The notes: generated by a model from the letters alone, not told the origin. 64,000 bases of DNA from Armatimonadota bacterium (GCA_018268375.1 JAFDWS010000001.1:377375-441374); one strand, 5' to 3'; positions 1-64,000 are shown, counted from the first letter of the stretch. Program-made: numbers and translations.

Positions 1-1251
1 CACAGCCACCTCACGCTCCATTCCTGCCCAGCGAGGATCGAGGGGACCGAACTTCAGGAGTCCAAGAAGGGCTGAAGCAGCCCAACTCACGAACACTGCG
101 ACAGGAAGCTCGATCAGAGAAGCAGTACGGTTGGCAAACGCGAGCAAGGGAGCTACGATCAGACTGACTGCGCTCGCCATGAGGGGCAGGACGATCCGCC
201 ACCTCTTCGCGCTCATGAGGCTCGACCAGGCAACCCACACTCCGAGGAGGCAAGCTGCCAAAGCCTGAGCAACCTCTGGCACTGGGGCCTGCCAAGAGGA
301 AGGGCCCTTGAGAAACGTGTTGAGAGTATGAGCCATGAAGAACAGGCCAGGCACGCCTCCGAATTTCGCCGTCGTGACGGCGTCTCGGCTCTCCCTTGTG
401 TCCCCAATGATCACCGTCTTCCCTCGGAACCACTGACGAAGTTGGGTTTTGGAAGCACGAAGCAAATCCTCCAGGCTCTTGGTCGGGACGTCACGCCAAG
501 ACCTCGTGTAAGTCGTGCGAACTTCGTGAAGATCCAACAGGGGCCACGAGCCGGCTGGCGTCAACACACGATTTTGTTTGAGATCCAGCCGAACATCTGG
601 AGAGAAGCCATCTGTGAGCAATGCCGCGATCGCCGCGGCATGCACGATTGGGGTGTTGTCCGCATAGTTGGCCATGACGGGGTTGACCCCGAGGTCCAGA
701 GTTCCCGGCTTGATGGTCACCGTGTGCCCGACGTAAACCGATGGGACGTAACCGCCAAGAAACGCTGGCGGTTGGAACTTATAGTCGTATCCACCGATGG
801 CCGCTGGATCCTCCCTGGGCTCGTCGTCCTCGGCGCTCAAAATGGGCTCAGCCGCGATGACAAGGCTCGCGCCGTGAAGATTCCCGAGAGCTCGTGCGAG
901 GGCCGAATCCCCCATTCGACCGGCGTCCAGGCTCGGACTCGAAAGCTTAGCGTCGAGCAAGATGACGGGAGCACCTGCCTCAGCGAGCAGCTCTATGACC
1001 CTCGCGTAATCGGTCTTATGCACACTTTCGCTCGTGCTTGCATAGCCCAGCGCCTTAGCCGTGCCAGCGCCCGCCCCGACGAGGCACACCCGGTCATCCA
1101 TTGCGACAGGGGGTGCGATTCTTCCCAGCTCGTCCTGCAACTCGCCGTCAAAGGTTCCGAGGAGTTCATTCGCGCTGAGGAGCCAGTGGGCGGTGAGTCC
1201 GGCAGCCAACCCAATGACAACCGGAGCGGCGTATGCGTGCCCCGCCCTCAC
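1..1251 (-). CDS. CHASE2-domain membrane sensor protein, C-terminus cut by window edge
   Basis: The minus strand is open from a GTG at 1251 to the window edge, giving 417 residues. Residues about 15-310 read as a CHASE2 extracytoplasmic sensor: VCLVGAGAGTAKALGY, a DYARVIELLAEAGAPVILLDA block, and a late KTVIIGDTRES strand. Three hydrophobic helices follow at about 323-345, 352-375 and 378-402, the usual CHASE2 topology. The output domain (cyclase, kinase or GGDEF in known members) lies outside the window, so it is unknown. A GGAGG at 1265-1261 fits either GTG 1251 (9-base spacing) or TTG 1254 (6-base spacing). The gene starts 15 bases after the stop of the FecR-like gene, which suggests co-transcription. 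The + strand ORF over this region is a shadow. Confidence 0.8.
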   Translation of the reverse strand, partial: MRAGHAYAAPVVIGLAAGLTAHWLLSANELLGTFDGELQDELGRIAPPVAMDDRVCLVGAGAGTAKALGYASTSESVHKTDYARVIELLAEAGAPVILLDAKLSSPSLDAGRMGDSALARALGNLHGASLVIAAEPILSAEDDEPREDPAAIGGYDYKFQPPAFLGGYVPSVYVGHTVTIKPGTLDLGVNPVMANYADNTPIVHAAAIAALLTDGFSPDVRLDLKQNRVLTPAGSWPLLDLHEVRTTYTRSWRDVPTKSLEDLLRASKTQLRQWFRGKTVIIGDTRESRDAVTTAKFGGVPGLFFMAHTLNTFLKGPSSWQAPVPEVAQALAACLLGVWVAWSSLMSAKRWRIVLPLMASAVSLIVAPLLAFANRTASLIELPVAVFVSWAASALLGLLKFGPLDPRWAGMEREVAV

Positions 1252-1266
1252 CAATCTGAACCTCCA

Positions 1267-1896
1267 TCAATACGGAAAGTTCTTTGAGGTGCCTTGTGCG
1301 ATATCGTAATCCTTGTTGTTGTAATTCACGGTGGTCGTTCCCTTGATGGCAGTGACGACCACAAAGCTAGGCACGATCGAAATCTCGCATTCTTCGTCGT
1401 TCAATGGCTCTTTGGAGCCGTTGATCAGAAGCATGCCGCCGCCATATGCCCCGGCCGAAGTGACCGTACCCTTTGCCCTGATTCGCCGAATGCGCGTGAG
1501 TTCGCTTTGGGACCAGTTCGTTCTCACACGAACCTTGCCGTAAGGTAATTCGAACAGAGTATCGCTTGGCAGATCCCATTTTAGTTCTGCTCTCGTGTTG
1601 GGAAAGAACTCGTATTCGTCGACACCGAACCTGATTATCTGCGTCGTTGCGCTCGGCATCAGGTTGCGGTTTTCAATTCGCTCGTCCACCTGAATTTGAC
1701 ACGAATCGTTAGGTCGGCACCTGTCCGACCATGACGGGCTACCACTGTCATCGATCACGGAGTTGTATCGCGTCACGTAGCAGTCCTGCGACACCAGAAA
1801 ATACTGGCAGCTTGCCACCGCGAGAGCCACAAGCGGTGCTGTTCCAAGGACTAAGGACAGCCAAGACCGGAAGCGAGCGGATCGAATGGATGTCAT
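1267..1896 (-). CDS. FecR-like secreted or membrane-anchored protein
   Basis: This 209-residue protein has an N-terminal hydrophobic segment (residues about 10-32) that serves as signal or anchor. The rest is beta-rich and polar. The block FELPYGKVRVRTNW, followed later by FVVVTAIKGTTTVNYN and KDYDIAQGTSKNF, resembles FecR domains, in which a G(K/R)V strand and a 'V.A..GT.F.V' strand recur. FecR-like proteins often sit beside CHASE2 sensors, and here a CHASE2 gene follows directly. The role is probably periplasmic sensing or scaffolding. The assignment rests on the motif pattern and context; the N-terminal half is unrecognised. Confidence 0.6.
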   Translation of the reverse strand: MTSIRSARFRSWLSLVLGTAPLVALAVASCQYFLVSQDCYVTRYNSVIDDSGSPSWSDRCRPNDSCQIQVDERIENRNLMPSATTQIIRFGVDEYEFFPNTRAELKWDLPSDTLFELPYGKVRVRTNWSQSELTRIRRIRAKGTVTSAGAYGGGMLLINGSKEPLNDEECEISIVPSFVVVTAIKGTTTVNYNNKDYDIAQGTSKNFPY

Positions 1897-1978
1897 GACC
1901 AGCTTCCTCTAATCATGGCGAATTGTATCTAAGAGCCGGAAGGCAAGTAAAGCCAAGAACGTCAAATTGAAAGACAGA

Positions 1979-2002
1979 GCCCCGGACTGAGTAGTCCGGG
2001 GC
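1979..2002 (-). terminator. Intrinsic terminator of the PEP-CTERM gene
   Basis: A perfect 10-bp stem, GCCCCGGACT paired with AGTCCGGGGC, closes on a GAGT tetraloop. It lies 31 bases after the stop of the minus-strand PEP-CTERM gene. On that strand it is followed by a modest T-rich tail (TCTGTCTTTC). Confidence 0.8.
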
Positions 2003-2032
2003 CTGCCCATTTGCTTGAACCGAATCCGACGC

Positions 2033-2623
2033 TTACTTGCGGCGGCGGCGGGCCAAAGCGACCAAGCCAGCACCGAGAGCGATCATGGAAGCCGGCTCGG
2101 GGATGACGCCGAGCTTAACGTCGCCGTTCTGAGCGATGAAGAACGCCTGAACGTCGTAGGGGACAGCCGTGCCGACGCCGGAAAGGCTCGTGTAGCTGAC
2201 CGGGCGGTTGAAGGTCGGCTTGCCGGTGGTGTCGCCGCTCCAGAAAGCGGTGGCGTTGACGCCGTTGCCGAGGGCCGCGTTGTAGCTGCCGAAGCTCGAG
2301 TTGTCAAAGCCCGTCGTGACGGCGTAGTACTGCGTACCGGAAACGAGGTTGAGGCCCGTGCCGCCGGAGTAGTTGCTCGTCTCGCCAGCACCGATCTTCG
2401 AGGAAGCGAAGCCCTGGCCCGAACCGCCGAGGAACGAAAACGCGCCGCTGAAGTCGTCGTCGCCGTCCATCAGGTTGGCGAGAGCGTTCCCAGGATTGAA
2501 CGAGTTCTGGTAAACGAGGATATAGGTGTCAGGATTCGTGACGCCATTGACTTCGAAGACATATGCCGCAAATGTAGGAGCGGACAAGGCTGCCGCGAAA
2601 GCGACCAAAAGGACTTTTTTCAT
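2033..2623 (-). CDS. PEP-CTERM sorting domain protein
   Basis: This 196-residue exported protein has a clear signal peptide (MKKVLLVAFAAALSAPTFAA). The low-complexity Gly/Ser/Asn-rich body contains no enzyme motif. The C-terminus is a textbook PEP-CTERM tag: VIPEPAS, a hydrophobic helix (MIALGAGLVALA) and a basic tail RRRRK. Such tags are processed by an exosortase and anchor or release proteins at the surface, usually in exopolysaccharide-producing Gram-negatives. No exosortase is in this window. The gene is monocistronic, with its own candidate promoter and terminator. The body may be structural or a matrix component; I do not recognise it. Confidence 0.92.
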   Translation of the reverse strand: MKKVLLVAFAAALSAPTFAAYVFEVNGVTNPDTYILVYQNSFNPGNALANLMDGDDDFSGAFSFLGGSGQGFASSKIGAGETSNYSGGTGLNLVSGTQYYAVTTGFDNSSFGSYNAALGNGVNATAFWSGDTTGKPTFNRPVSYTSLSGVGTAVPYDVQAFFIAQNGDVKLGVIPEPASMIALGAGLVALARRRRK

Positions 2624-2692
2624 TAGGATTCTCCAGTTGAAACCAAAGTTTCAGGGCCGGACGCACACGCGTACCGAGCCCGTAGCCAGAAT

Positions 2693-2722
2693 TTATCACG
2701 AATTATTAGACTTTGAGTCCAA
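2693..2722 (-). promoter_or_regulatory. Candidate sigma-70 type promoter of the PEP-CTERM gene
   Basis: On the minus strand TTGGAC (2722-2717) is separated by 18 bases from TGATAA (2698-2693), about 70 bases upstream of the ATG at 2623. The start has a GGAG with 8-base spacing. The 150-base gap 2624-2774 holds nothing else I can identify. Confidence 0.4.
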
Positions 2723-2774
2723 ACTTCCTAACATTCAGGCACTTTTGCGGGCCGATTCCGCTCTTTCTCCTGAC

Positions 2775-3815
2775 CTATGGCAGTCTCGGAACTAGATCCG
2801 CCCAAACCGGTAAATGGTCGCTCGCCAGGTCGCCTTTGTCGTCGTAGCTCACCTCGTTGCCGTTCACGGTTGTCCGACCAGGCGATCCTCGAAGTGCGTC
2901 TTCGCCTGAATAGACCTGTAGCCGAGCACCCTTTGCCATCCGTGGTGCCACGAGTATCTGATCGAACAAAATTTGTTCGACACGAACATCGGCGGGAAAG
3001 TCGTAGTCCTGCCCCCTGAGCCTATCGTTGTCGGCCTTTGCGCCGCGGACGACAGGATCGATGGGCCGACCATTGAAAAGTTTGTAGAGGCCCTCGCTCA
3101 CCATGTCCTTCTTTGCCGCGTCGTCGGCAAGGTTAACGAGGAGGGACGGTGTTCGCACAGAGTCGCCTGCCCTCGCCGCAAGGTCGCCTGACTCCAGAAC
3201 ATTCAGGCTTCGATCGTCGGGCGCGTCGTTGAAGTCGCCGAGCACGATAGCGTTCTCGTCTTTGGCCCTGGTCGCCAAGTATGCGGCGAGAAGGCCGCAG
3301 GCGGACTCGCGTGCTGAGTCGGTGGTCAGCCGGCCGCCTCTTCTGCTCTTCATGTGAACAACGTAAACGGTCATTGGCACACCGGTGGGAGTTTGGACAA
3401 GGCACTTCAAGACATCCCTTGATCCTGGGAAGGCCTCGTCAAGACTGGGCGTTGAGAACACAAGCTCCGTGCTCACAAGGCTGAAGGGCTTCCTCACTGC
3501 AAGCGCAAGCTCCTGATGTTCGTCGGGAACATCTATGATCCCTAACTCGAACTCGTTGCCGAAAACTTGCCGAAGTGCCCGTTCGCTTTCGATCTCTTGC
3601 AGTGCGACAACGTCTGGCTGGATATGGGCAAGCACGCTGCGAACGTTGTCGATCCTCTTTGGATTGGCGTCTTCCGAGAACCACTGGAGGTTATAAGTCA
3701 TGACGCGGACGACACCGCCGGCCCTGGCCGGCTGCGAGCGGACCGATGAAGAACAGCACCACGTGCACAGCGCAAGGCCCAGTAGGGCCGCCCTCCCCCA
3801 TTGCTGGCGAACCAT
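2775..3815 (-). CDS. Secreted endonuclease/exonuclease/phosphatase family protein
   Basis: This 346-residue protein has an N-terminal hydrophobic signal (residues about 8-25, Cys-rich). It then shows the motifs of the EEP (DNase I/AP endonuclease-like) fold in order: VMTYNLQWFS, DVVALQEIES (catalytic Glu), YVVHMKS, LGDFNDAPDD (Asp-Asn-Asp) and SDHLPVWADL (Asp-His). All key residues are present, so it should be an active metal-dependent phosphoesterase. The substrate (nucleic acid, lipid or phosphoprotein) cannot be told. It is divergent from the nuclease gene at 3869. The Cys in LALC is not a good lipobox, so secretion is more likely than lipidation. Confidence 0.85.
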   Translation of the reverse strand: MVRQQWGRAALLGLALCTWCCSSSVRSQPARAGGVVRVMTYNLQWFSEDANPKRIDNVRSVLAHIQPDVVALQEIESERALRQVFGNEFELGIIDVPDEHQELALAVRKPFSLVSTELVFSTPSLDEAFPGSRDVLKCLVQTPTGVPMTVYVVHMKSRRGGRLTTDSARESACGLLAAYLATRAKDENAIVLGDFNDAPDDRSLNVLESGDLAARAGDSVRTPSLLVNLADDAAKKDMVSEGLYKLFNGRPIDPVVRGAKADNDRLRGQDYDFPADVRVEQILFDQILVAPRMAKGARLQVYSGEDALRGSPGRTTVNGNEVSYDDKGDLASDHLPVWADLVPRLP

Positions 3816-3868
3816 GGCTTCACATTACCCTCCTCGTCAGCGCGCCCCTAAGCGGTAAAACGAGGCTG

Positions 3869-4645
3869 GTGCCCCACAAGCCGACGCTAAGCCCGACAAA
3901 GATTTCGACCTATCTCGCTTGCGCCGTCAAGTACAAGTGGACGTACGCCGACAACCGAGGGAAGTGGTACCTGCGCACCAAGTCCTACTACTCGTTTGGG
4001 TCGAGCCTCCACGCCGTCCTCCAACGGTTTCACGACTCGGGGGACCAGGGTGTCACGACGACCGGTCAGGCGCTCGCCGCACTTGAGGAGACGTGGATCC
4101 AGGCCGGGTACGTGAGTCAAGACGAAATGCTCCAGGCCATGTCAGAAGGCAAGGCGATCATCGAAAACTACACGGAGACATTCAAGGCACAGGCGGTCAC
4201 GGCCAACACCCTTTGGGTCGAGAAAACCTTGACAGCCGACCTCGGCCCGTTCACTTTGATCGGGCGGGTCGACCGGCTCGACGAACGAGAGGACGGAACG
4301 CTAGAGATCGTCGACTACAAGTCGGGGCGGTCCTCTGTGACTCCGGAGGACGTGGCCAACGACCTCGCGATGGGTGTCTATCAGATCCTCGTCCGCGAGC
4401 AGTTCCCGGGGCGAAAGGTCGTCGCCACCATTTTCGCCCTTCAGACCGGCGAAAAGGCAACCAGTTCTTTCAGCGACGAGGAAGCGGCATCCTTTCGGAG
4501 CGACCTCCTCGTGATCGGGAACGAAGTCCTCAACCGAGACTTCGAGAACGTCGAGCCGACCGGCAAATGGCTCTGCCGAGACTGCGACTTTCTACCGCTT
4601 TGCAGCAGGCACCCTGAGTTCGAACTCGCTAACGAGACGAACTAA
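3869..4645 (+). CDS. PD-(D/E)XK nuclease, RecB/AddB/Cas4-like with predicted Fe-S cluster
   Basis: The nuclease core is visible as YSFGSSLHAVLQRF (His), LIGRVDRLDE (Asp) and LEIVDYKSGR (Asp-X-Lys). One Cys near the N-terminus (STYLACAVKYKW) and a C-terminal CRDCDFLPLC cluster (C-X2-C-X5-C) match the four Cys ligands of the 4Fe-4S staple in AddB, Cas4 and related nucleases. I place the start at GTG 3869. There the conserved N-terminus (LSPTKISTYLAC) begins and GAGG lies just upstream. An ATG at 3746 would add 41 unconserved residues overlapping the opposite gene. At about 258 residues it is a stand-alone nuclease without helicase. Its role is probably DNA end processing. Its last 17 bases overlap the convergent M61 gene. 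Confidence 0.85.
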   Translation: MPHKPTLSPTKISTYLACAVKYKWTYADNRGKWYLRTKSYYSFGSSLHAVLQRFHDSGDQGVTTTGQALAALEETWIQAGYVSQDEMLQAMSEGKAIIENYTETFKAQAVTANTLWVEKTLTADLGPFTLIGRVDRLDEREDGTLEIVDYKSGRSSVTPEDVANDLAMGVYQILVREQFPGRKVVATIFALQTGEKATSSFSDEEAASFRSDLLVIGNEVLNRDFENVEPTGKWLCRDCDFLPLCSRHPEFELANETN

Positions 4646-6383
4646 GCTTTGTCTTCCCTGCCGTGTACCACCCTTCGCGCAGCCGGTCGGTGTCTGGCCC
4701 GCTCGCCGAGTGAGACACCTTGAAAACGTCCCGCTTCCCTTCGCTCACAGGCACCTCGGCGTTCACGCTCTCCTCTCCGCGCTTGAGCACGAGCGACAAC
4801 TTGCCACCGAAGAGGGTTGCATCGAGGGCCTTGCGGAACGCGGCATTCGCCTGTTGCCCACTCATACCTTCGAAGCTCTGGCCGTTGACGCCAAGGATGA
4901 CATCGCCTTCCTTGATGCTGTCGCCGGTGCGGAGCCGTCCGACCCGTAGCCCGCGCTGACCGCCGAAGGCGTCAAAGCCAGGATCCTTGAAGGAAACCGA
5001 GGTCTTGCCGAACGTCAAGCCGACCTTCGCCAGTTGCTCCTCGACGGGAAGCTCGCCAGGCTTCATGACCCATTTGTCGTAGATGTCGCCCATGCCCACG
5101 CCACCGACCTTGATCAGAGCGGCGCGGATACCGTCCTCAGGAAAGCCTGGCTTGTTGTCCTTGCACTGGTTCCAAAGCAAGTGCTCCACATCATCGAGGC
5201 TCTTCTTCCCGTTCGTGCGTGAGCGCAGCTCGATGTCCAGGCACAAGCCAAGAACCCAGCCGGTGTTGTAATAGCTGATTCGATAGCCTTGGCTGTTGCC
5301 TCTTCCGTTCGACGCCTCGCCGACCCGGAAACTGGAGTCATAGGGACTCACTTCCATTCTCGCTTGGGCGGCACGCGTCCGCTGAATGTTGGACTCGATC
5401 TCGGTGAAGAAGAAGGCCTCATCGAACATGCCATAGCGATGAGTCAGGAGTGAGGCGTAGTAATCGGTGACGCCTTCCAGCCACCACAGGGCGCCGGTCT
5501 TGGGGAGTTTGGTGTAATCAAAGGGACCAAGCACCGCGGACCGGATCCGCTTGACGTTCCAGGCATGGAAGTACTCGTGTGCAATGACCGTCTTGGTGTG
5601 GTCGCCGACCCCGCTGGCGAGGCCGATTTGTGTGCTGGCGAGGTGCTCAAGGCCCCAACCGCCGTCAGCGCTGTCCATGACAGTGAAGTGGAACACGTAC
5701 TTCTTGAACGGGTGACCGCCGAAGAAGTCGCCTTCGGAGTCGGACACGAACTTGCAGGCTTCGACGACCTTCTTGCGATCCACCTTGCTCGCGTCGCCGG
5801 TGTGATAAACGATCGTGTGCGGCGTTCCCATCGACACATAGGTGTCGGTGACGAACTTTCCGCAGGACACCGGGTTGTCGGCAAGCTCGTCGTAGCTGCG
5901 AGCCTGCATGATGAGTGATCGGCCGACGTACTCAAGACCGCAGTAAGTGTTCCAGGCGGGGGGCGCGCCAATCACGAGTTGGCACTTCTCCTGCGTGCGG
6001 CCGACGAGATACATGTAGGTGCTCGGGCCAGAGTAATGGACGCCTTCGCCATTGAACGTCTGATCCAGCGAGTACGTGGCTTGAACTTTTGTAATGCCTT
6101 TGTTCGAAAACGACCAGGTGGCGGGATCCGGATGCTCCAACACCACCTCGTGGCCGGTCTGATCTTTGACGACCAGGGACTTGATTTTGCCGCCGCCCTC
6201 CGACAACCGGTAAGAACCGGGCGCCCAGTTCGGCATGGCGATTGAGGTGCTGGCCCCCTTCGTCTCGAATTCGAACTTGACGTCGAGTTTCTTGCCGGCT
6301 GGGTCGACATTGACGAAGTAGTGGACGTCGGCCCAACTTGCAGTGGACACGGCGGCGCAAACAAACAGAGCCAAGCAACGCAT
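4629..6383 (-). CDS. M61 family metallopeptidase with PDZ domain (glycyl aminopeptidase-like)
   Basis: This 584-residue protein has a signal peptide (LFVCAAVSTASWA). An N-terminal M61 beta domain (YFVNVDPAGKKLDVKFEF, MPNWAPGSYRL) precedes the zinc site HEYFHAWNVKRI (His269, Glu270, His273). The third-ligand helix WWLEGVTDYYASLL follows. A PDZ domain lies near the C-terminus (GDVILGVNGQSFEGMSG). These are all hallmarks of MEROPS family M61, whose characterised members remove N-terminal Gly or Ala. It probably acts in the periplasm. It is the last gene of a run with two M16 genes and an SDR, 37 bases after the M16 stop, so it probably belongs to the same proteolytic operon. Confidence 0.93.
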   Translation of the reverse strand: MRCLALFVCAAVSTASWADVHYFVNVDPAGKKLDVKFEFETKGASTSIAMPNWAPGSYRLSEGGGKIKSLVVKDQTGHEVVLEHPDPATWSFSNKGITKVQATYSLDQTFNGEGVHYSGPSTYMYLVGRTQEKCQLVIGAPPAWNTYCGLEYVGRSLIMQARSYDELADNPVSCGKFVTDTYVSMGTPHTIVYHTGDASKVDRKKVVEACKFVSDSEGDFFGGHPFKKYVFHFTVMDSADGGWGLEHLASTQIGLASGVGDHTKTVIAHEYFHAWNVKRIRSAVLGPFDYTKLPKTGALWWLEGVTDYYASLLTHRYGMFDEAFFFTEIESNIQRTRAAQARMEVSPYDSSFRVGEASNGRGNSQGYRISYYNTGWVLGLCLDIELRSRTNGKKSLDDVEHLLWNQCKDNKPGFPEDGIRAALIKVGGVGMGDIYDKWVMKPGELPVEEQLAKVGLTFGKTSVSFKDPGFDAFGGQRGLRVGRLRTGDSIKEGDVILGVNGQSFEGMSGQQANAAFRKALDATLFGGKLSLVLKRGEESVNAEVPVSEGKRDVFKVSHSASGPDTDRLREGWYTAGKTKLSSSR

Positions 6384-6420
6384 GGCCCTGTATACCTACC
6401 TTGGCGCCACGACCGTTCCG

Positions 6421-7596
6421 CTAGCCACGACCGGGAATCAGCACAACGCCCGCCTTTTCCAAGAGAGAGCTTGCCGCGTCCTTGAGCTCTGCAAGCGTCG
6501 TCGCACTCGAATCTAAGACGATCCCCGGCGTTCCCGAGAGCTGTTCGATTCCGGCAAGGGAGCATCGATCAGCGAGCTCGTCGCGCATAGGCCCCGCCAA
6601 GCTGGTCCAGAACGGCGACAGCGGGTTCCAGCCCTCCCGCGACGAGCTGAGCATTGCCCGCGTCCGCGCCAAGGTGCCCTCGTCCCAAGTTTCGATGTCC
6701 CTGAGGAGCGCTTCCCGCAGCGCAGTCAACTCCGAAGTGTCCTTTTCGCCCGTCCGCGCGCACAAGAATCGGGGTGCCCAGCCTTGGGCTGTGGGCCAGA
6801 GGACGGCTTCTTGGCGATAGGTCTTGCCTTCGGCTTCGCGGGCGACCCGGAACAGAGCGGACTCCTTGCCAACGCCCAGTGCGACGACCCCAAGACACTT
6901 GGCCACATAGTCCTTGTCGCTCGGCTTCATGGGAGCTCCACGCCATTCCAACGTGGCGACGTTCGCGGAGTGAGCGAGCCGCTGGCGGGCGGCAAAATCG
7001 AAGCGGGTCCGTCGGGGCGGGAACTCGGCCGGGACATCGAAACGCTTGACGATCTCCGCCTCGCCTTTGCCGGCTTCAATAGCGCCACCGACGACAAAAC
7101 TCATTGACCGTGGGACAAAGGCGTTCTTGTAGACGTTGCGGACAAGCTCCGTAGTCACCTTCGCAAAGGGCAGGTCAAGGTCGAAGAGGGCCTCCGACCA
7201 AGGTGCCAACTGTCGGCGACGGAGCCTCAGGACACTTTGTTGCACCGCCTCGTCGGTCAAGCTGGCCCGTAAGCAAAGAGACTCAACGATCAGGGCTGCG
7301 ACGGTCATGCCCCCTTCCGGCTCGGTCACTTGGATCTTGATAAAATCCGGCCAAGCCTCGATGGACAACGGCTCCCCCGCCTGGGTCGCGTAGTCTCGCA
7401 GACGGTCTCGCGAGAACTCCTCGGAACCGTCGTAGAGGGCGTCGGCGAGCACGCTCCACGCAGCTGCTTCCCGGTCGGACATCTGCGGTGGAGCCGGAAT
7501 GTAGGCTTGGACGACGACGGTCCTCGCCTTCGGTTCGACGACTTCTGTGACGCGGGGAGGCGTCGATGCCGCGAGAAGGAGGGCAAGGATGGTCAC
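6421..7596 (-). CDS. M16 family peptidase homologue, non-catalytic subunit
   Basis: This 391-residue protein has a short N-terminal signal and the two-lobed M16 organisation, but no HXXEH motif. The second lobe carries ESALFRVAREAEGKTYRQEA, the R...Y pair typical of the non-catalytic partner in M16B peptidases. Its ATG overlaps the stop of the upstream catalytic M16 gene by 4 bases, so the two are translationally coupled in roughly equal amounts. The likely assembly is a heterodimer in which this chain supplies the substrate-binding lobe, as in mitochondrial processing peptidase. The pairing is inferred from family knowledge and gene order. Confidence 0.82.
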   Translation of the reverse strand: MTILALLLAASTPPRVTEVVEPKARTVVVQAYIPAPPQMSDREAAAWSVLADALYDGSEEFSRDRLRDYATQAGEPLSIEAWPDFIKIQVTEPEGGMTVAALIVESLCLRASLTDEAVQQSVLRLRRRQLAPWSEALFDLDLPFAKVTTELVRNVYKNAFVPRSMSFVVGGAIEAGKGEAEIVKRFDVPAEFPPRRTRFDFAARQRLAHSANVATLEWRGAPMKPSDKDYVAKCLGVVALGVGKESALFRVAREAEGKTYRQEAVLWPTAQGWAPRFLCARTGEKDTSELTALREALLRDIETWDEGTLARTRAMLSSSREGWNPLSPFWTSLAGPMRDELADRCSLAGIEQLSGTPGIVLDSSATTLAELKDAASSLLEKAGVVLIPGRG

Positions 7597-8717
7597 TGGC
7601 CCTTCCCTGCCTTGAGAAACTGGGCGACTTTCGCTTGAACATCAGCCCGACTCAGTCCGTTGGCGGCCTCGGTCAAGACCTCAAAATTGAAGCCAGGTCG
7701 GTAAGGGAGTGAGACGGCCATCAACCTGCTGAGTGCACTGGGAGAATTCGTTGTTTCGCTCGACCATGCCTTGAGCAACCTTAAGCCAGTCTGTGCGATC
7801 AGGGCTTCCTTCCCGGAAAGGTTGGCCCCAGCGTGAGCCCATCCGTTGCTTGAATCGAGGACGACGGCGACCAAGCCAGCCCGCTGGCTGGGCAAGAAGA
7901 AGACTTCTGCTCCAGCGATCCAGGCACGCAACCCGAAGCCTGCTGCGAGGGTGGCCAGAGAGACTTTGTCGGTGAAGCCATCCACTGCCACCGAAACGGC
8001 TTCGCCTTCTGCCGAGCCGACAAACGCTGAAGCAGACTGAACGTTCATTTCTGCGGGAGGCACCGTGTCCACAGGCAGGATGGGAGACAGAAGTTCTCGA
8101 GCCCTTGCTGCAACCTTGTCGGCGTCGCTATCAAGGTCGCCAACGATCGCGAGCGACAGTCCGCGGGGCGCTTGGACCTGTCGTTCCAATGTTGCCAATG
8201 ACTCGGGCGTCATCTTCGCGAGGGCATCGGGGTTTCCAAACGGGTCGAGCGCAGTTGGCCCGTAGAGCCGCCCCCATGCATCGCTCACCAGCCCCACACG
8301 CCACGCCCTGAGGGCAGCTTCCTGGCGCATGACTTCCCTCTCGCGGCTCAGCGCGTCGGCGGTGAAGACGGCCGGTTTGGCGAGGTCGCCGAACATCCCC
8401 ATTACGTTTGCCAGTTGTTGCTTGGGGACGGTCGTCTGAAAGATAACGGCGTCACGGGTCGTTTCGGCCACAAGGACCGCTCCCATTGCTTCCAAGGGTT
8501 TGTCGATGGGTACGGACCGGGCCAGCAAGTGCTCCACGAGGTGCCGCACACCGTGGGTCTCAGCCGTCTCGGAGCAGGCGGTCATCGCCAACGTGATCGA
8601 GACTCGGCCCGAGCCAGAGATGTTGTGGACGAAGACGCTCGCTCCGTTTGGCAGGGTTTCTTTAACGGTCGGTCGGTCTTGATGGACGAGAAGGCCAAGG
8701 AGCAGGGAGACGACCAT
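7593..8717 (-). CDS. M16 family zinc peptidase, catalytic subunit
   Basis: This 374-residue protein has an N-terminal signal-like segment followed by the inverted zinc motif HLVEH (His59-Leu-Val-Glu62-His63). The downstream metal-ligand region reads REREVMRQEAAL. This is a complete M16 active site. Length and two-lobed arrangement match M16B peptidases. The segment ALDPFGNPDALAKMTPESL corresponds to the usual H/NPxG...L region. It is coupled by ATGA to the inactive M16 partner at 6421-7596 and starts 4 bases after the SDR stop. It probably degrades peptides in the periplasm. Confidence 0.9.
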   Translation of the reverse strand: MVVSLLLGLLVHQDRPTVKETLPNGASVFVHNISGSGRVSITLAMTACSETAETHGVRHLVEHLLARSVPIDKPLEAMGAVLVAETTRDAVIFQTTVPKQQLANVMGMFGDLAKPAVFTADALSREREVMRQEAALRAWRVGLVSDAWGRLYGPTALDPFGNPDALAKMTPESLATLERQVQAPRGLSLAIVGDLDSDADKVAARARELLSPILPVDTVPPAEMNVQSASAFVGSAEGEAVSVAVDGFTDKVSLATLAAGFGLRAWIAGAEVFFLPSQRAGLVAVVLDSSNGWAHAGANLSGKEALIAQTGLRLLKAWSSETTNSPSALSRLMAVSLPYRPGFNFEVLTEAANGLSRADVQAKVAQFLKAGKGQ

Positions 8718-8720
8718 GCG

Positions 8721-9464
8721 CTATCGGAGGTAACTCGCCCCATTGATGTCCATGACGGTGCCGCTGAGATAGGCGGCCTCATCGCGAAGGAAGAACGCGA
8801 CAGCCGCCGCGCAGTCGGACGGCTTGGCCATACGGCCAAGTGGGATGTCCCGAAGAATCTCGGGCAGTCGGGCTTCCATCCCCTCACGAGCCATCGAGGT
8901 CTCCACCCATCCGGGAGCGATTGCGAAATGCTGGATGTTCATCCTCGCATGTTCGACGGCCAGGGCTCGCGTGAGGTTCAGGAGCGCAGCCTTGCTGGCG
9001 GAATACGCGCTGGCACCTGCTTCGCCGCGGTGTCCAACGCGGCTGGCCACGTTCACCACTTTGCCCCCGCCTATTTCGAGGAAGTGGCGGCAAGCGCACC
9101 TGACCAGGGTCGCCGGCGAAAGGAAGTTGACCGCCATCGTCCGAGCGAACGTGGACTGAAACTCTGCGTCGGTCGAACCGGCAAAGTCGAGTTTGGTGTA
9201 GACGCCAGCGTTGTTGACGACGGCATGGAGGGGGCCGTCATTGATCGCCTGCTGCCACAGTTTTTCGGCGTTCGAGGGCTCATGGAGCAGGGCCTGGTAG
9301 ACGCCCAGACACGCTCCACCAAGCTGCTTTGCGACCGCCTCCGCTTCGCTCCGGGCGGCAGCGAAATGGACAGCGACCTTCCAGCCGTCTTCAGCGAGGC
9401 GAAAGGCGATGGCTCGACCGATCCCTCGCGAAGACCCAGTGACCAAAACCCTCTTGACCGACAT
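8721..9464 (-). CDS. SDR family NAD(P)-dependent oxidoreductase, FabG-like
   Basis: The 247-residue protein starts at the ATG at 9464 (MSVKRVLVTGSSRGIG), since homology begins there and the open frame further upstream is unlike a protein. Classical SDR features are present: TGSSRGIGRAIA for the dinucleotide, NNAGVY, and the catalytic YSASK. The C-terminus (SDCAAAVAFFLRDEAAYLSGTVMDINGA) is the conserved SDR end, and the closest type is 3-oxoacyl-ACP reductase. It leads the run that continues into the M16 and M61 peptidases. Whether it is functionally linked to them or only shares the promoter is unclear. Confidence 0.88.
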   Translation of the reverse strand: MSVKRVLVTGSSRGIGRAIAFRLAEDGWKVAVHFAAARSEAEAVAKQLGGACLGVYQALLHEPSNAEKLWQQAINDGPLHAVVNNAGVYTKLDFAGSTDAEFQSTFARTMAVNFLSPATLVRCACRHFLEIGGGKVVNVASRVGHRGEAGASAYSASKAALLNLTRALAVEHARMNIQHFAIAPGWVETSMAREGMEARLPEILRDIPLGRMAKPSDCAAAVAFFLRDEAAYLSGTVMDINGASYLR

Positions 9465-9524
9465 TTCAGAAAACTGTGGCACACTGAACGACGTCCCTAC
9501 CTTACGATTGAGGATTGAGGCCTT

Positions 9525-11240
9525 ATGCGTGTGTTCGTCGTCGCGTTTTCCGCAGTCGCCCTGCTGGTAGTCAGTGCCTTTCGGCCGTCGCCACTGTCGG
9601 GCACCGTTGCCTTCTATTTGGGAACCGAGTGTCCGGTCTCGGCGGCTTATTCGACCCGCATGGTTTCTCTTGCCAAGGAGTACGGGGACAAGGGCTTTCA
9701 ATTCGAGGGCAGGTTTCCTCAGGCGAGCGACGACACGGCAAAGGTAGCTCAATACGCGAAAGAGCGCGGGCTGCCGTTCGCGTGCTCGGTGGACAAAGCT
9801 GCCGAAATGGGCGCCCTGGACGGCATCAAGGTCGTGCCTTGCGTGGTTGTCCGCAACCCCTACGGGAAGATTCTCTACGAAGGAGCGATCGATGACAACG
9901 CCAACGCCGCTTTGGTGAAGAAGAGCTACCTGCGGGACGCGCTGAAGGCCATCGCGGGCGGGAAGGCTCCTGCTATTGCGCGCACCGAGAGCTACGGTTG
10001 TGTCTTCGCTCCGTCACCGAAGGCACCAGAGATGGCGAAGGCGACTTATGCCGACAGCGTCGGCAAGATCCTCAACGACCATTGCGTAGAGTGCCATCGC
10101 CCTGGCGAGATCGGGCCGTTCTCGTTGGTCGGCTATGACTCAGCGAAGAACTGGGCAAAGATGATCGCCCGGGTGACGGACTCGGGGAAGATGCCTCCGT
10201 GGAAAGCAGTCGCTGGTGTTGGCGACTTCCAGCACGAGAACCGGCTGACCGCAGACGAGAAGGCCGTCCTGAAGGCTTGGAGCGAAGCGGGGGCCCCTCG
10301 CGGTGATTCGGCGAAGGAGCCGGCAGCGCCCAAGTTCGCCTCAGAGTGGGCGTTGGGCCAGCCGGACATGACCCTGCAGATCCCGAAACCGTTCAAGGTC
10401 TCGGCCGACGGCAACGACGAGTACTGGCACTTCATCCTCAAGCCGGACATCAAAGAGCCGGTGTTCGTCCAAGCGATCGATGTGCGTCCCGGCAACAAGA
10501 AGATCGTTCACCACGTGATTCTTTGGCTCGATCAAAGGGGTGCCGCCGACAAAGTCCTTGCTAAGCAAAACCGCTCGGACGCTTACCTCACCTTCGGCTC
10601 ACCTGGGTTCTTGCCCGACAATTCCCTTGGCGGCTGGGCGCCCGGTTTGCGCCCCGTACGGTCTCCGGACGACGCCGGAATCCTCCTTAAGCCAGGCACA
10701 AACGTCGTGCTCGAGGTCCACTATCACAAGGACGGCAAGGAAGAGACCGACCAGACGAAGGTGGCCCTTTACTTTGCGAAGGATCCTAAGAAGATCAAGA
10801 ACGAGATCGAGATCGCGTGGCTCGCCAATTTTGGGATCAAGATCAAACCCGACGTCGCCGACCAGAAGTTCACGCAAACGATCCCGATTCCGCTCGACGT
10901 GAAGCTTTATTCCCTGATGCCCCACATGCACATGCTCGGTCGGAAGATGAAGGCCACCTTGATCCACCCCGACCAGACTGAGGAGCCCTTGATCCTTGTG
11001 GACGACTGGGACTTCAATTGGCAGTTCGTGTACTCGCTGAAGGAACCGAAGTTGTTGAAGCGCGGATCGAAGATCAGAATCGAGGCTGTCTACGACAACA
11101 CGACCAACAATCCGAACAACCCGAATAATCCACCGAAGGAAGTGCGCTGGGGCGAGCAGACGACGGACGAGATGATGCTGCTAGTCGCGGCGATCAGCGT
11201 CCCGGGTATGTCCGCCGGGCATTCGGGAATCGGGGACTAG
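9525..11240 (+). CDS. Secreted redoxin / cytochrome c / copper monooxygenase-fold fusion
   Basis: This 571-residue protein has a signal peptide. Residues about 25-150 form a thioredoxin-like redoxin domain with a single Cys in TECPVSAAYS and no CXXC. Residues about 170-265 form a cytochrome c-like domain with the haem motif CVECH (Cys187, Cys190, His191) and an axial-Met candidate (GKMPPW). Residues about 290-560 resemble the copper type II, ascorbate-dependent monooxygenase fold: His329-His330 in IVHHVILW, EVHYH (His399, His401), and PHMHMLG (His467, His469, Met470). Such fusions are known from planctomycete-like genomes without an assigned reaction. It would sit in the periplasm and probably does redox chemistry with copper and haem. 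It is divergent from the SDR gene. Confidence 0.85.
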   Translation: MRVFVVAFSAVALLVVSAFRPSPLSGTVAFYLGTECPVSAAYSTRMVSLAKEYGDKGFQFEGRFPQASDDTAKVAQYAKERGLPFACSVDKAAEMGALDGIKVVPCVVVRNPYGKILYEGAIDDNANAALVKKSYLRDALKAIAGGKAPAIARTESYGCVFAPSPKAPEMAKATYADSVGKILNDHCVECHRPGEIGPFSLVGYDSAKNWAKMIARVTDSGKMPPWKAVAGVGDFQHENRLTADEKAVLKAWSEAGAPRGDSAKEPAAPKFASEWALGQPDMTLQIPKPFKVSADGNDEYWHFILKPDIKEPVFVQAIDVRPGNKKIVHHVILWLDQRGAADKVLAKQNRSDAYLTFGSPGFLPDNSLGGWAPGLRPVRSPDDAGILLKPGTNVVLEVHYHKDGKEETDQTKVALYFAKDPKKIKNEIEIAWLANFGIKIKPDVADQKFTQTIPIPLDVKLYSLMPHMHMLGRKMKATLIHPDQTEEPLILVDDWDFNWQFVYSLKEPKLLKRGSKIRIEAVYDNTTNNPNNPNNPPKEVRWGEQTTDEMMLLVAAISVPGMSAGHSGIGD

Positions 11241-11289
11241 ACGAGGCCATCCGGTAATTCAGCGAGGAGAAGCGCGACAAGGGCCTCGT

Positions 11290-11295
11290 TATACT
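11290..11295 (+). promoter_or_regulatory. Candidate -10 element TATACT
   Basis: TATACT lies 16 bases upstream of the ATG at 11312. CGGAG between them is a possible ribosome site. No convincing -35 is visible. Confidence 0.3.
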
Positions 11296-11311
11296 CGCCT
11301 CGGAGCTACCA

Positions 11312-11839
11312 ATGTCGCGCCTATCCCTCAGCAGCTTGACCGCCGTCTTGATGGTCGTTGTCGTCGCCCAGTTCGCTTTCTTGGCCTCGTCCCAACCGGC
11401 CAGGGCCCAACAACAAGTGCAGCCAGCCTATGTGCGCCTTCAGCCGACCAGTCCAGGAGTCCAGCAGACGGGCAACAGCAATATCACGGGGAGGTCGGTG
11501 GCCGTTGGCTTTGCGGTTCAATACGGACCGAACGACGTGCGCTCGATCGTTGCACCTGTCGCTTACTGCGTCGTGGTCTGTCAGGGCAGTATTTGGAGCC
11601 TCGGAGCCCACTCGCCGAACGTTAGCATCGATTCTGCCAACGGATTCATCGTTAGACTCAAGATCAATGGTGCGACCCTCAGCGAAGCGAGCTCTTTGAT
11701 TCAGGTCTCCGCTGGCGGCACCGGTTACCAGGGGTTTGTGTCTAGCTTCCTTCTCTTTCCCGACGTGTTGCAGGTCGAGTTGGATCCTTCGCGCTACCAC
11801 GGATTCGCCAACGTCACCGTCACTATCTTCCAGCCTTAG
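11312..11839 (+). CDS. Secreted protein of unknown function
   Basis: This 175-residue protein has a long signal peptide with cleavage near ARAQQQ. The mature part is rich in Val, Ser and Gly and looks all-beta. It contains two adjacent Cys (YCVVVCQG) that could form a disulfide. I see no recognisable domain. It is a single gene between the redoxin fusion and the convergent polysaccharide deacetylase, overlapping the latter by 17 bases at the 3' end. Its start follows a TATACT box. Confidence 0.7.
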   Translation: MSRLSLSSLTAVLMVVVVAQFAFLASSQPARAQQQVQPAYVRLQPTSPGVQQTGNSNITGRSVAVGFAVQYGPNDVRSIVAPVAYCVVVCQGSIWSLGAHSPNVSIDSANGFIVRLKINGATLSEASSLIQVSAGGTGYQGFVSSFLLFPDVLQVELDPSRYHGFANVTVTIFQP

Positions 11840-12512
11840 TCGCTGGGCTGTCCGAGCGTCGCATCAAATCGCTGACCGTCACCAGCGAGTAGCCCTTCTT
11901 GCGGAGGCCGGCGATCAAGGCGGGGAGCGCTTCGGCGGTGTGCCAGCCTCGCCCGTTCATGTGCATGATGACGATCGCGCCCGGCTTTGCCCTCGACAGC
12001 ACCGTCTGTACGATCGCCTTCGCTGAGATGTTCTTGTCCGGATCGCCCGTCTCGACCGACCAGAGCACAGTGGTCAGGCCGAGCTTCCGGGCCGCCTGCA
12101 ACGTTGCAGGGTTCCACTCGCCATAAGGGGGCCGGAACAGGGTGGGCGTCTTCCCGGTCGTCTGCCGGATGGCGTCCTGTGCCGCCGCCAGGTCGTTTGC
12201 GATCTGAGTTCCGCCGAGCTTTGGAAAGTGGGGATGGAGGTTCGAATGTTGCGCGATCTCGAACAACGGATCCCTGACGAGGGCGGCCGCTTCCTTCGCA
12301 TGGGCCCGCGCCCAAGCCCCGCCGAGGAAGAGGGTCGCCTTCACTCTCTCTCGCTTCAGCACTGCGATCAGCTTCGTGTCGTAGCCAGCGGGATGCTTGT
12401 CCTGGCAAGCGTCGAAGGTGAGCGCGACCTCTCGGCGCACGGTGTGAACTTGGCGCACGGGTTCATCGGCCGCTATAGCGAGAAGTGGCACCAAACATGG
12501 GAGATACAGCAT
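11823..12512 (-). CDS. Polysaccharide deacetylase (NodB homology, CE4)
   Basis: This 229-residue protein has an N-terminal signal. NodB motifs are in order: VALTFDACQD (motif 1 with a single leading Asp, the TFDAC variant), IAQHSNLHPHF (His-X3-His metal ligands), FRPPYGEWN (motif 3), TVLWSVETGDPD (motif 4) and AIVIMHMNGRGWHTAEAL (motif 5 with His). The enzyme should de-N-acetylate a peptidoglycan or exopolysaccharide substrate in the periplasm. No neighbour specifies which one. It stands downstream of the phosphoesterase gene at 12544-15075 on the same strand. Confidence 0.92.
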   Translation of the reverse strand: MLYLPCLVPLLAIAADEPVRQVHTVRREVALTFDACQDKHPAGYDTKLIAVLKRERVKATLFLGGAWARAHAKEAAALVRDPLFEIAQHSNLHPHFPKLGGTQIANDLAAAQDAIRQTTGKTPTLFRPPYGEWNPATLQAARKLGLTTVLWSVETGDPDKNISAKAIVQTVLSRAKPGAIVIMHMNGRGWHTAEALPALIAGLRKKGYSLVTVSDLMRRSDSPATKAGR

Positions 12513-12543
12513 TGTTAGAGTTCCCCCGCCGGGACGTCGGGGG

Positions 12544-15075
12544 CTACCATCTCGGGAGTTGACTGCGAGCGGCTCCCGGATAGGGCGTACCCTTGATCGA
12601 GACCCAAAGGATGTCGTTCAGTTCCTCGTCGATCTTGGACTCTTCGCCGTACCAGCTGACTTGGAGCGAATCGTTCGACCGGTAGCCACCTTTGACGTTG
12701 GCCTTGCACACAATGTCCCGCGGAGGAAGAATGGCGTTGTACGGCTCGGCGTTAGACAACGCGGGCCCGAAGACACCAATGGGTGCCGCAGTGGCGTCGA
12801 ACTGGCTCATGGGAGGCAAGCCGAGCAAGAGCTCCATCGTCCTCAGCATCGAGTCCGTGTTGTAGAAATGGCTGTCCACCGTGCCCTTTGCAATAAAGGG
12901 ACTGACGACATACGCGGTCGAGCGGTGGGCGTCGACGTGGTCGAGACCGGCTTGGGCGTCGTCTTCCAGGATGCAAATGGCCGTCTTGCTCCAGATCGGT
13001 GAGTGCGACACGGCATCGACAAGCTGCCCAACGGCATAGTCGTTGTCGGCGACCATCGCTTTCGCGCTCGGCATCCCTTCCTGCGTACCGGCCGTGTGGT
13101 CCGTGCCGAAGCGGATGAACATGAGCTTCGGCACTTTGCCAGTCTTGACAAACTCGTCGAATTCACGCTTCCACTCTGAGAAGCGGCTCTTCGCTCCGAA
13201 CTTGCCGAACGAAGCGCGCTGCTTGGGATACGTGAAGCCGTGGCGTTCGTAGGCTTCGCCGTCGGGATAGCTCAAGTCGTAGCGGCGGAAGTCGAGGTCG
13301 GTGGTCTTCAACAGCGCCTTCTTGGTCGGCGTGTTGTCGTGCGAGTTCCGCATGATGTCGTTGCGCTTGTCTTCGGGGTCTTGGAACTGGCTGTAGAAGC
13401 CGTAGTTGCGGAATGAGACCCCGTGTTTGGCACAGTGGTCCCAGAGATAGCCGCTGGGCGGTCTCGCTACATCGGGCAATCCGATGAGGTCTACCGGGAT
13501 CCCGTTGTTGGAGCCCTCCGTGTCGTAGTCCCGCCCACGTCCGCTGTAGTTGTAGGGGGTGTTGCGGCTGGCGTATGCCGAAATCATGCCCGCGGTCGAC
13601 CACACCCAGCCGTCCTGCGAAACCTCTGCGCAGACGTGGAAGTTGTCGAGAAGGACGAACCGCTCCGCCAGCGCGTGCAGGTTAGGAGTGACCTCCCGAG
13701 GAAAGAGGCAAATGGTGGGATCGCCGTTGCCTTGTGGCATATCACCGAGAACGTTGTCGTACGTCCGGTTTTCCTTGATCACGTAGATCACATGCTCGAT
13801 GCCGGGGTCATTGAACCCAGGAAGCGTTTCTTTGTCCAATCCAGGACGGACGTAGTTCGCCGCCATCACTGTGCTGGTCATATTCGCCAGAGTCGCTTCG
13901 TCAGGAACCGAGACGCGGCTCACCGTGCCCTCATAGATGTTCTGGATGTAGGTGCCCCAGCCGTTCACGTCGCTCTTGTTGGGCTGCTTGGCTTTGACAC
14001 CCTTTGCGCTCGCCACGACAAGTGTCTTATTTCCCGACTCACCGGTGACGCAAACGTCGGTGGGATACCAGCCCGTCGGAACATAGCCCTTGACCCTGTT
14101 CGCGTCAAGGTCGACGATGGCGACCGCGTTCAGGCCCGCACAAGCGACGTAGAGGGCGGTGCCCTCCTGCCACAACCCGAGAGGCGTCACGCCCGGCAGC
14201 CCACGCAACTCGCTGGGCCGGAGCATGGTGGTCGAGACAACCTTGTCGGCACCGGTGTCGATCACGCTTACAGTGTCCGAGGCGGAGTTGCTGACAAAGA
14301 CCTTGCTCCCTTCCTTGCTAGCGATCAAGTTGGCGGGTGCCTGGCCAGTGCGGATCGATTTGACAACCAAGCCTTTGGCCAGGTCGATGACATTGACGGT
14401 GCCGTCGCGCTCACAGCTCACGTAAGCCTTTCCTCTGGCAATGGCGACGTCATACGGAAATCCACCGACATCGATGCGCTTCGTCGCGGACTTCGTGCGC
14501 AAGTCGTAGATTGAGACCGATCCCTTGTAGTTGGTCGAAAACCCTGTCTGGTTGTTCACGACGACCAAGTGGCCTTCGCCATCGACCTCGAGGCCAGAGA
14601 AGTGATAAGGCAGGTTCCGGCTCTGCGGCGCGGGATCGCTGATCACCCCGTTCGAGACGAGCTTTTCGCCAACGATGTCATAGATCGAGACACGATCACG
14701 GGCACCTTCCGAAACGTAGAGCCTTGGTGGCATGGACGACCGGCTGTAGGTGGCGGCATCGAAGGCGAGCCCGAAGTACATGCCTTTCTCTTGGTCTCCG
14801 TCCTTGCCGTTGTAATCGACCTGATCGAGGAGCTTTCCGTCGCTAAGCCGGATGAGGGACAAGTGCTCGCGAAAGCCCATCGTAGAAACGACCATATATC
14901 TCCCGTCCGGAGACACGGCGAAGTGGATGGGATAGGAACCGACGCCGACGTGGTCGCCGACGGGATGGATTTCACGCCCGACCGAGACTACGTCCATGCT
15001 TTGCGCGAACTCAGGTGCCTTGGCCGCGAGAGTGCCCACCGAAAAAGCGACGAAGGCTGCCCAGACCAGCTTCAT
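12544..15075 (-). CDS. YncE-type beta-propeller fused to alkaline phosphatase-fold phosphoesterase
   Basis: This 843-residue secreted protein has a signal ending near TLAAKA. Residues about 40-390 are YVTN/40-residue propeller repeats (SPDGRYMVVST, GGFPYDVAIARGKAYVS, GQAPANLIASKEGSKVFVSN, GWYPTDVCVTG). Residues about 430-830 are a phosphoesterase of the phospholipase C/acid phosphatase type: HVIYVIKENRTYDNVLGD, LDNFHVCAEVSQDGW, ILEDDAQAGLDHVDAHR. This architecture is common in environmental bacteria and annotated as a bifunctional YncE/alkaline phosphatase. The natural substrate is unknown. A GC hairpin (12523-12543) follows the stop but lacks a U-tract. Confidence 0.9.
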   Translation of the reverse strand: MKLVWAAFVAFSVGTLAAKAPEFAQSMDVVSVGREIHPVGDHVGVGSYPIHFAVSPDGRYMVVSTMGFREHLSLIRLSDGKLLDQVDYNGKDGDQEKGMYFGLAFDAATYSRSSMPPRLYVSEGARDRVSIYDIVGEKLVSNGVISDPAPQSRNLPYHFSGLEVDGEGHLVVVNNQTGFSTNYKGSVSIYDLRTKSATKRIDVGGFPYDVAIARGKAYVSCERDGTVNVIDLAKGLVVKSIRTGQAPANLIASKEGSKVFVSNSASDTVSVIDTGADKVVSTTMLRPSELRGLPGVTPLGLWQEGTALYVACAGLNAVAIVDLDANRVKGYVPTGWYPTDVCVTGESGNKTLVVASAKGVKAKQPNKSDVNGWGTYIQNIYEGTVSRVSVPDEATLANMTSTVMAANYVRPGLDKETLPGFNDPGIEHVIYVIKENRTYDNVLGDMPQGNGDPTICLFPREVTPNLHALAERFVLLDNFHVCAEVSQDGWVWSTAGMISAYASRNTPYNYSGRGRDYDTEGSNNGIPVDLIGLPDVARPPSGYLWDHCAKHGVSFRNYGFYSQFQDPEDKRNDIMRNSHDNTPTKKALLKTTDLDFRRYDLSYPDGEAYERHGFTYPKQRASFGKFGAKSRFSEWKREFDEFVKTGKVPKLMFIRFGTDHTAGTQEGMPSAKAMVADNDYAVGQLVDAVSHSPIWSKTAICILEDDAQAGLDHVDAHRSTAYVVSPFIAKGTVDSHFYNTDSMLRTMELLLGLPPMSQFDATAAPIGVFGPALSNAEPYNAILPPRDIVCKANVKGGYRSNDSLQVSWYGEESKIDEELNDILWVSIKGTPYPGAARSQLPRW

Positions 15076-15131
15076 GGCCTGACCTTACACTTTCTTGGCG
15101 CGCGCTTGTTTGCCTCACGACGGTGTTGGGG

Positions 15132-16610
15132 CTATGGCCTGACTTTCCAGTCAATCTTGTCGTGGGCGGCCCACCACCCGGAGTTGGTCGACGGCCCACT
15201 CTGCACGACAGTCAGGCGAGCCCGAAGAAGGCCGTCAGTGCGCCGGTAACGGCTTACGTCGCCGGTGCCGGTCAGATCGACCTGCTGGTTTGCCGCGCCG
15301 AAGGAGACGCTCCGCACGTCGGTCGGATCGTAGTTTCCAGAGTCGAAATTGAACAGTTCGAGGGTCTCCGTGAACGCCCCAGGTTGCCCCATCTTCCCGT
15401 AGGTTTCGAGCGTGAGGGCCGAGAGGTCGCCAAACGTTGTCGTGCCAGACACCGAGTACTGGATTCGCGAGGGCAAGTTTGGTACGAAGAACCGCGCGAC
15501 CTGGAGGGTGTCACCGTCGATTGCGGACAGGCTGTGGTAATCGCCTTGCCGGACGTATCCGAGGTTCACTTGAATGTCGGTCACGCCAACCAGGGCACTA
15601 TCCACAGGCACGAGAATGACGGCCGTCGAGTTACCGCCGAAGAAGGAGCCGTAACCGAGCATCATGCCCGAATTTGAAATCGCGGTGGCGGCGGTGAGAT
15701 GCCAGCCAGGGGTGCTCGGATCAATTCGAGTGTCCAGGTCGACAACCCCGCCGCTCACGGGCCAGTAGCAAGCGCCTTGGTTGCTGCTAATGATGTAGGC
15801 GCCAACCGCGTTGCCATTGTCGTCGATTGACATCGCCAATGTCTGGGATGCCCCGTTCGGCATTGGAAGCTTGCTCGGTTGCTCGTTTCTCCAGATGGTC
15901 GCGTAGTATTGGGGCGTCGATGCGCCCACGACGTCTCCGGCCTGGTTGGCGTCCCAAATATCGACGCCCGGCGATCCCGACAGAGGGAGCAACTCGAGCA
16001 TGAGGTTGCTGGGCAACCACTTGACTCCCCGCCAGGCGATGTTGCTTCCGGAACCATGACCGCACGTACCGACGACGGTTCCGTCGTCGAGAATCTTGCG
16101 GCAGTCCGAGAAGGACTCGCCTGGCAAGATCGGCAGGAGGGCCACACCGTTCGCGAGCGACCAACGAGCGGCGACACCATAGCTGCCATTGTTATAGATG
16201 AGGCCACATGCGTTCGAGGAGGAATTGGTGTGGGAGGCGGTCGAGGCGTCGTAGCCCTGCACCAGTGGCCACAGGTGGGGTGTACCGTTGGATTCCCAAA
16301 CGCAGCCGCGAGCACGGCTGTTGACCTGGCAAAAACCGGCAGCCCAGCCTGCGTCCCCAATGCCGTTCAGGCCGCCGCGTGAAGCGCCGTTGGGCGGGTC
16401 GAGGAAGGTGTAAGTGCCGTTGTACTTGCCGACAAAGAGTTTGCCGATCCCTCCGATGGCCGCGTAACCGCCGTAGACGTCGCTGTTGTTCATGTCGGCT
16501 GGATTGACATCGACCGATCCCGGTGGGCCCGCCGGGAAAACTTTGTAGAGAGTTTGCGCACTCGCTAGAACAGAAAATGAAAGCAAAACAGCAGACAGGA
16601 TCCGCCTCAT
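15132..16610 (-). CDS. Secreted HAF-repeat-like protein with shared C-terminal module
   Basis: This 492-residue protein has a signal peptide (MRRILSAVLLSFSVLASAQ). Residues about 35-330 contain loosely repeated units of the form 'N..G...G......A..W' (AGDVVGASTPQYYATIWRN, DNGNAVGAYIISSNQGACYW, SNSGMMLGYGSFFGGNSTAV). These resemble HAF repeats and suggest a beta-propeller-like fold. The last 155 residues or so form a separate beta domain that recurs in the proteins at 23541-24953 and 44424-46367 (blocks: GYVRQGDYHSL, ETLELFNFDSGNYD, SRYRRTDGLLRARLTVV, DKIDWKVRP). The role is unknown, probably at the cell surface or in the medium. Confidence 0.75.
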   Translation of the reverse strand: MRRILSAVLLSFSVLASAQTLYKVFPAGPPGSVDVNPADMNNSDVYGGYAAIGGIGKLFVGKYNGTYTFLDPPNGASRGGLNGIGDAGWAAGFCQVNSRARGCVWESNGTPHLWPLVQGYDASTASHTNSSSNACGLIYNNGSYGVAARWSLANGVALLPILPGESFSDCRKILDDGTVVGTCGHGSGSNIAWRGVKWLPSNLMLELLPLSGSPGVDIWDANQAGDVVGASTPQYYATIWRNEQPSKLPMPNGASQTLAMSIDDNGNAVGAYIISSNQGACYWPVSGGVVDLDTRIDPSTPGWHLTAATAISNSGMMLGYGSFFGGNSTAVILVPVDSALVGVTDIQVNLGYVRQGDYHSLSAIDGDTLQVARFFVPNLPSRIQYSVSGTTTFGDLSALTLETYGKMGQPGAFTETLELFNFDSGNYDPTDVRSVSFGAANQQVDLTGTGDVSRYRRTDGLLRARLTVVQSGPSTNSGWWAAHDKIDWKVRP

Positions 16611-16675
16611 GCCCTCATGATATCGGACAGTTTGGTCGAGGGGACTCTAATAATTGAGTTGGCGATCACTTGCCG

Positions 16676-17470
16676 CTAGACGCCGACCGGGTGCCAGACC
16701 GTTTTGGTCTCCTGCAGCAACCGTATCTGTTCGAGCGAGGAGCGGCCGGGCGCTGAGACAACCAGACGCTTCAAGTTCTCCGTCGCTTCCTCGAGCACGG
16801 ACTGCCGCTGAGGTTCGTCGGTGAGGACCAAGGCGTTGACGTCCATGTGCTTTGCGAGGTGGGGCAAGGTCTCGCTCTGGAGCCCGGTCAGGATGTTCAC
16901 GACGCCTCCCGGAACGTCGCTCGTGGCAACGACTTCAGAAAACTCGGAAGCGACAATGGCGGAGCCGTCGTCAGCTAGCACGACCACGGTGTTTCCGCCT
17001 GTGATCGCGGGAACAAGGGCCTCGAGAAGGCCGTTGAGTCCTCGGTTGGCGGTCGCGCCGACAACACCCATCGGTTCGGGAAAACTGAAATTGAAATAGG
17101 GCATGGCGACGGGATTGACGGTTCCCAGGCACTGCTGGTACTTGTCCGCCCAGCCCGCATAGTGAACGAGTAGATCGACGGACGCGGCAACTTCGGCCCC
17201 ACCGCCCTCGCCCAAAAGCTCCGCGAACTCGCCTGAGCGTGCCTCAAGCATCTCCGCGAGGCGGTAAACGATTTGACCCCGGTTGTAAGCCGTACGAGCT
17301 TGCCAACCCGGCCATGCCGCCCTCGCGGATTTGACCGCGTCGCGCACGTCCTTGCGGGAAGACCGGCAGACATTGCCGCCCGACATCTCGATGGCCCGGC
17401 CGCTCTCAGACCGCACCAAGGCGCCTCCGATGAGCATCTTGTACGTCTTGGGGATCGCGAGTCTGGGCAC
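16676..17470 (-). CDS. Truncated, catalytically dead aldehyde dehydrogenase-like protein
   Basis: This 264-residue protein begins with GTG immediately after the TAA of the full ALDH gene. It aligns by eye with the N-terminal half of ALDHs: KMLIGGALVRSESGRAIEM, DLLVHYAGWADKYQQ, FSFPEPMGVVGATANRG, VPAITGGNTVVVLADD, VPGGVVNILTG. It ends soon after the dinucleotide domain, with no catalytic Cys segment (VCCAGS in its partner) and no LELGGK. It ends cleanly (KTVWHPVGV) with no frameshift debris. This matches the pseudo-ALDH second domain of ALDH16-type proteins, here as a separate chain. It is probably a structural or regulatory subunit of the upstream ALDH. Confidence 0.8.
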   Translation of the reverse strand: MPRLAIPKTYKMLIGGALVRSESGRAIEMSGGNVCRSSRKDVRDAVKSARAAWPGWQARTAYNRGQIVYRLAEMLEARSGEFAELLGEGGGAEVAASVDLLVHYAGWADKYQQCLGTVNPVAMPYFNFSFPEPMGVVGATANRGLNGLLEALVPAITGGNTVVVLADDGSAIVASEFSEVVATSDVPGGVVNILTGLQSETLPHLAKHMDVNALVLTDEPQRQSVLEEATENLKRLVVSAPGRSSLEQIRLLQETKTVWHPVGV

Positions 17471-18985
17471 TTACTTCACCTCCAGGTACGCAGCGAGACC
17501 GTGTGCACCGCCTTCGCGGCCATACCCGCTTTCTTTGTAGCCGCCGAAGGGAGACGCGGGGTCAAACTTGTTGAAGGTGTTAGCCCAGACGACACCCGCC
17601 CGCATCTGTGACAACATCTTGAAGATCTTGCTCCCCTTGTCCGTCCAGATTCCGGCACTCAGGCCATACATCGTGTTGTTCGCCTTTTCGATGGCCTCTT
17701 CGGGCGTACGGAAGGTCATGACAGCGAGGACAGGGCCAAAAATCTCTTCCTGGGCGATGCGGCTGGACTGGGCCACGCCGGTGAAATAGGTCGGAGCGCA
17801 CCAGAAACCTTTTTTAGGCAATGTGCGCCTTGACTGATGAATCTCACAGCCGTCCTCGACGCCAGCTTGCAAGTATCGCTGGATGGTCGCCAACTGCGAC
17901 TTGGAGTTGATGGCACCGATGTCGGTGTTCTTGTCGAGGGGGTCGCCGACGATCAAGGTCTGGATCCTGTCCTCCAGCTTTTGGATAAGCCTGTCATGGA
18001 CGCTCTCCTCGACAAGCAAGCGCGAACCCGCACAGCAAACGTGGCCCTGGTTGAAATAGATGCCGTTCACGATCCCCTCGACTGCCTGGTCGAGGGCGCA
18101 ATCGGCAAAGACGATGTTCGCCGCCTTTCCGCCGAGCTCGAGGGTCAAGTGCCGTGCCTTGGCGGTTCTCTGGATGCGTTTGCCGACCTCGGTCGAGCCT
18201 GTAAAGGCGACCTTGTCGATCCCTTTGTGGCTGGCAAGAGCGGCTCCGGTGTCACCGAAGCCCGTGACGATGTTCACGACTCCTGGCGGGAGGTCCGCTT
18301 GCTGAAGCACTTCAGCGAGAAGGAGGGCGGTAAGCGGCGTTGTCTCCGCCGGCTTGAGGACGCATGTATTCCCCGTTGCGAGCGCCGGTGCGAGTTTCCA
18401 AGCCGCCATCAAAAGCGGGAAATTCCACGGGATGATCTGGCCAGCGACCCCGATCGGGGCTGTCGTCCGACCTCCGAAAGCGAAATCCAGCTTGTCGGCC
18501 CACCCCGCGTAGTAGAAGAAATGGGCAGCGGCGAGGGGCACGTCGACATCGCGGCTCTCGCGGATCGGCTTTCCGCCGTCCAAGCTCTCCAGCACAGCGA
18601 ACTCTCTCGCCCTCTCTTGGAGGATCCGCGAAATGCGGAACAGGTACTTGCCCCGTTCGGCAGCCGGCAGTTTCGACCAGACCTTTTCATAGGCTTTGCG
18701 CGCAGCCTTGACGGCTCGATCGACATCTTCCGCACTTCCTTTGGCGACCTCACCGAGCACCTCTTCGGTCGCTGGGTTGATCGTCTCAAAACTGTTTCCC
18801 TCAGCGCTCTCGACAAATTCGCCGTCGATAAAATGGCCCTGGCGAGCCTTGATCGTAACGATGTCGCTTGCTTCAGGGGCGGGAGCGTATGCGGCAGCGC
18901 GGTCGAACCGGAGGGCCGGCCTGGTTCGGCCGTTTTCGTGCGGCACTTGGGCGGATCCTGTTTTCGTGGTTTTGGTCTTGCTCAT
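17471..18985 (-). CDS. Aldehyde dehydrogenase family protein
   Basis: This 504-residue complete NAD(P)-dependent ALDH carries all catalytic elements: Asn188 in IPWNFP, KPAETTPL, FTGSTEVGK, Glu283 in LELGGK, nucleophile Cys317 in GHVCCAGSR, and EEIFGPVLAVM. About 40 extra polar residues precede the conserved FIDGEFV start. It lies between deoC (39 bases upstream) and the pseudo-ALDH (directly abutting). That order suggests it oxidises aldehydes from deoxyribose breakdown, such as acetaldehyde or glyceraldehyde 3-phosphate, but the substrate is inferred only from context. Confidence 0.93.
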   Translation of the reverse strand: MSKTKTTKTGSAQVPHENGRTRPALRFDRAAAYAPAPEASDIVTIKARQGHFIDGEFVESAEGNSFETINPATEEVLGEVAKGSAEDVDRAVKAARKAYEKVWSKLPAAERGKYLFRISRILQERAREFAVLESLDGGKPIRESRDVDVPLAAAHFFYYAGWADKLDFAFGGRTTAPIGVAGQIIPWNFPLLMAAWKLAPALATGNTCVLKPAETTPLTALLLAEVLQQADLPPGVVNIVTGFGDTGAALASHKGIDKVAFTGSTEVGKRIQRTAKARHLTLELGGKAANIVFADCALDQAVEGIVNGIYFNQGHVCCAGSRLLVEESVHDRLIQKLEDRIQTLIVGDPLDKNTDIGAINSKSQLATIQRYLQAGVEDGCEIHQSRRTLPKKGFWCAPTYFTGVAQSSRIAQEEIFGPVLAVMTFRTPEEAIEKANNTMYGLSAGIWTDKGSKIFKMLSQMRAGVVWANTFNKFDPASPFGGYKESGYGREGGAHGLAAYLEVK

Positions 18986-19024
18986 GACGCCGCCCGGGTC
19001 TGGAATTTACCCTCCAGGACCGGG

Positions 19025-19942
19025 TCAGTCCAGGCTGAAATAGTCGCCGCTTTGGTACCGGCCCGTGGCCTGCTTAGCCAGCTGCATTTGAAGATCGTTC
19101 ACGAGGGCCGAAGCACCGAACCGGAACAGGTCGGGTGTCATCCAGTCGTCGCCCAAAGTCTCGGATAGCATCACCAGGTAGTGGAGTGCCTCCTTGCTAG
19201 TCCGGATGCCTCCAGCCGGCTTCATTCCGATCCGCTTTCCGGTGGCGTAGTAGAAGTCCCTGATCGCCTCCAACATGACAAGCGCCACGGGCATGGTGGC
19301 GGCGGGCTGCACCTTTCCGGTCGAGGTCTTGATAAAGTCAGCGCCAGCCTCCATCGCGACAAAACTCGCCCGGCGGACGGTGTCATAGGAACCGATCTCG
19401 CCGGTCTCCAGGATGACCTTCAGATGGGCTTCGCCGCACGCCTCCTTGACCTGGACGATCTCGTCGAACACAGTCTTGATGTCTCCTTCAAGCAGCGCAC
19501 CGCGGTTGATGACCATGTCGATCTCATCGGCACCGAGCTCAACAGTCTGCCTGACGTCGTCCAGCCGCACCTCGAGGGGGTACTGACCGCTAGGAAACCC
19601 GGTCGCTACTGCAGCAACCTTGACCTGGCTCCCCTTTAATGACCGCTTCGCCACTTCGACTAAGTTCGGATAGACACAGACAGCGGCAACGGTGACACCA
19701 GGGTGGGAGGCGGCCAAGTCAGCGCCGAGCGGATTCCGCGCCTTCTGGCACATCTGACGAACCTTCCCCTCCGTGTCCTTGCCTTCCAAGGTCGTCAGGT
19801 CGCACATCGACACGGCGAGCAGGAGTCCCTCGACCTTTGAAGTGGTCTTGATCGAGCGCTTCGTGAAGCGAGCTGCACGCTCCTCCACGTTGATTTGGTC
19901 GACAGGGGTCTCGACAAGCCGTTGGTGGCGCATTGACACCAT
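19025..19942 (-). CDS. deoC: Deoxyribose-phosphate aldolase
   Basis: This 305-residue enzyme splits 2-deoxyribose 5-phosphate into acetaldehyde and glyceraldehyde 3-phosphate. DeoC motifs are visible: VCVYPNLVEVA, VATGFPSGQYPLEVR, EIDMVINRGALLEGD, KVILETGEIGS, and the Schiff-base Lys in DFIKTSTGKVQP, followed by MKPAGGIRT. It is about 80 residues longer than the short E. coli-type bacterial form, mostly through N-terminal sequence and a C-terminal extension, so it resembles the longer DERA class. It heads the deoC-ALDH-pseudo-ALDH set and follows dtd by 13 bases. Confidence 0.95.
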   Translation of the reverse strand: MVSMRHQRLVETPVDQINVEERAARFTKRSIKTTSKVEGLLLAVSMCDLTTLEGKDTEGKVRQMCQKARNPLGADLAASHPGVTVAAVCVYPNLVEVAKRSLKGSQVKVAAVATGFPSGQYPLEVRLDDVRQTVELGADEIDMVINRGALLEGDIKTVFDEIVQVKEACGEAHLKVILETGEIGSYDTVRRASFVAMEAGADFIKTSTGKVQPAATMPVALVMLEAIRDFYYATGKRIGMKPAGGIRTSKEALHYLVMLSETLGDDWMTPDLFRFGASALVNDLQMQLAKQATGRYQSGDYFSLD

Positions 19943-19955
19943 GCCTCAGATTCTA

Positions 19956-20438
19956 TCAGCAGTCGACGACCAGAGTGACGGGCCCGTCGTTCACGATTTC
20001 GACGTCCATATCGGCGCCGAAGACGCCTGTGGAGACCCGTGCGCCCAGCTTGCCGAGTTCATCCACGAACAGTTCGAAGAGTCTCTGACCCTCGTCGTAC
20101 GAAGCGGCGGCAGTGAAGCTGGGCCGGCGTTGGGTGGCGTCCCCGTAGACCGTGAAATTCGACACGGCGAGGATATTGGGAAGGCTCTGATCGTGCGCGT
20201 GAGCCGATTCGTAGTCGCGCAAGTTCAGGTTCATCCGACCCTCCGCGTCGGGAAAGACCCGCATTCCCCAAATCCGGTCTGCGGTTTTGGCGGCCGTGGC
20301 CTCCGTGTCTTCCCTGCCCGCAGCGATGAGGAGCAGAAATCCTGGGCCGCAGAGCCCGACCTCTTCGCCAGCAACGGTGACCCTTGCCGATTTCACTCTT
20401 TGGACGACCGCTCGCACTGAATGATTTTGCCCGTTCAA
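19956..20438 (-). CDS. dtd: D-aminoacyl-tRNA deacylase
   Basis: This 160-residue cytoplasmic enzyme hydrolyses D-amino acids (and Gly) from mischarged tRNA. DTD signatures are present: RAVVQRVKSARVTV at the N-terminus, the active-site region SNFTVYGDATQRRPSF, and the gatekeeper motif NDGPVTLVVD at the C-terminus. The ATG start adds seven residues before the usual conserved start. It overlaps the stop of relA/spoT by 4 bases (ATGA), a common bacterial gene pairing. Confidence 0.96.
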   Translation of the reverse strand: MNGQNHSVRAVVQRVKSARVTVAGEEVGLCGPGFLLLIAAGREDTEATAAKTADRIWGMRVFPDAEGRMNLNLRDYESAHAHDQSLPNILAVSNFTVYGDATQRRPSFTAAASYDEGQRLFELFVDELGKLGARVSTGVFGADMDVEIVNDGPVTLVVDC

Positions 20439-22636
20439 CCCCGCATGACGCGCAGGATCGAAATAACGTCCGAGATGTTGCCGATCTTGTTCATCACGGC
20501 CTGAAGCTGGGTCAGGTCGCGAACCTCCACAGTTGCGTCGATCTCCGCCGTGTGGTTAGCGAGGGTACGGACGGTCATCCCCGACACGTTTGTCTTCGAC
20601 TCTCCAAGGATGGTCGAGATGTCCATGAGCAGCCCTTGACGGTTGAGACAGATGACTTTGAGCTCGACGGGGTAGACGGTGCCGTCCTCCGGCCACTCCA
20701 ACGGTATGAGGCGCTCACTCTCGGTCTCGGCGAGCCGCATGGCGTTCGGACACATTCGGCCGTGAATAATGATCCCCCTTCCCCGCGTAACGTAGCCCTG
20801 GACCTCTTCACCAGGTAGGGGACTACAGCATTTGGCCCGGCGGAACATGACGTTGTCAATGCCACCGGCGACGATCGTCGCTTCCTTGCTCGGAGCCCGA
20901 AGCTTGAGATATGTTTCAGGCTGGGTCTCTCGGAGATGACCCCGCATCTTCTCGACCGCGCCCTGGACGCTGATGAGGCCCTCTCCGATCCTTGCGAAAA
21001 CGTCCTGTGCGTTCTCACAATGGGTGAAGAGCTTCGCAAACTCCTTCATGCGGTCTTCGCCGGTCACGAGCTTGGGATCGATTCCGGCGGTCCGCAGGCC
21101 TTTCTCGAACGCCTCCTTGCCCCTTGCGACGCTTTCGGCCCGGTTCCGCTTTCGGAAGTAGTTGCGAAGCTTTGAGCGGGCGTCGGCGCTCTTGATGAAC
21201 TCCATCCAATCGAGGCTCGGCTGCGCGTTGGACCGGGTGATCAACTCGACCACGTCGCCGTTCTGCAGCGTCGTGCTGAGCGGCACCATGATGCCGTTGA
21301 CCCTCGCCCCCACCGTCTTCAGGCCAAGGTCAGAGTGGACTCTAAATGCGAAATCGACCGCCGTCGACTCCTTCGGCAAGTCAAGCACGTCCCCCTTCGG
21401 GGTGAAGACGAACACCTGTTCGCTAAAGAGGTCGGTGGTGACGGTTCGGAGGAAGTCGCTGGATGTGCGGGAATCGCTCGACCAGTCGAACAATTGTCGA
21501 CGGAGGTTTTCGAAGCCACCTGACTCCACCTTCTTGCCCTCCTTATAGCTGTAGTGGGCCGCCACGCCGTACTCGGCGATCTCGTGCATCGAGCGGGTTC
21601 GGATCTGAATCTCCAAGGGATCTCCGCCCGGGCCGATTACCTTCGTGTGCAAGGACTGATAACCGTTCGGCTTCGGCATGGCGATGTAGTCGTAGAAGAG
21701 CCCCGGCATGGGAAGCCAAAGTTCGTGGACGATGCCGAGCACGAGATAACACTCGTGCGACTCCTCGACGATTACCCGCATGGCCTGCAGGTCATAAATC
21801 TCTTCAAAGGGGATTTCCTGCTTGACGATCTTATTGAAGATGCTGAACAGGTGCTTCGGCCGGCTCGTGATCGAGGCCGATTTGAGTCCGCGCTCGTCAA
21901 GGGAGGTTCTCAGCATGTGCGTCGCGGTCTGGAGCTCTTCCTCTCGCTGGTGCCGTGATTTCGAGACGCGCTCGGTGATCTCTTGGAACTCATGGGGATG
22001 GAGCGTCTTAAAGGCGAGGTCTTCGAGTTGCCACTTGACTTGCCAAATGCCAAGGCGCGCGGCCAATGGCGCATAGACATCCAAGGTCTCGTTGGCGATC
22101 CGAACCTGCTTCTCGGGAGGCAAGGATGCCAGGGTCCGCATGTTATGGAGCCTGTCAGCGAGCTTGATGACCATCACACGGACGTCCTGGGCCATGGCCA
22201 GAAGCATCTTGCGCAGGCTCTCGGCCGCACGCGCAGTCTCAGCTGCTGCGCGCTGCCGATCGGTGGCGTCTGGGAGGGCGTTGAGCTTGAGCTTTGTCAC
22301 CCCGCCAACCATGTGGGCGATTTCCTGGCCAAAGTCGGCCTTGACGGTCTCCAGTGAGACCGAAGTGTCCTCAACGACGTCATGGAGGAGGGCAGCGACG
22401 ACGGAGTCCTCGTCCATGTGAAGGCTGGCCACGATGTTCGCCACCTCGACCGGATGTGTGATGTAGGGCTCCCCGGACCGCCTCGCCTGCCCCTCGTGAG
22501 CACGTTCGGCCAGACGGTATGCCCGAAGGATCCGTTCTGTGTCGGCGTCGGGCCTCTGGTTGCGGATGGTCTCTAGCAATTGGGCCAGACCGTCCGGAAC
22601 GTCGCCCCGACCGGCGGTCTCGGTCACGATGGCCAT
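20435..22636 (-). CDS. Bifunctional (p)ppGpp synthetase/hydrolase, Rel/SpoT family
   Basis: This 733-residue stringent-response enzyme has all domains. The HD hydrolase is intact (YITHPVEVA, ALLHDVVEDTS, IKLADRLHNMRTL). The synthetase carries YDLQAMRVIV, YDYIAMPKPNGYQSLH and EIQIRT. TGS starts near residue 390 (VFVFTPKGDVLDLPKEST). The zinc-finger/RIS region contains CCSPLPGEEVQGYVTRGRG, and an ACT domain lies at the C-terminus (GLLMDISTILGESKTNVSGM). Both activities look intact, so this could be the sole long Rel enzyme. A TAAAAT box at 22688-22683 lies in the gap below kdsB and may give it its own promoter. Confidence 0.96.
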   Translation of the reverse strand: MAIVTETAGRGDVPDGLAQLLETIRNQRPDADTERILRAYRLAERAHEGQARRSGEPYITHPVEVANIVASLHMDEDSVVAALLHDVVEDTSVSLETVKADFGQEIAHMVGGVTKLKLNALPDATDRQRAAAETARAAESLRKMLLAMAQDVRVMVIKLADRLHNMRTLASLPPEKQVRIANETLDVYAPLAARLGIWQVKWQLEDLAFKTLHPHEFQEITERVSKSRHQREEELQTATHMLRTSLDERGLKSASITSRPKHLFSIFNKIVKQEIPFEEIYDLQAMRVIVEESHECYLVLGIVHELWLPMPGLFYDYIAMPKPNGYQSLHTKVIGPGGDPLEIQIRTRSMHEIAEYGVAAHYSYKEGKKVESGGFENLRRQLFDWSSDSRTSSDFLRTVTTDLFSEQVFVFTPKGDVLDLPKESTAVDFAFRVHSDLGLKTVGARVNGIMVPLSTTLQNGDVVELITRSNAQPSLDWMEFIKSADARSKLRNYFRKRNRAESVARGKEAFEKGLRTAGIDPKLVTGEDRMKEFAKLFTHCENAQDVFARIGEGLISVQGAVEKMRGHLRETQPETYLKLRAPSKEATIVAGGIDNVMFRRAKCCSPLPGEEVQGYVTRGRGIIIHGRMCPNAMRLAETESERLIPLEWPEDGTVYPVELKVICLNRQGLLMDISTILGESKTNVSGMTVRTLANHTAEIDATVEVRDLTQLQAVMNKIGNISDVISILRVMRG

Positions 22637-22703
22637 GTAACAGAAGCTTCCCCGGCAGGCACCCTTGACCGACGGGTGTCCTATTTTAGCCGATTTCGAA
22701 CCT

Positions 22704-23441
22704 TCACGGCCTTGGGGCGAAGCGTTGGGAGAGGATCTCCCGGACCTGCTCCGCTTGCTCGGGCGTGTCCACGGCCAGTTCTGTCCCCTTTCCAGGCACC
22801 ATCTTGATCCTGACGCCGTTCTCCATGAACCGTAGTTGCTCCAAGCTCTCAGCCTGTTCTAGCGGCGTCTGAGGCCAACTGGCGAACTTGAGGATGGCCT
22901 CCCGCCGGTAGGCGTACAGCCCGATGTGCTTCTTAACGGGGGCGACCCTCGGGTTCCGTTCATAGGGGAGGGCATGCCGACTGAAGTAAAGCGCGTAGCC
23001 CGCCAAGTCCGTGGCGACCTTGACCGCGGCAGGGCTCTCGTATTCCTCAGGTCCGCACTCGCAGTACACACTCGCCATTTCGATCGCGGGATCGTCCAGC
23101 ATCGGTCGAGCGCAGGCTGCGATCGAACTCGGGTCGATCAAGGGTTCGTCGCCTTGGACGTTGACATAGAAGTCAGCCTTCATCTCCTTGGCGACCTCGG
23201 CAATGCGGTCAGTACCGGTCTCATGATCGAACGACGTCTGCATGGAGTCGGCGCCAAACTCCTCACACGCCTGCATGATCTCCTTGTCGGGCGTTGCAAC
23301 GATCACGGCGTCGGCAACCCCCGAGGCCTGCGCGGCCTCGACGACCCATTGAATCATCGGCTTCCCACAGAGGTCTTCGAGGGGCTTCCCAGGAAAGCGA
23401 GAGCTTCCCATTCGGGCTGGAACGACGATGAGGCACCGCAC
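22704..23441 (-). CDS. kdsB: 3-deoxy-manno-octulosonate cytidylyltransferase
   Basis: This 245-residue protein activates Kdo as CMP-Kdo for lipopolysaccharide core synthesis. KdsB motifs are clear: IVVPARMGSSRFPGKPL (nucleotide binding), VATPDKEI, NVQGDEPLID, and YFSRHALPYERNP with KKHIGLYAYRR. Its presence implies an outer membrane with Kdo-containing LPS. It is first in the kdsB-relA-dtd-deoC-ALDH run on the minus strand and divergent from the secreted protein gene at 23541. Confidence 0.96.
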   Translation of the reverse strand: MRCLIVVPARMGSSRFPGKPLEDLCGKPMIQWVVEAAQASGVADAVIVATPDKEIMQACEEFGADSMQTSFDHETGTDRIAEVAKEMKADFYVNVQGDEPLIDPSSIAACARPMLDDPAIEMASVYCECGPEEYESPAAVKVATDLAGYALYFSRHALPYERNPRVAPVKKHIGLYAYRREAILKFASWPQTPLEQAESLEQLRFMENGVRIKMVPGKGTELAVDTPEQAEQVREILSQRFAPRP

Positions 23442-23540
23442 GGCGAGATACTACCGGAAGCGAGAATGCCCGAATACCGTAGAAATGTCGGCAGGGCCGG
23501 ACTGAATCTTGGTCGCTTTTCGTGATACGATGACTACGCT

Positions 23541-24953
23541 ATGAGGAGCAACATTAGGCTCTTGCTTGTTTCCGCCCTAGCGGCTTGTTCTCTGAGTGCT
23601 TTCGCCCAGAAGAGGCCACACCTCATGCCCGTTGGCGTCCGCAAGGATCCCATCGCGATCGCGAAGTGCAAGATCGTGGGCATCAACGGCAATCAAGTCA
23701 AGCTGGTCACCGGACCGAAAATTCCCTATCACCGCGGCTATGTCAACGTAGCTGCCCAGACTGACATCGCCCTCGACGAGTTCGAATTCTCCTTTGATCA
23801 GACCGGCGCTGTCATCCCTGACGAGAACCCCAATTACGGAGCGGCCTGTTGGCAATTGCCAGATCCGCCGGACACCCGCTGGTACTTCGGCGACAGCTAC
23901 ACTCCTGGTCTTCGCTATAACGACATGAAGGTTCGCTCCGGGGCTGCAGGCGCAGTCTCCACCCGGTTAGCCTACACCTGGTTCATCGCGGACGACGGCG
24001 CTGGAGGTGCCCGCCAGGTGACCAATTCCACCCATTTGGTCGTGACTTGTGAGAACTGGGTCAAGACGGCCGCCGACGCCAGCAACGCTGCCATGCGCGG
24101 CGACCTGGACGGCGTTCTCTTCTTCTATGGCCCCGAGTCCGGCCCTTCGGCTGGTTACAATTACTCGGACGTCGACCTCGCGCAGACTCCTTATTCGTTC
24201 CGCATGCCAGTCGACGGCAACGGCGGCTACATCACGGCCCACGGCGACTACAACGACGGCACTCAGACACTGGTGCTGGGTTGCGCCCAGGACATGGTTT
24301 GGGGATTGAAATCCGGGAATCCGAACGGCCCCGAGGATCCTGACCAGTGGGACGACGACTTCCCGACCAACGGCCTGTTCGACGACCAAGGCGAGCTCTA
24401 CAGCTACGACTTCACCGGCCAATTCTGCCCCGACGTCGAGGGCGCGATGATGCTGTTCTTCTACACAGCCTCGCCACCCGAGACGCTCGCCCCGAACGCC
24501 CAGCAGGTCGTTCTCGGCCAGATCGCCTCGGGCAACCTCGCGAGCCTCGCCGCCGACGACAACAATGCAGAGCGCATGTGCCGGTTCATCCTGCCCAACC
24601 GCTCGAGCCCGTTCGTGGTCACCAACCTCACCTACACGACGAGCAAGACGACCCTGACCTCGGTCTCCTTCAAGGTTAAGGCGAAGATGTCGCTCATCGG
24701 CCAATTCGCGATCAAACTCGGTCTCAAGGATCAGACTCAATCGAACGTGTTCGATGTCGTCCTGCCTGAGACCTCAATCGGCACCGCTTACACGGTCTTT
24801 ACAGGAAATGCTTCCGGCAACTTGCAGAAGTACCGTGGCTCGGGTGGCGCGATGGTCGGCCAGATCAGCGTCCGCAACACGGGTCCAGTCCCGGGCAGCG
24901 GCAACTGGTGCACCGACTTCGAGTACGCCCAGTTGACGGTGGGCGGCAGCTAA
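23541..24953 (+). CDS. Secreted protein of unknown function with shared C-terminal module
   Basis: This 470-residue protein has a signal peptide ending near SAFAQ. The body (residues about 20-310) is Asp- and aromatic-rich with motifs such as DVDLAQTPYSF and DDDFPTNGLFDDQGELYSYD; I do not recognise it. Residues about 317-470 carry a divergent copy of the module seen at the C-termini of the proteins at 15132-16610 and 44424-46367 (VVLGQIASGNLASLAADDNN, VSFKVKAKMS, GNLQKYRGSGGAMVGQISV). A TACGAT box 8 bases before the ATG suggests a very short leader. A strong terminator follows. Confidence 0.75.
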   Translation: MRSNIRLLLVSALAACSLSAFAQKRPHLMPVGVRKDPIAIAKCKIVGINGNQVKLVTGPKIPYHRGYVNVAAQTDIALDEFEFSFDQTGAVIPDENPNYGAACWQLPDPPDTRWYFGDSYTPGLRYNDMKVRSGAAGAVSTRLAYTWFIADDGAGGARQVTNSTHLVVTCENWVKTAADASNAAMRGDLDGVLFFYGPESGPSAGYNYSDVDLAQTPYSFRMPVDGNGGYITAHGDYNDGTQTLVLGCAQDMVWGLKSGNPNGPEDPDQWDDDFPTNGLFDDQGELYSYDFTGQFCPDVEGAMMLFFYTASPPETLAPNAQQVVLGQIASGNLASLAADDNNAERMCRFILPNRSSPFVVTNLTYTTSKTTLTSVSFKVKAKMSLIGQFAIKLGLKDQTQSNVFDVVLPETSIGTAYTVFTGNASGNLQKYRGSGGAMVGQISVRNTGPVPGSGNWCTDFEYAQLTVGGS

Positions 24954-24976
24954 GAAGGCAGCCTCCAAGACAAGGG

Positions 24977-25009
24977 AAACCCCGGCATTCGCCGGGGTTT
25001 CTTAGTTTC
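24977..25009 (+). terminator. Rho-independent terminator
   Basis: The stem AAACCCCGGC / GCCGGGGTTT with an ATTC loop is followed by TTTCTTAGTTT, 23 bases after the stop of the secreted protein gene. Confidence 0.92.
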
Positions 25010-25135
25010 TGGAATCCAGAGAGATCGCGGTTCATGACGAACCTGATCCTTGGTCAGGGTCCGCTAAAACCCCGTACCTCTCTGGTTACATTGGCTATTC
25101 ATTCCTAAGCACCACCTCCTACTTGGTGAAAAGTA

Positions 25136-25161
25136 CGCGGCTACTGGAATAAGAAGCCGCG
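25136..25161 (-). terminator. Probable terminator of greA
   Basis: A 7-bp stem CGCGGCT / AGCCGCG with a 12-base loop lies 54 bases beyond the greA stop. On the minus strand it is followed by TACTTTTC. The rest of the gap 25010-25214 holds only short imperfect repeats and no gene I can support. Confidence 0.6.
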
Positions 25162-25214
25162 CCTAATAGAAGAACGTACCCGAAATCCGAAAAGTTTCTG
25201 GCGCCGTGGGCCGT

Positions 25215-25676
25215 TCAAGCCCCGATCGACAAAACCTGGTACCGCTGTATGCCGCCAGGAGCATTCACCTCGAACTCGTCGTTCTGAGACTTGCCCAACA
25301 AAGCTTCGCCGAGAGGCGAGGTGATCGAAATGAGGTCGTTCGCAGGATCGGCCTCGAAAGCGCCGACGAGCTTGACGGTGAGCTCGTCTCCCCACTCCAA
25401 GTCCTTGAGCTTGACGATCGATCCGAGGTGCGCCTGGTCTTCGGGGTGTTCGCTGTGATCGACCACCTGGGCGGTCTGGATGGCTCGTTCTAGGTCAGCG
25501 ATGCGTGTTTCAAGGCGCTTCTGGTTGAGCTTTGCTTCGTGGTACATCGCGTTTTCGCGCAAGTCACCGTGAGACTTGGCTTCGCGGATGTTGTCGGCGA
25601 CCCGCTGGCGCTCTACCCTCTTCAGGTGCTCCAACTCGGCTTTGAGCTTGTCATAGCCTTCCTGCGACAACAACAT
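25215..25676 (-). CDS. greA: Transcription elongation factor GreA
   Basis: This 153-residue protein rescues backtracked RNA polymerase by stimulating transcript cleavage. The N-terminal coiled coil contains LSQEGYDKLKAELEHL and the tip acidic motif GDLRENAMYHEAK. The C-terminal FKBP-like domain ends SPLGEALLGKSQNDEFEVNAPGG. Length and motifs are standard for GreA. It is transcribed divergently from the glycosyltransferase with 44 bases between, and it has its own terminator. Confidence 0.96.
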   Translation of the reverse strand: MLLSQEGYDKLKAELEHLKRVERQRVADNIREAKSHGDLRENAMYHEAKLNQKRLETRIADLERAIQTAQVVDHSEHPEDQAHLGSIVKLKDLEWGDELTVKLVGAFEADPANDLISITSPLGEALLGKSQNDEFEVNAPGGIQRYQVLSIGA

Positions 25677-25720
25677 GGGAATGGAATTTTGGCACAGCGG
25701 TTCGGGTTAACTGCGGGGCC

Positions 25721-26761
25721 TTGCGAGTCAGCGTCATTGTCGTCAGTTTCAATACTCGAGACCTGCTGCGGCGCTGCTTGAGGTCGCTTGCGGAAGTTGA
25801 CGAGGTCATTGTCGTCGACAACGCATCGAAAGACGGCTCCGCGGAAATGGTAGCCACCGAGTTTCCGAGCGTCAAGCTGATTGAGAACGACACCAACGTT
25901 GGGTTCGGTGCCGCCAACAACAAAGGTCTCAGCTCAATGACGGGCGATGTGGCGCTGCTGCTCAACAGCGACGCCTTCGCGACGCCTGGGGCGGTAAAGA
26001 AACTGGCTGCCGTCATGGAGGACAAGACCGTCATCGCTTGCGGTGGCCGGCTTGTGAACGCCTCTGCAGCCGAAGATCCTGCGACTCTGAATTACGAGGA
26101 GTACATCCGGGGCCTTACCGAGGGCCGCGGATTGATCGGTACGGAGGAAAGCCTGCGTAGGCGATGGCGAGAGTCCCGCGACCTCTCCACGCAGAACTCT
26201 TGTGCCAACCGTCTGACGATCTGGGCGGTGTTCTGCGAGCAGACTGGGCTCGAAAAGCTCTGGCCAGGCTCAGCGTTTCTCTCGCCGTATTGGACCACGC
26301 GCAAAATCCTCGGGCGCCATGTGGGCGAAGAGAGCCACGACGTTGAGCAAGTGATGGGTGCGTGCCTCATGATGCGACCAAAGGAGCGCTTCGACGAGCG
26401 GTTCTTCCTCTACTGTGAAGACACCGAGCTTTGCTTGAGACTCAGGAGTCACGGTCGCGTCCTCTATGTGCCCGACGCTCTCTTCGGGCATGAACTGGGC
26501 GCCTCGAGCGCTGGGACGCGCTGGCAATCGGTCGCGCGTTACAACCGTGGTAAGGAACTGTACTTCGCGATCCATGGGGGTGCTCCAGCGATGGTAGTGT
26601 GCTGGGTGCTGGATCGGTTGGGAGCGCTCCTCAGATTCCTCGGCGCAGGCCTGCTGGCGGTGGCGACTCTCGGGCTCAAGAGTTCCTTTAGGAGGAAAGC
26701 CTCCATCTTCGCACGGGTCTTCTTCGCACCTGTTGCCGGCCCTGGACGACCTGACGCGTGA
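25721..26761 (+). CDS. Family 2 glycosyltransferase (rhamnosyltransferase-like)
   Basis: This 346-residue GT-A fold enzyme starts at a TTG (MRVSVIVVSFNTRDLLRRCL). It shows VDEVIVVDNASKDGS, NVGFGAANNKGL, LLLNSDAFATPGA (DXD-like) and the later MGACLMMRPKERFDERFFLYCEDTE split over adjacent segments, typical of WcaA/RfbF-type enzymes. An insertion of about 75 residues lies in the middle, between ACGGRLVNA and the VMGACL block. A hydrophobic segment near the C-terminus (LGALLRFLGAGLLAVATLG) suggests membrane association. It converges on the O-antigen type ABC exporter genes, so it probably builds surface polysaccharide. Confidence 0.9.
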   Translation: MRVSVIVVSFNTRDLLRRCLRSLAEVDEVIVVDNASKDGSAEMVATEFPSVKLIENDTNVGFGAANNKGLSSMTGDVALLLNSDAFATPGAVKKLAAVMEDKTVIACGGRLVNASAAEDPATLNYEEYIRGLTEGRGLIGTEESLRRRWRESRDLSTQNSCANRLTIWAVFCEQTGLEKLWPGSAFLSPYWTTRKILGRHVGEESHDVEQVMGACLMMRPKERFDERFFLYCEDTELCLRLRSHGRVLYVPDALFGHELGASSAGTRWQSVARYNRGKELYFAIHGGAPAMVVCWVLDRLGALLRFLGAGLLAVATLGLKSSFRRKASIFARVFFAPVAGPGRPDA

Positions 26762-26782
26762 CTGCGAGCCCTGAAAAGAGAA

Positions 26783-27508
26783 CTATCCGGACTCGTACGC
26801 CCTGATCACCGCATCAGGCTCTCCGTCCATTTCGATTTGACCGTCCTTGAGCCAGACCACGCGATCAGCGACGCGGCGAACAGCCTCCATGTTGTGGGAA
26901 ACGAACAGGATCGTGCCGCCCGAAGCTTTGAAGGACTCGATGTGCTTGTAGCACTTTTGCTCAAAGGCGAAGTCGCCTACCGCAAGCACCTCGTCCACGA
27001 TGAGGACCTCAGCATCGACGTGAATGGCCACTGAGAAGCCGAGCCGGGCCAGCATGCCACTCGAATACGTCCGGACGGGAGAATCAATGTGGTGGGCCAA
27101 TTCGGCGAACTCTACGATGGCGTCTGTCCGCGCCATAGCTTCCTTTCTTGTCAGACCGAGGATCATGCCGTTGAACAAGATGTTCTCAAGCCCAGTCAGG
27201 TCAGGGTGGAAGCCAGCCCCCAATTCGAGGAGCGGCGCCAACCGCCCTTTCACCTCGACCGTGCCCGAAGTGGGTTTGTAGACCCTTGCCAAGAGCGAGA
27301 GGAGGGTGCTCTTTCCCGCACCATTGCGGCCAACGACGGCCATGCACTGACCTTGAGTGACGACAAAATCAAGGCCTCTCAGCACTTGCAGGTGCTCCAA
27401 TTGGCGTCGCTTCCACCAAAGTGCCAACGTCTTCAATGAGCCGACCCCGCTGTGCGAGAGCAAGAACTCTTTCTGGAGACCCGAGACAAGGATCGCCGCT
27501 TCGCTCAT
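26783..27508 (-). CDS. Polysaccharide ABC exporter ATP-binding protein (Wzt/TagH type)
   Basis: I start this 241-residue protein at the ATG at 27508 (MSEAAILVSGLQKEF), which overlaps the permease stop in ATGA. A longer frame upstream is non-coding. It has Walker A (VGRNGAGKST), the polysaccharide-exporter Gly-rich segment LLELGAGFHPDLTGLENI, signature TYSSGMLARLGFSVA, Walker B VLIVDEVLAVGD and the switch His in LFVSHNM. It lacks the C-terminal carbohydrate-binding domain of some Wzt proteins, so export is probably not end-group gated. It energises export of an undecaprenyl-linked glycan together with the permease. Confidence 0.94.
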   Translation of the reverse strand: MSEAAILVSGLQKEFLLSHSGVGSLKTLALWWKRRQLEHLQVLRGLDFVVTQGQCMAVVGRNGAGKSTLLSLLARVYKPTSGTVEVKGRLAPLLELGAGFHPDLTGLENILFNGMILGLTRKEAMARTDAIVEFAELAHHIDSPVRTYSSGMLARLGFSVAIHVDAEVLIVDEVLAVGDFAFEQKCYKHIESFKASGGTILFVSHNMEAVRRVADRVVWLKDGQIEMDGEPDAVIRAYESG

Positions 27509-28362
27509 GGCCGCTCGACGAACCTCCACTTCATGCGGTTGAACAGCCAGTATCCGAAGACAAGAATGCCGATCGACGTCAGGAGGGTGACGAGGAAAAG
27601 CGCCCAGTTCTGCGGGACAGGATCGACCAACTTCCCTGCTACGTCGATCTTGCCTGGCTGCACCAGTGTCTTCTTGTAGGTCGTAGCGAGTTCTGCTACG
27701 GGGTTCAAGTGGTACGCGTAATAGAGCCAGAGATTGCCCCAGCCCTTCATCGCGTAGTAGACGTTCTCGCTGAAATACATGATCGGCGTCAGGAAGAACG
27801 CCAGGTACAGCAGGACGCCAATGATGTACTTGACGTCTTCGTAAAACACGTTCAGGGCCGAGATAATAAACGCCATACCGAGCGTGAGGGCAAGTGAGAC
27901 TCCTAGGAGAACGGGCAAGAACGCGATGCGCCACGTGAAAGGCGCCTGTTGGAAGGCGCTGGCCGCCCATACAACAAAGAGGTAACAGAAGAAGACGCAA
28001 AGGGCGAGTAGGTAGTGGACGAAGTTGGCGAGGATCGAGGCGAGAGGGAGGATCTCGCGCGGGAAGTACACCTTCTTGATCACGGGCAGGGCGACGATCA
28101 CGGACTGAGCCGAGTCCATCAGCGCCAGATTGAAGAACATGAACGGCAGATAAGCGGCGAGCACGTAGGCCGAGTAATTGGGCGTGTCGTTCTTCAGGAA
28201 GACCTTGAACACAAGGGTCATGACCACAACAGTCATGAGCGGAGTGAGGAGCGACCAAAAGAAGCCCAGGAAGCTGTTCTTGTAGCGGATGCGCAGCTCG
28301 CGCTCGACCATTGCCCACAGCAGCTCTCGGAACCGCCAGAGCTCTTTAAGATCAGCGCGCAT
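27505..28362 (-). CDS. Polysaccharide ABC exporter permease (Wzm/TagG type)
   Basis: This 285-residue integral membrane protein has six predicted helices. The family N-terminus is ELWRFRELLWAMVERELRIRYKNSFLGFFWSLLTPL, here broken over residues about 7-42. An amphipathic helix with YFPREILPLASI follows, then late helices VLLYLAFFLTPIMYF and FLVTLLTSIGILVFGYWLF. All are typical ABC-2 polysaccharide permease features. It is coupled to the ATPase gene and preceded by the FKBP-like gene 13 bases upstream. With the GT2 gene it forms a surface-glycan locus. Confidence 0.94.
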   Translation of the reverse strand: MRADLKELWRFRELLWAMVERELRIRYKNSFLGFFWSLLTPLMTVVVMTLVFKVFLKNDTPNYSAYVLAAYLPFMFFNLALMDSAQSVIVALPVIKKVYFPREILPLASILANFVHYLLALCVFFCYLFVVWAASAFQQAPFTWRIAFLPVLLGVSLALTLGMAFIISALNVFYEDVKYIIGVLLYLAFFLTPIMYFSENVYYAMKGWGNLWLYYAYHLNPVAELATTYKKTLVQPGKIDVAGKLVDPVPQNWALFLVTLLTSIGILVFGYWLFNRMKWRFVERP

Positions 28363-28375
28363 GTCGTAACAAATC

Positions 28376-28726
28376 TTAGCTCGGAGACTCGACCTTCAGC
28401 AGCCGCACGGTCACCGTCATGGCTGAGTTCACAGGGCCCTGCTTTTTGCCAGACGCGTTCATCGTTGTCACTCTCACCTTGCGGACGCCGCCTTCTTTCA
28501 TCCCAAGCAAAGCGCCTTGCCAGTTGCCACTGGCGTCAGGCGAGACCTCGAACTGAAGGGGCAAGCCGCGCTTGTCGGTGTCAACAATGATCTTTCCTGC
28601 GGTGTTCCGCGCGATGATGTGCACGGTCACGATATCGCCTGAAGCAACGGCACGTCCCAGCCCCGCCCGCATGTCCGTAGCCGTGACGCTTGTGTCTGGG
28701 ACTGGTGAAAACACGGGCAGGAGCAT
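28376..28726 (-). CDS. Small FKBP-like peptidyl-prolyl isomerase domain protein
   Basis: I start this at the ATG at 28726, which gives 116 residues. Further upstream the frame runs into the phoU gene. The core GDIVTVHIIARNTAGKIIVDT, followed by LQFEVSPDASGNWQGALLGMKEGGVRKVRV, matches the FKBP layout ('GD.V.V.Y.g...dG..fdss' then 'v..G...al.gMk.Gg.r.v.ip'). Several active-site aromatics of FKBP are missing, so isomerase activity is uncertain and a chaperone-like role is possible. It is the first gene before the exporter pair. Confidence 0.75.
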   Translation of the reverse strand: MLLPVFSPVPDTSVTATDMRAGLGRAVASGDIVTVHIIARNTAGKIIVDTDKRGLPLQFEVSPDASGNWQGALLGMKEGGVRKVRVTTMNASGKKQGPVNSAMTVTVRLLKVESPS

Positions 28727-28764
28727 AGCCAGAATTCTGGACGTTCCGGGCCCCAAAAAGGAAT

Positions 28765-29457
28765 CTAGACGACTTCTTCGTCCCGCGGTGCGATGCTGCC
28801 GGTGACCATAAAGTAGCACCGCTCCGCAATGTTCAAGGCGTGGTCCGCAATCCGCTCGATGTGGTGCACGGCAAGGAGCAACCATCCGGCCGAGACGACG
28901 TCGCTGGGATCCTTGATCATATGGTCGAAGACCTGGTTGCGGATCGTTCGGTACAGGTCGTCGACACGGTCTTCGAGCTTTTGGACCTCATGGATCTGCT
29001 CCGCTTCTTTTTTGACGAACATTTGGGTTGCATGCCGGATCATTTGGCGCGTGACGTTGGCCATGAGTGGAATGTCGACGTAGTTCGCATTACCCATCTC
29101 GCGCTCAAGCTTCAAGCAAATCTTCGCGATGTCGACGGCAAGGTCTCCGATCCTTTCAATGTCGGTAATGATCTTGATCACGGAGCCGATCTCACGAAGG
29201 TCGCTGGCGATGGGCTGCTGGAGCGCGAGAAGGCGCAGGCACTTCTGTTCCAACATGAGTTCGAGGATGTCGACCTCGTCGTCGTCGCTCAGAACTTCTC
29301 GGGCAAGGCCTGTGTCCAAGCGTTGAAGGGCGTCGACGGCCCTTGTGACCATCGATTCGGACCTGCTGGCCATATCCAGCACGCCTTCTTCTAACTCGCC
29401 CATCTCACGGGTGTAGAGGGGCCTTCCTTCTTGCGACTGTTCCATTCCCGTGGTCAT
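28765..29457 (-). CDS. phoU: Phosphate signalling protein PhoU
   Basis: This 230-residue, all-helical protein is made of two PhoU repeats with metal-binding acidic signatures: ...IKIITDIERIGDLAVDIAK in the first and LAVHHIERIADHALNIAER in the second. An N-terminal helical pair contains VTRAVDALQRLD. PhoU restrains the Pst transporter/PhoR sensor in most bacteria. No pst genes lie nearby, so it is separated from its usual partners. The gene is 38 bases upstream of the FKBP-like ORF. Confidence 0.95.
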   Translation of the reverse strand: MTTGMEQSQEGRPLYTREMGELEEGVLDMASRSESMVTRAVDALQRLDTGLAREVLSDDDEVDILELMLEQKCLRLLALQQPIASDLREIGSVIKIITDIERIGDLAVDIAKICLKLEREMGNANYVDIPLMANVTRQMIRHATQMFVKKEAEQIHEVQKLEDRVDDLYRTIRNQVFDHMIKDPSDVVSAGWLLLAVHHIERIADHALNIAERCYFMVTGSIAPRDEEVV

Positions 29458-29515
29458 TTCAACGCTGGCCTGCCCTTTTTAGACGACAAACCGTTCCGTG
29501 GTGATTCTTATGACG

Positions 29516-30424
29516 TTACTCGATAGGAAATCGGCAGAGGGCAACTTGGGCCCCGCGATCGATCGGTGGCACCTTTTCCGCGCGGCAGATGTCCTCGACC
29601 CGTGGGCAACGACCGGCAAAACGGCACCCGATACCCAGAGACCGAGGATCGGGTACTTCTCCCTCCGCTGGGTCGGGCAAGTGGCCGAGGCGATCGAGAG
29701 TCGGTGCTGACGCCATAAGCGCAGCCGTATAAGGGTGCATAGGCCGGTTAAAGACGTCTTCCGTGGGGCCGAACTCGACAATCTGGCCGACGTACATGAC
29801 AGCCACGCGATCGGCAAGAAACCGGACGGTCGTCAAGTCGTGCGAAATGTAGAGGAACGCACAGCCGATGCTGGCTTGCAGGTCACGCAAGAGATTGAGG
29901 ACTTGTGCCTGCATGCTGAGATCGAGGGCAGCGGTCGGTTCGTCACAGATGACCAAGGGCGGCCTCAGGGCGAGAGCCCGGCCGATCGCGACCCTTTGGC
30001 GCTGCCCTCCGCTCAATTGGTGGGGATAGCGCTCGGCCATGCCTTCATCCAGGCCGACGTCTCGCAGAACTTGGCCGACGTTTTCGTTGCTCCGGGCGAG
30101 GGAGACTGGCTCCTTGACGATGTCCTTGATCCGCCAGCGAGGATCGAGGCTGGCAAAAGGGTCTTGCCAAACCATGCCGACCGTCGCTGCCTGACCTGCC
30201 TTCACGCCGTCTACGGGTTTACCGTCGAGCGTGATCGAGCCCGAGTCGAGGCGCTGCAAGCCGAGCACACTTCTCGCTAGGGTGGTCTTCCCGCATCCCG
30301 ATTCGCCAACGACGGCAATCGTTTCACCCTTCTCGACGTTCAGTGACACGTCGTCAAGTGCCCGAATCCTGCCGTCGCCAGCCCGAAAACTGACGACAGC
30401 GTTCCTCACCTCAAGCAAGCTCAA
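29516..30424 (-). CDS. Oligopeptide/dipeptide ABC transporter ATP-binding protein
   Basis: This 302-residue protein is OppF/DppF-like. It has Walker A GESGCGKTT, Q-loop MVWQDPFASLDPRWRI, signature LSGGQRQRVAIGRALA, Walker B LVICDEPTAALD, and the OppF C-terminal Cys motif (GCRFAGRCPRVEDICR). The start is a TTG at 30424 that overlaps the nadK stop as TTGA. AAGGAGG lies 7 bases upstream, much better supported than the ATG at 30454. No permease or second ATPase is adjacent. A matching SBP lies at 36303-37904. Confidence 0.92.
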   Translation of the reverse strand: MSLLEVRNAVVSFRAGDGRIRALDDVSLNVEKGETIAVVGESGCGKTTLARSVLGLQRLDSGSITLDGKPVDGVKAGQAATVGMVWQDPFASLDPRWRIKDIVKEPVSLARSNENVGQVLRDVGLDEGMAERYPHQLSGGQRQRVAIGRALALRPPLVICDEPTAALDLSMQAQVLNLLRDLQASIGCAFLYISHDLTTVRFLADRVAVMYVGQIVEFGPTEDVFNRPMHPYTAALMASAPTLDRLGHLPDPAEGEVPDPRSLGIGCRFAGRCPRVEDICRAEKVPPIDRGAQVALCRFPIE

Positions 30425-31281
30425 GGTTCGTCCTCCTTGCGCCCCTGGCTCCACTGGAGCCTCTCACTGAGCTTGTCGAGGAAGTCGTTTTCATCAATGC
30501 ACACGAGCCTTGTCTTGCGGGGCGACCGAGTCACGCGCACCATGTCCCCGCTCAAGAGGTGGAGGCGGCTTTGACCATCACAAGACAGGACAGCGTCCCC
30601 CCGCGTTTCGATGCGGATTTCGACGAGCGCGTCAGGCGCCAGAACAAGCGGTCTTGCGGAAAGAGTGTGAGGCATGATCGCCGTGATGAGGATGGCCTCC
30701 ATCGAGGGATCAACGACTGGGCCACCGGCAGAAAGCGAGTACGCAGTCGAACCGGTGGGCGTCGACACCATGACGCCGTCGGCCGGATAGCGCGACAGTT
30801 GTCGCCCGTTCACTCTTGTGTCGAACGTGAGCATCCGCGTGGTCGCCGACCTTTGGACGGCCGACTCGTTCAAAGAGTGGAGCGTGGCAACGATGCGGTC
30901 TTCCCGCACGAGCTCCGTCTGGATCATCATCCGGTCGACGATCTTGGCTTGCCCATCCACGAACTGGCTGAGAGCCGCGCCCGTCTCTTCTGGTTTGACT
31001 TGCGTGACAAAGCCGAACCTGCCATAGTAAACACCGAGCACCGGGGTGCCCGTTGCTGCGCACATGTGCGCAGCCCGGATGAGCGTCCCGTCGCCACCAA
31101 AGGTGATCATCAGGTCGGCGGACGCAAGGGTGTCCGGCCCTTGTGGTTCCACGCCCAGGGTTGCGGCCCCTTCACGGTCAGAGCCGACTATGAATTCGCG
31201 GGCGAGCAACCACTCTGCCGTCGCCTTTGCCGCGCGGATCGCGTCTGGGCGGTACAGATTGACAATGAGATTGACCCGCAC
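30421..31281 (-). CDS. nadK: NAD kinase
   Basis: This 286-residue enzyme phosphorylates NAD to NADP. The GGDGT motif is at residues 62-66 (MITFGGDGTLIRAAH). The region after it reads VYYGRFGFVTQV, a variant of the usual G.LGFLT. The catalytic/NAD loop DGVMVSTPTGSTAYSLSAGGPVV is intact, as is the late TPI-type segment (IMPHTLSARPLVL). It is coupled to oppF downstream (TTGA overlap) and starts 3 bases after the stop of the TPR gene. Confidence 0.95.
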   Translation of the reverse strand: MRVNLIVNLYRPDAIRAAKATAEWLLAREFIVGSDREGAATLGVEPQGPDTLASADLMITFGGDGTLIRAAHMCAATGTPVLGVYYGRFGFVTQVKPEETGAALSQFVDGQAKIVDRMMIQTELVREDRIVATLHSLNESAVQRSATTRMLTFDTRVNGRQLSRYPADGVMVSTPTGSTAYSLSAGGPVVDPSMEAILITAIMPHTLSARPLVLAPDALVEIRIETRGDAVLSCDGQSRLHLLSGDMVRVTRSPRKTRLVCIDENDFLDKLSERLQWSQGRKEDEP

Positions 31282-31284
31282 AGG

Positions 31285-33183
31285 TCAATTCTTCACTGTC
31301 GCCTTCAGTCTCTGCAAGTTTTTCTTGGCAAGATCGAAGTTGGGGTCCAACTTCAGGGCCCGCTCAAGGGTCGCGATAGCTTGAGCGACCTTGTTCTGGC
31401 GCTCGAGCGAGACGGCCAAGTTGTTGTAAGAGACCAAGTACTTGGGATTGGCGTCGATGGCAGCCTGGAAGGTCTTCTGAGCTTCGTTGTTCTTGCCTTG
31501 GCGAAGGCTCCACAGCCCAAGGCCGTTCAAAACTTGAGCGTCGTTTGGGCGCTCCTTCGCGGCGATGAGGAAGTGGTTGTGGGCTTCGTCGTACTTCGCA
31601 TCGGCCCAGAGGCAGTTGGCAAGATTCAATCGGACGTCAGTCCGTGACGGTGCGGCGCGCAAAACGGTCTTCCAAAGTTCGACGGCCTCGGCGGGCCTGC
31701 CTGCTCGGTAGTAGACCGCTGCGAGATTGACCTTTGCGTCCAAACTTGATCCGTTCATGCCCGCCACTTTCTCGAACAAAGGCAACGCACCTTCGTAGTC
31801 TCCTTTGCCGAGCATGATGAGCGCGAGGTTCTGGTTCGCGTCCATGTCGTCGGGCTTGATCTCCAAGACTTTCTTGTAGCAGTCGACAGCGCCGTCTTTG
31901 TCCCCGAGGTCCTCCTTCATCACGCCCAAGTTGAAATAGAGGTCTGCCTTGTTCTGAACGTGGTCGGCGACCCTCTCAAGGAGGTTGACGGCTTCGCGCT
32001 TGCGTCCTGCCCGGGCGTACATCTCGCCCAAGACGAACTGCATGTCGGGGTCGTCGTCGCCAAGCTGGACGGCCCTTTCGAGGAACGGCACTGCTTTGGC
32101 CTCCATCTTCGCAGCGGCATAAGCGACGCCTGCGTTGTGGGCAAAGACTTTGTTCTTCGGATCAGCAAGCGAAGCCTTCGCGTAGGTGTCGCCAGCCATG
32201 GCAAACCGACCTTGCATCTCATAAGCGCGGCCCAAGTTATTGAGGGCAAAGGGCTCGCCTGGCTTACGCTTCAGAGCCGCCTCGTTCGCTGCCACAGCCT
32301 CGTCAGCCCGTCCTTTCTTGATCGCAATGTAGCCCAGGTTGTACCAAGGTTCGTAGAGATTGGGGTCGAGGGCGACCATTTGGCGGTAGCAATCGGCGGC
32401 CTTGTCGTCTTCTCCCTGTGCCGAATACGCGTAAGCCAAGTTGTTCAGGACCTCAAGGTCTGTCTCGCGCAACGAGTGGGCTCTTTGGAGGTAATCAGCT
32501 GCCTTGGGGTAGTCCTTCGCCTGAATGGCAGCAAAGCCCAGCCAAGACAAGGCCATGACCTGAGACTCGGCGTCGGGGTTCATGGCAAGCAACTGCTCAT
32601 ACGTCGCTTGGGCCTTTGCGGCTTGGTTGGCCCTCTGGTAAGTGGAGGCAAGATTGATGACGATCGTCTTGTCCTCGGGCGCTGCCTTGTGAGCCTCTTC
32701 AAAGAAGCCGATCGCGGCATTCAGGTCGTTCCTGGCCACTGACATGAGCCCGAGTTTAGAGAGCACGGCGGCGTCGCCCGGCTTCATTTGATTGAGCGCG
32801 GTGTACGCGTCCTGCGCGCCAGCGGTGTCGCCAGCCTTGTCGCAGGCAACCGCAAGGTTCGTCAAAGCTTTAACGTCTTTGGGATCTGCAGCGTGGGCCT
32901 TGCGCAGCGGAGCGATCGCGGCGCTGTTATCGCCCTGGGACATGTACAAGAAGCCCAGCCAAGCGTTGACATGAAAGTTTCCGGGTTCGGCCGCTTCCAG
33001 GGCCTTGAGCGACGAGATCGCCCCGGTCGTGTCTTTGTTCTCCGTGTATTGCTTGATGGCTGAGACGACCTTTTGCATGAAGGCCCGAGAAGCCTTAGGC
33101 TCCTTCGGCTGGTCTTGCGCGAAGCCAGATTGGCTCGCTAAGACGACTGCCAGGAGTGTTGCCGCGAAAAATGCTTTCTTCAT
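31285..33183 (-). CDS. Secreted tetratricopeptide-repeat protein
   Basis: This 632-residue protein starts at the ATG at 33183 (MKKAFFAATLLAVVLASQSGFAQ). AAGGG lies 7 bases upstream. After the signal peptide it is built almost entirely of TPR units (for example AEPGNFHVNAWLGFLYMSQG, DPNLYEPWYNLGYIAIKKGR, DGAVDCYKKVLEIKPDDMDA), at least a dozen of them. It should form a periplasmic superhelical scaffold for protein contacts. It is first of the TPR-nadK-oppF set, with 106 bases to purL upstream that hold no further gene. Confidence 0.92.
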   Translation of the reverse strand: MKKAFFAATLLAVVLASQSGFAQDQPKEPKASRAFMQKVVSAIKQYTENKDTTGAISSLKALEAAEPGNFHVNAWLGFLYMSQGDNSAAIAPLRKAHAADPKDVKALTNLAVACDKAGDTAGAQDAYTALNQMKPGDAAVLSKLGLMSVARNDLNAAIGFFEEAHKAAPEDKTIVINLASTYQRANQAAKAQATYEQLLAMNPDAESQVMALSWLGFAAIQAKDYPKAADYLQRAHSLRETDLEVLNNLAYAYSAQGEDDKAADCYRQMVALDPNLYEPWYNLGYIAIKKGRADEAVAANEAALKRKPGEPFALNNLGRAYEMQGRFAMAGDTYAKASLADPKNKVFAHNAGVAYAAAKMEAKAVPFLERAVQLGDDDPDMQFVLGEMYARAGRKREAVNLLERVADHVQNKADLYFNLGVMKEDLGDKDGAVDCYKKVLEIKPDDMDANQNLALIMLGKGDYEGALPLFEKVAGMNGSSLDAKVNLAAVYYRAGRPAEAVELWKTVLRAAPSRTDVRLNLANCLWADAKYDEAHNHFLIAAKERPNDAQVLNGLGLWSLRQGKNNEAQKTFQAAIDANPKYLVSYNNLAVSLERQNKVAQAIATLERALKLDPNFDLAKKNLQRLKATVKN

Positions 33184-33289
33184 GCCCGAACCCTTCTCAA
33201 ACGATATCACGAGTGACGCAAAACCCGTTCCACAAGTCGGTGAACGACACAAGAGTCCTCTCCAAACCCGCTAAAACTCCCGTTAGTCA

Positions 33290-35533
33290 CTAACCGGCAG
33301 CGAATCCCGTCAGACCTTCATTGTAGCACTTGGCCAGCCCCGCGACGTTTGCTTCGAGCAGTAGCTTTGCGCCGCAGGACACCGTCAGTTTGCCGGCACT
33401 GGTCGTTGCGCCGATCCGGTCAAGCCGCAAACCCTGCCTGTCCGCACTCTTTAGGGTGTTGGGATCGTTTGTAGCCACGATCACCAGTCCGGGCAGCTCG
33501 CCAAAGAGCCACGAGTCGTCTCGGGGACCCAAACCGAGGTCCATAGGCAGGTCGATCTCAGCGCCCATGCCACGTGACATCAACATCTCGGCCAGGGCGA
33601 AAGCGATGCCGCCCTCTGAGACATCGTGAGCCGCCATGATCAGCCCCTTTTCAACCCAGTCAGCGAGGATGTTGCAAAGCGTCTGCTCGGAGCCAAGGGA
33701 GGGCGCCACCGGCCTTCCGTCCTCGACGCCATGGACTTCGGCCAGATAGGAGCTGGCCCCAAGCCCTTGCTGGCGGCCCGCATCGCTTCTGTACCAAAGC
33801 AGGAAGAGGTCGCAGGGGTGTGCGACGTCCATTCCGATCCTTGCCTCAGCGTCTTCGAGAACGCCCATCATGCCGATCAGTGGAGTCGGGAGAACCTCGC
33901 CCAGGTCGCTTTCGTTGTAGAAACTCACGTTGCCGCTGACAACGGGAGTCCCCAGGGTCTCTGCAGCGTCCGCTATGCCCTTGACGGCCCGCTCGAACTG
34001 CCAGTAGACGTGGGGTTGCTTTGGGCTCCCAAAGTTGAGGCCGTCCGTGATTGCCCGGGGTCTGGCACCGGTACAAGCGACGTTGCGCGCTGCTTCAGCG
34101 ACGGCGAGCTGGCCGCCGACGTAAGGATCGAAGTACACCCACCGGGCATTCCCGTCAATCTTGAGGGAGACGCCTCGCTTCGTCCCTCGTAAGGCGAGGA
34201 CGGCGGCGTCGCCTGCGCCTGAAACAAGCGTAGTCTGGGTTTGCACCTGTTGGTCGTATTGCTGGAAAACCCACCTCTTGGATGCAAGGCTCGGCGCTGA
34301 GAGCAACGTTCGTAGCGCCTGCTCAGGGTCGGCGACAGGCACATCGTCAAGTGTAAAGTCGGTGGCTTGCCGAAAATACGGAGGCTCTTCGATGGGTAGA
34401 CGATAAGTCGGGCAAGCATCGGTGAAAGCCTTGCTCGGCGCGTCTACCTCCACCTTTCCATGGCGCCAGACTCTCACATGGCCATCGCCCGTCACTCGAC
34501 CGATGACGACGGCATGGAGGCCCCATTTCTTGAAGACCGCGATCACCTCGTGTTCTCTCCCTTGGTGGGCGACGCAGAGCATTCGCTCCTGACTTTCGCT
34601 CAACATCAGCTCATAGGCGGACATCGAGGTGTCGCGCATGGGCACTAGGTCAAGATCGATCTCCATGCCGACTCCGCCCTTGCTCGACATTTCGGTGGTG
34701 GAACAGGTAAGTCCCGCCGCACCCATGTCCTGGATGGACTGAATGGCCCCGGTCTGCAGGGCCTCCAGCGTGGCTTCGATCAAGAGTTTTTCAGCAAAGG
34801 GGTCGCCGATCTGAACGTTCGGACGCTTCGCGTCGGAATCTTCGCCAAGAACCTCACTGGCGAAACTTGCTCCGTGGATGCCGTCCTTGCCAGTGGACGA
34901 TCCAAGGTAGATCACGGGGTTTCCTAACCCGGCGGCGCCAGCGGTCGTGACCTCCTCGGTCTTGACCAATCCGACACACATGGCGTTCACGAGCGGGTTG
35001 CCAGAGTAGCGCGGGTGGAAGGCGACCTCTCCGGCGACCGTCGGCACACCGACGCAGTTCCCGTAGCCAGCGATTCCTGCGACGACGTGCTCGAACAGGT
35101 ATCGGTTCCGCTGAACGACCTCGCCGTCACCGTTGATCGGGCCAAACCGCAAAGAATTGAGGCATGCGACCGGGCGAGCCCCCATGGTGAAGATGTCGCG
35201 AATGATCCCACCGACGCCCGTCGCCGCCCCCTGGTACGGTTCGACCGCCGAAGGGTGGTTGTGGGACTCGACCTTCATCGCAATCCCGAGGCCGTCGCCG
35301 ATGGGAACGATCCCAGCGTTCTCCAGGCCGTCGCCCTCGACTGCCTCCTTGTACTTCTTGAAGGAGGCCAAGACCTCCTTCGAGCACTTGTAGGAGCAGT
35401 GCTCGCTCCACTGGACTGAGAACATTCCAAGCTCCGTCTGGCTCGGATCCCGGCCCAAGAGTCCACAGATCAGGTCGTATTCCTCGCGCGTGAGACCAAG
35501 CGAGAGGTATACGTCTGGCGTGATGGTGGGCAT
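33290..35533 (-). CDS. purL: Phosphoribosylformylglycinamidine synthase subunit PurL
   Basis: This 747-residue small-type PurL catalyses the ATP-dependent FGAR to FGAM step with PurQ and PurS. Motifs include the N-terminal [29 protein letters not shown] region (given here as the stretch near residues 20-50), [37 protein letters not shown], and C-terminal [17 protein letters not shown] start it at the ATG at 35533 because the extra N-terminal residues of the longer frame are not conserved. No purS or purQ is adjacent. Its 5' end overlaps the divergent lipoprotein gene by about 11 bases. Confidence 0.96.
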
Positions 35534-35945
35534 TGCCCGCAGTATAACCACGGCTTGCCTGGCCCTCCTGGTTCTCGCCGGATGCGGAGACCGGGGGCAA
35601 TGGGTCGGCGACTGGAAGGGACGCAGGGCGCTTGCCGTGCCGCCTGGAGAAGACCCCTACGTCGGCGAGTCGTTGGCTGTCGTCAAGCTCTCCATTCTCA
35701 ACGATGGGCACGTGAAACTGACAGAGGAGTCCATTGGCAAACAAGGAAGCATGGCGATCTCTGGCAACACTGCGACCATCACTGTCGAGACGGCCCTCGA
35801 CAGACCTATTGGGAACCTGGGCAAAGAGGGCGAGGCGCTCGGTGGGCAGAGGAACCTGACGCTGAACAAGGACGGGACGATCACCTTTGCGCGGCCCGGC
35901 CTGGAAGACGTCGTCCTAAAGAGGATCCAAACAGCGGCGCCTTGA
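35523..35945 (+). CDS. Small lipoprotein of unknown function
   Basis: This 140-residue protein starts at the ATG at 35523. The lipobox LVLAGC puts the lipidated Cys at residue 21. The mature part begins with short polar sequence [12 protein letters not shown]. It then forms alternating beta strands ([48 protein letters not shown]), similar to small 'lipocalin-like' domains that report weight of added groups in unknown proteins; I cannot name a family. It is divergent from and slightly overlaps purL. A terminator hairpin follows. Confidence 0.75.
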
Positions 35946-35953
35946 AGAAACGC

Positions 35954-35982
35954 GACCCTTGGGCCTGTAGGCACCAAGGGTC
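35954..35982 (+). terminator. Probable terminator of the lipoprotein gene
   Basis: A 9-bp stem GACCCTTGG / CCAAGGGTC with an 11-base loop is followed by TCGACGCTTCTTGTCT. It lies 9 bases past the stop. Confidence 0.65.
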
Positions 35983-36033
35983 TCGACGCTTCTTGTCTCC
36001 ATCGGCCCCTCGGGCGTCCGGGTGAACTACGTT

Positions 36034-36216
36034 TTAGGCAGCTCGTCTCACGTCCGCTGTGTCCGTCCTTCCGCCTTCTGCGACGGTCAGGAGGACTGGC
36101 ACGGTGCTGTAGGTGTCTTCTTGCACCTTCAGCGCTGATTTCGCGGTCACGAAGTAAAACATCGCAGCTGCGAGGACGTAGCCGATCATGAATGCGGCCA
36201 ATAGCACGTCGTTCAT
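36034..36216 (-). CDS. Small single-helix membrane protein
   Basis: This 60-residue ORF has one hydrophobic helix at the N-terminus (VLLAAFMIGYVLAAAMFYFV) followed by a polar tail. The helix makes it look like a real protein rather than chance. AAGGAG lies 13 bases upstream of the ATG, farther than usual. It is part of a perfect inverted repeat GGAGCA-A-TGCTCC (36221-36233), which could hide the ribosome site. I do not recognise a family. Confidence 0.5.
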   Translation of the reverse strand: MNDVLLAAFMIGYVLAAAMFYFVTAKSALKVQEDTYSTVPVLLTVAEGGRTDTADVRRAA

Positions 36217-36302
36217 TATTGGAGCAATGCTCCTTTTCCTGAAGACAAGACTTCTACTGGTTTTGAGCCCCGCAATTCTAATGGAAATTCAGCATTGCAA
36301 GG

Positions 36303-37904
36303 TTATTCGACGGTTGTTGTCGTGTGGGGAAGGTGCCCAAAGATGCACTCCCTCAGTCCTTTGACGCGCTCGCTGATGAGTTCTGCGTCGCGCTGGAAAT
36401 AGATCGGCACCCACACCGCGTCTTGGAGAACGACGTCCTCTGCCTGGGCATAGACGGGCAGGCTCTGGTCAATGTCAGCAATGCTGTCCGCCTGTTTGCA
36501 CAACTGGTCGAAGACCGGGTTGTCGTATCCAAGCTTGTTCTCGGGGCCCCAAGTCGCCAGCATATGGCTCAGGAAGTTCTCGGCGTCAGCGTAGTCGGCA
36601 GCCCATCGCATGTGATAGAAGGTCTGCTGCTTTGCATTGAACTTCGTCAGATAGGCGAGCCATTCCATTGACTGGAGTTTCACATCGACACCGAGGTTGT
36701 TCTTGATATCTTGTGCGACGGCTTCGGCGACAATCTTGATGTCCGGCCTGTTCTCGCGGAAGGTCAACGTCAGGGCCGGTAGGCCGGCGCCCTTGGCGTG
36801 ACCGGCCTGGGCGAGGAGGGCACGCGCCGCGTCCGGGTCGTACTTGAAGCTCTTGGCGTCTTTCCTGTCGCCGCCGGGAACACCGGGAGGCACGATGGAG
36901 TTCGCCATTGTGTTCGCACCACCGAGAAGCTCGTTGCAGATGCGCTCTTTGTTGATCGCCATCGCAAAGGCTTGTCGCACGCGCTTGTCTTTGAAGGGCG
37001 CGTACATCAGCTGGTTCATTCCCACATAAAAGATCGATGGCCTGGGATAGAAGTGGAGCTGCTGTCGCAGCGCCGAATCCTTGTTGATGGCGTCAAGGTC
37101 TTGCCTTTCCAACTGCACGAGGTCGATTTCGCCCTGTTTAAACTTGTTCAGCCTTGTCACCGCGTCGCCGAGAATCGGTCGCTCAATGGTCTTGAGCTTG
37201 GGTGCGCCGTCGTGATAGTCAGCGTTCGCCTCAAGGACGAGCAATTGGTCCTTCAAGTAGGACTTCACCTTGAACGGGCCACAACCGATCATTTTCGCGG
37301 GGTCACTGACGGGCTTGTCCATGTCGAAGCACTCCTTGGGCAAGACGGCTGCGCAGAGATAGGTCAGCTTGCCAAGAAACGCTCGGTTTGGTGCCTTGAT
37401 CGTGATGGACACGGTCTGGGGATCGACGACCTTCACGCCAGCCACATCCTGGGCCTTGCCAGCGAACTTCTCGCTGAATCCGACGATATCGCTCAAATAC
37501 GCGTCCGAGATCGGGCTCGCGAGCTTCGGGTTCGCCGACCTCTCGAAGCTCCACTTCACGTCGTCGGCGGTAACGGCCCTACCGTTGTGGAAGGTCGCCT
37601 TCTTCAAGTGGAAGGTGTAAGTCTTGCCGTCCGGGCTGGCCTCCCATTTCTCGGCCAAGTAGCCGGTCGGCCTGCTCTCGGTGGACCATCCAACGAGCCC
37701 TTCGTAAACCTGTTGAAGCGCGTCGATGGTATCGCCGTCCTGGACGGTGTGGGGATCCATCGTTGTCGGCGTCGTCGGAATCGGATAACGGAAGACACCG
37801 GCGACTTGCTGCGCTTTCGTCGCTTGCTGGGAGAACTTGCCCGGGCCACAGGAGACGGCGAGCAAGAGGGAGGCACCGACGAACGCGAGGCCGATGGGTC
37901 GCAT
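36303..37904 (-). CDS. Peptide ABC transporter substrate-binding lipoprotein (SBP family 5)
   Basis: This 533-residue lipoprotein has lipobox LAVSC (Cys19). It is a cluster C/SBP_bac_5 binding protein, like OppA/DppA: FRYPIPTTPTTMDPHTVQDGDT, VYEGLVGW, WEASPDGKTYTFHLKKATFHNGRAVTADDVKWSFER (in segments), YVGMNQLMYAPFKDKRVRQAFAMAINKE, and a C-terminal DYADAENFLSHML. It would capture oligopeptides in the periplasm. No permease is next to it. It is the last gene of the run that descends from 44206, 12 bases after recO. A partner ATPase may be the OppF-like protein at 29516-30424. Confidence 0.94.
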   Translation of the reverse strand: MRPIGLAFVGASLLLAVSCGPGKFSQQATKAQQVAGVFRYPIPTTPTTMDPHTVQDGDTIDALQQVYEGLVGWSTESRPTGYLAEKWEASPDGKTYTFHLKKATFHNGRAVTADDVKWSFERSANPKLASPISDAYLSDIVGFSEKFAGKAQDVAGVKVVDPQTVSITIKAPNRAFLGKLTYLCAAVLPKECFDMDKPVSDPAKMIGCGPFKVKSYLKDQLLVLEANADYHDGAPKLKTIERPILGDAVTRLNKFKQGEIDLVQLERQDLDAINKDSALRQQLHFYPRPSIFYVGMNQLMYAPFKDKRVRQAFAMAINKERICNELLGGANTMANSIVPPGVPGGDRKDAKSFKYDPDAARALLAQAGHAKGAGLPALTLTFRENRPDIKIVAEAVAQDIKNNLGVDVKLQSMEWLAYLTKFNAKQQTFYHMRWAADYADAENFLSHMLATWGPENKLGYDNPVFDQLCKQADSIADIDQSLPVYAQAEDVVLQDAVWVPIYFQRDAELISERVKGLRECIFGHLPHTTTTVE

Positions 37905-37916
37905 GGTGCCCAGAGT

Positions 37917-38675
37917 TTAGCCGAGGTCAGGGCTCGGTTTCTCGCTCAGCGTCTGGACGAACGACTCATTCGCCGGGAGCCGGTGCTCCAAGGCGCTGCG
38001 CCAGAACGCGAAAAGAGTCCGAGCGCACTCGTCCGCCCGTTTGAGATGGGCGGGAGGCTGATCCAGGTCGACGATCTTCCGCAAAGCGATGAGCGCCTCC
38101 GCAGACACGCGAAACCGGTCTTCGTACCGCAGCGACTCGGACTCTCGCACGTGCCCGCCCGCGAAGGGCGAGACCCAAGCGGGGTTCTCCGAGAGTTGTC
38201 CGCCCGAGACCGCGCTCACTGTCCAATCGGGATGAACCCCCTCGAGGTCAAGCAGCCTGGCCTGCGCCCAAACAAAGGTCGGCACGAGTGGAGCGCCATG
38301 GTCGAGAGCGCCGAGGGCTTGGCCGAGCAGGTCGTAGACCTCCGGCGCTGGGCTCTCGTAGGGAACCCCGACAGCTACGAGCTCCGCAAGTGCGAGCGCC
38401 GCAAGGGTGAGGTCGTAGTCGAGGCGGATGCGGGGGAACGACGTCGCTGGCTGAACCTGCGTAACGAAGCGTCTCAGCTTCCCTTCCGCCCACGTGAATG
38501 TTGCGCGCACGAGCGGCTCGCTGGATCCGGCAAGCCTGGAGCCCGACTTGCGGGCACCCTTGGCGACCACGTCGAGCTTTCCAAGAGTAGGAGTGAACAG
38601 CGTCAGGCGGCGGTCGGCTTCGCCAGAATCGCTCCGGCGAAGCACGATCGCTTCCGACGAGACCTCAGCGGCCAC
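37917..38675 (-). CDS. recO: DNA repair protein RecO, without the usual zinc Cys
   Basis: This 252-residue protein has the RecO N-terminal OB-fold signature SSEAIVLRRSDSGEADRRLTLFTPTLGKLDVVAKGARKSGSRL (here residues about 6-48) and the helical C-terminal domain. RecO loads RecA with RecR in gap repair. The region that normally holds four zinc-binding Cys reads HPDWTVSAVSGGQLSENPAW without any Cys, a loss also seen in other lineages. The start is a GTG at 38675 that overlaps the end of the membrane protein gene by 11 bases. Confidence 0.88.
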   Translation of the reverse strand: MAAEVSSEAIVLRRSDSGEADRRLTLFTPTLGKLDVVAKGARKSGSRLAGSSEPLVRATFTWAEGKLRRFVTQVQPATSFPRIRLDYDLTLAALALAELVAVGVPYESPAPEVYDLLGQALGALDHGAPLVPTFVWAQARLLDLEGVHPDWTVSAVSGGQLSENPAWVSPFAGGHVRESESLRYEDRFRVSAEALIALRKIVDLDQPPAHLKRADECARTLFAFWRSALEHRLPANESFVQTLSEKPSPDLG

Positions 38676-39438
38676 TGAGATGCTGCAGGCTGGTCACCCA
38701 TTCGATCCAGATGTAGAACATCCGGTCGATGACCAGCGCGAAGCGCGCCATGACGGTGCTGCCGAAGATGGCGCCGAAGCCGATCATCAGCATCCACCGA
38801 CCCATCCGGTTGAACCCGGCCAAGAATTTCGTCTTGAGCTCAAAGCTGTAGATGAAGTAAGTGAACGCGGCTAGCAGCGTGACCACGAAGATCAAGTTGT
38901 TCAGTGCTTGGCTCGGATAGATGTTCGAGTTGATCAGTGCGATCTGCTCGGGCGTATATCCGGCACCCGTGGTGACGGGCTTGACGAACGAGCTCCAAGT
39001 CGTCGGGAACACCGGCTGCATCGAAGCATAGAGCTGTGGTCCATACGTCTGCCACCAGATCTGGACTTGCTGGCCCGCCCAGAGCCCAAGGATGATCCCG
39101 ATGGGCACTCGGCTCAGCCAGTTGTGCTTCTTGCTGAAGACAAAGTAGCCGAGCAAGCCGATCGGCAGGAGAACGATATAAACCCAATAACCGGGAGTGG
39201 CCGGCAAATGGGTCTTGTCGTCCAGTTGGCCGACCATTTTGAGCCACCACTGCGGATACAGCGTCTCCTTCCACAGCGCGACCATGGCGTAGCCGGCGGC
39301 CAAGCCAAGGAAGATGTGCTCGAAGAACCGGAAGAACTTCGTCTCCTTGTAGAGCACGCTGTACAAGCCGATTGTGGCGAGCACGCCGCAGGACAACTTG
39401 ATGAAGTTGAACAGGTCGATGGACTGTTGGTTGACCAT
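38665..39438 (-). CDS. Multi-pass membrane protein of the DUF6754-associated operon
   Basis: This 257-residue protein has about six hydrophobic helices: LSCGVLATIGLYSVLY, IFLGLAAGYAMVALW, YWVYIVLLPIGLLGYFVF, VPIGIILGLWAGQQV, NLIFVVTLLAAFTYFIYSF, and MLMIGFGAIFGSTVMARFALVI. An extracytoplasmic loop (YGPQLYASMQPVFPTTW) lies between helices 4 and 5. I recognise no transporter motif. Its ATG follows the TAA of the preceding gene with no gap. It is the last of six uncharacterised membrane-associated genes (43092 down to 38665). Confidence 0.85.
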   Translation of the reverse strand: MVNQQSIDLFNFIKLSCGVLATIGLYSVLYKETKFFRFFEHIFLGLAAGYAMVALWKETLYPQWWLKMVGQLDDKTHLPATPGYWVYIVLLPIGLLGYFVFSKKHNWLSRVPIGIILGLWAGQQVQIWWQTYGPQLYASMQPVFPTTWSSFVKPVTTGAGYTPEQIALINSNIYPSQALNNLIFVVTLLAAFTYFIYSFELKTKFLAGFNRMGRWMLMIGFGAIFGSTVMARFALVIDRMFYIWIEWVTSLQHLSGR

Positions 39439-40416
39439 TTACGAAGCCCTCTCTGCCTTGCGGCCCAGGAACATGCCCACGTTGCCAAGGATGACCGCGA
39501 TGATCAGCAACAAGATGGCAAAGTGGAACGACAGGTAGTAGAGCGAGCCGCGCGCAAAGGTCTTGCCCTCAGTGACAGGTTCGGCTGATTTGTCCTCCTT
39601 TCCGGCCCAGGGCACCTCGATCCTTCCGTTCTTGTTTGGATCGGGGTGGTTCAGGCCGTACTTCATCATGTACTCCATGTCGTACACGCCTTTCAGCCCG
39701 ATCGCCACGCCTTTGATCTGGCCAGCTTGGTACCAGGGGAGCGCGCTCGGCCCAATGACGCCGGTGCACATGACGGCAAGATTGGTCCGCTCGTTCAGCC
39801 TCTCCACAGCACGGTCGACCGTGCTCGAAGCCGTCACGATCATGTAGAGCCCTGCATCGCCCACGGTTTGAACTTTGCTCAGGACGGGCGATTCGAAGGC
39901 AGGGCGGTCGGAACCCGTGTTGGGATCCTTGACCCGCCGGGAAGCAAAGGCTTTGCGCACGTCGAACGCGATGGCGTTCAAAGTGCCTTCCGCGTTCGGG
40001 AAGTAGGCAAGGTCGACGTAGTCGTCCCAAGTCTTGTACTCGGTGAGCCCTGCCTCTTTGCGTTCCAGGTTGATGTTACGAATGACCTCGCGATAAACGC
40101 CTGGCGCCTGAGCGTCGCCCACGGAGTAGACGACGAACTTGATCTTTCGGGACATCAGGATGCGCAAGAGCGCTTCCATGTGGCCGGCATTCTCGCCTCG
40201 GGTCGAGACGGTCCAGTCGGACTGGAGGAAGACTGTCTTGTCCTGAGGAATGGTCATGAGGCGGTAGTACAGCGCCTTGGTGTAGGCGTCGGGCTCCACG
40301 GGCAGGTCGGTCTTGATGAAGAGCGGGACCGTTGTGAAGACCACCAGGATCGCGTAAAGGATCCGGCGGTCCAGGTTCTGCATCCTTTCGAGGAAGGTCG
40401 GCTTGGTGTCGCTCAT
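39439..40416 (-). CDS. Membrane-anchored protein with large extracytoplasmic domain
   Basis: This 325-residue protein has one helix near the N-terminus (ILYAILVVFTTVPLFI) and one near the C-terminus (FHFAILLLIIAVILGNVGMFLG). They flank about 240 residues that look alpha/beta and Rossmann-like (MSRKIKFVVYSVGDAQAPGVY, EGTLNAIAFDVRKAF, LAVMCTGVIGPSALPWYQAGQIKGVAIGL in pieces). No catalytic motif is known to me. It is coupled by ATGA to the gene at 40413-41369. It may be the sensor or substrate-contact part of the operon's complex. Confidence 0.85.
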   Translation of the reverse strand: MSDTKPTFLERMQNLDRRILYAILVVFTTVPLFIKTDLPVEPDAYTKALYYRLMTIPQDKTVFLQSDWTVSTRGENAGHMEALLRILMSRKIKFVVYSVGDAQAPGVYREVIRNINLERKEAGLTEYKTWDDYVDLAYFPNAEGTLNAIAFDVRKAFASRRVKDPNTGSDRPAFESPVLSKVQTVGDAGLYMIVTASSTVDRAVERLNERTNLAVMCTGVIGPSALPWYQAGQIKGVAIGLKGVYDMEYMMKYGLNHPDPNKNGRIEVPWAGKEDKSAEPVTEGKTFARGSLYYLSFHFAILLLIIAVILGNVGMFLGRKAERAS

Positions 40417-41369
40417 ACCGTGACACCTCCCTTCTCAAGGCCCAGCCAGAGCCGAAGCCCCATGGCGAGGGCGCCGAGGCCGATGCCGAAGTCGACAGCG
40501 CGAAGGGCTGGCACCTGCAACGTGTTCCGCAACCAACCGGCCGCGCTTGTTATCTTCAGATTGTTGAGGTAGCCCGCCTCGTTGATCTCTGGGTTGGCGA
40601 GGGGGATATGCATGCCAGCAGCCATGTTCGCGACGCCGTGGTTCCAAGCGAAGACGATGCCGCCGAGCAAGCTGATCATCAAGATGAGCGCGCTGGCCAT
40701 GAGCACGGTCGCCTCGACAGACCTGATCCGGAACGCCCGATACGCCGCGGAAAGGATGAAGAAGGCGATCATCGAGAACATCGCCGAGTCCATTTGCTGG
40801 AGAAATCCATCGAAGAGCAAGTTCTGGGCGAAGTTGATGGGCGTCCAATTGACCATCTCTTGGAGCTTGCCTTCCTTGCCCGCGACAGAGAACTCGCGCA
40901 TGTACCAATCCATGTAGCCGACCAGAGTGATCGCCAGCATGGAAACGATGAGCACAATGCTGAACGGGCTGTCGGCTTGTCTCTTGACGATCTTCGAGAG
41001 GTGGATACGGAGCAGCGAGTAGATGCCTAGTCCGAGCAGGATCGTCGTCAAGATGTTGCTGACGTCGGCCACCCTGGGCTGAATATCGTTCAGAAGGAAG
41101 CCAATGCCTTCAATGCCATCGCGCGGAAGCGTGTTCGGCTCTCGGCTCACTGGTTGTGGCCAGATCCAAAGGGCGACATAGAACGCACCTGCAATGAAGG
41201 TGAAGAACCAGACGACCGGTCGCCGCACACGAGTGGGCGCGTTCATGAGGAACGCCACGATGCCGCAACAGAGCAACAGGGTCACGCCGATCTTCAGCCA
41301 CAGCTCCCCAGAGAGCGGCGGAACCCGCCAGAAATTGTAAGTGGGCACCTGGGCCAACAGATTAATCAC
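40413..41369 (-). CDS. Multi-pass membrane protein of the DUF6754-associated operon
   Basis: This 318-residue protein has about seven hydrophobic segments: LWLKIGVTLLLCCGIVAFL, VVWFFTFIAGAFYVALWIW, ILTTILLGLGIYSLL, IVLIVSMLAITLVGY, AMFSMIAFFILSAAY, TVLMASALILMISLLGGIVFAWN, and a weaker C-terminal one (AVDFGIGLGALAMGL). Charged loops contain SKIVKRQADSPF and YMREFSVAGKEGKLQ. I recognise no family with confidence. Both ends overlap neighbours by ATGA, so its synthesis is tied to theirs. Confidence 0.85.
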   Translation of the reverse strand: MINLLAQVPTYNFWRVPPLSGELWLKIGVTLLLCCGIVAFLMNAPTRVRRPVVWFFTFIAGAFYVALWIWPQPVSREPNTLPRDGIEGIGFLLNDIQPRVADVSNILTTILLGLGIYSLLRIHLSKIVKRQADSPFSIVLIVSMLAITLVGYMDWYMREFSVAGKEGKLQEMVNWTPINFAQNLLFDGFLQQMDSAMFSMIAFFILSAAYRAFRIRSVEATVLMASALILMISLLGGIVFAWNHGVANMAAGMHIPLANPEINEAGYLNNLKITSAAGWLRNTLQVPALRAVDFGIGLGALAMGLRLWLGLEKGGVTV

Positions 41370-42367
41370 TGCTCACCTCCTCCTGCTTCCTTCGGAGCGT
41401 CAGGGTCAGGTTGCCTTGTGACCGTCAAGTCTTCCTTGGTGAAGAGCGGGTTGAACGCGCGGTAGAGGCCAGTGTCCTCGGGAGAGGCTAGTTCGGTTTT
41501 GCCGTCGTCGTTCTTCTTCCACGTCTCCGCCGTCGAGAACGTCTTCTTTTGGTCTTCGGTCAACTTATTCCAATCTTCTTCACTCGCGTCCTTGAGTGTC
41601 ATGCGGTGGGTGTCGGTCATTTGGCCCCGCTGGTAGCTGTTCACCCAAAAGCCGAGGAAGACGGTCGCGGCCATGAGGATTTTCGCCCAGTCTTGACCGA
41701 CCAGACTTCCGACCAAGATCGGCTGCCGGGTGAGGTAGGCGCTCGCTGCGTAAAACTCGTCGCCGATCAAGACGTAGTCACAAGCTGCGATGAAGAAGGG
41801 GGTCTGCGACTTTTCAGTCGAGCCGGCGACTTGGATGGCACCAACGCCGTTCGCGGTCTCGGCGAAAATCAGGGACTCGGCAAAGAACTCTCCTAGAAAG
41901 AACGCGGCGGCGACCTTCTCGCGGAGGATGAGGCCACTGACGCCAGCGGCAAAGGCGAACTGGCGGTCGGTCACGAACCGTACTGAGTCCGTGTCGTAAC
42001 GCTCTTCTAAGCCTTGTTGCTGATAGACGTCGCGGATGACCTCTTGGGCAACGGTGTAGACGGCGGCGTTCGCCACGCACAGTCGTATCGGGGTCGAGAA
42101 CTGCGCCGCAGTCTTCGTGACGTGGGCGAAGATGTTGACCGCTTGGACCGAGATCGCGTTCAGGTCGCCGACGCCGGGAACCATGAGGACGGGTCGGCCC
42201 ATTTCGGTTGCGCGGCCGATCGCGTCGTCGATCGCGTTCAGGCCGGGAATGCGCCGAATGAAGAGATCCTTGCGTTTCTTTTCCGAGCGGTAGATGTTGA
42301 ACAGGATGAAGAACACGAGCAGTAACGTGTAAACCATCCCGACCCATGCTGTGTCATGCCATTGCAT
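41366..42367 (-). CDS. DUF6754-like membrane protein
   Basis: This 333-residue protein has an N-terminal helix (MVYTLLLVFFILFNIY) and a soluble domain at residues about 30-235. It includes GRPVLMVPGVGDLNAISVQAVNI, VANAAVYTVAQEVIRDVYQ, FVTDRQFAFAAGVSGLILREK, GEFFAESLIFAETANGVGAIQVAG and QTPFFIAACDYVLIGDEFYAASAYLTR (quoted in parts of the chain). A second helix sits near residue 245, and a polar, acidic tail follows. The pattern matches my recollection of DUF6754, described in several phyla without known function. The tail (DPDAPKEAGGGEQ) is probably disordered. Confidence 0.85.
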   Translation of the reverse strand: MQWHDTAWVGMVYTLLLVFFILFNIYRSEKKRKDLFIRRIPGLNAIDDAIGRATEMGRPVLMVPGVGDLNAISVQAVNIFAHVTKTAAQFSTPIRLCVANAAVYTVAQEVIRDVYQQQGLEERYDTDSVRFVTDRQFAFAAGVSGLILREKVAAAFFLGEFFAESLIFAETANGVGAIQVAGSTEKSQTPFFIAACDYVLIGDEFYAASAYLTRQPILVGSLVGQDWAKILMAATVFLGFWVNSYQRGQMTDTHRMTLKDASEEDWNKLTEDQKKTFSTAETWKKNDDGKTELASPEDTGLYRAFNPLFTKEDLTVTRQPDPDAPKEAGGGEQ

Positions 42368-42719
42368 CGAGGTTGTCAGACCCTCCTTTGGGTTCTTCTC
42401 GTAGGAACTCCAGCCGCTTGATCAAGTCCTCCACGGACTGTCTGTCCCCCGCGAGCTGGCTATAGTCGTCGACGTTGCCGATGCCCACGAACGGGATCAG
42501 GAACGGAGAGAAGACGACAAGGGACTGGGAGGCGAGGCCGGCGAGCGGCTTATGCATCTCGAGGAAGAGGATCGCTGGGGTCTCCATCCGGCGCTTGTGG
42601 ACGGCTTGCGCCACCTTCTCCACAAGCTCCGCTTTCTTCTCTTGGTTCAGAGGTTCGTTCCAGAGACCTTGCATCGCTTTCCCAGAGTGCGCGTATTTTG
42701 CCCAATACTTGGGCTTCAT
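42354..42719 (-). CDS. Small protein of the DUF6754-associated operon
   Basis: This 121-residue protein starts at the ATG at 42719; ATG 42674 (GGGA nearby) or ATG 42587 are alternatives. A conserved-looking core, RRMETPAILFLEMHKPLAGLASQSLVVFSPFLIPFVG, spans residues about 44-80. It combines an amphipathic part with a hydrophobic stretch that may sit in the membrane, and VEDLIKRLEFLREEP follows. The 'TPAI.FLE..KPL' block is what persuades me it is real. Its 5' part overlaps the PH-like gene by up to 170 bases in another frame, and its 3' end overlaps DUF6754 by 14 bases. Confidence 0.7.
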   Translation of the reverse strand: MKPKYWAKYAHSGKAMQGLWNEPLNQEKKAELVEKVAQAVHKRRMETPAILFLEMHKPLAGLASQSLVVFSPFLIPFVGIGNVDDYSQLAGDRQSVEDLIKRLEFLREEPKGGSDNLDAMA

Positions 42720-43092
42720 TGCCCGTGTATCGCAGAAACAGACCGCGGAAGGCGTCCATTCGGTTCGGTTCATCGAACGGACTGAGCCTAACGCCACCGG
42801 CTTGTGGGATCAGACGCTTGACCTCCTCCCAACGGATCGAAGACTTTGAGAAACCGATCTTCTGCGACGCCTCGTTTTCGTCGAGCCGGTATTTGACGGG
42901 CAAGAAGAGCTCGGCAGTCGAGAGGAAGACCACCGCGATCCCAATGAGGGCGAAGAGGACGTGGTGAAGGATTGTCAGCCCGCCCAGGCCTGCCAGGAGC
43001 ATGAAGGCGACGGCCACGAATCTTCGACTGGGATCCTTCTCCCAGGCGCGATACTGCCACTCCATCGGCGGCTTTGACTGGGGAACCTGCAC
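42550..43092 (-). CDS. Two-helix membrane protein with PH-like domain
   Basis: This 180-residue frame starts at GTG 43092, or ATG 43065 (MEWQYRAWEKD). Two adjacent helices (FVAVAFMLLAGLGGLTILHH and VLFALIGIAVVFLSTAELFLP) are followed by a domain like bacterial PH/YcxB proteins: YRLDENEASQKIG, IRWEEVKRLIPQAGGVRLSPF, RGLFLRY, QVLGKIRALW. The last 40 residues or so are acidic and Ser/Pro-rich and coincide with the next gene in another frame. They may be a disordered tail. It starts 4 bases after the acyl-CoA dehydrogenase stop. Confidence 0.7.
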   Translation of the reverse strand: MQVPQSKPPMEWQYRAWEKDPSRRFVAVAFMLLAGLGGLTILHHVLFALIGIAVVFLSTAELFLPVKYRLDENEASQKIGFSKSSIRWEEVKRLIPQAGGVRLSPFDEPNRMDAFRGLFLRYTGNEAQVLGKIRALWESDARSLERTSEPREESGACGEGGASRPQAPDGDPSDPLPRDA

Positions 43093-43096
43093 AGCT

Positions 43097-44206
43097 CTAC
43101 CGGCAGACCTGCTTGGCGATCACCATCCGCTGGATCTCGCTGCAGCCCTCGCCGATCTCGGTCAGCTTCGCGTCGCGCCAGAGCTTTTCGGCCAAGTACT
43201 CGAACGTCATCCCGCGGCCACCGTGGATCTGGATGCCTCGGTTGGTGACGCGGCAACTGGTCTCGCTCGCATAGAGCTTGGCCATACTCGCCGCTTTGGT
43301 GACGTTCTCGCCCCGGTCGAACATCTCGGCGCCCTTCTGCACCAGCAAGCGGGCCGCTTCGATCTCCATCTCGCTGTCCGCGATCATGTTCTGCACGCTT
43401 TGCATATCGCAAAGGCGGCGGTTGAACTGCTCCCGCTGCATGGAGTACTTCACAGCGATCTCGTGAGCTTTCTCGGCGATGCCAAGGGCCATCGCGCCGA
43501 TGCCCAGGCGGCCCCGGTAGAGGAAGCCGATCGCCTGCTCGAACGTGCAGGGAGTGTGCCAGCCGATCGCGTCTTTCATCGTGAACTGGCTGGTCCAGGA
43601 AGCGCGGACTCCGATCGTCGGGATGCGCTCTCCGAGCCGGAAGCCAGGCTGGTCAGTCTCCATCAGAAAGGCGCTGAGCTCGGTCTCGCCGGTGCGGGCG
43701 ATGATGATAATAAGGTCGGCCCGGCCACCGTTGGTGATAAACATCTTCTCGCCATTCAGCCGGTAGTAACCCTGCTTGTCCTCCATCGGGGTGGCCGCGG
43801 TCCTGACGCGGCGGGCGTCGGAACCAGCGTCAGGCTCGGTGAGGCCCCAAGCCATCTCGATCTCGCCGTTCATCGCCTTGGCCAAGTACTTCTCGCGCTG
43901 CTCGTCGGTCGAGAGGGTGACCAGATGGGGGATGCATAGAGCGTTCAGGGCCGCGATGTTCATGCTGAGCGCGGGGTCGCCTTGGGCCAGCATGCGGCAG
44001 GCCTCACAGTAGGCCACGCAACTGTAGCCAGCGCCTCCAAACTCCTTGGGCACGGTCATGCGCAGCAGGTCGCGCTTGGCGCACTCACGGAAGATTTCGT
44101 CGGGTAGCCGGTCCTTCTCCCATTCGCGGGTGTTGGGCAGGACGTATGAGTCGACGAACTCGCGCACTCCGGCGAGGAACTTCGCTTCCTCCTCTGGAGT
44201 GGCCAT
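43097..44206 (-). CDS. Acyl-CoA dehydrogenase
   Basis: This 369-residue flavoenzyme starts at the ATG at 44206 (MATPEEEAKF). The 53 upstream residues of the frame are unlike the family. ACAD motifs are present: MTVPKEFGGAGYSCVAY, EMAWGLTEPDAGSDARRV, KMFITNGGRADLIII, and C-terminal GIQIHGGRGMTFEYLAEKLWRD with EIGEGCSEIQRMVIA, where the Glu of GEG is the expected catalytic base. It oxidises an acyl-CoA and passes electrons to ETF; etfBA are at 52736-54294. It directly precedes the six-gene membrane operon, which may share its promoter. Confidence 0.94.
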   Translation of the reverse strand: MATPEEEAKFLAGVREFVDSYVLPNTREWEKDRLPDEIFRECAKRDLLRMTVPKEFGGAGYSCVAYCEACRMLAQGDPALSMNIAALNALCIPHLVTLSTDEQREKYLAKAMNGEIEMAWGLTEPDAGSDARRVRTAATPMEDKQGYYRLNGEKMFITNGGRADLIIIIARTGETELSAFLMETDQPGFRLGERIPTIGVRASWTSQFTMKDAIGWHTPCTFEQAIGFLYRGRLGIGAMALGIAEKAHEIAVKYSMQREQFNRRLCDMQSVQNMIADSEMEIEAARLLVQKGAEMFDRGENVTKAASMAKLYASETSCRVTNRGIQIHGGRGMTFEYLAEKLWRDAKLTEIGEGCSEIQRMVIAKQVCR

Positions 44207-44383
44207 GGTGGACTTGGGCTCTGTGATCACGGCGTTGGGATCCTCGGGACAGGTTGAATTATGGCGGGATTCCGGCTGAGCACGACCAGACCAGGACGGT
44301 AGGCGCTCCAGCACAATTGCCTGAAACGGCGCGGGCTCCCTTTGAACTCGCTGAAGATGAGCCATACCTTAGAGCCGCTTCCG

Positions 44384-44389
44384 TATAAT
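44384..44389 (+). promoter_or_regulatory. Consensus -10 TATAAT
   Basis: A perfect TATAAT lies 34 bases before the ATG at 44424. No good -35 is visible 16-18 bases upstream. The gap 44207-44423 between divergent genes holds nothing else I can support. Confidence 0.45.
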
Positions 44390-44423
44390 GACGTGCGTCA
44401 CCTTGTTTGGCTCTAGGTTCAAA

Positions 44424-46367
44424 ATGGCAGTCTTCCGTATTCCCCTCCTCGTCTTCGCCGCTTCCGCAAGTGTCTGCGCCCTTTCTCAGATCGGCGTCAA
44501 GGGCTGGGCCGGCTACGGTGGCAACGCCCAGCATTCCGCCCCCTGTCCAGTCCGCACGCAAGACATGTTGCGCATTCGATGGTCGACCCCGGTCGATCTG
44601 AATCCTCCCTACTCGGGCAACTCCCTGCTCGCGCACTACGGCTCGCCGATGGTGACGCCCATGAACACGCTCATCTTGGCGGTCAAAACAGGCGCAAGCG
44701 ATGGGTTCAAGGTCGAAGCGCGATCGGGATACAACGGCCAGCTTGTCTGGACCCAGGTCACAGACTATTCCCTGCCCGACTACAACTGGGTTCCTCCCTG
44801 TGGCCCAACGCTGGTCGGTGGTACGAAGGTGGCCTACCCCGGCGCGGGCGGAACCATTTACATCCGGGACAATGCGGACTCGGCCAGCGGTACGACCACG
44901 CAGTACTGCTTCTACGGCATGGACGACTACATCGCCAACAAAGCTGAGATGGATCTCAAGGTCAAGATCTGCACGCCACTCACTGCCGATGCGCAGGGCA
45001 ACATCTACTTCGGCTATGTGGCGGCAGGCAACTCGCTCGACGTTCTCGCCGGCATCGCCAAAATTGCTTCCGACGGAACGGGGATCTGGAAGTCCGCGCC
45101 TCTTGCTTCTGGGGACCAGGCTGCCGACCGACCGGTCATGAACTGCGCTCCCGCGATCAGCAACGATGGGAGCGAGGTTTACATGGCGTTCACCAACAAC
45201 GTGCTCGCCGGCATGTCCACCGCAGACCTCACGAACATGCACCACGGCTATCCCGTAGATCCCAAAACCCTGAACGGCGGCTTCTTCAGCGACACCGCGA
45301 CCAGTTCCCCGACGGTCGGTCCTGACGGGGACGTCTACATGGGCGGGTTTGAAAACCCCTTCGGCTACACCCACTACCGGGGCTACCTCTACCACTTTTC
45401 GAACACGCTGGCAACTAAGAACTACGTCGGTGCCTTTGGCTGGGACGATACGGTGGCAATTGTCCCTGCGGGCCTGGTTCCCAGCTACCAAGGCACTTCC
45501 ACGTACCTGCTGATGACCAAGTACAACAACTACCTGGAGGGCGGAGGGAACGGGTTCAACAAGATCGGCATTCTCGACCCCAACGATTTCCAAATGGATC
45601 CCATCGACCAGACCAACACGATGAAGGAGATCCTGACCAAGGTCGGGCCGACCCAAGACCCGCGAGGCGGCTACGTCGAGTGGTGCATCAATACGGCCGC
45701 GGTCGACCCATGGCGAAAGGTGGTCATTGTCAACAGCGAGGATGGCAAGTGCTACCGCTGGAACCTGGAAACCGACACACTGTCGAACGCCACGACCCTG
45801 ACCGGTGGGATCGGTGAAGCCTACACCCCTGTCGCGGTGGGGCCAGACGGAACCTGCTACGCAATCAACAACGCCCAACTCTTCGCAGTTGGCGACAACG
45901 CCGAGCTGCCAACGAGCTTGCAGATGATCCGGGGCACCCTCAACAGCGGAAGTGTCTTCGACGTCATGTACTCGGATCGGTTTTCGATTCAAACCACGGC
46001 TTCGACCCAGAACAACACAAACGACCTGCCGTTGCAGGTCGAGGTGGCGACCACGGCTTTCAGCAAGCTCCCCCTCAACACCGCGAGCCTCCAATTCGAG
46101 GTCAAGATGAACGGGGTGGTGGGAGACGTTACTCAGGTCATCGAGTTCTTCAACTACCAGACGAACTCGTTCGAAACGGTCAGCACCCGTACGGGAGGTA
46201 ATTCGCTGGAAGACACGGTTGTTACGATCTCGAGCAACGCGAGTCGGTTTGTGAACCAAACCAATAAGGCCATGAAGGCGCGCGTCTGTCTGCGGAACAA
46301 CAAGTTGCCGACGGCGAGGGTCCTGAAGGCTGGATTCGGCTTGATGCAGTGGACGGTCAACCCGTAA
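44424..46367 (+). CDS. Secreted PQQ-like beta-propeller protein with shared C-terminal module
   Basis: I start this at the ATG at 44424 (MAVFRIPLLVFAASASVCALSQ signal, quoted in part), which gives 647 residues. The N-terminus WAGYGGNAQHSAP is the typical opening of PQQ/outer-membrane-assembly-like propellers. Propeller blades follow (GSPMVTPMNTLILAVKTG, TSSPTVGPDGDVYMGG, YTPVAVGPDGTCYAINN). Residues about 490-647 are the beta module shared with the proteins at 15132-16610 and 23541-24953 (RGTLNSGSVFDV, TQVIEFFNYQTNSFE, ASRFVNQTNKAMKARV, GLMQWTVNP). No catalytic site is evident. The large opposite-strand ORF over this gene is a shadow. Confidence 0.8.
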   Translation: MAVFRIPLLVFAASASVCALSQIGVKGWAGYGGNAQHSAPCPVRTQDMLRIRWSTPVDLNPPYSGNSLLAHYGSPMVTPMNTLILAVKTGASDGFKVEARSGYNGQLVWTQVTDYSLPDYNWVPPCGPTLVGGTKVAYPGAGGTIYIRDNADSASGTTTQYCFYGMDDYIANKAEMDLKVKICTPLTADAQGNIYFGYVAAGNSLDVLAGIAKIASDGTGIWKSAPLASGDQAADRPVMNCAPAISNDGSEVYMAFTNNVLAGMSTADLTNMHHGYPVDPKTLNGGFFSDTATSSPTVGPDGDVYMGGFENPFGYTHYRGYLYHFSNTLATKNYVGAFGWDDTVAIVPAGLVPSYQGTSTYLLMTKYNNYLEGGGNGFNKIGILDPNDFQMDPIDQTNTMKEILTKVGPTQDPRGGYVEWCINTAAVDPWRKVVIVNSEDGKCYRWNLETDTLSNATTLTGGIGEAYTPVAVGPDGTCYAINNAQLFAVGDNAELPTSLQMIRGTLNSGSVFDVMYSDRFSIQTTASTQNNTNDLPLQVEVATTAFSKLPLNTASLQFEVKMNGVVGDVTQVIEFFNYQTNSFETVSTRTGGNSLEDTVVTISSNASRFVNQTNKAMKARVCLRNNKLPTARVLKAGFGLMQWTVNP

Positions 46368-46410
46368 AACGTCCCTCGTTCGAGCCAGGGCACGCCTCCA
46401 TAATGCCGGT

Positions 46411-47673
46411 ATGAGTCTTGGACGGTGGTTGCCCCTTTTCGGTCTCGTGGCCCTCGGTCTCGCCGGGTGTGCGCCGAAACCGACCGCAACGGAGCAACCG
46501 GCAGCGAAGTCGGCGGATCCGGGGCGTGCCCTCACCGTGCTGCAGCAGAACCAGGAGGCCATGGCTGCGCTGAAATCGTACCAAGCGCAATGCGTGACGA
46601 AAGTCGAGAAGGAAGGCGAGCCAACGAGTTATTTGTATTCGTTGCTCGCGGCGGAAAAGCCGAACAAAATGCGCTACGACGCCTGGCCGATGAAGTCTCC
46701 ACCGACCGGATCCAGGCCCACTGAAGTGGCATACGTGACGATCGCAACGGACGGCAAAGACCAGTACAACCAGTTCGGCAAGGAGTACATGAAGACCTCC
46801 AACGCCGGGGCGGAGTCACTCAGCACCTTTGAAGAGCCGTGGGTCGGCTTCTTCACGAAGAGCCAGTCGATCTTGGGACGGATGGACCAGATCCGAGAAG
46901 GCGGCGGCTCATCGGAAGCGACGATTGGGGCGGACGAAACGGTGGATGGAACGCCCTGTGACGTTGTCACAGTCACGGACAAAGCCACAAACGGCGAAGT
47001 TACCCAGGAGGTCACCAAAACCTACTGGATCGGCAAGAATGACCACCTCGTCCGAAAACAGGCCGTTAACGTGAAGAGCACCGGGCCCGGCGACAAAGCA
47101 CCGAAGTCACTCCAAGCGATGGCGACGATCAGCCAAATCGTTGCCGACAAAGAGCTGCAAGGACAGGCCTTTTCCTACGCTCCTCCGACCGGCGTGACCT
47201 TGAGAAAGCCGGACGCGGGCAGGCCCCCTGTACTCGCAAACGGTAGCTCGGCGCCGGACTTCACGGTCCAGGACGCACAAGGCAAGCCCGTCAGACTCAG
47301 CGGGTTCCGGGGCAAGGTCGTGGTGATCGACTTTTGGGCGAGTTGGTGCGGGCCGTGCAAGGAATCAATGCCCCACACTCAGAGCGTCGCAAAGAAGCTT
47401 GCTGCAGAGGGCCTGCCAGTGGTCGTACTCGCTGTCGACGATGGGGAGGACAGGGGCGGTTTCGACGCCTGGCTCAAAGACAATTCCGCTCTGTACCCGA
47501 ACCTGGTTTTCCTCCATTCGACGGAAGAGATCAGCCATCGGCTCTACAGAGTGACAGGAATCCCGACCCAATTCATCTTGGACAAGGCCGGGATTGTTCG
47601 TAAGTCGTTTGTCGGTTTTGGTGGCCCGACCGATGACCTTGAAAAGGCCGTACGGTCGGCGTTGGCCGGTTAG
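46411..47673 (+). CDS. Lipoprotein with LolA-like domain fused to TlpA-type thioredoxin
   Basis: This 420-residue lipoprotein has lipobox GLAGC at residues 17-21. Residues about 40-260 resemble the LolA/LppX-type or DUF2092 beta fold (ALKSYQAQCVTKVEKEGEP, KPNKMRYDAWPM, DGTPCDVVTVTDK, YWIGKNDHLVRKQAV). Residues about 275-420 are a TlpA/ResA-like thioredoxin domain (SSAPDFTVQDAQGKPVRLSGFRGKVVVIDFW split around residues 282-308). The redox motif W312-C-G-P-C316 is followed by the cis-Pro region GIPTQF. It should act as a periplasmic thiol reductant or oxidoreductase on a lipid- or protein-binding partner. Confidence 0.9.
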   Translation: MSLGRWLPLFGLVALGLAGCAPKPTATEQPAAKSADPGRALTVLQQNQEAMAALKSYQAQCVTKVEKEGEPTSYLYSLLAAEKPNKMRYDAWPMKSPPTGSRPTEVAYVTIATDGKDQYNQFGKEYMKTSNAGAESLSTFEEPWVGFFTKSQSILGRMDQIREGGGSSEATIGADETVDGTPCDVVTVTDKATNGEVTQEVTKTYWIGKNDHLVRKQAVNVKSTGPGDKAPKSLQAMATISQIVADKELQGQAFSYAPPTGVTLRKPDAGRPPVLANGSSAPDFTVQDAQGKPVRLSGFRGKVVVIDFWASWCGPCKESMPHTQSVAKKLAAEGLPVVVLAVDDGEDRGGFDAWLKDNSALYPNLVFLHSTEEISHRLYRVTGIPTQFILDKAGIVRKSFVGFGGPTDDLEKAVRSALAG

Positions 47674-48056
47674 GCTCGGACGAACTGGTAGTACTTCTTA
47701 CCACCCTTGTAGACCGTTTTTCGTTTGTACCGGTGGCCGTTGTAGTTCACGGAGGACCGGCTGTAGAGCTCGGCTCTCTGGCGCTCCATCCGGTTCGCGC
47801 TCTTGCGGTCTTCCTCGTACCGCCACGCGGAGTACAGCGCTCCGACCGTACCGAGAGTGGTGACAGTGCCGTTCTTGCCGATGATGCCGAGCACAGCGGC
47901 GGCTGCGGAAGCGATACCGATGTTCTTCCACTCGTCCTTCTTCTGGTTGCGATGGCGGACGGAGTCGCGACTCTGTGGCATCGCATAAGAGATGGTCGGA
48001 GCCGCGAGCGATACGCTCAGCGCCAGTAAGACCGCGTTCCTCAAAGTGTTCTTCAT
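47670..48056 (-). CDS. Small secreted basic protein of unknown function
   Basis: This 128-residue protein has a signal peptide ending near ISYAMPQ. A Gly/Ala-rich hydrophobic segment (IGIASAAAAVLGIIGKNGTVTTLGTVGAL) lies in the middle and may be a membrane-associating or glycine-zipper helix. The C-terminus is basic with many Tyr (YNGHRYKRKTVYKGGKKYYQFVRA). I do not know the family. Its 5' leader carries a hairpin (48065-48083) and a palindrome (48107-48118). The 3' end overlaps the convergent TlpA-fusion gene by 4 bases. Confidence 0.7.
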   Translation of the reverse strand: MKNTLRNAVLLALSVSLAAPTISYAMPQSRDSVRHRNQKKDEWKNIGIASAAAAVLGIIGKNGTVTTLGTVGALYSAWRYEEDRKSANRMERQRAELYSRSSVNYNGHRYKRKTVYKGGKKYYQFVRA

Positions 48057-48064
48057 GGGACCAA

Positions 48065-48083
48065 CCTTGCTTCCCCTGCAAGG
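48065..48083 (-). promoter_or_regulatory. Leader hairpin with purine-rich loop
   Basis: On the minus strand CCTTGC pairs with GCAAGG around the loop AGGGGAA. The hairpin ends 8 bases before the ATG at 48056, so the likely ribosome site is exposed in the loop. Upstream is the 12-bp palindrome GGTACGCGTACC at 48107-48118. Confidence 0.35.
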
Positions 48084-48147
48084 CTAGACGCCGAATTTCA
48101 CGCGACGGTACGCGTACCTACAGAGCCCAATGACGGTTGCGAAGGAC

Positions 48148-48495
48148 TTAGCTGGTCGCTTGCTTGACGACGCTCTTAAAGGCCTCGAAATCTGCGATCG
48201 CGAGTTCGCTCAGCATTTTGCGGTCCACCTGCATGCCTTTTTGGGTCATGCCATGGATGAGTGCGCTGTACTTCGTTCCGCAGATGCGGCAACCGGCGCT
48301 GATGCGGGCGATCCAAAGACGGCGGAAATCGCGCTTGCGGCGGCGGCGGTCTCGAAAAGCGTACTGGCCGCTCTTCATGACCTGTTCGTGGGCGTTCTTA
48401 AAGACGTTTCGCTTGCGCTGGAAATAGCCCTTGGCCTGGGCAAGCACCTTTCGGTGCCGCTTCTGGCGCATGATGCCGCGTTTGACTCTTGCCAT
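48148..48495 (-). CDS. rplT: 50S ribosomal protein L20
   Basis: This 115-residue protein is full length and canonical: MARVKRGIMRQKRHRK, AKGYFQRKRNVFKNAHEQV, RDRRRRKRDFRRLWIARI and NLALADFEAF-like ELAIADFEAFKSVV. It binds 23S rRNA early in 50S assembly and in many bacteria represses its own infC-rpmI-rplT operon. It is last in that operon here. About 100 bases separate it from rpmI, with two small hairpins (CCCGA...TCGGG; GGAGCC...GGCTCC). Confidence 0.98.
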   Translation of the reverse strand: MARVKRGIMRQKRHRKVLAQAKGYFQRKRNVFKNAHEQVMKSGQYAFRDRRRRKRDFRRLWIARISAGCRICGTKYSALIHGMTQKGMQVDRKMLSELAIADFEAFKSVVKQATS

Positions 48496-48596
48496 TTGTT
48501 TTCCTCAGTTTCCTTCTTTGACCGGTTCCCTGCCCCGAGCTCGTCGGGACGGTGGCGGTATGAGTGTCAGGGGAGCCTTGGCTCCGGGTTAATCCG

Positions 48597-48830
48597 TCAG
48601 AGGGCGAGCAACCGCCGGACGCGCTTGGCTTCCGTCGGGCTCAGTTCTGCTTCTTGATCCAGTCTGCGCTTTTGGCCGCCAGACTTGTGGAAGAACATGT
48701 GGTTGTTGTAGGACTTGCGCCGCATGATCTTCCCGGTGCCAGAGATCTTAAACCTCTTGGCCGCCGTCTTGCAGGTCTTTAGCTTCGCTGTCTTTTTTGC
48801 TTTCAACTTTGCCTTCCTTTTTGACCGCAC
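48597..48830 (-). CDS. rpmI: 50S ribosomal protein L35
   Basis: L35 signatures are clear: TCKTAAKRFKISGTGKIMRRK and QKRRLDQEAELSPTEAKRVRRLL (residues about 19-75). From the GTG at 48830 the frame gives 77 residues, longer than the usual 64-66. A TTG at 48806 with GGAAGG just upstream would give 69 residues and seems at least as likely. Either way the gene overlaps the 3' end of infC by 59-83 bases in a different frame, which is longer than the usual 4-base overlaps here. No typical MPKMKTHK start is present. Confidence 0.93.
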   Translation of the reverse strand: MRSKRKAKLKAKKTAKLKTCKTAAKRFKISGTGKIMRRKSYNNHMFFHKSGGQKRRLDQEAELSPTEAKRVRRLLAL

Positions 48831-49356
48831 CCACGACGGGGTTGATCACGACCACCATTTCGCGTCCAGAGAGCGTAGGCTCTTTGTCGGCTTTGCCGAA
48901 CTCGGCAAGCTCCTCCACGACATGAAGGATCTTGTTCTTGCCGACATCGGGGTACTTGAGTTCCCTCTGGCGGAACCTGCAGACCACTCTGACCTTGTCC
49001 CCGGCGGTCAAGAACTTCTTGGCGCGACCGATGAGGGTCTGAATGTCGTGTTCCGCGATGTTCGGACTCAGTTTTATACCCTTTACGTCTTGGCCTTTAG
49101 GCTTCTTGTCCTTTTTTAGCTTCGACTGCTCGTACTTGTGCTTGCCGTAATCGACGATCTTGACAACGGCCGGATCGGCTTTTTCAGCCACAAGGACAAG
49201 GTCAAGGCCGGACTCGCGGGCTTTTTCGACCGCGGACCGGCTGGTCATCACTCCCAACTGGGAGCCGTCCGATCCGATAACACGTACGTTTTCAAAGCGG
49301 TAAAGCCGCTCGTTGATGTCGGGCAAGGGTTCGCGCCGCGGGCGGCGCATCGGCAT
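48748..49356 (-). CDS. infC: Translation initiation factor IF-3
   Basis: This 202-residue protein prevents 30S-50S association and checks start-codon pairing. IF-3 motifs are clear: INERLYRFENVRVIGSDGSQLGVM (residues about 14-37), VKIVDYGKHKYEQSK, KLSPNIAEHDIQ, VRVVCRFRQRELKYP and EEL...KADKEPTLSGREMVVV. The C-terminal extension of about 25 charged residues (KKEGKVESKKDSEAK) overlaps rpmI. The start is a plain ATG (49356), not the AUU used in E. coli. A candidate promoter sits 54 bases upstream. Confidence 0.96.
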   Translation of the reverse strand: MPMRRPRREPLPDINERLYRFENVRVIGSDGSQLGVMTSRSAVEKARESGLDLVLVAEKADPAVVKIVDYGKHKYEQSKLKKDKKPKGQDVKGIKLSPNIAEHDIQTLIGRAKKFLTAGDKVRVVCRFRQRELKYPDVGKNKILHVVEELAEFGKADKEPTLSGREMVVVINPVVGAVKKEGKVESKKDSEAKDLQDGGQEV

Positions 49357-49409
49357 ACGGCCTATTCGACTTCACCTCGAGAGTTGCTGGTCACCATCTA
49401 TCGAGTCTC

Positions 49410-49439
49410 AGTATAGCTTCGGTCGATGGTGGGGCGCAA
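49410..49439 (-). promoter_or_regulatory. Candidate promoter of infC-rpmI-rplT
   Basis: On the minus strand TTGCGC (49439-49434) is followed after 18 bases by TATACT (49415-49410). The leader of about 50 bases can form a partial stem between CACCATC and GATGGTG around the promoter region. I see no L20-leader structure that I could defend. Confidence 0.45.
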
Positions 49440-49452
49440 TGGAGCCGGGAGC

Positions 49453-49791
49453 CTAGGGCCTCGACTTGAGGGGCACGAAGTGGGCTTCGCCCCCAGTGAC
49501 CGACCCGTCCGGTCCAGAGCCGTCGTCAGGGTCGCCCAGCGCAGGCTCCCAACCCTCTTCGCCGCTCGCTTGAGCTGGCGGGGACACCTGGATGACGGGA
49601 GGTTTGACTTCTTGTCGGCGCTGGATGGGTCGCACGGGCGCAACGACCGCGTTGTTCGTCGCGTTGGACTGGATTTCCCAGGCGGCCAATGCGAAGGCGG
49701 TCGCCATCAGCAGGAGCGCGAGGATGGCGCCAGCAGTCAACCGGGCGATTTCGTCCGAGACTGGGGGCGGATCCGACGACAGATGGCGCAT
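49453..49791 (-). CDS. Small single-pass membrane protein
   Basis: I start this 112-residue protein at the ATG at 49791 (MRHLSSDPPPVSDEIARL). It has a strong helix (AGAILALLLMATAFALAAW) followed by a Pro-rich, then acidic Gly/Asp-rich tail (SGEEGWEPALGDPDDGSGPDG). The composition suggests a disordered extracytoplasmic tail. The 48 additional upstream residues of the open frame look non-coding. No family is recognised. It is divergent from the DinB gene. Confidence 0.6.
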   Translation of the reverse strand: MRHLSSDPPPVSDEIARLTAGAILALLLMATAFALAAWEIQSNATNNAVVAPVRPIQRRQEVKPPVIQVSPPAQASGEEGWEPALGDPDDGSGPDGSVTGGEAHFVPLKSRP

Positions 49792-49880
49792 ACCTACTCT
49801 TGGACGCCATATTTGACCGCAAGGACGATGGCGTTGGGCCCCAATCGTAGGAAAACTTAATGCGATCCCGCCCGAAGCGC

Positions 49881-49932
49881 TTGACACCGGCCGCAGAACT
49901 GCGAAATACTATACGTACGTCTACTAATAGAC
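49881..49932 (+). promoter_or_regulatory. DinB-gene promoter region with inverted repeat
   Basis: A perfect -35 TTGACA is at 49881-49886, and TACTAT is at 49907-49912 (spacer 20, long). An inverted repeat GTCTA-CTAA-TAGAC at 49919-49932 would overlap the transcription start and could be an operator. Confidence 0.4.
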
Positions 49933-49946
49933 TGAACGGAGACGAG

Positions 49947-50423
49947 ATGAACTATCAACAGCAGATGATCGACAGCACGCAAAAGGCGGCTGACGAAGCT
50001 TTCAAGTACGCGAAAGCGGTACCTGGCGACAAAGTCTCATGGAGCCCGCTCGACAGCGGACGCTCCGTGCTCGACCAGTGCCGCGAGATGGCAATGTGCC
50101 CAGGGTGGGCGTTCGACATCATCGAAGGCAAAGAGCAGCCTGAGTGGAACGAGGAGACGATGGCGGCGATCAAAGCCGAACAAGAGCAATGGAAGTCGGT
50201 CGAGGACTGTCAGGCGGAGTGCAATCGTCGGCTCGGAAAGCTGTTCGAACTGTACCGAGGGATCAGTGACGACAGGCTAAAGGAGACAAAGTGGCTTCCC
50301 TACGATGGAGGACGGGACTTCACGGTCGCAGAGATGATGGACTACCCGCGTTGGAACTTCAACTACCACTTGGGGCAGATCGCTTACGTGCAAACGCTGT
50401 ACGGCGACAAGGACATGCATTAA
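49947..50423 (+). CDS. DinB family protein
   Basis: This 158-residue protein starts at the ATG at 49947 with GGAGACGAG directly before it. It is a four-helix bundle of the DinB/YfiT superfamily: MIDSTQKAADEAFKYAKAV and VSWSPLDSGRSVLDQCREMA, followed by PRWNFNYHLGQIAYVQTLYGD, where NFNYHLGQI is the usual C-terminal 'H..H.GQI' helix. Only one of the typical metal-binding His (HLGQ) is clear, so catalytic activity is doubtful. It is a single gene with its own promoter and terminator. Confidence 0.88.
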   Translation: MNYQQQMIDSTQKAADEAFKYAKAVPGDKVSWSPLDSGRSVLDQCREMAMCPGWAFDIIEGKEQPEWNEETMAAIKAEQEQWKSVEDCQAECNRRLGKLFELYRGISDDRLKETKWLPYDGGRDFTVAEMMDYPRWNFNYHLGQIAYVQTLYGDKDMH

Positions 50424-50452
50424 GGGTTTGGCCCGGTCAGCCGGGCCAACCC
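50424..50452 (+). terminator. Probable terminator of the DinB gene
   Basis: GGGTTTGGCCCGG pairs with CCGGGCCAACCC across a TCAG loop with one bulged T. It begins right after the TAA. There is no strong U-run. Confidence 0.55.
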
Positions 50453-50533
50453 AGTTCACGCCGGGCAGGGCTCCGACGGTAAGATAGCGCCACCTCTGGA
50501 GGCTTGAGTCCAGCCAGAGGCTTCGGAGCAAGG

Positions 50534-52687
50534 ATGGTCCAGAACCCCCGCAATGTCGTCGTGATCGGTGCCGGCACCATGGGTAGCGGCATTGCAGCCC
50601 ACTTGGCGAACCTTGGCCTCGAGGTCACGTTACTGGATATCTCGGACGAGTCTGTCCGGGCTGCGTTCGAGCGGGCGAAGAAGGCCCGTCCCCCCCACTT
50701 TTACGTGCCGGAGACGGCGGAATCCGTCCGGACAGGCTCGATCGATATCGACGTCTACCGCATCAAGGACGCCGACTGGGTGTGCGAGGCGATCGCGGAG
50801 AAGCCGGAGGCAAAGAAGGCCCTCTTTGCCTTGATTGAGCCGATGCTGAGGGACGACGCCTTCGTCTCGACCAATACAAGCGGCCTTCAAATCGGCCTTC
50901 TGTGCGAGGGGAGGAGTGAGTCGTTCCGGCGACGGTTCCTCGGCACCCATTTCTTCAACCCACCGCGCTACCTCAAGCTGCTTGAGTTGATCCCGACGCC
51001 AGACACAGATCCCCAAGTGGTCACGGCCATGTCCCGCTTCCTGGAGGACGGGTGCGCGCGCCGCGTCGTGGTCGCCAAGGACACCCCGGGCTTTATCGCG
51101 AACCGGTATGGCATGTGGTGCATGTACCACGCTGTCCATTGCACCGAACGGCTTGGCCTGACTATCGAACAGGTCGATGCCATAACTGGCCCGTTCCTGG
51201 GTCGCCCGCGGTCGGGGAGCTTCAGGCTGAACGACCTGGTCGGCCTCGATATCATGCAAGACATCGCTTCGAACTTGACGGCTCGATGCCCCGACGACCC
51301 TTACATCAAGCACCTTCAGGCACCCAAGTCGCTGCAGTACTTGCTCGACAAGGGCTGGATCGGGGAAAAGGCTGGGCAGGGTTATTACCGTCGAGAGGGC
51401 AAGGAGCTCATGTCGCTCGACCTGCAGGGCCTCGGATACCGGATGCGGATCGAGCCCGACATCCCTTCTCTCACCGCTCTTTCCAAGAAGCCCCTTGGCG
51501 ACCGCGTCAGGGAGGGCATGGAGCTTAACGACGACTTGGGCGCCTTCCTGCGCGCCTATGTTCCCTTGACCTTGGAGTACGCGGAGTTCCTCAAGGAGGA
51601 GATCAGCCATAACGTTGAGGACTTCGACAGGGTGATGAAATGGGGCTTCGGCTGGGAGGCGGGGCCGTTCGAAATGGCGGATTTGGTCGGCGCTTCGAAG
51701 AAATCCCACTACTCGGGAGGCAAGATGCTGGACTTCGGTGGCGAATACGTCGCGGTGAGATCCGAGCCACAGTACCGTGCCATCACCGACTTCCCCGTCA
51801 CCGAAACCCACGACAACTTCACTGTGCGCGACATGGGTGACGGAGTAAAGGCCGTTTGCACGACGACCAAGATGGGGGTCTTCACGGTCGGCCTCGTTGG
51901 AGAACTGAAGTCCTACTTGGAGTCCGGCAAGCTCGAGCGGTTCGTCTTGACGAGCGAGTCTCGGTCGTACTCCGCCGGCTTTGACCTCCAGTTCCTCTTG
52001 GACGCGGCCCATGAGAAGCGGCTTGCCGATGTTGATCGCGAGCTTACAAATTTGCAGAGCCTTGGCAGGGTGATCAGCCAGATCCCAAGTGTCGCCGCAG
52101 TGTTTGGACACTGCCTCGGAGGCGGGTTTGAAATGGCCACCTCGTGCTCGATCGTCGCTGCCCACCCGGAAACCCAGATCGGTTTGCCAGAGGCCCGTGT
52201 CGGATTAGTCCCAGGAGGCGGGGGCGCCGCCCACATGCGACAGAGGCACGGCGCGAGCGCCAAGTCACTTACCGAGGCAGCAAAGACGCTCATCCTTGCG
52301 ACCGTCTCGACGAACGCAGACGACGCCCGCAAATATGGCTTCCTAAGGCGCAGCGACGTGACGGTGTACCATCCCGACCGCCTCTGGACGGAGGCAAAGA
52401 AGCTTGCCTTGAGCGCCGTGGCGACACCTGAGGACAGTTGGTCGCAGGTTGCAGGGCCAGTCGGAGGAATGGTGGACCAGGCTTTCGTCGACCTCTTAAA
52501 GAAGGGAGAGATCACGGAACACGACCACGCGATCGGAGAGCATATCAAGCACATCCTTGTGCGCTCAAACACCTTCGAAGAAGCCCTCGACCGCGAGCGC
52601 GCTGCCTTCGAAGCCCTCCTGGTCCAAGGACTGACAGTGTCAAGGATCAAGCACATGCTAGAGACGGGCAAGCCCCTTCGGAACTAA
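50534..52687 (+). CDS. 3-hydroxyacyl-CoA dehydrogenase / enoyl-CoA hydratase fusion (FadN/FadJ-like)
   Basis: This 717-residue enzyme starts at the ATG at 50534 with GGAG 5 bases upstream. The N-terminal Rossmann domain is VVVIGAGTMGSGIAAHLAN. The HAD catalytic region is LGTHFFNPPRYLKLLELI and KDTPGFIANR. The C-terminal crotonase domain has SRSYSAGFDLQFL (oxyanion), GHCLGGGFEMA (Glu) and IGLPEARVGLVPGGGG (Glu). The HAD-first, hydratase-last order is that of B. subtilis FadN rather than E. coli FadB. It performs the hydration and oxidation steps of beta-oxidation. It is followed by etfBA, its electron-transfer partners, but no thiolase is adjacent. Confidence 0.94.
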   Translation: MVQNPRNVVVIGAGTMGSGIAAHLANLGLEVTLLDISDESVRAAFERAKKARPPHFYVPETAESVRTGSIDIDVYRIKDADWVCEAIAEKPEAKKALFALIEPMLRDDAFVSTNTSGLQIGLLCEGRSESFRRRFLGTHFFNPPRYLKLLELIPTPDTDPQVVTAMSRFLEDGCARRVVVAKDTPGFIANRYGMWCMYHAVHCTERLGLTIEQVDAITGPFLGRPRSGSFRLNDLVGLDIMQDIASNLTARCPDDPYIKHLQAPKSLQYLLDKGWIGEKAGQGYYRREGKELMSLDLQGLGYRMRIEPDIPSLTALSKKPLGDRVREGMELNDDLGAFLRAYVPLTLEYAEFLKEEISHNVEDFDRVMKWGFGWEAGPFEMADLVGASKKSHYSGGKMLDFGGEYVAVRSEPQYRAITDFPVTETHDNFTVRDMGDGVKAVCTTTKMGVFTVGLVGELKSYLESGKLERFVLTSESRSYSAGFDLQFLLDAAHEKRLADVDRELTNLQSLGRVISQIPSVAAVFGHCLGGGFEMATSCSIVAAHPETQIGLPEARVGLVPGGGGAAHMRQRHGASAKSLTEAAKTLILATVSTNADDARKYGFLRRSDVTVYHPDRLWTEAKKLALSAVATPEDSWSQVAGPVGGMVDQAFVDLLKKGEITEHDHAIGEHIKHILVRSNTFEEALDRERAAFEALLVQGLTVSRIKHMLETGKPLRN

Positions 52688-52735
52688 GCCTTTCCGACCC
52701 GGCTGGCGGATGACCCTCCGGTACTCTTGGCCCTC

Positions 52736-53473
52736 ATGAACGTGCTGGTGCCGATCAAGCGGGTCGTCGACCCCTACGCCCGCGTCAAGCCTCTTCCTGA
52801 CGGGAGCGGACTCGATGTGGGCTCCGTCAAGTTCGACGTCAATCCCTTCGATGAGATCGCCGTGGAGGAGGCCGTACGCATGAAAGAGGCCGACCCCAGC
52901 ATTCATGTGACAGTGGTCAGCATCGGGGGAGCCGAGTGCGAGGAGCAATTGAGAAAGGCGCTCGCCTACGGCGCGGACGAAGCGGTCTTAGTCGAAACGA
53001 ACGACCCAATGGATTCGACGGTGGTGGCAACCGAGCTAGAGGCGGTCGTGCGACAACTGAACCCAGACCTGGTGCTGATGGGCAAGCAAGCGACCGACGA
53101 CGACTGCAACCAAGCGGGCCAGATGTTGGCCGCCAAGCTCGGTTGGCCCCAAGCCACGTTCGCCTGTAAGATCGAAGTGGGCAGTGGCACCGCCCGTGTG
53201 GTCCGTGAGACGGACACCGGTGAAGAAACGCTGGAGATGAACCTGCCGTGTCTGGTCACCACTGACCTCAGGCTCAACGAGCCCCGGTACATTCCTCTGC
53301 CTGGCATTGTTCGGGCGCGCACGAAGCCATTGAGCAAGCAACCCAGGGCCACGTCCGCGCAACCCAAGACCAGAGTGACGCGATTGGACTCTCCCCCGCC
53401 AAGGCCGGCGGGACGGAAGGTTGGTTCTGTCGACGAGCTCGTGGCGGCGCTCCGCGAGAGGGGTGTCCTTTGA
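52736..53473 (+). CDS. etfB: Electron transfer flavoprotein beta subunit
   Basis: This 245-residue protein starts at the ATG at 52736 (MNVLVPIKRVVDPYARVKPL). ETF-beta motifs are ISIGG-type VVSIGGAECEEQLRKALAYGADEAVLV, LVLMGKQATDDDCNQAGQMLA, and the AMP/recognition region PCLVTTDLRLNEPRYIPLPGIV. The C-terminal tail (KTRVTRLDSPPPRPAGRKV) is typical. It shuttles electrons from acyl-CoA dehydrogenases to the quinone pool with EtfA. Its TGA overlaps the TTG start of etfA. Confidence 0.96.
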   Translation: MNVLVPIKRVVDPYARVKPLPDGSGLDVGSVKFDVNPFDEIAVEEAVRMKEADPSIHVTVVSIGGAECEEQLRKALAYGADEAVLVETNDPMDSTVVATELEAVVRQLNPDLVLMGKQATDDDCNQAGQMLAAKLGWPQATFACKIEVGSGTARVVRETDTGEETLEMNLPCLVTTDLRLNEPRYIPLPGIVRARTKPLSKQPRATSAQPKTRVTRLDSPPPRPAGRKVGSVDELVAALRERGVL

Positions 53474-54294
53474 AGTCCCTCTTTGTCGCGTTCGCACCGG
53501 GCGAGGCGGAACACGCTGCAGGCTTCTTCGCCACCCTAGGAGGTGACTGGGCGGCAACCGAGGTGCCCCCGGGGCTCGTGGCCGACGCTGCGGCAGCCGC
53601 CCTCCGCTCAGCCTCCGAGGGGTTCACGCACATCGCTGCCGTGTCTTCAATGAGGAGCAAGGACGTTCTCGCCAGGCTGGCGGGGCTCCTCGACGCGGCG
53701 ATGGTGACCGACGCGGTCTCCATCAATTCGCCGACCTCGTTCGTTCGACCGATCATCGCCGGAACGGTACTCGCGACGGTCGAAACCATGGCGCAGCCGG
53801 TTGTTGTGACTTTCCGGCCGAGCGGCTTTTCCGGCGACTCGGCTCCGGGCCAAATGGTCTCTTTGCCGACCCCTCCAGAAGGGCAGGCGAAGCGGACTGC
53901 AGAAAACGTGCGAGGCGGGAGCAGACCGGATTTGAGTCAAGCCAAACGGATTGTCAGCGGTGGCCGTCCCCTCAAGGACGCCGAGACCTTCGAGAGGGTC
54001 ATCGGTTCGCTTGCGGACCGCTTGGGCGGGGCCGTCGGGGCAACGCGCGCAGCGGTGGACAGCGGGATCGCTCCAAATGAACTCCAAGTGGGCCAGACCG
54101 GGAAGATCGTGGCGCCCGACCTCTATGTCGCGGCGGGGATCAGTGGTTCCACCCAGCACATGGCTGGGATCAAGGACAGCAAGTGCATCGTGGCGATCAA
54201 CACCGACCCTGACGCTCCGATCTTTGAGTTTGCCGATTTTGGGCTGGTCGCCGACCTGTTCCAGGCGGTGCCGGAACTCGCCTCGAAGCTCTGA
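53470..54294 (+). CDS. etfA: Electron transfer flavoprotein alpha subunit
   Basis: This 274-residue protein starts at a TTG (53470) coupled to the etfB stop (TTGA). The C-terminal FAD domain is complete: RIVSGGRPLKDAETFERVIGSLADRLGGAVGATRAAVDSG (residues about 156-196), QVGQTGKIVAPDLYVAAGISGSTQHMAGIKDSKCIVAINTDPDAPIFEFADFGLVADL in the conserved order. The N-terminal domain is short, a feature of several bacterial ETFs. With the hydratase/dehydrogenase it completes an electron path for fatty-acid oxidation. Confidence 0.96.
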   Translation: MKSLFVAFAPGEAEHAAGFFATLGGDWAATEVPPGLVADAAAAALRSASEGFTHIAAVSSMRSKDVLARLAGLLDAAMVTDAVSINSPTSFVRPIIAGTVLATVETMAQPVVVTFRPSGFSGDSAPGQMVSLPTPPEGQAKRTAENVRGGSRPDLSQAKRIVSGGRPLKDAETFERVIGSLADRLGGAVGATRAAVDSGIAPNELQVGQTGKIVAPDLYVAAGISGSTQHMAGIKDSKCIVAINTDPDAPIFEFADFGLVADLFQAVPELASKL

Positions 54295-54314
54295 GTCATC
54301 CTCAGAAAATGAGA

Positions 54315-54338
54315 GGGACGCGGATGTTTCCGCGTCCC
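54315..54338. terminator. Hairpin between etfA and the serine hydrolase operon
   Basis: A 10-bp stem GGGACGCGGA / TCCGCGTCCC with a TGTT loop lies 21 bases after etfA. The minus-strand side has TCTCATTTTCT, so it may terminate the convergent operon as well. The remaining gap to 54482 holds no gene I can support. Confidence 0.6.
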
Positions 54339-54482
54339 AAAGATGATTCCCTATGAGGCCCCAGAACACCGCCAAGGGGAGAGCAAATGCGGAGCCGAAG
54401 CCTCAGTAGTCATTATGTCAGGAATTGGGTCCGCGTTCCCTGTAAACGGGCGAAAAAGGACTAACTGCAAAATTTTTCAGGG

Positions 54483-55511
54483 TCACAGGGCCTCAGCAAG
54501 CACAGAATCAGCGAATTCTGATCTTATGAGCCTCAATGCCAGCCGATCCGGAGACAGGTAGACGGCGTTCGTCAGGAGCACCGCGAAGACGCCAACTTCT
54601 CGATCGATCCAGAGGCTTGTTCCCGTGAAGCCCGTGTGGCCGACCGAGCGAGAAGACATGGTGGTACCAGCGGAGGTCGCACCGGGCGTCGGTACGTCCC
54701 AACCCATTGCCCTGTCACCACGAGGTTCGAGCCAGGCGCTCCAATCTTGGTGGTCGAATGGGCCGCTGCCGGTCAGCACCGCCTGTGCGATCAAGCCGAG
54801 GTCTTGGGCCGTTCCGAAGAGGCCAGCGTTGCCGCTGACGCCCCCCAAAAGGAAGGCCAATGGGTCGTGTACGATGCCCTGCAACAATCCTTCCTTCCCG
54901 TCCATCATCCTCGCTCGCCAAGGCTCGATTTGAGTTGTCGGAGGCACCGTAATGTCGGAGCGCAACTCAGGGCGAAACCGTGTCGAGGTCAGGGACAGCG
55001 GTTCTGCGACCAGGTTTTCGAAAAGCGTGTCCAAACCGGCGCCGCCCACCCTCTCCAGGATTCGCTGGAGGACGATAAAGCCGAGGCAAGAATAGACGGT
55101 CGGGCCGGGCACGAGTCCAGGCGCAGCGACCGCTCGGATCGCTTGCCAAACGTCCGGATTGCCCACTTCGGTCAGGTCGAGGTAAGCCGGTAACCCCGAG
55201 TTGTGTAGCAAGAGCCCTGCAACGGTCGTCCCCCGATCTGGCCATTCAGGTAGGACTTCCGAGACATACGTTTCCGAAGACAGAGCCCCCTGGCTCGCGA
55301 GCACAAAGGCGACAGAGGACGTCGCCATTGGCTTCGTCAAGCTTGCGAGATCGTATGGCGTGTCGACTTCCACAGCTCTGCTGTCCGGACCGGCGAAGGT
55401 GCCGGTTGCTCCGACGATCAGAGTTCGGGCGGTGCCATACGCCCAAGTTGCGCCAGGAAAGAGGCCGGTCGAAACGCCATTTTCCACGACGTCAACCGGG
55501 GTCTTGCTCAC
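54483..55511 (-). CDS. Serine hydrolase of the beta-lactamase/class C family
   Basis: This 342-residue protein starts at a GTG (55511) coupled to the stop of the GH20 gene (GTGA). Active-site elements are the SXXK motif in DLASLTKPMA, YSCLGF (the Tyr of the YXN-like motif), GLFGTAQDLGL, and the HTG triad GHTGFTGT. No signal peptide is visible at this start. Family members act as D-Ala-D-Ala peptidases, esterases or beta-lactamases. The cell-wall gene context favours a peptidoglycan-related substrate. Confidence 0.85.
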   Translation of the reverse strand: MSKTPVDVVENGVSTGLFPGATWAYGTARTLIVGATGTFAGPDSRAVEVDTPYDLASLTKPMATSSVAFVLASQGALSSETYVSEVLPEWPDRGTTVAGLLLHNSGLPAYLDLTEVGNPDVWQAIRAVAAPGLVPGPTVYSCLGFIVLQRILERVGGAGLDTLFENLVAEPLSLTSTRFRPELRSDITVPPTTQIEPWRARMMDGKEGLLQGIVHDPLAFLLGGVSGNAGLFGTAQDLGLIAQAVLTGSGPFDHQDWSAWLEPRGDRAMGWDVPTPGATSAGTTMSSRSVGHTGFTGTSLWIDREVGVFAVLLTNAVYLSPDRLALRLIRSEFADSVLAEAL

Positions 55512-58012
55512 CAGGAGGTGACTCCGTGTACGCGAACACCAGCCGTCTGACCAACACCGACGACTTTGATCCTCACGAGTTGCTTGCCGGGTGTAGTGCC
55601 GCAACGCACAGCAGCGACTCCCTCAACGGAATCGGTCCTGAGGGTCGGTCGATCGTCTTCGGGTGCGCGGACATCGGCGCCGTACAGGACCTCACGGTTC
55701 GTCTCAGAGCCGTCCGAGAACTGTGAGACCAGCTGTGCCACGGGCTCCCCTTCACGCTCCCATCCAATGCAGTCCATTGCCAGCGCCACTTGCCCGCCGC
55801 TGGTTCGGACGCCAAAGACGAGTTCAGAGTGTCCGGTTGTGCCCTCGCCACTGAGAGGCGTCTGCAGGCCCACGGGAGCGAACAGGTTGAAGAGCAGTCC
55901 ACCTATTCTCGTCGTTCGAATGAATGTGTCCTTAGGAGCCCAGGTTTGGCCAGGCAAGGGCCTGAGCGGCGAAGGGGTACCCCACAGCATCCGCTTTACG
56001 AGGTCCAGACTGTCGTATCCCAGGGATGCGGGCTGGTCCGTCCTGCCCGTCCACGCGTAATCAGCGGCGAGCACGTAAGCGGCAAACTGGTTTGGCTCAG
56101 AGAAAACTGACTGCTCTGTCGTCTGATAGCCTGCCCAAGTCGTTTGCAGGGTTCCCGTCCCGTTCGAAACCGCAGCCATCGTGTGCGCTCGGATGTTCCG
56201 TGGCCGCCACCAGCTCGCTGCCACCGACTTGAGGCCAAGGTCGCTCCACAGCTTCAGCGATTTGAACTTTGAGGTTTCGTCCGTGTTGAGGTAGTGCCAG
56301 TCGAACACGGTTGCTGTCTTTGGTAACGTGCGGCGCTTGGATTCTGCGGAGTCGAGGGACTTGGCATGGGTAGCGTCCGCCCCTTCTCCGGCCGAAAGCA
56401 TCATGTCGCCCCAGAGCATTGGACGAACTTTCAGGCTGCGGGCCAAAGAGAATAGTTCGGGCACCAGTGCGCTCCAAATTCGATCGGCCAGGGTCGGGTC
56501 GTCTGGCATGCCTCTCATGTCCGTTTCGTCAAGGCCGAAGTGGACGGCCTCAGGGGCCAAGAGTTCGATGGCTTCTCTCCAGACCGATGAGATGAGGTCG
56601 CGCGCCGGCCCCTTCCTTCCATCGAGCGTATAAGGGATTTCTGGGTTGACGGCAAGATCACGATGTTGGCCGTCCAGGAGCCAGTCCATGTGGCCAAAGC
56701 TCTGGATCAGCGGAACCGGAACTATCCCTTTCTCCCGGTACATCTCGAAGAGCCGCTTGAGGTCGGGCCTTTGCATGAAACCGGACTTTGGGGGGCCTTG
56801 GACGGCGTCCCAAATGGTTCGCTCGCACTGCACCAGGACATGGTTGAACCGCAACGGAGCGAGAACGTTGCTGGCCAATCTCGATTGAAAGTCCAACGTG
56901 TCCGCCCCGGAGAACAGGTGCACTCCGCGCCACTTGACGGTGGGCCAGTCGCGGAAGGTGCCGCAAGGGAGGGCGAGGTTTCCGCCGCGAATTTCCGCAC
57001 GGTCAGCAAGGAACTGGAGCGCGTTGGTGACACCCGCCTCGTCGCGGGCTTTGATGCGGACGCCTGACCGCGATACGGCGACCTCGAACCCTTCTTCGGG
57101 CACAGGACTGCCGTCGCGCGTGACGGCCAACTCCGCCCCCACATCATCCGTGAGCACCCACCGCTTCTTCAAGAGTTCGGACAAGCGGCGGCTATCTTCG
57201 CTTGGCGCCGCCAGCGGAGCGAGCGTGAGCCAGTCTCCGCTCGGCTGCGACTCCTTGGGAGGAAAGAGCTTGGCAAAGTCGTTCTTGACCGGTATCGAGG
57301 CGTTCGGGACGGTCTCGCTGGTCAGATCGGTTGCGAAGGCGTTCGGCTGAGACATAAGCTTGGGCTCAAACCGCCATTCGGCCGTCATCTCCAGCGTTTG
57401 CCCCTGGGCTACTCGCATCCCCTTGCGGCCCATCCAGAACAGACAGCCACTCTTGGCCCAGTCCTGCTCGTAGTTCCTGGCGTCGTAGAGCGCGACAGTT
57501 TGACCACGGACGTCGACTGCGATGCGCGCGAGCTGGGATTCAAAGTCGATGGAACTCGTCGGTCCGCCGAGTTTGCGGGCGTCCCAATCCCCCGGAGTCG
57601 GCTTGAGAAAGGGGGCGCCAAAATCGCCGCCGAATTTGATGTCGCCATGGCAGACCGCGGGTGCCCAGACCAGCGCGATCACGTTTTGAACGATTGCCTC
57701 GCCCTCCCCGCGCCAACGGAACTCGTAGTGGGCGGTGAGGCCGGTCAGAGTCTGTTTGAACTCGTGGGTACCGATGGCGTTACCATTGTCACCGCTATAT
57801 CGGACTCGGATCGTGCCATCGGGGAGACGCGACACGTCCTTCGGAGCCCAACGCGATGAATAGAGCGACTTTCCCGAGCCAGGAGCCGTGTAGTCGAACG
57901 ATGATCCCCTGACGACAGCCACACCGTTGACGGCTACTTGGAGCCCAGCAAAGGGTTCGTAACCGACCCGGACTTCTTGTTGGGTAGCCAACAGGGGCCA
58001 AAAAGGCAACAC
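55508..58012 (-). CDS. Glycoside hydrolase family 20-like beta-hexosaminidase
   Basis: This 834-residue secreted enzyme has a short N-terminal signal-like segment. The N-terminal ~230 residues are a beta domain of the glycan-binding type, then an alpha/beta GH20b-like domain (LAPLAAPSEDSRRLSELL, VAVSRSGVRIKARDEAGVTNAL). The TIM barrel begins at WPTVKWRGVHLFSGAD. The catalytic Asp495-Glu496 pair is in VHFGLDETD, as required for substrate-assisted hydrolysis of N-acetylhexosaminides. It probably cuts peptidoglycan- or glycan-derived GlcNAc. It lies in the A2M-VanW operon, 14 bases after vanW. Confidence 0.85.
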   Translation of the reverse strand: MLPFWPLLATQQEVRVGYEPFAGLQVAVNGVAVVRGSSFDYTAPGSGKSLYSSRWAPKDVSRLPDGTIRVRYSGDNGNAIGTHEFKQTLTGLTAHYEFRWRGEGEAIVQNVIALVWAPAVCHGDIKFGGDFGAPFLKPTPGDWDARKLGGPTSSIDFESQLARIAVDVRGQTVALYDARNYEQDWAKSGCLFWMGRKGMRVAQGQTLEMTAEWRFEPKLMSQPNAFATDLTSETVPNASIPVKNDFAKLFPPKESQPSGDWLTLAPLAAPSEDSRRLSELLKKRWVLTDDVGAELAVTRDGSPVPEEGFEVAVSRSGVRIKARDEAGVTNALQFLADRAEIRGGNLALPCGTFRDWPTVKWRGVHLFSGADTLDFQSRLASNVLAPLRFNHVLVQCERTIWDAVQGPPKSGFMQRPDLKRLFEMYREKGIVPVPLIQSFGHMDWLLDGQHRDLAVNPEIPYTLDGRKGPARDLISSVWREAIELLAPEAVHFGLDETDMRGMPDDPTLADRIWSALVPELFSLARSLKVRPMLWGDMMLSAGEGADATHAKSLDSAESKRRTLPKTATVFDWHYLNTDETSKFKSLKLWSDLGLKSVAASWWRPRNIRAHTMAAVSNGTGTLQTTWAGYQTTEQSVFSEPNQFAAYVLAADYAWTGRTDQPASLGYDSLDLVKRMLWGTPSPLRPLPGQTWAPKDTFIRTTRIGGLLFNLFAPVGLQTPLSGEGTTGHSELVFGVRTSGGQVALAMDCIGWEREGEPVAQLVSQFSDGSETNREVLYGADVRAPEDDRPTLRTDSVEGVAAVRCGTTPGKQLVRIKVVGVGQTAGVRVHGVTSW

Positions 58013-58026
58013 TGGCGCCAGTTTAC

Positions 58027-58770
58027 TTATCGACCCTGGCGCAACTCGACCACCCTACTCATCGCTGGGTAGCTGTCGACCGAGAGGAGCTGCCTGTCAT
58101 CGCCCATCATCCGCCAGGTCTCGACCTCGTAGCCGTCCTTCCCAGGATTCCGGATCCGCCCGAACGGCCCCTTACCGAACCTCACCAACTGCGACGGCAC
58201 CTTGTTCAGGAGCTTTGTCTGGATCGAGACCGCCCTTGGGTTTCCTCGCCCGGAAAAGCGGATGGCGAGTTGGTCTGCGAGGCACGAGGTCTCAAGCCGA
58301 ACCGGAAACGGATAGGGGTTTCGGATCCTCAGGTCAATCTTGGGGAAAGCCACGGCAGCGTCGCGGCCCGGAGGCACATAGTTCGCTGCGAACACGTGAT
58401 GGTGTCGCTCGATGACCTCCATGCCGGCAAGGAGAGCGGCGTTGTAAAGGGTGGTCGAGGTTTGGCAGACTCCCCCTCCCCAAGCACTCACAAGCGTCCC
58501 ACTAAAGCTTACGGGTGCGCGGAGGTAGCCTTGATCCCGGCTCCAGCTGCCGACGGCGTCATTGAAGCTCAGCTGCTGTCCCGGCGGGATCACTCTTCCA
58601 TCCAACTTTCGGGCTGCGAGGACGGCGTTGTGCCGTTGGTTGCTGAGCCGGCCCTCGAACGAGGTCGTATATCCGGCAAGGATCCGCTCTGGGGTTGCAG
58701 ACGATACTGTCCACGCGAGCCCAGCGACGAGCGGCGCCGCACCACAGCACAAGGCGAGGGCGGTCTTCAC
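58027..58770 (-). CDS. VanW family protein
   Basis: This 247-residue protein starts at a GTG (58770) coupled to the macroglobulin stop (GTGA). One N-terminal hydrophobic segment (LALCCGAAPLVAGLAW) is followed by the VanW domain: YTTSFEGRLSNQRHNAVLAARKLDGRVIPPGQQLSFNDAVG (residues about 28-68), SFSGTLVSAWGGGVCQTSTTLYNAALLAGMEVIERHHH, and RIRNPYPFPVRL. VanW-like proteins are linked to cell-envelope functions without a defined activity. It is unusual to find it coupled to an alpha-2-macroglobulin gene. Confidence 0.92.
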   Translation of the reverse strand: MKTALALCCGAAPLVAGLAWTVSSATPERILAGYTTSFEGRLSNQRHNAVLAARKLDGRVIPPGQQLSFNDAVGSWSRDQGYLRAPVSFSGTLVSAWGGGVCQTSTTLYNAALLAGMEVIERHHHVFAANYVPPGRDAAVAFPKIDLRIRNPYPFPVRLETSCLADQLAIRFSGRGNPRAVSIQTKLLNKVPSQLVRFGKGPFGRIRNPGKDGYEVETWRMMGDDRQLLSVDSYPAMSRVVELRQGR

Positions 58771-61700
58771 CGCTGGACGACCTCCATCGAGTAGCCCGTA
58801 GTCTCCACGCGCTCGTCCGGCTGATACATACGGTAAGCGACGCATGGAAGAGCCTCGCACTTGCCCGGTGCCTCTGCCCGGACGGCAAACTCGATCACGT
58901 TGCTTGACCCCGCCTGGAGCGATCCAAACACGACGGCCTTGTCGTCGGTGAACACGCTCCGGTTCCACCACCAGTTCCAGGTTGCGCCGTCAGTTGGTTC
59001 GTCGCTGTCCACGATCCGCATGTTGCTGGGGATCGGCACCTCGACGATGAGGCGCGAAACGTCGGTCCTGGCCTTGAAGGTCAAGCGGCACCTGACAATG
59101 TCTCCCGATTTGAGTTTGTGGATGGGAGCCGTGCCGGTGATTAAGCGGACGGTTCCGTCGTCCATCCGTTTAGGGCTCGTCGTGAAGAAGTCACGAGTCA
59201 GCGTGTAATCGCCATTGCCAGAGTGCACGTTGAAGAACGCTTCCCTGACCTGCTGACTCAACCGGACGTTGTAGTAAACAGAACCCTTGCCTGTAAATCG
59301 AACAGAGTTCGCGCCGTGCTTGAGCTGATCGAGCGGCAACGTGATCTTTGCCATTCCACCTTCAATCGAAGGAGCAATTGCTCGCCCATTTACAAAGGTT
59401 TGAATCGGGGCGTTGGTGACCTGCTCTGGGTGCAACCGCAAATAGGCAGTGATCGCAAGGAGGATGCGCGCAGTTTCCCGGGTTGAGCTCCATTGGTTCG
59501 TCTGTTGTTGGACGAAGAGGCCAACGGCTTCTTCGATCAGTGGGCTTTGCGGTTGGACCGCAATCATCGCCTCGAGAGCTGAACCGGTCGATTCCTCGCC
59601 GTACGGGCCTGACCACTTCGCATAGTCCTTCGTCACCTCAGCCCGTCGCATCAATTCGGCGACCGCCGGCTCCAGCCCGCTCAATGTAATGGACTTTGCA
59701 GCCAGGACGTAAGCCGATAGCGCCTCAGTCGACATGGCCTTAAAGTTCGTCGCTGCGAGAAGGAAGGCGCGGGCATGCTCGGACGGACCGAAGCGGGTAA
59801 CTGAACCAGCGAGATAGATCCAGTCGTCCAATTCGCTCGGTTTCATCATGATGATCTGCGACTTCTTGTCCTTGAGCTGTTGGTTGGCCCAAGATAGGCC
59901 GCGGTCGACCATGTGTGGGCTCACCGCGACGCCCGCACTACGGGCACGAGCCAAACCCTCAAGGGCGTATCCGGTCATCCACGGCTCGGGCTGGTCGTAC
60001 TCAAACCAACCCCATCCGCCGTCGCTCGATTGGAGCATCCGGAGGCGGGCAAGGGACCGCTGCGACACCTCGCTGATCTTTGATTCGAGGAACACGTCCC
60101 TGAGCCCCGCGGCCCGCATGAGTTGACCGACCATGAGGGCGGGCACAAACCGGCTCGTCGTCTGCTCAGTGCAGCCATAGGGATAGTCGACGAGCCCGGG
60201 CAACATGGGCAGCAAAGACGTCAGGAGCGTAGGAGAAGCAGAGATCTGAAGTTGACCTCCGATCGCGGCGGGATCAACGTTCACCGTGACCTCTCCGGTG
60301 CCATCGAAGGCACCAGTCTTCAACTCTTCGACCGTCCTTCCGTGCACCTTGACGCCGACAGATTGCTCGACACCGTCGTTGGCGCTGCCGCTCAAGGCGA
60401 CGACCTTAACTTTTGCAGTACCCAACCGCGGCGCGGTCACAACCCAAATCAGTTGCTGGGTTTGACGCGGCTGCAGCGAGATGCGACTGCTTGCAGCTCC
60501 ATCGACAGTCAACCCGTCCGTTGACATTTGCACAGTCGTTTCCATCACGTGGTCGGTGTTGTTGGCGACGCTGGCGGTGACTCTTTGGGAATCTCCCTCC
60601 ACCATGAACTGCGGCAATCCGAGCCGCACCATCAAATCCTTTTCTGCAACGACCGAGGCCATCGCCTTACCGATCTCGGTGGCTCGCGTGAAGGCGACGG
60701 CAGTCGCTCTCCACTTGGTCAAGTTGTCGGGCAGTTTCAGGCTCACCTTGGCGTTGCCGTTCGCGTCCGTATGGACGCTGGGCATCCACGCTGCAGTGTC
60801 TTGGAAGTTGCGCCGGATCTTGACGTTTTTGGGTGTCTTGTCTTCTCCGTCGAGATAAACCTCTGGGAACGAGTACGACGTTTCAACGCTCGACCACCGA
60901 CGAGGGTAGAAGGCCTTCACTGGATCATTGGTGTCTTCGAGCACCGAGTACACCGACTCGTCGACCACACCGACCGCTACGTCCGCTGAGACGGGTCTCC
61001 CGGCTGGATCGAGGGTCTTGATCGTGTACGAGACCGGTGCCCCAGGTGTCGTTCGCGCGGTGTCGGGAGTCACAGCGACGTTGATCCGCTTGAGCCTTAA
61101 ATCGACGTTCAGCGACCGTTGCGAAGAGTAGTACCTCTTCTCGTTCACATAGGCAGCGCAAACCATCGCGTTGGGCGCGTACTGGGCGAGCCCATCGATC
61201 TGCACGGTAGTGGACGACTTTTGCAAGGGTACGACCCGAGACCAGAGGACTCGATCGGTCTCGATCGTGACGAGCGCCGAGCCCCCCGGAGAGTCGGTTT
61301 GGAGGAGCACCGTCGCCGACTCATCGGGAGCGTAACTCCGCTTGTCCAGGATCAGCTTGAGCGAAGGCATGGGTGCGCCGGACTCACCGCCCGTCTCGAC
61401 CCATACGTAGGTCTCGGACCTGACCTCGTTGCCCCTCGCGTCTCGGGTCGAGCACTTGGCGAGGAAGGTTCCGGTGGTTGTCGGCTTCAAAGTCAGCAGG
61501 CCGGTCCCGCTCGAGTCGAGAACGATTTTGGCCTTGCCTTCTTCAATGAACGTTTCCGACTGCTCGTTCCACCTCTCGTGCCCGTAGACGACTGACACCT
61601 CCTGGCCCGCCGCAGGCGCATCGCCTCCGTTGGTGGTAGACCTCAGTCGCAAGTTCACGTCCTTTCCAGGCGGAACGATGTAGCGATCCACATCACTGTC

Positions 61701-63428
61701 AAGGGACACAAGCCCACGAAGAACGCGGACTGATCCCTTGCCAGTGGAACTTTGGCCGCTCTCATCGGACGCTGACGCTTCGACGCTCATCACGGCGTCC
61801 TCGTAGACCGCAACGGGCGACTTATCGGTGTCGGTGGCGAAGGAGACTGTGGTGTCTCCGTTTCCATCGGTAGTACCCTTCTGGTACTCGACGTAGTCGC
61901 CCATATAGGAACTGTCGGACTCGTACTCATCGTCGTCGGCAGAGTCTTCGGCGAACGGACGGTAGCTCCAATCGGGCTTGCGATAAATGGTGGAGTTAAG
62001 GTTGACGCCTACAGCCGGCTCACCGGTGAAGGTTTCCACATGGACCTTGAAAGTAGCCCGATCGCCGCGCACCAATACTGGCGTCACGGGCTTCACGGTC
62101 ACCTGGTACTGCGGCTTTCGGTACGACTCGACCGGGATCGTGGCGGTGTTGCGCCCGTGTTTGGATTCGATCTCCAGGAAGAAGGGGCCGGGGAGCGCAT
62201 AGGGGTTTGTCTTGAAATCCCCCCACACGGCCCCGTCCTCGTTGAAGGTCTTTGACCAGCGGCCGATTTCAGTGTCGTCCGAGTCCTTCGCGACGATCGT
62301 GACCGGACCAGTCGGCACGTTGTATCCGTTCGGCGTCGAATCCCGACCAACAATCTTGTAGCTGACCTTGTCTCCTGGCCGGTAGACGGGGCGGTCGGTC
62401 TGGGTCCAGAGAACGGTCTTGCCCTCAGCTCCGCGGGAGCCATAGAACCAGGACATCGCCCACGAGCTTCCTCGGCGCGCGACGATCAGCCGGTAGTTCG
62501 CGTCCTCCTTGGGCATCTTGAACTTCAGGGTGCCGTCGCTCGAGGTCGACCCTGCAGACTTGAGCGATTGCTGGAAGACGTAACTGACATCACAGCCTGG
62601 AATGGATTTGCCAGACTCGATGTCCGTCACGTAAGCCAGCGCTTCGTTCTGGCTGAACTTCGTGACGAGGGCGATGCTCGAAACGGTCAGCCATGCCATC
62701 CTGACGTCGGATCCGACTTGAAGGTGAAGCAGGTACTGGCCTTCCGGCAAGGGGTCGAGCTTCATTTGCGAGACGTAGTGGCCCTCGATGTCTCGTTGCG
62801 CAATCGGCAGTTCTTCATTGCGTACGACCCGGATGCCAGGCGTCTTTGTCGGGTCCCAAGCTGTCCGCTTGCCGACGAGGGCATTGACGACCGTGCTCGG
62901 GTCACGCTTCTCGAGCAAGGAACTGAGAGGGACCTCGACGAGCTTGATCTTTACCGTACTCTGGTCTGTCGAACCCGTGAGCTCCATCGTGAGAGCCTCC
63001 TTGGGTGTGAAGACGGACTGCTCGAGCATGAGTTCGAGTTCAGCCATGCTACGCTCGGCATGAACCTCCAGATCCGCTGACTTCCCTTCGAAGACACCGG
63101 CCACAACTCGCTTCGAATTGTGGTGGGACACACCGTACGCATCGATCGTGTAGGGGCCGGATGGCAAAGACCGGAAGTGGAACTTACCGTCCTTGTCCGC
63201 CCTCGTCGACCAGTTGGACGGCGACCCTTCGGGGAGGTCGAACATGGGGATGGCAACGATCTCGGCGTTCGGGAGTGGCTTTCCGCTCGGATCCATCAGC
63301 ACTCGGCCATTCAGCCCGCCGACAGGAACGCTCGTCGTAGTACCCAAGGAGACCAAGCTGCCCATGAGCAGGACACCGACGAAGGCGCTGACGGCGCCGC
63401 CAGCCCGATACAGATTGGAAGCTTTCAC
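58767..63428 (-). CDS. Bacterial alpha-2-macroglobulin with thioester site
   Basis: This 1553-residue secreted protein has a signal segment near residues 10-30. MG domains include a carboxypeptidase-regulatory-like start (GLNGRVLMDPSGKPLPNAEIVAI), the MG2 macroglobulin region with VLWTQTDRPVYRPGDKVSYKIVGRD, and the A2M region RRNFQDTAAWMPSVHTDANGNAKVSLKLPDNLTKWRATAVAF. The thioester is at YGCTEQ (Cys1086 to Gln1089) in the TED domain. In characterised bacterial A2Ms the thioester traps attacking proteases. It is coupled by ATGA to an upstream membrane protein, not to PBP1C as in enterobacteria. Confidence 0.94.
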   Translation of the reverse strand: MKASNLYRAGGAVSAFVGVLLMGSLVSLGTTTSVPVGGLNGRVLMDPSGKPLPNAEIVAIPMFDLPEGSPSNWSTRADKDGKFHFRSLPSGPYTIDAYGVSHHNSKRVVAGVFEGKSADLEVHAERSMAELELMLEQSVFTPKEALTMELTGSTDQSTVKIKLVEVPLSSLLEKRDPSTVVNALVGKRTAWDPTKTPGIRVVRNEELPIAQRDIEGHYVSQMKLDPLPEGQYLLHLQVGSDVRMAWLTVSSIALVTKFSQNEALAYVTDIESGKSIPGCDVSYVFQQSLKSAGSTSSDGTLKFKMPKEDANYRLIVARRGSSWAMSWFYGSRGAEGKTVLWTQTDRPVYRPGDKVSYKIVGRDSTPNGYNVPTGPVTIVAKDSDDTEIGRWSKTFNEDGAVWGDFKTNPYALPGPFFLEIESKHGRNTATIPVESYRKPQYQVTVKPVTPVLVRGDRATFKVHVETFTGEPAVGVNLNSTIYRKPDWSYRPFAEDSADDDEYESDSSYMGDYVEYQKGTTDGNGDTTVSFATDTDKSPVAVYEDAVMSVEASASDESGQSSTGKGSVRVLRGLVSLDSDVDRYIVPPGKDVNLRLRSTTNGGDAPAAGQEVSVVYGHERWNEQSETFIEEGKAKIVLDSSGTGLLTLKPTTTGTFLAKCSTRDARGNEVRSETYVWVETGGESGAPMPSLKLILDKRSYAPDESATVLLQTDSPGGSALVTIETDRVLWSRVVPLQKSSTTVQIDGLAQYAPNAMVCAAYVNEKRYYSSQRSLNVDLRLKRINVAVTPDTARTTPGAPVSYTIKTLDPAGRPVSADVAVGVVDESVYSVLEDTNDPVKAFYPRRWSSVETSYSFPEVYLDGEDKTPKNVKIRRNFQDTAAWMPSVHTDANGNAKVSLKLPDNLTKWRATAVAFTRATEIGKAMASVVAEKDLMVRLGLPQFMVEGDSQRVTASVANNTDHVMETTVQMSTDGLTVDGAASSRISLQPRQTQQLIWVVTAPRLGTAKVKVVALSGSANDGVEQSVGVKVHGRTVEELKTGAFDGTGEVTVNVDPAAIGGQLQISASPTLLTSLLPMLPGLVDYPYGCTEQTTSRFVPALMVGQLMRAAGLRDVFLESKISEVSQRSLARLRMLQSSDGGWGWFEYDQPEPWMTGYALEGLARARSAGVAVSPHMVDRGLSWANQQLKDKKSQIIMMKPSELDDWIYLAGSVTRFGPSEHARAFLLAATNFKAMSTEALSAYVLAAKSITLSGLEPAVAELMRRAEVTKDYAKWSGPYGEESTGSALEAMIAVQPQSPLIEEAVGLFVQQQTNQWSSTRETARILLAITAYLRLHPEQVTNAPIQTFVNGRAIAPSIEGGMAKITLPLDQLKHGANSVRFTGKGSVYYNVRLSQQVREAFFNVHSGNGDYTLTRDFFTTSPKRMDDGTVRLITGTAPIHKLKSGDIVRCRLTFKARTDVSRLIVEVPIPSNMRIVDSDEPTDGATWNWWWNRSVFTDDKAVVFGSLQAGSSNVIEFAVRAEAPGKCEALPCVAYRMYQPDERVETTGYSMEVVQR

Positions 63429-64000
63429 GAGGGTTGCTCCGACTGCTTCTGACGCGCGAGAAGCGCGACTACGACGCTGCCAAGAAGAACCACGATCCCC
63501 ACTCCGATCAGGACTTGTTGGCGAAGCGCCCGATCCATCCCTTCTGTCGTGAGAGCAAGCGGCAAGAGGGCGAGAGTAAAGCCACCGAGGCCAATGGCAT
63601 AGGCGGGCGCGTTCTGACGAGAGTTCGGAAGCAGGACGGAAACGAGGGGGCTAAATCCAAATCCGACGAGCAATCCCGACATTCCTTTCACACCCAAGAA
63701 CATGACAACGCCCGCCACCGAGCACGCGAGCATGGCGGCCAGGACGGCAGCCCCAGCCCATGCTTTCGACCTCGATCCTTTCTCGACGAGCCCGAACGCG
63801 TCTAAGACCAGGGGTACGAAAAGTAGGCCGCATAGGAATCCGACAAGCGCATAGTGCTGGCCAAGGTCGAGGCTGGATGTAAGGTCCGAATACTGCGTCC
63901 TTGCGAAGCGATAAAGGCTCAGAGCAAGGAGTGGTGAAGCATAGGCGAGAACCCGGCGGTCACCCATGAGCAATCCTGAGCAGACGGCGAGAAGGGCCGC
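63425..64000 (-). CDS. Multi-pass membrane protein, 5' end outside the window
   Basis: The minus-strand frame is open to the right edge with hydrophobic residues (AALLAVCSG) before the first in-frame starts. The gene therefore probably begins outside. The visible 191 residues contain about six helices (VLAYASPLLALSLYRF, YALVGFLCGLLFVPLVL, AWAGAAVLAAMLACSVAGVVMFLG, GLLVGFGFSPLVSVLL, AYAIGLGGFTLALLPLAL and VLIGVGIVVLLGSVVVALL) and a short basic tail. I do not recognise a family. Its TGA overlaps the macroglobulin ATG (ATGA), so they are coupled. Confidence 0.7.
   Translation of the reverse strand, partial: AALLAVCSGLLMGDRRVLAYASPLLALSLYRFARTQYSDLTSSLDLGQHYALVGFLCGLLFVPLVLDAFGLVEKGSRSKAWAGAAVLAAMLACSVAGVVMFLGVKGMSGLLVGFGFSPLVSVLLPNSRQNAPAYAIGLGGFTLALLPLALTTEGMDRALRQQVLIGVGIVVLLGSVVVALLARQKQSEQPS

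Follow-up and report, generated by a model that had tools for sequence, protein, structure and literature searches.

Genes of the locus

The window, a 64,000-nucleotide stretch of DNA from an Armatimonadota bacterium, contained six minus-strand genes without an assigned function, all of which were found where a preliminary description of this DNA had placed them and with the layout described there. They are referred to here as A to F:

A, 42550-43092, minus strand: small protein, a membrane segment at the N-terminus and a soluble domain at the C-terminus
B, 42354-42674, minus strand: protein of ~106 aa that carries the motif METPAILFLE and a single hydrophobic stretch
C, 41366-42367, minus strand: DUF6754 protein with a helix, a Rossmann-like domain, a second helix, and a variable tail
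D, 40413-41369, minus strand: polytopic membrane protein with 6-7 helices
E, 39439-40416, minus strand: two membrane helices around an extracytoplasmic Rossmann-like alpha/beta domain of ~250 residues
F, 38665-39438, minus strand: polytopic membrane protein with up to 6 helices

The start of B was chosen by homology with its relatives, and longer starts are possible; A and B overlapped by 125 bases with the homology-supported start and by 167 bases with the next ATG, in line with the earlier estimate of up to 170. The B/C, C/D, and D/E overlaps were 14, 4, and 4 bases, respectively, and E and F abutted with no gap. The host operon was mixed, as had been claimed: an acyl-CoA dehydrogenase gene ended 4 bases before A, and recO overlapped F by 11 bases.

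C, which had been called DUF6754-like, matched DUF6754 (PF20539) with 307.7 bits over residues 7-248 (cut-off 27, E 6.8e-92) and clearly belongs to this family along the full domain, but the Pfam entry covers one domain of unknown function and not the partner proteins. A, B, D, E, and F had no match above the cut-off in Pfam or NCBIfam. Pfam searches of A-F, recO, and the acyl-CoA dehydrogenase gave no match to an ABC ATPase; ABC genes were occasional neighbours only, at loci elsewhere. The PADLOC models of anti-phage defence had no match at E ≤ 0.01 for A-F or for M and K, two further proteins described below.

In a crude hydropathy plot, we counted one merged segment for A, one strong segment for C, six for D, two for E, and four strong ones for F. 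The last ~35 residues of A, which overlap B, were unconserved; A had no Pfam match at E ≤ 1 and no profile match in the PDB, and its earlier label as a PH-like protein is plausible. The polytopic proteins D and F contained conserved charged residues inside or beside their helices, together with the conserved motifs AAYRAFRxRSxEA and FGxGLGxLAMxLR in D and MIGFGAIFGxTVMAR in F. Profile searches of D and F against PDB sequences yielded chance-level matches only, and comparison of the two profiles with each other detected no relation (0.6%).

C was highly conserved, with 39 invariant columns among 55 aligned sequences, including invariant acidic and arginine residues in the Rossmann-like domain. 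Its predicted model (pLDDT 84, and at least 90 across most of the core) showed a membrane helix, a Rossmann-like domain at about residues 40-215, and a long second helix. In other phyla, the first helix of C is preceded either by a lipoprotein-type signal or by an fn3-like domain with a signal sequence in front of it, which would put the N-terminus outside and the domain in the cytoplasm; the basic residues after helix 1 agree with this orientation. The model of E (pLDDT 96, pTM 0.91) showed a Rossmann-like domain between two membrane helices, and the short basic ends point to the cytoplasm, so that this domain would lie outside. Conserved residues of E were located near strand ends (SDWTxSTRGE, LGYFP, and SGQxxGxxxGLKG), as in a binding pocket if the model is correct.

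Foldseek searches with the two models returned nothing at E ≤ 0.001. A second structure aligner placed C closest to Sir2 (Z 11.1, 3.5 Å over 143), MT0777 (Z 10.5, 3.2 Å over 133), and the MthK RCK domain and CODH epsilon (Z about 10), and the nearest solved folds for E were CODH epsilon (Z 8.4, 3.1 Å over 143) and transhydrogenase domain III. As far as the models go, this is the generic Rossmann-like arrangement, by which no family or function is assigned. The C and E profiles had chance-level matches only among PDB sequences and no detectable relation to each other (probability 1.8%). A structural match to a known transporter, named in the preliminary description as the outcome that would count against its reading, was seen neither for the folds of C and E nor in the profile searches of C-F.

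Gene order, spread, and two further genes

DUF6754 was present in 173 of the 201 genomes sampled from Armatimonadota, and, as the core of the system, in all 42 Fermentibacteria genomes examined. The named relatives of C came from Armatimonadota, Fermentibacteria, and Poribacteria, the latter two at 47-50% identity. None was found on plasmids or in 14 well-known control genomes; the latter included two Deinococcota, one of the phyla proposed earlier for a neighbourhood search, and an occurrence in that phylum was not borne out by these two.

Profiles made from the window proteins identified relatives of the C protein at 112 loci, D at 111, E at 109, F at 77, B at 71, and A, the least conserved member, at 70, with A and B in the same place as in the window; many of the apparent absences of F, B, and A among the 112 loci are loci that end early. 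The order A-B-C-D-E-F was kept in most named Armatimonadota loci, so the six-gene arrangement is not a product of chance, and C-D-E-F occurred in this order in Fermentibacteria and Poribacteria as well. Similar neighbours in distant phyla had been stated before, and co-occurrence beyond close relatives had been proposed as the test of the grouping; the C-D-E-F block persisted both across the phylum and in the two others. In a second set of 85 loci, which with few exceptions represented one genus each and lay outside the family of the window, C had D beside it in 81, E in 81, and F in 78, and the genes flanking the block were different at almost every locus. The acyl-CoA dehydrogenase neighbour was a local feature (3 loci), and recO was a neighbour in 44 loci, in closer relatives only. 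A link to one-carbon metabolism, considered because gcv, serA, and folate genes lie near several clusters, was rejected: gcvH was found in only 3 of the 85 Armatimonadota loci.

Outside the window's class, two more genes often lay between B and C: M, encoding a MutL-family protein of ~600 aa (PF13941, E 1.6e-125), and K, encoding a protein of ~375 aa with weak KOW and biotin/lipoyl-like signals only. In Fermentibacteria and in further classes of Armatimonadota, both were part of the operon; the arrangements seen included:

L119, L122, L208: A-B-M-K-C-D-E-F
L223: A-B-M-K, then C-D-E-F at a short distance
L170: A-C-D-E-F-M-K
L177: C-D-E-F-M
L171, L173, L180: M adjoins K, apart from the remaining genes

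Within the family to which the window belongs, neither M nor K was linked to the operon. The window's genome had a single intact M (G000:C4:2908-4386) and a single intact K (G000:C5:1258849-1259964), each far from the window. In Fermentibacteria, paralogous M and K were fused into proteins of 910-959 aa (seven cases in five genomes), and one fusion (L227) started 80 bases past the end of a second C-D-E-F set. Nine genomes with DUF6754 were reached by way of named loci, and every one carried M; K was found in only two of four Poribacteria genomes. The fusion and the shared operons together are strong evidence that M and K act with each other and with C-D-E-F. The view of the six genes as one unit was thus right in that they travel together and incomplete in that M and K, the cytosolic half, had been missed.

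Joint presence and loss

Joint presence and loss were examined in 141 good genomes (≥90% complete, ≤5% contaminated), with the absence sets read by hand from the result tables. C and E were absent from the identical 13 genomes and thus agreed in presence or absence in 141 of 141, which bears out the proposed grouping. K was missing from ten genomes, all within these 13, and M from 11, ten of which were those without C, E, and K. No genome had C without K, one had C without M, and three kept M and K while lacking C. The control for gaps in assembly, recO, was absent in none of the 13 genomes without C. With kinship ignored, the p values of joint loss across the 141 genomes were 5e-12 for C and MutL, 5e-13 for C and K, and 1e-18 for C and E, compared with 1 for the recO control. 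Among the 201 sampled genomes, 17 lacked C, M, and K together (Fisher tests, again ignoring kinship: 2e-13 for C-M and 2e-15 for C-K).

The ten genomes lacking C, E, M, and K belonged to four families (f1, f6, f9, and f11), which makes it likely that loss occurred several times. Since the three loci are unlinked in some of these families, the pattern would not be explained by a single deletion or one assembly gap. Taken with the conserved order, these results provide good support for A-F plus M and K as one conserved system.

A putative ATPase-linked membrane complex and its alternatives

M matched PF13941 with 430 bits (E 1e-128), and its three ASKHA nucleotide motifs were intact in 57 of 57 long MutL proteins, so M should bind and hydrolyse ATP, a prediction made from these motifs. 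We consider, with a probability of about one half, that C-D-E-F, together with A and B, form a membrane complex and that M and K serve as the ASKHA ATPase module that drives or services it. D and F would make up the membrane-spanning core, E would present a ligand-binding-like alpha/beta domain outside, and C would expose a domain of the same general fold class to the cytoplasm, with A and B as accessory subunits. The cytoplasmic half would consist of M, from the MutL/GlmL superfamily, bound to K, and the cytoplasmic domain of C may be the docking site of this pair. When M binds or hydrolyses ATP, the membrane complex would then switch state, and with it the outer domain of E, resulting in an ATP-driven cycle of transport, remodelling, or reactivation across the envelope. 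The co-occurrence of the genes supports the earlier proposal of one membrane complex; the physical association, the docking of M-K on C, the coupling of energy, and its direction are inferred. The more specific version, that a GlmL-type ATPase acts via a KOW/barrel-sandwich adaptor to power movement or remodelling across the envelope through Rossmann-like domains on its two sides, is put forward tentatively. We know of no ATPase of the GlmL-type family that energises a membrane complex.

The general plan resembles that of PilM-PilN-PilO, in which an actin-like ASKHA ATPase lies below a membrane platform with outer alpha/beta domains. However, PilM belongs to another ASKHA family, and D, F, and the KOW/barrel-sandwich partner have no counterpart in that system.

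Three alternatives were ranked behind the ATPase-linked complex. The first is that M is a chaperone or reactivase that keeps a membrane enzyme made of C-D-E-F active, with no transport or force. The described role of GlmL is the reactivation of glutamate mutase (PMC4682846), M shares its ASKHA core with the phosphate and adenosine motifs, and the very high conservation of C, with its invariant acidic and arginine residues, is as expected of a catalytic subunit. However, M scored below the NCBIfam GlmL cut-offs (TIGR01319, 191 bits against 204; NF040745, 231 against 475), and no match to GlmE (PF06368) was found in the window's assembly, which is 92.6% complete, so M is not a glutamate-mutase helper. 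M also has an extra C-terminal region of ~110 residues, which the two short GlmL-like sequences of the sample do not have, and an invariant cysteine (Cys 519, fusions included) that these short forms lack; neither this region nor the partner K is present in GlmL. M is tied to K and to membrane proteins, and it occurs without glutamate mutase. No known cofactor site was found in C-F. A reactivated membrane enzyme is accordingly a less probable reading, roughly in the range of an outside chance worth keeping. None of the papers searched joined any two of glutamate mutase, MutL protein, and ASKHA.

The second alternative is an envelope sensor, in which E binds a ligand, C relays the signal, and M-K together with a response regulator control transcription. 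An OmpR-type response regulator gene adjoins or overlaps K in the window's genome and in several relatives. Of the Fimbriimonadaceae K loci inspected, most had such a gene after K, as did one more family; in another bacterial class, a different regulator followed F, in four other genomes. The two regulator groups are only ~40% identical, though, and from this divergence may be independent recruits. With no histidine kinase in the set and seven or eight structural components, far beyond the needs of a sensor, we regard this explanation as improbable.

The third is an Rnf/Nqr-type complex for redox chemistry or ion pumping, in which K would be the RnfC-like input subunit. K appears to contain an RnfC/NqrA-type barrel-sandwich hybrid domain, whose signal passes the Pfam cut-off in the L227 fusion (E 8e-6) and falls short of it for the K of the window's genome (E 0.005), and it has a C-terminal KOW-like segment. 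The profile search of K against PDB sequences gave chance-level matches only. Rnf and Na+-NQR also resemble the present set in having two polytopic subunits and one subunit with an outer domain. In contrast to those complexes, there are no obvious Fe-S sites here, since columns with >60% cysteine numbered none in K, D, E, and F and two in C, one of them invariant. D, E, and F have no sequence relation to Rnf/Nqr subunits (no Pfam match for D and F), and an ATPase partner is present instead, making this reading quite unlikely. Finally, that the six membrane-protein genes are merely co-transcribed with housekeeping genes and do no joint work, as the contiguity with the acyl-CoA dehydrogenase gene and recO might suggest, is very improbable given that neighbours vary by genus while C-D-E-F persist and the parts are lost together.

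The near-universal, mostly single-copy occurrence and the lack of linkage to any pathway suggest a housekeeping role of the system in the envelope, as opposed to a specialised metabolic function. No paper mentioning DUF6754 was found among the open-access papers searched, and its partners, topology, and link to a MutL-type ATPase therefore appear undescribed. No system of this make-up was found, and the combination seems to be new, with D, F, and K set apart by sequence only; among the roughly eight parts, outright Pfam family matches were limited to C and M. A system of about eight parts without a described function is present in roughly 90% of good Armatimonadota genomes. Once M and K are recognised as its cytosolic half, what had been a set of unknown membrane proteins becomes a machine that can be tested and probably depends on ATP; this would also explain the ‘GlmL-like’ genes of bacteria that have no glutamate mutase.

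Genes beside M, K and F

The gene for M, the long-form MutL/GlmL-family ASKHA ATPase, lies close to rplJ and rplL, which encode ribosomal proteins, in the window genome (L163:1-4464), and the same arrangement was found in two relatives (L164 and L211). The end of the gene for K, the barrel-sandwich/KOW protein, is overlapped by a regulator gene on contig C5 of the window genome:

L193:6971-7666, + strand, OmpR-type response regulator gene

This pair also occurred in other Fimbriimonadaceae and in one further family. In four genomes of another class, the operon gene F was followed by a different OmpR-type regulator gene.

Metabolic neighbours and additional copies

Glycine cleavage genes (gcvT/H/PA/PB) adjoined the cluster in Fermentibacteria and a few Armatimonadota (L104, L223, L125, L177, L258). 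As these neighbours were too rare overall (3/85 Armatimonadota loci), we do not claim a link with the cluster. Fermentibacteria also carry an additional solitary gene for a DUF6754 protein, without D, E and F, which was often adjoined by a GNAT-like acetyltransferase gene:

L219:16265-17443, solitary DUF6754 gene
L222:8671-9819, solitary DUF6754 gene
L224:11687-12847, solitary DUF6754 gene
L226:9870-11024, solitary DUF6754 gene
L227:13692-14945, solitary DUF6754 gene

In several cases a second C-D-E-F set was located close to it, and serA-like and transketolase genes lay next to this second set. Two loci (L128 and L131) had two or three genes inserted between C-D and E-F, and both genomes contained a second cluster copy.

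Loss in genome-reduced relatives

Two members of the same family as the window, G181 and G185, have reduced genomes of 1.5 Mb. Both had lost C, E, M and K while retaining the control gene recO, and the system is therefore dispensable in some lifestyles.
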